From: Parcubacteria group bacterium
GTDB taxonomy: Bacteria > Patescibacteriota > Minisyncoccia > UBA6257 > JAAZHW01
Assembly: GCA_012510515.1 (NCBI GenBank)
Contig: JAAZHW010000075.1
Coordinates: 1-21,240, forward strand
Reading direction: 5' to 3'
DNA: 21,240 nt
The first letter of the stretch is position 1. Every line of letters begins with the position of its first letter. A model generated the notes under the pieces. That model had not been told where the DNA came from and made no database searches. It worked only from the letters and a program-made list of their open reading frames with translations. Shown here one piece after another: positions 1 through 21,240 of this stretch. The translations under genes were made by a program, and so were the position numbers.

Positions 1-2056
1 CAGAAGGTGTTGGAGAAGGAGAAACAGAAGGTTTACAACCCCTTATGCAACTCGAGTAACTTGTATACTCACCCTCTTCATCTGGAACACAAATTCCATT
101 ATCACAACGATAGTGTCCAGAAGGTGTTGGAGAAGGAGAAGGAGAAACAGAAGGTGTTGGAGATTTACAATAACTATTGCAAGTATCTTGAAAGATATAA
201 TCACCCTTACCATCAAATGATTTAACACAACTTCCAATGTCCTTATTACAACTCCAACGTTCAAGAGGATTTAACTCTTCACAATAATGATCGCATTCAT
301 CCTCGGTAGAAAATTCACCTTTATCACTTATATAACACGCGTCATTGTAACTATTACAAAGATACTTTACAGAAGGCGTTGAGGTTGGAGATGGAGAAAC
401 AGAAGGTTTACAATCAATTTTACAAGTCGCGTATGTATAATTACCCTTATCATCTGGAACACACGCTCCATTATTACAACTATAGCGTGGAGGGTTACAA
501 TTATTTTGGCAAGATATTGGAGAGAAATATACACCCTCATTCATAACAGAAGGTAATTCAACACAAACTCCAGCTTTCTCAATACACTTCCATCTTGGTT
601 TTGAGTTTGAACAAAAAAAGTCGCATTCCTCCTTAGTAGAAAATTCACCCTTATTACTTATATAACACATATCAAACTTACCATTACAAAGATACTTTAT
701 AGAAGATGTTAGATCAGATTCACAATTATCTTCACAATCTTTTTTTGACTGATAACTGCCATTAGAATCTGGTTCGCAAACTTTATTCCCATCATACTCT
801 TTACAACTATATTTTTGTAAAGTCGTAGTAGCTGGAGTAGTTTCTGTTCTAAGAAAATTCCCTTTTAATAATCCTTGGCTATATGATTTATTGCCAATAA
901 TTTCAGATTCTTTAACAATTTTAATTAATCGACTAACTAAAGCATTAGAAATCAGTTTTTCATAATTTTCTAAATCACTTTCTGTTAAAAGATAATTTTC
1001 GGTTTTATCTAATTGCTGAGTAATGGCTTTTGAGGCCATATTGGATTTTATATCTCCCGGAATACTAACCATTTCTTTAACACATTCTTCTTCACCAGTC
1101 TCTTCATTTATTTCAACTTCTAGGCAATATTTTGTTGGCTTATAACCACTTTGAGTTTCTTTTTCGGCAGCTTCTTTAGCTAGTTCAATTTCAAGAGCCA
1201 AATTATCATTAACCATTAACATTGCTCCGATACTGTTATTCCATGGATAACTTGCTTCTTCAAAAGCAAACCAACCACCATTATTAAAATCTTCATAAAA
1301 AGATTCTATATTATTTACAACATCACTTAGAGTACAGGTGGGAAGCGTTGGTCTGCCCGGTGTGCCCGGTGTTTGAAGTTGCAATTGAACAGAAAATCTA
1401 AATGGTTCGCATAATTTTGAAAGTTTTGCCTCTTTAATAAATCGTCCCGTCGCGTCATCAGCTACCTCACTGAAAAAATCTCGCCAATTTGTAATAAACT
1501 GGGGATTATTATCTTCTCCTTCCCCACCAATCCAATCAACTATGTCATAAACTAAGTGATCTGCAAAAGATTTTGCTGCCGCTCTTAAAGCTATTTTTTT
1601 CATCTCAGCCATTTTGGCTTTTATAATTGCTTTTTTCTGTTGAACCCATTGTTTACATGCTTGAGAACTGTCAGCCCCTCCAACATTAATAGTGCACATT
1701 CCAGAAACAACTGTTCCTCCAGTACCAAGCACGCTTACTTCGCGACCTAAAAGTTGACAAACTGGATTTAAAACTATTGCTTTAAAAGAATTAAGGGCGT
1801 CTGTTATAAAACTATAAATACCAGTACTACAAATGAGTATTTCTTCTAATGAAACTTCAAAAGATTCCGGCGCTGATGATAATACTGGTTCCATTTGCTC
1901 AGCTGAAGGAATTTCAAGTTTTTTAATGTCTATAGATGGCATTGTTGGTATGGGACGTTCTTCTCTATAAGTTTGAGCCTTGACGGTTAAAATGTTAGAA
2001 AAATTTATTCCTAAAAGAATTATTATTAAAAAAATTATTAGAGATTTTTTAAACAT
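1..2056 (-). CDS. Secreted Cys-rich repeat protein with Ser/Pro/Thr linkers (C-terminus cut by window edge)
   Basis: The frame is open from ATG at 2056 to the left edge, 685 codons without a stop. Residues 1-27 form a signal peptide: KK, a hydrophobic stretch, then TVKA before QT as a likely cleavage site. Residues 28 to about 408 form a domain with scattered Cys and an Ala/Lys-rich helical stretch (KAKMAEMKKIALRAAAKSF) followed by a YDIVDWIGG segment. I remember similar secreted domains in Parcubacteria proteins near secretion or pilus genes, but cannot name a family. From about residue 410 there are seven short modules of the form C-x(4-7)-C-x(11-17)-C-x(3)-C, joined by linkers such as PSVSPSPTSTPSV. 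Paired cysteines suggest disulfide-stabilised modules acting outside the cell, perhaps in adhesion; this is inference. It follows the 2078-2890 gene by 21 bp, so the two are probably co-expressed. Confidence 0.85.
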   Translation of the reverse strand, partial: MFKKSLIIFLIIILLGINFSNILTVKAQTYREERPIPTMPSIDIKKLEIPSAEQMEPVLSSAPESFEVSLEEILICSTGIYSFITDALNSFKAIVLNPVCQLLGREVSVLGTGGTVVSGMCTINVGGADSSQACKQWVQQKKAIIKAKMAEMKKIALRAAAKSFADHLVYDIVDWIGGEGEDNNPQFITNWRDFFSEVADDATGRFIKEAKLSKLCEPFRFSVQLQLQTPGTPGRPTLPTCTLSDVVNNIESFYEDFNNGGWFAFEEASYPWNNSIGAMLMVNDNLALEIELAKEAAEKETQSGYKPTKYCLEVEINEETGEEECVKEMVSIPGDIKSNMASKAITQQLDKTENYLLTESDLENYEKLISNALVSRLIKIVKESEIIGNKSYSQGLLKGNFLRTETTPATTTLQKYSCKEYDGNKVCEPDSNGSYQSKKDCEDNCESDLTSSIKYLCNGKFDMCYISNKGEFSTKEECDFFCSNSKPRWKCIEKAGVCVELPSVMNEGVYFSPISCQNNCNPPRYSCNNGACVPDDKGNYTYATCKIDCKPSVSPSPTSTPSVKYLCNSYNDACYISDKGEFSTEDECDHYCEELNPLERWSCNKDIGSCVKSFDGKGDYIFQDTCNSYCKSPTPSVSPSPSPTPSGHYRCDNGICVPDEEGEYTSYSSCIRGCKPSVSPSPTPS
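32..830 (-). repeat. Intragenic Cys-module repeats in an A-B-C triad pattern with SPT linkers
   Basis: Read on the minus strand, the modules are: a lone first unit (about 830-713), type A (about 712-598; CYIS-KGEFST core), type B (about 597-488; begins W-x-C), type C (about 487-407; begins YSCNNGACVPD), a linker, then A again (369-260), B again (259-163), a linker and C again (114-32), then another linker into the edge. The linker DNA (1-31, 115-162, 370-406) is itself repetitive, built from (c)agaaggtgttggagaagga-like units. The two A copies are very close at protein level (both KYLCN...CYIS..KGEFST..EC), so the triad looks duplicated as a block. Module boundaries are approximate. Confidence 0.8.
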
Positions 2057-2077
2057 ATATTTTATTAATGTGATATT

Positions 2078-2890
2078 TTAATAAGAAAATTGAACACCAT
2101 CATTTTTCATTTTAGTAATGAGATTTGATAACCATTCTTCGTATTGATTATCTAATTCTTCAAAAAGTTCTATTGCGGCCATTGCACTAATAGAATCTTT
2201 TTGATAATTATACATCGCTGTTAAAACCACTTTTTTTTCTATCATTAAATTAATTAATTCCAAATGAAGATCAGCAAAAGAAGAAGGAATAGGCACCTTT
2301 TTAAAACTCTCAATCGCTTCATTAAATTTTATTATTATATCTTTAAAATACTCAGGGTTTTCACTATCAATAAAACTATTCAAAGCTTCATCAACAATAT
2401 CATTGGTTATTTTTTTATCATAAATTATTTGTAAAATATCATAAAAATATTTAATAGAGGTATAGGGAGGTTCTTCTTTATCAAACGTCAAGTCGGATAT
2501 AGTTATTAATGATAAATTTTTTAAAAAATAATCTTTATATTTTTCTATCATTTCTTCGCTAAACAATTCTTCATTAGGAACTTCTAAATAACCAGAGGAC
2601 AAATCATTATTTTTATTTAATTGAATAATTTGTTGAGATAATTCTGACATTACTTTTTCAGTTAAATTTTCTTCTTCGGAAATTTCTAAATCCTCTAAAT
2701 TTGCCCCTAATTTTTTATTAGTTTTTTGCAAATTAAAAGATTGAAGAATATAATCTCCTTTATTATTTTGGTCAGCTAAAGCTTCCTTGGTATTTTTACT
2801 TTTATCAGAATAATTAACAATTATTAAACCAATTATTAAAGCTATCCCGATAATTGATAAACTAATTTTTAAATAAAAATTTTGTTTCAT
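2078..2890 (-). CDS. Membrane-anchored or secreted protein of unknown function
   Basis: 270 residues. Residues about 8-26 (ISLSIIGIALIIGLIIV core) form one hydrophobic segment after a short KQNFYLK start, which fits a signal anchor with the rest outside the membrane. The remainder is helical, rich in Glu, Lys, Asn and Ile, without Cys, catalytic motifs or repeats that I recognise. I recall CPR proteins of similar make-up (signal anchor, then a segment such as LSQQIIQLN and a LEVP motif) encoded next to secreted proteins, but cannot assign a family. The gene lies 29 bp downstream of rsmA and 21 bp upstream of the Cys-rich secreted protein, so a joint role with that neighbour at the cell surface is the best guess. 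Confidence 0.8.
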   Translation of the reverse strand: MKQNFYLKISLSIIGIALIIGLIIVNYSDKSKNTKEALADQNNKGDYILQSFNLQKTNKKLGANLEDLEISEEENLTEKVMSELSQQIIQLNKNNDLSSGYLEVPNEELFSEEMIEKYKDYFLKNLSLITISDLTFDKEEPPYTSIKYFYDILQIIYDKKITNDIVDEALNSFIDSENPEYFKDIIIKFNEAIESFKKVPIPSSFADLHLELINLMIEKKVVLTAMYNYQKDSISAMAAIELFEELDNQYEEWLSNLITKMKNDGVQFSY

Positions 2891-2901
2891 TTATTTATTT
2901 T

Positions 2902-2930
2902 ATTATATAACAAAATAAATTAATAATTAA
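2902..2930 (-). promoter_or_regulatory. Possible promoter for the 2078-2890 gene
   Basis: A perfect -10 hexamer TATAAT (2907-2902) lies 11 nt before the ATG at 2890. At 17-bp spacing the -35 position reads TTAATT (2930-2925), only three matches to TTGACA. If used, the leader would be about 5 nt. In DNA this AT-rich a lone -10 match is weak evidence; the gene could equally be read from the rsmA transcript. Confidence 0.3.
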
Positions 2931-3726
2931 GTATTTTATTAATAGTTATCCACATCTCCAATGATAATTCTGCTGGTCTTATTTTTTCGTCTAAATTTAA
3001 TTTTTTAAAAACATTTTTTATTTTATTTTTGTCAAATTTTTCAGATAAATTATTGATTAAAACCTTTCTTGGTTGTTTAAAACCTATTTTTATTAATTTA
3101 ATAATTTCTTCCTCGTTTTTTAAACGCTGAAAAAATGGTTTTATTTCTAATTTAATCACGCTGGAAGCAACTTTGGGTTGAGGAAAAAAATCTTTCGCTT
3201 TTAAATGAAATAAAATTTTCGGTTTGGCCCACAAATTAATAATATTTCCTAATTGATTGGCTTTAGGTGGTTTAGCAACAATTCTTTCTGCCACTTCTTT
3301 TTGAATGGTTAAAACAATTAGTTGAGGAGGATTTTTTAATTGCTGAAAAATATAAAACAAATGATTAGTTAAATAATAAGGAATATTTCCTACTATTTTA
3401 TAATTTTTTAATTTTTTACTAATAAGCGGTAAAATTTCTCTAATATCTCCTTTAATAATTTTTAATTTTTTATTATCTTTAGTTAAATAATTACTAAATC
3501 TTTCTTCCAATCTTTTTATTAATTTTTCATCTTTTTCAATAGCGATAATTAACGCTTCTGTTTTTAAAAGTTCTTCGGTTAAATTTCCACTTCCCGCTCC
3601 TATTTCAACAATAATATTTTTTTGAGAAATATTTAAAAAGGCGACTATTTTTTTTAAAGCCTTTTTATTAATTAAAAAATTTTGACCTAATTTTTTTTGA
3701 TATTCCATAAATTTTTTAAAAATCAT
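2920..3726 (-). CDS. rsmA: 16S rRNA (adenine1518/1519-N6) dimethyltransferase
   Basis: This enzyme dimethylates two adjacent adenines in the 3'-terminal hairpin of 16S rRNA during 30S maturation, using S-adenosylmethionine. Visible marks are the N-terminal KKLGQNFL (residues 11-18), the SAM-binding motif I EIGAGSGNLT (41-50), an acidic E-K-D-E stretch for the cofactor ribose (64-67), GDI (93-95) and the catalytic NIPYYL (114-119). The C-terminal part has the helical domain with FFPQPKVASSVIKL. At 268 residues it is a normal family length. The ATG at 3726 overlaps the end of pcrA by 11 bp; an in-frame ATG at 3708 would remove the overlap and leave two residues before QKKLGQNFL, so the start is uncertain. 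It is co-directional with and translationally close to pcrA. Confidence 0.95.
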   Translation of the reverse strand: MIFKKFMEYQKKLGQNFLINKKALKKIVAFLNISQKNIIVEIGAGSGNLTEELLKTEALIIAIEKDEKLIKRLEERFSNYLTKDNKKLKIIKGDIREILPLISKKLKNYKIVGNIPYYLTNHLFYIFQQLKNPPQLIVLTIQKEVAERIVAKPPKANQLGNIINLWAKPKILFHLKAKDFFPQPKVASSVIKLEIKPFFQRLKNEEEIIKLIKIGFKQPRKVLINNLSEKFDKNKIKNVFKKLNLDEKIRPAELSLEMWITINKILNY

Positions 3727-5695
3727 CTATATTATCATTATCACTTTCATCTAATAATTCAACGTCTTTGTAATCTTTGTCAATAACATCTTTAAATGGA
3801 TCTAATTCTATTTCTTGTTTTAAATTTTCTGGTATTTCATCTAAAAAACGGGAAGAAGTATTAATTTGTAAATTACCAAAAATTTTTCGTCGCGATGACC
3901 ACAATAAATAAACCTCTTCTTTTGCCCGAGTCATTCCGACATACATCAAACGCCTTTCTTCTTCTAATTCTTCCTCATTATATTGTGATTGACTATAGGG
4001 CAAAATTCCTTCTTCTACTCCCACAATAAAAACCGCATCAAATTCCAATCCTTTAGCGCTATGAAGCGTCATTAAGGAAACAAAATCTTTAATATTTTTT
4101 TCATCACCTTCTTGAAAAAGAGAAATCTTTTCCAAAAAATCAGCTAAATTTCCTTTTTCGTATTCATCAAAATCTTCAGCTAATCTTATTAATTCTAAAA
4201 CATTTTGCCATTTTTCTTCCGCTTGCTGACTCGTCTCTTTTAAATATTTTTGATAATCTATTTTTTCAACTAATTCTTCAATAATTTTTGCTACTTTTTT
4301 TGAATTAATATCTTCTTTTAGTTTTTGATAAATTTTTAAAAATTCTTTAGCTTCGGAAATTTTTTCCAAATTTTGCCAAACTTTTTGATAATCATCATTT
4401 TTAAAAATTAAAGATATTTTTTTGGCGCCAATACCTCGCGTTGGAACATTGATAATTCTTTCAAAACTTATCAAATCAGCCGGATTAATTAAAATTCTCA
4501 AATAAGCAATTATATCTTTTATTTCTTTTCTTTGATAAAATTTTACTCCGGCAAAAATTTGATAAGGGATATGGGCTTTTAAAAAAACCTCTTCTAATAC
4601 TCTTGATTGAGCATTCATTCGATAAAGAACGGCAAAGCTTTTATATTGATAATGATAAACGTCCACCAAATTTTGAATCATTGAAACAATAAATTCAGCT
4701 TCTTCAATATCGTTATAAGTACGAATAACGAATACGGGTTTTCCTTCTTTATTAGCTGAAACCAAAACTTTTTCCCGACGCCACTTATTATTTTTTATTA
4801 CATCTTGAGCGGCCGCTAAAATATTTTTAGTTAAACGATAACTAGTTTCTAAAATAATAATTTTGGCATCAGGCCAATCTTTTTCAAAATTCAAAAAGTT
4901 ACGAAAATCAGCTTGACGCCATGAATAAATTGATTGATCATCATCTCCCACGACACACAAATTTCTATATTTAGAAGCTAACATTTTAATTAGTTGATAT
5001 TGAGAATAATTTGTATCTTGATATTCATCAACCAAAATATAGCGCCATTGATTTTGATATTTTTCTAAAATCTCGGGGTGATCCTGAAAAATTTTTACCG
5101 GCAAAGTAATCAAATCATCAAAATCAAAAGCATTACTATTTAATAATTTTTCTTCGTATAGTTTATAAATTTTGGCAACATTTTTTTGAAAAAAATTATC
5201 CGCCATTAATTCATAATCGGTAAAAAAAATTAACTCGTTTTTGGCTCGAGAAATTTCATTGCGAACATTTGTCGGAATAAATTGTTCTTTGGGTAAATTT
5301 AATTCTTTTAAACAATCTTTAATTAATTTTAAACTATCTTCTTCATCAAATATCACGAAATTATTTTGACGTTGTACTAATTTTAATAAATCTTTTAAGA
5401 TAATTACTCCTAATTTATGAAAAGTGCCAATAAACAACTTTTGAGAAAAATTTTCTTCTCCCAAAAGATTTTTAATTCTTTCTTTCATTTCTTCAGCCGC
5501 TTTATTAGTAAAAGTTAAAGCTAAAATATTTTCTGGCTTAATTCCTATTGCTAAAAAATAAGCTACTTTGTGCGTTAAAGTACGAGTTTTTCCTGACCCA
5601 GCCCCAGCGCCAATTAAAAGTGGCCCGTCAGTATAAAGTACTGCCTCTTTTTGCTTTTCATTTAAATCTTTAAGTATTTTTAATTCATCAATCAT
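3716..5695 (-). CDS. pcrA: UvrD/PcrA-type superfamily 1 DNA helicase
   Basis: An ATP-driven 3'-5' DNA helicase used in nucleotide-excision and mismatch repair and in clearing replication roadblocks. The full set of SF1A motifs can be read: Q motif LNEKQKEAV (11-19), Walker A GAGAGSGKT (29-37), motif Ia TFTNKAAEEM (61-70), motif II DEYQDTN (223-229), motif III GDDDQSIYSWR (250-260), motif IV around VLYRMNAQSR (356-365), motif V TLHSAKGLEFD (543-553) and motif VI RRLMYVGMTRAKEE (581-594). At 659 residues it is shorter than the roughly 720 of E. coli UvrD: the C-terminus ends in an acidic tail (DESDNDNIDDF) and lacks the basic tudor-like region that binds RNA polymerase in larger homologues. UvrD versus PcrA (or Rep) cannot be separated from sequence alone. 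It overlaps rsmA at its 3' end. Confidence 0.95.
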   Translation of the reverse strand: MIDELKILKDLNEKQKEAVLYTDGPLLIGAGAGSGKTRTLTHKVAYFLAIGIKPENILALTFTNKAAEEMKERIKNLLGEENFSQKLFIGTFHKLGVIILKDLLKLVQRQNNFVIFDEEDSLKLIKDCLKELNLPKEQFIPTNVRNEISRAKNELIFFTDYELMADNFFQKNVAKIYKLYEEKLLNSNAFDFDDLITLPVKIFQDHPEILEKYQNQWRYILVDEYQDTNYSQYQLIKMLASKYRNLCVVGDDDQSIYSWRQADFRNFLNFEKDWPDAKIIILETSYRLTKNILAAAQDVIKNNKWRREKVLVSANKEGKPVFVIRTYNDIEEAEFIVSMIQNLVDVYHYQYKSFAVLYRMNAQSRVLEEVFLKAHIPYQIFAGVKFYQRKEIKDIIAYLRILINPADLISFERIINVPTRGIGAKKISLIFKNDDYQKVWQNLEKISEAKEFLKIYQKLKEDINSKKVAKIIEELVEKIDYQKYLKETSQQAEEKWQNVLELIRLAEDFDEYEKGNLADFLEKISLFQEGDEKNIKDFVSLMTLHSAKGLEFDAVFIVGVEEGILPYSQSQYNEEELEEERRLMYVGMTRAKEEVYLLWSSRRKIFGNLQINTSSRFLDEIPENLKQEIELDPFKDVIDKDYKDVELLDESDNDNIDDF

Positions 5696-5701
5696 AAACC
5701 T

Positions 5702-5710
5702 ATCTTATCA
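5702..5710 (-). promoter_or_regulatory. Possible extended -10 promoter of pcrA
   Basis: TGATAAGAT (TG-N-TAAGAT) lies 6 nt before the ATG at 5695, so a transcript would begin at or next to the start codon. There is no good -35; the A-rich stretch upstream (5712-5727) could act as an UP-like element. It fits the fact that a terminator stands just upstream, so pcrA needs its own promoter. Confidence 0.35.
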
Positions 5711-5748
5711 TTTTTTTTCTTTTTTTCCAGAATATAAAATTAAAATAA

Positions 5749-5784
5749 GGCGGCAGATTTTTTCTGAAGAAAAAATCTGCCGCC
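5749..5784 (-). terminator. Rho-independent terminator of the nusA-tig-clpP unit
   Basis: Perfect 16-bp stem (5749-5764 with 5769-5784; GGCGGCAGATTTTTTC and its complement) closed by a 4-nt loop. On the minus strand it is followed by TTATTTTAATTTT. It starts 20 bp after the clpP stop codon. The plus-strand side has no T-run after the stem, so it serves the minus strand. The core GCGGCAGA recurs in the terminator at 16148-16179. Confidence 0.9.
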
Positions 5785-5804
5785 ACTCCAAATAAAATCA
5801 ATTT

Positions 5805-6419
5805 TTATTTTTTAATACCTCTTTTTTCTTTGTTAATAATGTTATCAATTAAACCATAAGCTTTAGCATCTTCAGCCGAAAGATAGAAATCTCTATCCGT
5901 ATCTCTTTCAATTTTTTCCATTGGCTGACCCGTGTGTTTTGATAAAATTTCATTTACTTTGTTTTTAATCTTTAAAATTTGCTTGGCCGTAATTTCAATT
6001 TCCACTGCTTGCCCCTCAACACCTCCCATTACTTGATGAAGTAAAATCTCGGCATTGGGCAAAGCAAACCTTTTATTTTTTGCGCCAGCCGCCAATAAAA
6101 TGGCAGCAGCTGAAGCAGCTTGTCCAATACAAATTGTTGAAACATCGGGTTTAATATATTGCATGGTATCATAAATTGCTAAAGCAGCTGTAACCACTCC
6201 ACCGGGTGAATTAATATAAAGCTGAACTTCTTTTTTAGAATCTTCGTGTTCTAAAAAAAGTAATTGAGCAATAATACTATTAGCCACTTGGTCATTAATT
6301 GGCCCTCCTAAAAAAATAATTCTTTCTTTAAGTAAACGAGAATAAATGTCATAAGCTCGTTCACCAAATTGTGATTTTTCAATAACGGTTGGAATAATAC
6401 TAAAATATTCTTCTTCCAT
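5805..6419 (-). CDS. clpP: ATP-dependent Clp protease proteolytic subunit
   Basis: A serine peptidase that forms the barrel-shaped core of the Clp protease and degrades proteins fed by an AAA+ unfoldase (ClpX or ClpC). The catalytic triad is intact: Ser103 in GQAASAAA, His128 in LLHQVMGG, Asp177 in ERDTDRD, each exactly 6 positions beyond the E. coli mature numbering. The oxyanion segment SPGG (71-74) is present. The nucleophile elbow reads GQAASAAA where many ClpPs have GQAASMGA. At 204 residues the length is typical. It is the third gene of nusA-tig-clpP, 29 bp after tig, with a strong terminator 20 bp downstream. tig-clpP is a classic pair, but the usual third partner clpX is not here. Confidence 0.97.
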
Positions 6420-6448
6420 AATTTTTTAAATTTAATCGTCCTTTATTT

Positions 6449-7792
6449 TTATTTTTTATTTTTTGGTATTTCTTTTTTATTCTCATTATTATTATTTTCC
6501 TCACTATCTTTAACTAAATTTTCTAAATACTGAAATACCTTTTCGCTTGTTAATCTTTCCTTAATATATTCTTTCAAAGATTCTTTGTCAATTTGATTTA
6601 TATCTTCTCCTCTTTGAACTTGCTGGTTTAAAATATCGTTCATTGCTTTCTCTATTTCATTATCATTAGGAACAATATTTTCCAAGCTAGCAATTGTTCT
6701 TAAAATAATAAAACCCTTCAAAGTTTTCTCTGCCTCTTTTCGTACTTCGTCTTCTAAATCTTTCGTTGTTTTTTTAATTTTTTTCAAATAATCATCAAAA
6801 CTTAAATTTTGATCTTGTAAAAAATGTTCTAATGAATGCATTTGATTTTCGGTTTCTGATTTTACTAAAATTTCGGGTAATTCAAATTCATTTTCTTCAA
6901 TTAATTTATTAAGTAATAGCAAACGCAAACGATCTCGTTCTTTTATTTGTTTTTCTTCAATCATCCCTTCTTTAATAGAATCGGTAAGATCTTTTATATT
7001 TTGAAAATTGCCCAAAGATTTTGCCCAATCATCATTCAATTCTGGTAATTTTATTTCACTTACACTTAAAACTTTTACTTGAAATTTTGCTTCTTTGCCT
7101 TTTATTTCTTCGTTAAAAAAATCTTCGGGTAGTTTTATTTTAAACTCTTTTTCTCCTCCTTCTTTCATTCCTTCAATTTGTTTTTCAAAATCTTTAGGAT
7201 AACCTCCTTCTCCTATTATAAATTGATCCTTTTCTGGAAAATCTTTTATTTCCTTATCGTCAACAAAAGCCTTAATCTGCAATTCCACAAAATCACCTTT
7301 TTTAATTATTCGATCAACTTTATTAAAACTTGATCGTGATTTTTGAAGCCATTTTAAAGCCTCTTCTACTTCTTTTTCTGATACTTCTAATTTATTTTTT
7401 TTCTTAAAAATTTCGCCGCTAATTTCTTTATAATTTTTTATTTCCGGATGAGGTAAAATAGCGCTTTTTAGAATATAAACAAATTCATTATCAGGCGCAA
7501 TTTTTGTAATATTTATTTCTGGCGTACCAATTAATTCTAAATTTAATTCTTCGGTTATTTTTTTAATACTTTGTTTAAAAGCTTGATTAGCCGCTTCGTC
7601 AAAAATTTTTTCTTCTAAATCGGTATTTTTAATTAATTCATCAGGAATAGCGCTTTTACGAAAACCATTTAAATTAACATTTTCTAAAACTTCATTTCTG
7701 GCTGTTTTCCAAAATGGTTTCATTTCTTCATCTGACAAAGAAACTTCTAATTCAATTTGTGATTGGGGTAAATATTTTATTTTGTGTTGCAT
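6449..7792 (-). CDS. tig: Trigger factor (ribosome-associated chaperone)
   Basis: Trigger factor binds near the ribosomal exit tunnel and shields nascent chains. The N-terminal ribosome-binding domain carries GFRKSAIP (43-50), matching the family signature GFRxGxxP except that the middle Gly is Ser; the F-R-K contact residues are kept. An FKBP-like PPIase domain covers about 160-245 (VELQIKAFVDDK..., FEKQIEGMKEGGEKEFKIKLPEDF). The helical C-terminal arms fill 250-430, ending in a low-complexity Asn/Glu/Lys tail. At 447 residues the length is normal (E. coli 432). The start is the ATG 21 bp after the nusA stop; no Shine-Dalgarno sequence precedes it. It sits between nusA and clpP in one unit, linking chaperoning of new proteins with their degradation. 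Confidence 0.95.
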   Translation of the reverse strand: MQHKIKYLPQSQIELEVSLSDEEMKPFWKTARNEVLENVNLNGFRKSAIPDELIKNTDLEEKIFDEAANQAFKQSIKKITEELNLELIGTPEINITKIAPDNEFVYILKSAILPHPEIKNYKEISGEIFKKKNKLEVSEKEVEEALKWLQKSRSSFNKVDRIIKKGDFVELQIKAFVDDKEIKDFPEKDQFIIGEGGYPKDFEKQIEGMKEGGEKEFKIKLPEDFFNEEIKGKEAKFQVKVLSVSEIKLPELNDDWAKSLGNFQNIKDLTDSIKEGMIEEKQIKERDRLRLLLLNKLIEENEFELPEILVKSETENQMHSLEHFLQDQNLSFDDYLKKIKKTTKDLEDEVRKEAEKTLKGFIILRTIASLENIVPNDNEIEKAMNDILNQQVQRGEDINQIDKESLKEYIKERLTSEKVFQYLENLVKDSEENNNNENKKEIPKNKK

Positions 7793-7813
7793 GGTATTTT
7801 TAATTTGATTAAA

Positions 7814-9217
7814 TTATTTTTGATATAAATCAATAATTTTTTCGACACTCTTTTCGCCAATACCTTTAATGGCTAATAATTCTTCCTTGGTAGCTGTTTT
7901 TAATTTCTCATCATCATAACCATTTTCTTTAAGTAAATTTCTGATTTTTTCTGATAATTCTGTATCTTCCTCAAAATCTCCTTTTAATGTTTCTTGTGAT
8001 AAATCATTTTCTTCATAATCATTTATTTCCTCATCGGCTTCCGCCACTCCTCCTTCAATTAAAGTTTCAGGCGCCGATTCGCTTCGAACATCAATTTTCC
8101 AACCGGTTAATTTTGCCGCTAAACGAACGTTTTGACCTCCCTTCCCAATAGCCAAAGAAATTTGATCGTCGGGAACAAAAACTCTTATTTCTCTTCTCTG
8201 CATTATTTCCACTCGTGAAACTTTTGCCGGCGAAAGAGCTTGAGCTACAAATTCTTCAGAATCTTGTGACCATTTAATAATATCAACTTTTTCTTGACCC
8301 AATTCATTTAACACCGCCATAATTCTTGTTCCTTTTTGACCCACACATGATCCTACTGGATCAACTCCTTCTATTGTAGATGTCACTGCTACTTTGCTTC
8401 GAAAACCAGCTTCTCGAGCAATTGCCATTATTTTAACCGTACCTGAAGCAATTTCTGGCACTTCCATTTCAAATAACTTAGAAATAAAATTAGGATGACT
8501 ACGAGATAAAACAATCATCGGACCACGATTATTTTCTTGAACAGCTAATAAATAAAATTTCATTCGCTCACCGATTCGATATCGTTCGGTAGGAATTGCT
8601 TCGTTATAAAACATTACTCCTTCAACGCGTCCTAAACTAACATAAACATTTCTATTTTCAATTCTTTGAATTACTCCACTAACTAACTCTCCTTCTTTGT
8701 TTTTAAATTCATCTACCACTGCTTCTTTTTCGGCTTCGCGTAAACGTTGAAGTACTACCTGCTTAGCCGTTTGAGCAGCAATTCGACCAAAATCTTTTTG
8801 AGTATCCAAAGGAAAAATAATTTCATCTCCTACTTGAGCTTCTGGTTTAATTTTTTTAGCTTCTTCTAATAAAATATGTCTTTCGGAATTAAAGCGAATT
8901 TTTTTAATATTTTCTTCTTTTTGTTGAATTTGCTTTTCAATAGCTGTTAATTGAGAAATTTCTTCTTTCTCCAATACATCTTCCTCATCATCTTCTTTAA
9001 TTATATCTTTGTCTACGACAATTTTAACTTGCCAAAATTTAATTTCACCCGTATCTGGATCAATTTTAGCTCGTACAATATTACTTTTATTGGCATACTC
9101 TTTTTTATAAGCAGCCGCAATAGCTTGTTCAATTGCTTCTAAAATTTTATCTTGAGAAATACCTTTTTCTTCAGCAATTTGATTAATAGCTGAAAAAAAA
9201 TCTCTTAAATCAAACAT
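7814..9217 (-). CDS. nusA: Transcription termination/antitermination protein NusA
   Basis: NusA binds RNA polymerase and nascent RNA and modulates pausing, hairpin termination and antitermination. Domains in order: N-terminal polymerase-binding domain (1 to about 165), S1 domain (about 177-240, with GVIQRIENRNVYVSLG), KH1 (about 243-325, GSCVGQKGTRI), KH2 (about 330-378, AIGKGGQNVRLA), an acidic linker (390-422) and a C-terminal helix-hairpin-helix region (425-467, LLAIKGIGEKSVEKI). The N-terminal domain holds a charged insertion (about 75-110, DDEEDVLEKEE... then coiled-coil-like) absent from E. coli and B. subtilis NusA but, from memory, common in CPR. Length 467. It is the first gene of a unit with tig and clpP, behind a consensus promoter and a hairpin leader; the usual nusA neighbours (rimP, infB) are absent. 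Confidence 0.97.
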   Translation of the reverse strand: MFDLRDFFSAINQIAEEKGISQDKILEAIEQAIAAAYKKEYANKSNIVRAKIDPDTGEIKFWQVKIVVDKDIIKEDDEEDVLEKEEISQLTAIEKQIQQKEENIKKIRFNSERHILLEEAKKIKPEAQVGDEIIFPLDTQKDFGRIAAQTAKQVVLQRLREAEKEAVVDEFKNKEGELVSGVIQRIENRNVYVSLGRVEGVMFYNEAIPTERYRIGERMKFYLLAVQENNRGPMIVLSRSHPNFISKLFEMEVPEIASGTVKIMAIAREAGFRSKVAVTSTIEGVDPVGSCVGQKGTRIMAVLNELGQEKVDIIKWSQDSEEFVAQALSPAKVSRVEIMQRREIRVFVPDDQISLAIGKGGQNVRLAAKLTGWKIDVRSESAPETLIEGGVAEADEEINDYEENDLSQETLKGDFEEDTELSEKIRNLLKENGYDDEKLKTATKEELLAIKGIGEKSVEKIIDLYQK

Positions 9218-9265
9218 AAATTATATATATTTTTATCGACTTATTTGTACTTAATTTAATAATAA

Positions 9266-9286
9266 AAGTCCGTTTCTATCGGACTT
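9266..9286 (-). promoter_or_regulatory. Attenuator-like hairpin in the nusA leader
   Basis: Perfect 7-bp stem AAGTCCG/CGGACTT with a 7-nt loop, extendable to 9 bp with one G-T wobble and one A-T pair. On the minus strand it is followed by TTATTATTAAATT. It begins about 7 nt after the predicted transcription start of the nusA promoter and ends about 50 nt before the nusA ATG. That makes it either a weak intrinsic terminator inside the leader or a 5'-end stabilising hairpin. Confidence 0.6.
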
Positions 9287-9299
9287 CTTCTATATCTAT

Positions 9300-9329
9300 A
9301 TTATAACAAAAAAAATAATAGTTTGTCAA
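9300..9329 (-). promoter_or_regulatory. Sigma-70-type promoter of nusA-tig-clpP
   Basis: Perfect consensus -35 TTGACA (9329-9324) and perfect -10 TATAAT (9305-9300) with an 18-bp spacer that contains an 8-bp T run. Expected start near 9293, giving a leader of about 75 nt before the nusA ATG. This is the best promoter in the window. Confidence 0.85.
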
Positions 9330-9340
9330 ACACATAATTA

Positions 9341-9628
9341 CCCACAGAATGACTGCTGTTTTTTAATGTCATCATAAAGACCCGCCTACGGCAGGCAGGC
9401 GAAGGATCTCTCGACTTTCAGTATTATGCGGATATCACTGCTGTGGGTGGGATTCTTCATTTCATTCAGAATGACAGCCAAGTTAACGTGGGATTCCTGC
9501 CTCTCGGCAGGCAGGCTTTGGCCCCTGCCTATCGGCAGGCAGCCGAAGGATCCTTCGGCTGTGCGTGGGATTCTTCACTAACGTTCAGAATGACTATGGA
9601 AACTCACTGCTGTGGATGGGATTCTTCC
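9341..9628. repeat. GC-rich dispersed-repeat cluster in the 418-bp nusA/9635 gap
   Basis: This gap between 9217 and 9635 holds no gene; the open frame at 9443-9694 is only repeat sequence. Its base composition is far richer in G and C than the rest. It contains copies of a unit reading CTGCTGTGGGTGGGATTCTTC...TTCAGAATGAC at 9438-9475 and 9559-9594, a truncated copy at 9607-9628, and a fragment (cagaatgactgctg) at 9345-9358. Between these are three palindromic modules built on CTGCC-n-GGCAG: 9381-9399, 9496-9516 and 9524-9542. From memory, GGATTCTTC...CAGAATGAC repeats and GCCTGCC/GGCAGGC palindromes occur as dispersed intergenic repeats in many CPR genomes. No transposase is present, so these would be non-autonomous or selfish short elements. 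Confidence 0.75.
9541..9560. repeat. Perfect 20-bp palindrome inside the repeat cluster
   Basis: AGCCGAAGGATCCTTCGGCT reads the same on both strands and abuts palindromic module 9524-9542. As RNA it would form a tight hairpin on either strand. It is part of the dispersed-repeat block rather than a terminator, since no T-run follows on either side. Confidence 0.8.
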
Positions 9629-9634
9629 TTATTC

Positions 9635-10897
9635 TTATTTTTCAATAGGCAAATTAGCTGGTGGTTCCCCCTTTTTTGCTTCAATTCTTCTTAAAACAGG
9701 CGCTTTAACAATGCTAGTTGGAAAATGAAAAATTGTCGCTAATTCTTCAGTGTTTAAAACCATTTTAGTATCAGAATTAAACCCTCGTTTTAAATATTTT
9801 TGATAAAATTGTGTTTTGTTCCAAATTTCCTTTTGATTTTTAAATGGCCATTTTCCCTTAAAAGAAGTTACGGGTTTAAATCCACTTAAATTTAAAGTAT
9901 TAAATTGACGAAAAAATCCCATTATACTAGCAATATTTAATCGAGAAAAAGAATCTTTTCTATCAATATAAACAACTCTAATAGTAGTATCAAAAAGTAA
10001 TTTAGAAATTTTATGTTGAATAGCTTGAACAACATCCTTTTCTCCCGGCGTCAATTGACCAACTGCTCCCGATGAACCTTCGCTTCCTCCACCATCTGAC
10101 CATTCAGGCGCCTCAAATGGTGCCTTAATAAAATTAATTAAAAATTCTGATAAATAATCCCAAAAAGAACGTTGTTTTGGTTCTTTTTTACCTATCAATT
10201 TATTAACAATACTTTCACCTTCTTTTTTACAACTATCATCCGCCGGCTTAAAAAGAATCTGAATCCAAATTCGTTCATCAGCCTTTAGTTTGCTGATTAT
10301 TTCCATCAAACTAGAAAGTGGATCAATATTTTTTTCTTCCTTAAAAGATTCAAAAAATGGATAGGTTAAAATAGGATAAGGTGATGGTTTAATTAAACCA
10401 AAATCAGTTCCCCAAATATCCCAAAAATCATTAGGCAAAGAAGAGGAAAAAATATTAGTATAGTCATCAACTTCATCCAACTCCAAATCTGGATATTGAG
10501 CATACATTTGCGATTCTACTAAATATTTATATTCATTGGGCGTTCGCACATAAAAAGCAACCCCGTTCTCTCTATCGCCAACAATTTCAAAACTTAACCA
10601 TAATTGAGCTTTGCCTTTAAAATAACGGTCTTTAAATTTAGGAGGGGAAATCTGAATAGAATGAAAGGTGTTAAAAACATCTTCCATTGATTTAAAACTT
10701 TGTTCAATATAGCGAGGAATTTTAATTTGATATAAAGTATATTCTACTTTTTTAAAAAATTTACTTTTTACATAACCAAGCCATAAATCACGAATATTAA
10801 TAAACAAAATTATTGGAATAAAAATCCACCAAGTCCATTTAATAATTTGCCAAAAAAATAATAAAATTTCTTGTAAAATATCTAATGCTTCAAGCAT
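9635..10897 (-). CDS. CPR-type membrane protein associated with type IV secretion-like systems
   Basis: 420 residues. One membrane segment near the N-terminus (about 13-36, Trp/Ile-rich) follows a short acidic start; the rest is predicted cytoplasmic. I recognise the architecture from CPR genomes: a VEYTLYQIKIPR segment, an LWLSFEIVG strand, an ESQMYAQYPDLELDEVDDYT motif, a low-complexity Gly/Ser loop (about 262-275, GGGSEGSSG) and the end LNTEELATIFHFP...EAKKGEPPANLP. I believe Pfam covers this as a DUF (possibly DUF8128), unverified. In genomes I remember, its partner is a VirD4/VirB4-like ATPase encoded just downstream; here a repeat cluster follows instead. The start codon overlaps the stop of the sigma4-HARE gene (TAATG), implying translational coupling. 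The function is unproven; a role in DNA uptake or conjugation-like transfer is inference. Confidence 0.75.
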   Translation of the reverse strand: MLEALDILQEILLFFWQIIKWTWWIFIPIILFINIRDLWLGYVKSKFFKKVEYTLYQIKIPRYIEQSFKSMEDVFNTFHSIQISPPKFKDRYFKGKAQLWLSFEIVGDRENGVAFYVRTPNEYKYLVESQMYAQYPDLELDEVDDYTNIFSSSLPNDFWDIWGTDFGLIKPSPYPILTYPFFESFKEEKNIDPLSSLMEIISKLKADERIWIQILFKPADDSCKKEGESIVNKLIGKKEPKQRSFWDYLSEFLINFIKAPFEAPEWSDGGGSEGSSGAVGQLTPGEKDVVQAIQHKISKLLFDTTIRVVYIDRKDSFSRLNIASIMGFFRQFNTLNLSGFKPVTSFKGKWPFKNQKEIWNKTQFYQKYLKRGFNSDTKMVLNTEELATIFHFPTSIVKAPVLRRIEAKKGEPPANLPIEK

Positions 10898-12000
10898 TAG
10901 TTTTTATTTTTTTTCGACCGTACTAAAGCGTAACGTTTATCGGGTAATTTCTTAAAAAGATTTTTATCTTGAAGATTTATTAACACAGTAATTTCTTTTG
11001 CAATTCGTTGCTTTTCTAATTCCTTCAAAATTTCTTGAAAAGTCATTGGTTTCTTTTTTAAAATTGATACTAATATGTCTTTAATTGTTCCCGGTTTATA
11101 TCCCCATTCTCTTAAAGCATAAATGCCTCTTCCCACTAAAATAAAATTTTTATTTTTTATTAATTCATTATGGAGAGTATTAATAGAAACTCTTTTATTG
11201 TCAAAATTTGATTGATTTATTAATTCTAAAATTTCTTGATAATGAAGGGGTTTTTGAACTTTTTGAAGAACTAATTTAGCTTTGGAAGAAATATTTTTTG
11301 GTTTTATTCCCTCCCACTCAATTAAACCAAACTCTCCAAAAGGATTAAAAGAAAATTTTTTAGATAGATCTAAATAAGAAATGGCGACGGATTCATTCTT
11401 TATTTTAAATTCCCTCATTAATTTACGCAAAAGATTTTGATACTCATCTAAAAGCAATGGCCTTTTGAAAAGATGTAATTCGTGTTCAACAAATTTATAA
11501 ACATTCAAAGCTTTTTTTAAATATTCTTCTTGAATATACCAATTAGAATATAAATTGGGATTTTCAAAAGAATAAAAAAAATCCGGACTAATATCTAATA
11601 AAAAATTAACGCATTGTTCGTACTGCTTTTTAGTTTTTTCATTTTGCCATAATTCAATAGGATTAGAACTTAAAAGGGTTGTTGATTCTTCTAAAAATTT
11701 TTGCTCTTGTCTAATACCGCCCAAAATTTCTAATTGTTCTTTGATTTGTTTTAATAAAATATCTAATTCATCAAGATTTTTTTTTAATTTTTCCAAAGCC
11801 GATAATTCAATTTGACGAATTCGTTCACGAGTAACACCTCGCTGTTTACCAATAAATTCAAGAGTTTTAGGATCTTCACCATCTAAACCATAACTTTTTT
11901 TTATTACTTCTTTTTGAATTTCTGGCAAAATTCCAATAAAACCTTCTATTGTTTCTATCAAATCTTTATTAGTTGTAGTTGTTTGATTATTATTTATCAT
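10897..12000 (-). CDS. Sigma-region-4 / HARE-HTH fusion, putative transcription regulator
   Basis: 367 residues. Residues about 20-75 are a sigma-70 region 4: LPEIQKEVIKKSYGL then an HTH (TLEFIGKQRGVTRERIRQIE, 46-65) of the kind that reads -35 boxes. There is no region 2 or 3, so it cannot be a complete sigma factor. A helical middle part (75-230) matches nothing I know. Residues about 237-300 (KPLHYQEILELI ... GRGIYALREWGY) look like a HARE-HTH winged helix, as in the RNA polymerase delta subunit RpoE of Firmicutes, and 301-362 (KPMTFQEILKEL ... KRYALV) look like a second copy. Sigma4-HARE fusions have been noted in the literature on the HARE-HTH fold. Likely role: a DNA-bound, polymerase-contacting regulator, perhaps of the membrane protein gene it overlaps. 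It has its own promoter just after the xer stop. Confidence 0.8.
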   Translation of the reverse strand: MINNNQTTTTNKDLIETIEGFIGILPEIQKEVIKKSYGLDGEDPKTLEFIGKQRGVTRERIRQIELSALEKLKKNLDELDILLKQIKEQLEILGGIRQEQKFLEESTTLLSSNPIELWQNEKTKKQYEQCVNFLLDISPDFFYSFENPNLYSNWYIQEEYLKKALNVYKFVEHELHLFKRPLLLDEYQNLLRKLMREFKIKNESVAISYLDLSKKFSFNPFGEFGLIEWEGIKPKNISSKAKLVLQKVQKPLHYQEILELINQSNFDNKRVSINTLHNELIKNKNFILVGRGIYALREWGYKPGTIKDILVSILKKKPMTFQEILKELEKQRIAKEITVLINLQDKNLFKKLPDKRYALVRSKKNKN

Positions 12001-12024
12001 AAATATAAATTTAATATTTTATTA

Positions 12025-12052
12025 ATATTAAAATAATTTTATAATTTGTCAA
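12025..12052 (-). promoter_or_regulatory. Promoter of the sigma4-HARE / membrane protein pair
   Basis: Perfect -35 TTGACA (12052-12047) and -10 TAATAT (12030-12025) at 16-bp spacing, starting 1 bp past the xer stop codon. Expected start near 12018, leader about 18 nt. The segment TTTGACAAA is identical to that in the nusA promoter. Confidence 0.65.
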
Positions 12053-12053
12053 A

Positions 12054-12998
12054 TTAATGCGTTTTTCTTCGACGCCCATGAAAAGCTTGATAAATTTCTT
12101 TTAATTCTTTGTCTGTTAAATGGGTATAAACCTGAGTGGTACTGATATTTGAATGACCCAAGAGCATTTGAACTGAACGTAAATCGGCTCCATTTTGTAA
12201 TAAATCTGTAGCAAAAAGATGTCTTAAAGTATGAGGAGTTACTTTTTTAACAATTCCGGCTTTTTTGGCATAATAATTAATTAGACGTTCAACCGTTCGG
12301 GATGTTAAACGCCCTCGTGGTTCTAATTTTTTAGATTTTTTAAAACTAACAAAAAGTGGCTCTTCTAAATCAGTTCTTTTGTCTAAATATTTTTTTAAAG
12401 CTATTTTAGCTGAATCAGAAAGAAAAACAACTCTTATTTTTCCTCCTTTTCCTTTAACGCTAAATTCTCCCCTTTCTAAATTAATACTATCTCTATTTAA
12501 ACGACATAACTCTGAAATTCTTAATCCCGTCGCAAATAAAACTTCAAAGATTGCTCTATCACGCAAACCTTTAATTGAATTAGTTTCCGGTGCATCTAAT
12601 AAACACTCTAATTCCTCAAAGCTAATCACATTAATTTCATTTCGAGAAACTTTAGCCAATTCTATTTGTTCTGAAGATAAACATTCTATTCCTATTTTAC
12701 TTAAATATTTTAAAAAACCCCGCAACGAAATAATATAATAATTTTGTGTTATTTTTTTTAAGTTTTTATTATCAATCTCTAATCGATTAAGATAAATTCT
12801 GAATGCTCTGACAGTTTCTTGATTGATATCATCCAGTGTTAATTGTTCCTTATTTTTATTTAATTTTTTTTCCAAAAAATCAATGAACTTCGTTAAATAA
12901 CGATTATAATTTTCTATTGTTTTAGTGCTTCTATTTTTTTCTATCTCTAAATACTCAAGATATTGTTTTTTATAAAATAACAAATTTTTATTATCCAT
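12054..12998 (-). CDS. xerD: XerC/XerD-family tyrosine recombinase
   Basis: Site-specific recombinase that resolves chromosome dimers at a dif site. The N-terminal SAM-like core-binding domain (about 5-105, FYKKQYLEYLEIEKNRSTKTIENY) is followed by the catalytic domain with all six residues: Arg160 (ATGLRISELC), Lys184 (KGKGGK), His256 and Arg259 (HTLRH), His282 (LLGHSNISTTQ) and the nucleophile Tyr291 (VYTH). At 314 residues it is a usual length for Xer proteins (about 300). The absence of an adjacent integrase-like cargo, att-like repeats or phage genes argues for a housekeeping Xer rather than an integrase. XerC versus XerD cannot be decided; a single Xer may serve alone. No dif site was identified. 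The ATG at 12998 lies 16 nt after a perfect -10 box. Confidence 0.88.
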   Translation of the reverse strand: MDNKNLLFYKKQYLEYLEIEKNRSTKTIENYNRYLTKFIDFLEKKLNKNKEQLTLDDINQETVRAFRIYLNRLEIDNKNLKKITQNYYIISLRGFLKYLSKIGIECLSSEQIELAKVSRNEINVISFEELECLLDAPETNSIKGLRDRAIFEVLFATGLRISELCRLNRDSINLERGEFSVKGKGGKIRVVFLSDSAKIALKKYLDKRTDLEEPLFVSFKKSKKLEPRGRLTSRTVERLINYYAKKAGIVKKVTPHTLRHLFATDLLQNGADLRSVQMLLGHSNISTTQVYTHLTDKELKEIYQAFHGRRRKTH

Positions 12999-13014
12999 AT
13001 CTTTTTTCTCTTTT

Positions 13015-13043
13015 ATTATACCACTATTTTTATTCTTGCAAAA
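13015..13043 (-). promoter_or_regulatory. Promoter of xer, overlapping the divergent rpsO promoter
   Basis: Perfect -10 TATAAT (13020-13015). The -35 could be TTTTGC (13043-13038) at 17 bp or TTGCAA (13041-13036) at 15 bp. Expected start near 13009, leader about 11 nt. Because TTGCAA is self-complementary, the same bases can serve as -35 for rpsO on the other strand. Confidence 0.55.
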
Positions 13044-13064
13044 TTTATTTTTTTATGATATTAT
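13036..13064 (+). promoter_or_regulatory. Promoter of rpsO-NYN-pnp
   Basis: -35 TTGCAA (13036-13041), 17-bp spacer, -10 TATTAT (13059-13064). Expected start near 13071, only about 3 nt before the rpsO ATG at 13074, so the transcript would be leaderless or nearly so. This leaves no room for an S15-binding leader structure of the E. coli kind. Confidence 0.55.
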
Positions 13065-13073
13065 TAATTTAAT

Positions 13074-13337
13074 ATGTTAAAAAAAGAAGAAAAAATAAAA
13101 TTAATCAATCGGTATGGTAAAACCGAAAAAGACACGGGTTCAATAGAAGTTCAAATTGCCATTCTAACTGAGCAAATTAAAAAATTGACCGACCATTTAA
13201 AAACTCATCCGAAAGATAATAATTCTCGTCGCGGTCTTTTAAAAATGGTTTCTAAAAGAAAAAAATTTTTAAATTCTTTACAAAAAGAATCGGTTCGCCG
13301 ATACAATAAAATTATTAAAGAATTAAATTTAAAATAA
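13074..13337 (+). CDS. rpsO: 30S ribosomal protein S15
   Basis: Primary 16S rRNA-binding protein that grips the three-way junction of the central domain early in 30S assembly. Family signatures are DTGSIEVQIAILTEQI (residues 21-36), LTDHLKTHPKD (38-48) and SRRGLLKMVSKRKKFLNSL (51-69), ending RYNKIIKELNLK. At 87 residues it is near the usual 88-89. The rRNA-contacting motif usually reads D-H-H-S-R-R-G; here it is DNNSRRG, two His replaced by Asn. It is the first gene of the only plus-strand unit, with pnp two genes downstream as in the classic rpsO-pnp order. Confidence 0.97.
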   Translation: MLKKEEKIKLINRYGKTEKDTGSIEVQIAILTEQIKKLTDHLKTHPKDNNSRRGLLKMVSKRKKFLNSLQKESVRRYNKIIKELNLK

Positions 13338-13344
13338 ATTTATT

Positions 13345-13887
13345 ATGATAATGAAATACAAAGATCAGCGAGTAGCGATTTTTTTTGATATTCAAAATCT
13401 TTATCATTCAGCTAAAAATCTTTATCAATCTCGAGTAGATTTTTATGAAGTTTTTAAAAAAGCCGCTGCTAATCGTAAAATAATTAGAGCCATTGCTTAT
13501 GTTGTCAAAAGTGATACCGTTGAAAAAGAAGCTTCTTTTTTTGATGCTTTAGAAAACATTGGAATAGAATTAAAAATGAAAGATTTACAAGTCTATGCTA
13601 ATGGATTAAAAAAAGCTGATTGGGATGTGGGAATAGCTGTTGATGCCATTCGTCTTGCTCCTAGCGTTGATAGTATTATTTTAGCAACTGGCGATGGTGA
13701 TTTTCTTCCTTTGATTGAATATTTGAAAAGTTTAGGAAAAATAGTAGAAGTAATTTCTTTTGGACACAATACTTCTGCTAAAATAAAAGAAGTAGCCGAT
13801 GATTTTATTGATTTAGAAAAAAACTCTCAAAAATTTCTTATAAAAAGTCCATTAATAAAAAAATCAAAATCGAAATTTCCAAAATAA
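13345..13887 (+). CDS. NYN-domain (LabA/DUF88-like) putative ribonuclease
   Basis: 180 residues with a PIN-like NYN fold. Readable family motifs: AIFFDIQNLY (residues 11-20, the first acidic site), KKADWDVGIAVDAI (92-105, with two acidic residues) and ATGDGDFLPLIEYLKSLGKIVEVISF (112-137; the usual S/TGDGDF metal-binding motif). The C-terminal tail is Lys/Ser-rich and may contact RNA. NYN proteins are predicted or shown metal-dependent RNases; the substrate here is unknown. The gene begins 7 bp after rpsO and precedes pnp, placing a putative endonuclease beside an exonuclease in one unit. Start at ATG 13345 or the in-frame ATG 13351; neither has a Shine-Dalgarno sequence. Confidence 0.88.
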   Translation: MIMKYKDQRVAIFFDIQNLYHSAKNLYQSRVDFYEVFKKAAANRKIIRAIAYVVKSDTVEKEASFFDALENIGIELKMKDLQVYANGLKKADWDVGIAVDAIRLAPSVDSIILATGDGDFLPLIEYLKSLGKIVEVISFGHNTSAKIKEVADDFIDLEKNSQKFLIKSPLIKKSKSKFPK

Positions 13888-13912
13888 TTTGGGAATTATC
13901 GAAAATAAAAAT

Positions 13913-14000
13913 CCAAAAGAACAATTTAAATTAATGCGGAGGAGAGGATAAAAAATAAATTATTATCTTGTCCCCTGCTATTAAATAAATTGTCTTTTGG
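13913..14000 (+). promoter_or_regulatory. Long imperfect hairpin in front of pnp
   Basis: Arm 13913-13951 pairs with 13963-14000 around an 11-nt A/T loop. The outer part is CCAAAAGA then CAATTT on both arms (one bulged A), a small A/T internal loop follows, and the inner part is 16 nt with 14 pairs counting two G-U (GCGGAGGAGAGGATAA against TTATCTTGTCCCCTGC). The stem base ends 11 nt before the pnp ATG at 14012. No T-run follows, so it is not a terminator. Its inner 5' arm carries the only strong Shine-Dalgarno-like run in the intergenic regions (GGAGGAGAGG, 13938-13947), paired in the stem and with no usable start codon behind it. Confidence 0.75.
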
Positions 14001-14011
14001 AAAAATTAAAT

Positions 14012-16123
14012 ATGAAAGAAGAAAAAATTTTTTCTTTAGAAATTGCCGGAAGAAATCTTTCGGTAAAATTTTCAGAATTAGGAAAACAAACCAATCAGGC
14101 TCTCTTAATTCAATATGGCGAAACAACTGTTTTGATAACCGCTACGATGGGAAAAACTGATAATTTAGATAATGATTTTTTCCCTTTAACGGTAAATTAC
14201 GAAGAAAAATTCTATGCAGCTGGAAAAATTTTAGGTAGTCGTTTTGTTCGTCGCGAAGGAAAACCTTCGGAAAGCGCTATTTTAACTGGTCGACTTATTG
14301 ACCGTTCAATTAGACCATTATTCAATCAAAATTTACGTCGCGAAGTTCAAATTGTCGCTACGGTTTTATCTATTGATAATGATAATGACCCTGATTTTCC
14401 TGCTTTAATTGGCACTTCTATTGCTCTGGCCACTTCTGATATTCCTTGGGAAGGACCAATTTCAGCTATTCGGATTGGCTATCTAAACGAATTTAAAATT
14501 AATCCCACCTATCAAGAACGTAATGAAGGAATAATGGATTTGTTTTTAAGTAGTGCCGATAATAAGATTACTATGCTTGAAATAGGTGGAGATGAAGTTG
14601 AAGAAGAAAAAGTAATTAAAGCAACGGAATTAGCTTTAAAAGAAATCGAAAAACTACAAAATTTTCAAAAAGAGATTATTAAAGAAATGGGCAAAACTAA
14701 AACCAACGTTGTTTTAAAATCCATTGATTCTCAAATTAAAGAAAAAACCCTAGAATTTATTAAGGATAAATTAGAAGATGCTATTTATACTTCCGATAAA
14801 ATAAATCGCTCTTCAAAATTAAATCAACTCAAAAATGATTTAAAACAATTTTTACAAAATGAAGGATTAACTGATTCCTCAATTAAAGAAGCCTTTATTA
14901 TTTTGGAAGAAGAAATTGATAAAGTTGTTCACAAAAATATTTTAGAAAAAAACAAAAGACCCGATGATCGAAAATTAGACGAAATTAGACCACTTTATTG
15001 TGAAGTAAGTTTAATTCCTCGAGTTCATGGATCGGCAATTTTTATGCGAGGTGATACTCAAGCTTTATCAATTGTTACTTTGGCCGCTCCATCTAAAGGA
15101 CTAACCATCGAAACCATTGAAGAAAACGGCACTAAAAATTTTCTTCATCATTATAATTTTCCACCTTATGCTGTTGGAGAAATTTCTTCGATGAGAAATT
15201 TAGGAAGAAGAGAAATTGGTCATGGAGCTTTAGCAGAAAAATCTCTTTTGCCTATTATTCCTAATAAAGATGAATTTCCTTATACGATCAGAGTTGTTTC
15301 AGAAATTCTCTCTTCTAATGGTTCTTCTTCCATGGCTTCTGTTTGCGGATCAAGTTTAGCTTTAATGGATGCTGGTGTTCCCATAAAAAGACCAGCGGCT
15401 GGTATTGCAATGGGATTAATGCTTCAAGATGAAAATAATTATAAAATTCTAACCGATATTCAAGGACCAGAAGATCATTATGGAGATATGGATTTAAAAG
15501 TAGCTGGTACCGAAAAAGGCATTACGGGTATTCAAATGGATGTAAAAATAACAGGTATTACTATTAAAATTTTAGAAGAAGCACTTGCTCAAGCTAAAAA
15601 AGCCCGTCTCCAAATTTTAGAAAAAATCAAAGAAACCATTCCTACTCCTCGTTCCACCCTTTCTCCTTTAGCTCCTAAAATTTTTACCATTCAAATTAAT
15701 CCTGATAAAATTAAAGATGTTATTGGATCAGGAGGAAAAGTAATTAATGATATTATCAAAAAAACAGATGTAGAAATAGATATAAATGATGATGGTCAAA
15801 TTTTTATTACCGCTCCAACCAAAGAAGCCGGAGAAAAAGCCGCTGAGATAATCAAATCTATTACTCATGAATATAAAGAAGGTGAAATTGTTACTGGTAA
15901 AGTAATAAAAATTTTAGATTTTGGAGCAATTATTGATCTAGGAGGAAATCAAGATGGGCTTTTGCATATTTCAGAAATCGCTAATAGAAGAATCAACAAA
16001 GTAGAAGATGTTTTAAAATTAGGTCAAATTTTAACATTAAAAATAATAAAAATTGATGATGAAAATGGCCGAATTAGTCTTTCTTTAAAAGCTTTAAACA
16101 ATTCTTCTGACGATAAAAATTAA
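14012..16123 (+). CDS. pnp: Polyribonucleotide nucleotidyltransferase (PNPase)
   Basis: Trimeric phosphorolytic 3'-5' exoribonuclease, the main mRNA-degrading exonuclease and a degradosome partner. Domain order (residues from this ATG): first RNase PH core (1 to about 220), helical linker (to about 315), second RNase PH core (about 320-545), KH (about 548-610, VIGSGGKVINDI) and S1 (about 615-690, GEIVTGKVIKILDFGAIIDL). The active core has RRE (in NLGRREIGHGAL), SSNGSSSMASVCG and the catalytic EDHYGDMDLK, matching E. coli Asp486, Asp492 and Lys494. ATG 14012 gives 703 residues, a normal length. An in-frame TTG at 13997 would add five residues but lies in the base of the leader hairpin and is less likely. 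The hairpin upstream suggests autoregulation. Confidence 0.97.
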   Translation: MKEEKIFSLEIAGRNLSVKFSELGKQTNQALLIQYGETTVLITATMGKTDNLDNDFFPLTVNYEEKFYAAGKILGSRFVRREGKPSESAILTGRLIDRSIRPLFNQNLRREVQIVATVLSIDNDNDPDFPALIGTSIALATSDIPWEGPISAIRIGYLNEFKINPTYQERNEGIMDLFLSSADNKITMLEIGGDEVEEEKVIKATELALKEIEKLQNFQKEIIKEMGKTKTNVVLKSIDSQIKEKTLEFIKDKLEDAIYTSDKINRSSKLNQLKNDLKQFLQNEGLTDSSIKEAFIILEEEIDKVVHKNILEKNKRPDDRKLDEIRPLYCEVSLIPRVHGSAIFMRGDTQALSIVTLAAPSKGLTIETIEENGTKNFLHHYNFPPYAVGEISSMRNLGRREIGHGALAEKSLLPIIPNKDEFPYTIRVVSEILSSNGSSSMASVCGSSLALMDAGVPIKRPAAGIAMGLMLQDENNYKILTDIQGPEDHYGDMDLKVAGTEKGITGIQMDVKITGITIKILEEALAQAKKARLQILEKIKETIPTPRSTLSPLAPKIFTIQINPDKIKDVIGSGGKVINDIIKKTDVEIDINDDGQIFITAPTKEAGEKAAEIIKSITHEYKEGEIVTGKVIKILDFGAIIDLGGNQDGLLHISEIANRRINKVEDVLKLGQILTLKIIKIDDENGRISLSLKALNNSSDDKN

Positions 16124-16147
16124 AATGTAATTTAATAAATTTATTAA

Positions 16148-16179
16148 AAAGCGGCAGAATTTTTAACTTCTGCCGCTTT
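16148..16179. terminator. Bidirectional terminator between convergent pnp and rpoC
   Basis: Perfect 12-bp stem AAAGCGGCAGAA/TTCTGCCGCTTT (16148-16159 with 16168-16179) with an 8-nt loop. The plus side continues ATTTTTTAAATTTTT; the minus side continues TTAATAAATTTATT. It lies 24 bp after the pnp stop and 22 bp after the rpoC stop, so one hairpin can end both transcripts. Confidence 0.88.
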
Positions 16180-16201
16180 ATTTTTTAAATTTTTATCTTT
16201 T

Positions 16202-19200
16202 CTATTTTTTTATATTTTCTTTTTTTTGCTCTTTTTGATTTTGATCATTTTTTCTAAAAGCTGTTCCTGCCGGAATTAATCTACCAATAATAACGTTCTC
16301 TTTGAGTCCTCGCAAATAATCAACCTTTCCTTCAATGGCGGCATTAACCAAACCACGAGTAGTTTCTTGAAAAGAGGCGGCCGATAGAAAACTTTCGCTG
16401 AATAATGCTGAACGAGTAATTCCCAAAAATAACTGAACGGCTCGAGCTGGCTTCTTTCCTTTATTTTTAAGGTTATTGTTTTCTTCTATAAATTTCGATT
16501 TAGAAACTACTTCACCAACTAAAAATTCTGAATCACCCGGATTTTTAATTCTTACTTTATCAAACATTTGACGAATAACAACTTCAAGGTGTTTATTATT
16601 AATCAACACACCCTCAGAAATATAAATTTTTTGCACTTCGTTAAGAATGTATCTTTCTACAGTGTCTTTATCGGTTACTTTTAATAACTCTTTTAAATCA
16701 ATATCGCCAACACATAATTTTTGTCCAACCATAATCTTATCACCTTCTTTTACTAAAATAACTTTATTTTTAGGAATAGAATAATCAATAATATTCTCTA
16801 TTTCTTTTTTCGCTAATTTTTTAGTAGTTCTTTTTAAATCTTTATTTTTCTCTTCTTTGTTAACATCAGCTTTTATTTCAATTAAAATTTCTTTTTCTTG
16901 TTCTTCAATTTTTATAACTTTTCCGTTAATCTCGCTGATAATAGCCTTATGTTTAGGATTACGACATTCAAATAATTCTTCAATTCTTGGCAAACCGTGA
17001 GTAATATCTTCTCCAGCCACACCACCACTATGAAAAGTTCTCAAAGTTAATTGTGTGCCCGGCTCACCAATTGATTGAGCCGCTACTACTCCTATTGGTG
17101 TACCCAAAGCAACCGGTTTATTATAAGCTAAATCATAACCATAACATTTAGCGCATACCCCCCATAAAGTTTTACAAGTGATTGGTGAACGAACTTTTAA
17201 TTCTTGAATATCTGAGCTCTCAATTAAATCTGCTGCGTTACTATTGATAATTTCATTAGCTTTAACAATTATTTTATTATGAATTTTTATATCTTCTAAA
17301 CTTGTCCGACCAACAATTTTATCTCTAAAACTTTGGCCAAACTCTAAACCATCACCCCTTTTAATCATAATACCTTTATTAGTTTTACAATCATCTTCGG
17401 TAATAATCAAATCTTGAGTAGCATCAATTAAACGTCTAGTTAAATAGCCGGCGTTAGCTGTTCGCAAAGCTGTATCACTAGAACCCTTACGAGCGCCATG
17501 ACTGGCAATAAAATATTCCAAAACTGATAACCCTTCCTTATAAGAAGATAGAATTGGCAATTCAATAATTTCTCCTTTTGGACTTTGAACCAATCCCTTC
17601 ATTCCCATCATCTGACTTAATTGTGCCCACGAACCACGACTACCAGAATCAATAATTTGATAAACAGAATTTTCCGGCGATAAAGCCTTAGGAACATTTT
17701 TTTGAATTTGAGAAATACTCTTTTCCCAAGCTTGAATAACATGAATCTTTTTTTCTTCTTTGGAAAGTAATCCTTCATTAAGTTGTTCTTCAATTGTTTC
17801 AACTTCTTTATAAGTTTCCTTTAAAATTTCTTCTTTTTCTTTAGGAATAATTAAATCATTCATTGACCAAGTAATACCAGAAATTGTTGCATAATTAAAA
17901 CCTATTTCTTTAATTTTATCCATCATTTCTATAGCTGATTCAGCATCAAAATAATTAATAATGAAATCTGTTAATTTATTAATGAATTTTTTCTCAATCA
18001 CATTAGAAACAAAAGGAAAATCTTTAGGAAAAATTTCATTAAAAATAATTTTACCAACTGAAACTTCTATCAAATCATCGGGGTTATTATATTTTTCGGC
18101 AATCAATTCTTCACCTACTTGTTTTAAATAATTTTCTTTATAGGGTTTAATTTTTATTTTAGCTTTTAAATCAATGATTTTATTATCATAAGCTAGCATT
18201 GCTTCTTCTGGTGAAGAAAAAACCTTTCCTTCTCCCTTTAAATTATCAAAAATTTTCGTTAAATAATAACAACCCAAAATAATATCTTTTGTCGGATTAA
18301 CAATTGGCTCACCATTAGCTGGTTTTAATAAATTACGAGAAGATAACATAATTTCTTCTGCTTCTTTTTGCGCTTCTTTGGTCAATGGTAAATGAACAGC
18401 CATTTGATCGCCATCAAAATCAGCATTGAAAGCTGTACAAACCATTGGCGGAATTCGAATGGCTAAATCTTCAATTAAAACGGGCTTAAATGCTTGAATA
18501 CCCAAACGATGTAATGTTGGCGCTCGATTAAGTAATACAAAACGGTCTTTTATTACTTCTTCTAAAATTGCCCACACTTCTGCTGGACCTTGGTCAATTA
18601 ATCGATTAGCATTTCGAATATTAAATACCACTCCTCTTTCTAAAAGTTTATTCACCACAAACGGTCTAAATAGTTCCAAAGCCATTGTTTTAGGAATACC
18701 GCATTCATAATGTTTTAAATCTGGACCGACAACAATAACCGAACGACCAGAATAATCAACTCGTTTACCTAATAAATTTTGTCTAAATCGTCCTTGTTTT
18801 CCTTGAAGAATATCGGTTAAAGATTTTAATGGTCTTTTTTGAGCACTTGATTGAATTTGATTTTTCCGAGCTGAATTATCAATTAGAGAATCAACCGCTT
18901 CTTGCAACATTCTTTTTTCATTACGAATAATCACTTCAGGAGCATTTAATTCTAATAATTTTTTTAAACGATTATTGCGATTAATTACTCGGCGATATAA
19001 ATCATTTAAATCAGAGGTGGCATAACGCCCTCCATCCAAAGCCACCATTGGTCTTAAATCTGGTGGTAAAACAGGTAAAACGGTTAAAAACATCCATTCG
19101 GGGCGTAAATTATTTTTAATAAATGATTTTACTAATTTTAACTGAAGCAAAACTTTTTTTCTATCACCTTTTTGAGTTTTGAACTCTTTTATCAATTGTC

Positions 19201-19876
19201 TTTCTCTTTTTTTTAAATCAATATTTTTTAATAATTTTACAATTGGCTCACTTCCTATACCAGCCTCAAAAATATGACCATATTTTTTACTTAAATTAAA
19301 ATATTCGGCTTCCGAAATTATTTTTAATGGTTCTATTTTATTAATTTCTTCAACGTTATATTTATAAATATTTTCCAAAATGTTTATTTGCTCAGTTTTT
19401 TTCTTTTTGGTTTGATATTCGGATTGTAATTCTTTTAATAATTTCTTTTTTTCTTTTTTGTTAACATCAGTAATAATATAGGCTGAATAATAAATTACCC
19501 TTTCTAATTGTTGCTGACTCACTCCTAAAAATAAAGAAATTTGAGAAGGAATATTTTTTAAAAACCAAATATGAGCTACTGGGCAAGCCAAAGCAATATG
19601 ACCCATTCTTTCTCTTCTCACACTAGAACGAGTTACTTCTACTCCGCATTTATCACAAATAATTCCTTTATATCTAATTCTTTTATATTTTCCGCAATAA
19701 CACTCCCAATCTTTAGTGGGACCAAAAATTCGTTCTGAAAATAAACCATCTTTTTCTGGTCGTTGAGTACGATAATTTATCGTCTCTGGTTTGGTTACTT
19801 CACCATGACTCCAAGAAATAATTTCTTGAGGTGAAGCTAATTTTAATTTGATAGCATCAAAATCTTCTGGCAACAT
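16202..19876 (-). CDS. rpoC: DNA-directed RNA polymerase subunit beta'
   Basis: Largest subunit of RNA polymerase, holding the catalytic magnesium. Visible: N-terminal zinc site C59-x-C61 ... C74-xx-C77; the clamp and rudder region [19 protein letters not shown] (362-380); the active-site [12 protein letters not shown] (484-495) with three Asp; the bridge helix and trigger-loop region with [23 protein letters not shown] and [11 protein letters not shown]; and the second zinc cluster ending CAKCYG. The C-terminus has the conserved [19 protein letters not shown] and LIPAGTAFR. At 1224 residues it is close to the B. subtilis length (about 1199) and lacks the large insertions of proteobacterial beta'. 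It starts 12 bp after rpoB, the universal order. It ends in TAG, the only TAG in the window, with a Lys/Gln-rich tail. Confidence 0.98.
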
Positions 19877-19888
19877 AATTTTTTTTAT

Positions 19889-21240
19889 TTAATTAAATTC
19901 TTCTTTTTTATTTTGACTCTGATTAGAATTTTTACTATTTTCGACCAATGATTGTGTATCTTCTAAAATTTTTTCAAATAAATCATCTTCTTTCTCTTCT
20001 TCGTCAGAAAAATTTTTTCCTATTTTTACTCCAATTAATTTCACGTTTAAAGCTAAACTCTTTAATTCACTTACCAACACGTGGAAAGAAGCAGGAATAT
20101 TAGGACTTTTGAAACTTTCTCCTTTAACAATTGCTTCGTAAGTAGCAATTCTTCCTTTTACATCATCAGATTTTATTGTTAACATTTCTTGAAGAGCATA
20201 AGCTGCTCCATATCCTTCAAGCGCCCAAACTTCCATTTCGCCAAATCGTTGACCTCCTAATTGAGCTTTTCCACCTAAAGGTTGTTGAGTAATTAATGAA
20301 TATGGCCCAATAGAGCGCATATGAATTTTATCTTCCACCATATGAATAAGTTTCATCATATAAATATAACCAACCATTACTGGTCCCCCAAAAGTCTCTC
20401 CGGTTCTACCATCATAAAGAATCGTTTTACCATCTTCTGGCAAACCAGCTTCTTTTAATTCACGCTTAATATCTTCTTCTGTTGTTTTACTAAAAACTGG
20501 CACAATAGCTCGATATCCTAATTCATGAGCCGCCCACCCTAAATGCGTTTCTAGAATTTGACCAAGATTCATTCGGGAAGCTACACCTAAAGGATTTAAA
20601 ATAATGTCCACCGGCGTCCCATCAGCTAAATAAGGCATATCTTCCTCTGGAACAATTTTCGAAATAACTCCTTTATTACCATGACGTCCCGCCAATTTAT
20701 CACCAGCCATAATTAATCGACGTTGAGCTACTTCAATTTGAATTCTTTTAATAATCCCCGGTTCTAATTTATCACCTCGATCGCGAGAAAAAATTCTAAT
20801 ACCAACAACACGGCCTCTTTTGCCGTGTTTTAAAATTAATGACATATCTTTAACATCTCTAGCTTTTTCACCAAAAATAGCGCGCAAAAGTCTTTCTTCG
20901 GATGTTAATTCTCCTTCTCCTTTGGGAGAAATTTTTCCAACTAAAATATCACCGCTTTTTACTTCCGCTCCAATTCGAACAATTCCTTCTTCGTCTAAAT
21001 CTTTTAATTTTTCCAAAGAAACATTAGGAATATCTAAAGTAGTAATTTCTGGACCTAGTTTTGTTTCTCGTACATCACAAACAAAATCCTCAATATGAAT
21101 TGAGGTAAATAAATCTTCTCGCACAACTCGGTCAGATAAAATAACAGCATCTTCGTAATTGGCACCTCCCCAAGAAATAAAAGCCACTAATAAATTTTTA
21201 CCTAAAGCAAGCATTCCGTCTTTAGTTTGCAAGCTATCAG
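19889..21240 (-). CDS. rpoB: DNA-directed RNA polymerase subunit beta (C-terminal part)
   Basis: The frame is open through the right edge (residues ...[20 protein letters not shown]), so the true start and the rifampicin region lie outside; about 450 C-terminal residues are present. Motifs: [42 protein letters not shown] (active-site lysines and the HGNKG loop), [24 protein letters not shown], and [20 protein letters not shown] leading into the clamp-anchoring end. Past the usual end ([16 protein letters not shown]) there is an extension of about 50 residues, acidic then Asn/Gln/Lys-rich, ending KKEEFN. A TTG within this frame at 21232 is not the start. No promoter was found; transcription must come from upstream of the window. 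Confidence 0.97.

What the first reader, a model, noticed from the sequence alone, without database searches (positions are those of the whole stretch)
13913..14000. Long hairpin directly upstream of pnp, a possible PNPase autoregulatory element
Seen: a stem of roughly 30 pairs with an 11-nt loop, ending 11 nt before the pnp start and not followed by a T-run. Known: in E. coli the rpsO-pnp spacer holds a long stem-loop cut by RNase III, after which PNPase removes the 5' duplex strand and represses its own mRNA. The same position and gene order here suggest either deep conservation of the control logic or convergence, in a CPR-like bacterium where such control is, to my knowledge, undescribed.
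Basis: partly seen in the sequence, partly recalled or inferred. Interest (0 to 1): 0.75.

Follow-up and report, generated by a model that had tools for sequence, protein, structure and literature searches.

The report
RNA stem guarding the pnp start
Just before the gene for an RNA-degrading enzyme (PNPase), this tiny uncultured bacterium can form a long RNA hairpin of the kind that in E. coli lets the enzyme limit its own production, and a good part of its distant relatives carry such a hairpin at nearly the same distance from the gene although its sequence differs.

Summary
The stem is real: 35 pairs, 11-nt loop, 13912-14001, ending 10 nt before the pnp ATG (14012); none of 1000 shuffles folds as well (z -6.4). 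Of 164 readable genomes of the same order, those with a pnp spacer of 80-300 nt carry a strict stem (z<=-3, >=20 pairs, ending within 30 nt of the start) in 33 of 58, against 1 of 73 other same-strand spacers; spacers under 80 nt reach z<=-3 in 2 of 99. Stem-to-start distance is tight (median 10 nt). Before nyn, long spacers carry it in 14 of 31; before rpsO, 1 of 31. Sense RNA folds better than antisense in 36 of 44; no T-run follows; three family members show 5 of 29 pairs changed on both sides. The genome has RNase III, RNase J, RNase Y and a KH/S1 PNPase; no RNase E/G above cut-off. Best reading: an RNase III/PNPase-responsive leader like those of E. coli and Streptomyces, in a variant whose stem abuts the start. 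Cleavage and feedback are inferred. Against: 114 of 164 genomes show no strict stem, and one stem-bearing genome (93% complete) shows no RNase III hit.

The parts
13074..13337 (+). rpsO, ribosomal protein S15 (87 aa)
   Evidence: Pfam PF00312, E 2.5e-31
13345..13887 (+). NYN-domain protein (180 aa) between rpsO and pnp
   Evidence: Pfam PF01936, E 2.5e-34; a NYN relative was found upstream of pnp in 157 of 164 order members read
13912..13951 (+). 5' arm of the stem (35 pairs)
   Evidence: MFE fold; pair changes in relatives
13952..13962 (+). 11-nt loop
   Evidence: MFE fold
13963..14001 (+). 3' arm of the stem; its foot contains the GGA (13999-14001) nearest to the pnp start
   Evidence: MFE fold; sequence
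14002..14011 (+). 10-nt A/T-only gap, unpaired in the model, between stem and ATG; a similar spacing is seen in relatives (median 10 nt, IQR 8-13, n=35)
14012..16123 (+). pnp, PNPase with RNase PH, PNPase, KH and S1 domains
   Evidence: Pfam PF01138, PF03725, PF03726, PF00013, PF00575

Best explanation
The stem is a sense-strand RNA element of the pnp mRNA leader that marks the 5' boundary of the pnp (in other genomes nyn-pnp) message after rpsO. Most likely RNase III cuts the long duplex, separating the upstream part from pnp and leaving a short 5' strand paired to the pnp leader; PNPase then degrades that strand from its new 3' end. Once the leader is single-stranded, the message loses protection and is translated less or destroyed. 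As this genome shows no RNase E/G above cut-off but has RNase J and RNase Y, the destroyer would probably be RNase J entering from the freed 5' end, or RNase Y. More PNPase means faster removal, hence negative feedback. Shown by computation: the stem, its tie to the pnp unit, its spacing, the sense-strand bias, and the presence of the genes. Inferred: co-transcription, cutting, strand removal, feedback, and the executing nuclease.
For: Stem far beyond chance. 33 of 58 pnp spacers of 80-300 nt carry a stem by a strict rule against 1 of 73 other same-strand spacers drawn from 18 genomes (Fisher p 4e-14; by majority in 22 of 41 genera). In the operon, among 140 genomes where all three upstream regions could be read: before pnp 25 of 45 long spacers, before nyn 14 of 31, before rpsO 1 of 31. 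Distance to the start codon is tight (IQR 8-13 nt) while distance to the upstream stop is loose (IQR 6-58) (n=35). Sense strand folds better than antisense in 36 of 44 (p 2.5e-5), in all 4 family members. Two-sided pair changes 5 against 1.7 in shuffles. T-run after the stem in 1 of 36. RNase III with catalytic and dsRNA-binding domains, RNase J, RNase Y, PNPase with KH and S1. RNase III gene found in 58 of 61 genomes, own included. In E. coli and Streptomyces RNase III cuts the rpsO-pnp hairpin and affects pnp expression (PMC10126417, PMC5872136, passages); in S. pyogenes RNase III-dependent cleavages of the pnp 5' UTR are reported and a similar control suggested (PMC6431027, passage).
Against: No transcript or cleavage data. 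114 of 164 order members show no strict stem before pnp or nyn (the nyn upstream could be read in 155), so such control is dispensable. Of 58 long pnp spacers 25 fail the strict rule and 15 have z above -3. RNase III dependence is not shown: G115 (93% complete) has a 40-pair stem (z -7.5) and G067 (76% complete) a 28-pair stem, and neither gave an RNase III hit; gaps in the assemblies may explain it. Of three genomes without a hit, G045 and G055 lack the stem, but G060 has a 36-pair structure before nyn at z -2.7. With nyn more than 300 nt away the order shows a stem in only 1 of 5. Stems of different families could not be aligned; G003 in the same family has a branched, unrelated structure. 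Covariation rests on three sequences.
Confidence: 0.6

Rival explanations
1. The stem only insulates and stabilises: it shields the 3' end of the upstream RNA and the 5' end of the pnp RNA, with or without RNase III cutting, and PNPase has no feedback on it. (The rivals overlap with each other and with the best reading, so the odds do not sum to one.)
For: Fits the boundary position, the placement before nyn in many genomes with a long rpsO-nyn spacer and the sense-strand bias.
Against: A pure 3' guard should sit near the upstream stop codon, but the stem is fixed relative to the downstream start. Stems of at least 20 pairs ending at -25..-5 also stand before rnc in 5 of 12 long spacers but before RNase J in only 1 of 23 (the two genome sets differ, the rnc set being chosen mainly for pnp stems), which hints at a link to RNase III.
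Confidence: 0.25
2. The stem regulates translation directly: its foot lies 10 nt from the ATG and may gate ribosome access or act as a landing platform; nucleases are secondary.
For: Tight 10-nt spacing; the nearest GGA is in the 3' foot; AGGA, GGAG or GAGG at -18..-4 is rare here (1 of 36 with stem, 4 of 128 without).
Against: The strict stems have 20-46 pairs, median 33, far more than needed to mask a start site.
Confidence: 0.25
3. An intrinsic terminator of rpsO-nyn, or on the reverse strand.
For: On the minus strand the stem is followed by AUUUUUAUUUU.
Against: No T-run on the plus strand; 1 of 36 stems has 6 or more T in the 8 nt after it; the sense strand is the more stable one; the position follows the pnp start. 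The terminator scan found none in the spacer, but it only allows loops of 3-8 nt and could not have seen this one.
Confidence: 0.05
4. A mobile or dispersed palindromic repeat that happened to land here.
For: In genus g76 (family f18) the stems share GTCATTCC...GGATGAC-type sequences, which resemble dispersed repeats (recalled; copy number not counted).
Against: Searched in the four family genomes, the window's stem is single-copy in its own; the only match with E under 0.01 elsewhere is the pnp leader of G002. Random landing would not concentrate stems at this distance before pnp.
Confidence: 0.05

Closest known systems
E. coli rpsO-pnp leader (RNase III-cut stem, PNPase autocontrol)
   Same: Long stem (37 pairs) in the rpsO-pnp interval, no U-run at its foot; folds beyond chance in the same pipeline (z -4.8 for 160 nt).
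   Different: E. coli stem at -152..-56 with AAGGAT before the start; here the stem ends at -11, none of the SD motifs searched, a NYN gene between rpsO and the stem, no RNase E/G above cut-off.
Streptomyces coelicolor rpsO-pnp intergenic hairpin
   Same: Intergenic stem cut by RNase III; the rnc mutant has 2-4 fold higher PNPase activity (PMC10126417, passages).
   Different: S. coelicolor RNase III cuts at an internal loop of the stem; the stem-to-start distance there was not examined.
Streptococcus pyogenes pnp 5' UTR stem
   Same: RNase III-dependent cleavages in the pnp 5' UTR; a similar retro-regulation was suggested (PMC6431027, passage).
   Different: The underlying cleavage paper (PMC5389636) was not held; spacing and gene order not compared.
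rncO, the RNase III operator of E. coli
   Same: Stem in front of an RNase gene, cut by RNase III (recalled; only its title seen, in the reference list of PMC3997798). Long stems precede rnc in some of these genomes.
   Different: Concerns rnc, not pnp; does not need PNPase (recalled).

Membership tests
RNase III-processed, PNPase-autocontrolled pnp leader | Long stem-loop between rpsO and pnp on the sense strand | tested here: met
RNase III-processed, PNPase-autocontrolled pnp leader | rpsO upstream in the same orientation | tested here: met
   a NYN gene lies between; co-transcription not tested
RNase III-processed, PNPase-autocontrolled pnp leader | Genome encodes RNase III with catalytic and dsRNA-binding domains | tested here: met
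RNase III-processed, PNPase-autocontrolled pnp leader | PNPase with KH and S1 domains (implicated in autoregulation, PMC10126417, passage) | tested here: met
RNase III-processed, PNPase-autocontrolled pnp leader | Pairing kept by compensatory change in relatives | tested here: inconclusive
   5 of 29 pairs changed on both sides, 2 of 500 shuffles as high, but 3 sequences only; other small groups counted without controls
RNase III-processed, PNPase-autocontrolled pnp leader | RNase III cleaves within the stem | not testable with these tools
   needs in vitro cleavage or RNA-seq 5' ends
RNase III-processed, PNPase-autocontrolled pnp leader | PNPase removes the 5' strand and represses its own mRNA | not testable with these tools
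   needs a reporter in a pnp deletion host
Intrinsic terminator | T-run directly after the stem on the transcribed strand | tested here: not met
Dispersed palindromic repeat | Multiple copies in the genome | tested here: not met
   single copy in G000 (a 95-contig assembly)
Rfam families (release 15) | Match at gathering score | tested here: not met
   0 matches in the window

The most novel reading that the evidence does not exclude
In these reduced bacteria a long double-stranded foot about 10 nt before the start codon is a sequence-free control module for RNA-decay genes: RNase III and PNPase read only the duplex, so any palindrome, including dispersed repeats, can be recruited, and pnp (or nyn-pnp) and in some genomes rnc carry it. 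With RNase J as the executing nuclease it would be an RNase E-free design of PNPase feedback that arose many times.
Probability: 0.3. Interest if true: 0.72.

Novelty: new variant of a known kind. Interest (0 to 1): 0.55.

Why it matters
If true, it extends leader-stem control of PNPase from cultured bacteria (E. coli, Streptomyces, probably Streptococcus) to Patescibacteria with very small genomes, and shows an element held by position rather than sequence: the stem is replaced or rebuilt while its distance to the start is kept, and in many genomes where nyn abuts pnp it stands before nyn instead. It makes the question of how PNPase feedback could work without RNase E directly testable with a reporter.

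Tried and rejected
Terminator, reverse-strand terminator and dispersed repeat were considered and ranked low for the reasons given above. A first classifier based on whole exterior domains was too lenient: it called 114 of 164 order loci positive but also 1065 of 1640 shuffles; it was replaced by z-scores and an unbranched-stem rule. The first DNA alignment used wrong coordinates for L002 and L003 and is void; one search replaced it. misread loci lying on the minus strand and was redone. Alignments of distant congeners (g27, g68, g85) gave nothing usable, and one g43 row was too short. A stem upstream of RNase J, first seen in one genome (L299), did not generalise (1 of 23 long spacers).

Rows dropped: one search found pnp in 226 of 244 order members but listed only part of them; G231 was left out because its match begins at base 59 of the contig, upstream DNA was taken for 167 genomes and 3 lacked 160 nt or a start, leaving 164. 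Of these the nyn upstream could be read in 155 and the rpsO upstream in 144; all three in 140, where an rpsO spacer length could be assigned in only 65. Two pnp spacers were removed from the background set. In one search, 27 of 30 RNase J loci and 26 of 29 rnc loci could be read; the window genome's own RNase J had too little upstream DNA. Two duplicate named loci (L032, L038) were left out of the tree, which used 102 rows. z-scores come from 60-80 shuffles and vary between runs (42 or 43 of 58). Structure prediction, protein homology search and covariance-model building were not used.

Literature: searches for Patescibacteria with polynucleotide phosphorylase, Parcubacteria with RNase III and candidate phyla radiation with ribonuclease and mRNA decay listed no paper that, by title and start of abstract, is about this; only open-licence papers are held, and (the S. 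pyogenes cleavage paper and two E. coli papers) were not held, so their content rests on citing papers and recall.

Full report
What is there. The spacer between the NYN gene stop (13887) and the pnp ATG (14012) folds into a small 5-pair hairpin and one long hairpin, 13912-14001, 35 pairs, 11-nt loop; the whole spacer has -35.8 kcal/mol; 0 of 200 shuffles and none of 1000 (best -27.5, z -6.4) reach it. The reverse strand also folds but less well (-30.5). Ten A/T bases follow, then the ATG. The genes are rpsO, a NYN-domain protein and a PNPase with KH and S1 domains. Rfam has no match in the window.

Nearest kin. The family has 4 held genomes and all 4 have strongly folding pnp spacers (z -6.7 to -9.5). 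Three have alignable stems (window, G001, G002): 29 consensus pairs, 93.1% of cells paired, 5 pairs changed on both sides against 1.7 expected in shuffles (2 of 500 as high); sliding the partners by one to three columns drops pairing to 49-61%. The fourth, G003, has a branched structure of unrelated sequence at a similar place. The window's stem is single-copy in its genome. Other small groups of congeners also show two-sided changes (g29: 3, g32: 4, g76: 16 pairs), counted without controls and, in g76, with 23 broken cells.

The order. Upstream DNA was taken for 167 genomes, of which 164 were usable. The pnp spacer is bimodal. With a spacer under 80 nt, 2 of 99 have z<=-3; with 80-300 nt, 42 of 58 in one run and 43 of 58 in another. 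By a strict rule (z<=-3, at least 20 pairs in an unbranched stem, ending -30 to -1) it is 33 of 58, against 1 of 73 other same-strand spacers of the same length from 18 genomes (Fisher p 4e-14; by genus majority 22 of 41, p 2.5e-11, but by family majority only 6 of 15, any member 10 of 15). General foldedness (z<=-3) is common in background spacers too, 25 of 73, so it is the long stem at the start codon that stands out. Fifteen long pnp spacers have z above -3, among them both of family f13 and 3 of 4 of genus g166.

Position. In 35 genomes with z<=-3 and at least 25 pairs, the stem foot lies a median 10 nt (IQR 8-13) before the start codon, while its 5' foot lies 6-58 nt (IQR) from the upstream stop. 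With the nearest NYN or rpsO more than 300 nt away, the order shows a strict stem in 1 of 5 (L028, 620 nt), and the named loci in 4 of 9, one being the same genome as L028 (L038, L041, L047, L058); so the stem can stay with pnp when nyn is far, but often does not. In many genomes where nyn abuts pnp the stem lies between rpsO and nyn, again near the start: strict in 14 of 31 long rpsO-nyn spacers, against 1 of 31 long spacers before rpsO. Strict stem before pnp alone: 34; before nyn alone: 14; both: 2; neither: 114, of 164 (nyn upstream unread in 9). With z<=-3 alone, 67 of 164 genomes in 16 of 27 families have it before pnp or nyn. So the element tends to mark the front of the pnp unit after rpsO.

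RNA, not DNA. In 44 spacers folded beyond z -3 on either strand, the sense RNA is more stable in 36 and the antisense in 8 (p 2.5e-5; composition-corrected z 35 of 44). This is what G-U pairs kept on the transcribed strand would give. Close relatives are not independent, so the p-value is optimistic; non-stem spacers also lean this way, 10 to 4. Only 1 of 36 stems is followed by 6 or more T in 8 nt, and the Shine-Dalgarno-like motifs searched are rare with or without the stem (1 of 36, 4 of 128).

Beyond the order. Of 80 named loci (the best 80 of 581 hits; some are the same genomes as in the order set), 74 were usable: 15 of 50 with a long or unknown spacer have a strict stem, 0 of 24 with a short one. 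They include Moraniibacteriota (L047, L060, L063, L069), Spechtbacteria (L067), Staskawiczbacteria (L071) and one Anaerolineae (L109). None of the other Firmicutes, Acidobacteria and Chloroflexi rows with a long spacer is strict. On a PNPase tree of 102 rows (19 with a strict stem before pnp) the label needs 16 changes, at least 15 by well-supported branches, and is not clearly clustered (62 of 500 shuffles as low).

Enzymes. The genome encodes RNase III with both domains, RNase J and RNase Y; the RNase E/G model found only the S1 domain of PNPase, below cut-off. RNase III is found in 58 of 61 genomes and in 28 of 30 chosen ones, 26 of which have z<=-3 before pnp. The two without a hit, G067 (76% complete) and G115 (93%), both carry the stem; this counts against the model unless the gene is missing from the assemblies. 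Before rnc, a stem of at least 20 pairs ending at -25..-5 stands in 5 of 12 readable long spacers (60 nt or more), at -16 to -9, the window's genome among them, and in 1 of 14 short ones; before RNase J in 1 of 23 long ones, in a differently chosen genome set. In the family the rnc stem is not shared by G001, G002 or G003.

Mechanism. Published passages say that RNase III cuts the rpsO-pnp hairpin in E. coli and S. coelicolor and that PNPase activity rises 2-4 fold in the S. coelicolor rnc mutant (PMC10126417; PMC5872136), and report RNase III-dependent cleavages in the S. pyogenes pnp 5' UTR (PMC6431027). A short account of PNPase removing the freed strand is given in PMC7866481 (passage). 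I infer the same logic here, with RNase J or Y in place of RNase E. The difference is that the E. coli stem lies at -152..-56 and this one touches the start region, so strand removal would here also change ribosome access.

Literature. Searches for Patescibacteria with polynucleotide phosphorylase, Parcubacteria with RNase III, rpsO-pnp with intergenic hairpin and candidate phyla radiation with ribonuclease and mRNA decay were seen as listings; none of the listed papers is, by title and start of abstract, about such control in these bacteria. The library holds open-licence papers only.

Noticed in passing
L031:1072-1120 (own genome G000:C41), and upstream of rnc in L336, L346, L351, L355: The RNase III gene rnc is preceded by a long stem ending at -16 to -9 from its start in 5 of 12 readable long-spacer cases, reminiscent of the E. 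coli rnc operator (recalled).
   Followed up: partly
L299:16755-16825: A 26-pair stem (z -5.8) stands upstream of an RNase J gene in G066; it did not generalise to other genomes (1 of 23).
   Followed up: yes
pnp and rnc of genomes G028 and G047 (family f26; L123, L129, L359, L360): pnp hits carry two in-frame TGA codons and rnc hits one, perhaps a reassigned TGA.
   Followed up: no
window 9389-9630: A patch of imperfect direct and inverted repeats (GGCAGGCAGGCGAAGGATC and CTGTGGGTGGGATTCTTC types) between two minus-strand genes; it looks like a dispersed repeat element.
   Followed up: partly
upstream of pnp in L185, L194, L195, L212, L222, L228: In genus g76 the pnp leader stem is built from GTCATTCCGAGC...GCTCAGGATGAC sequences, suggesting that dispersed palindromes can be recruited as leader stems; copy number in those genomes was not counted.
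   Followed up: partly
window 13345-13887 and relatives: A NYN-domain gene lies upstream of pnp in 157 of 164 order members and within 40 nt of it, or overlapping, in 83; a nuclease-fold partner of PNPase would be plausible.
   Followed up: no
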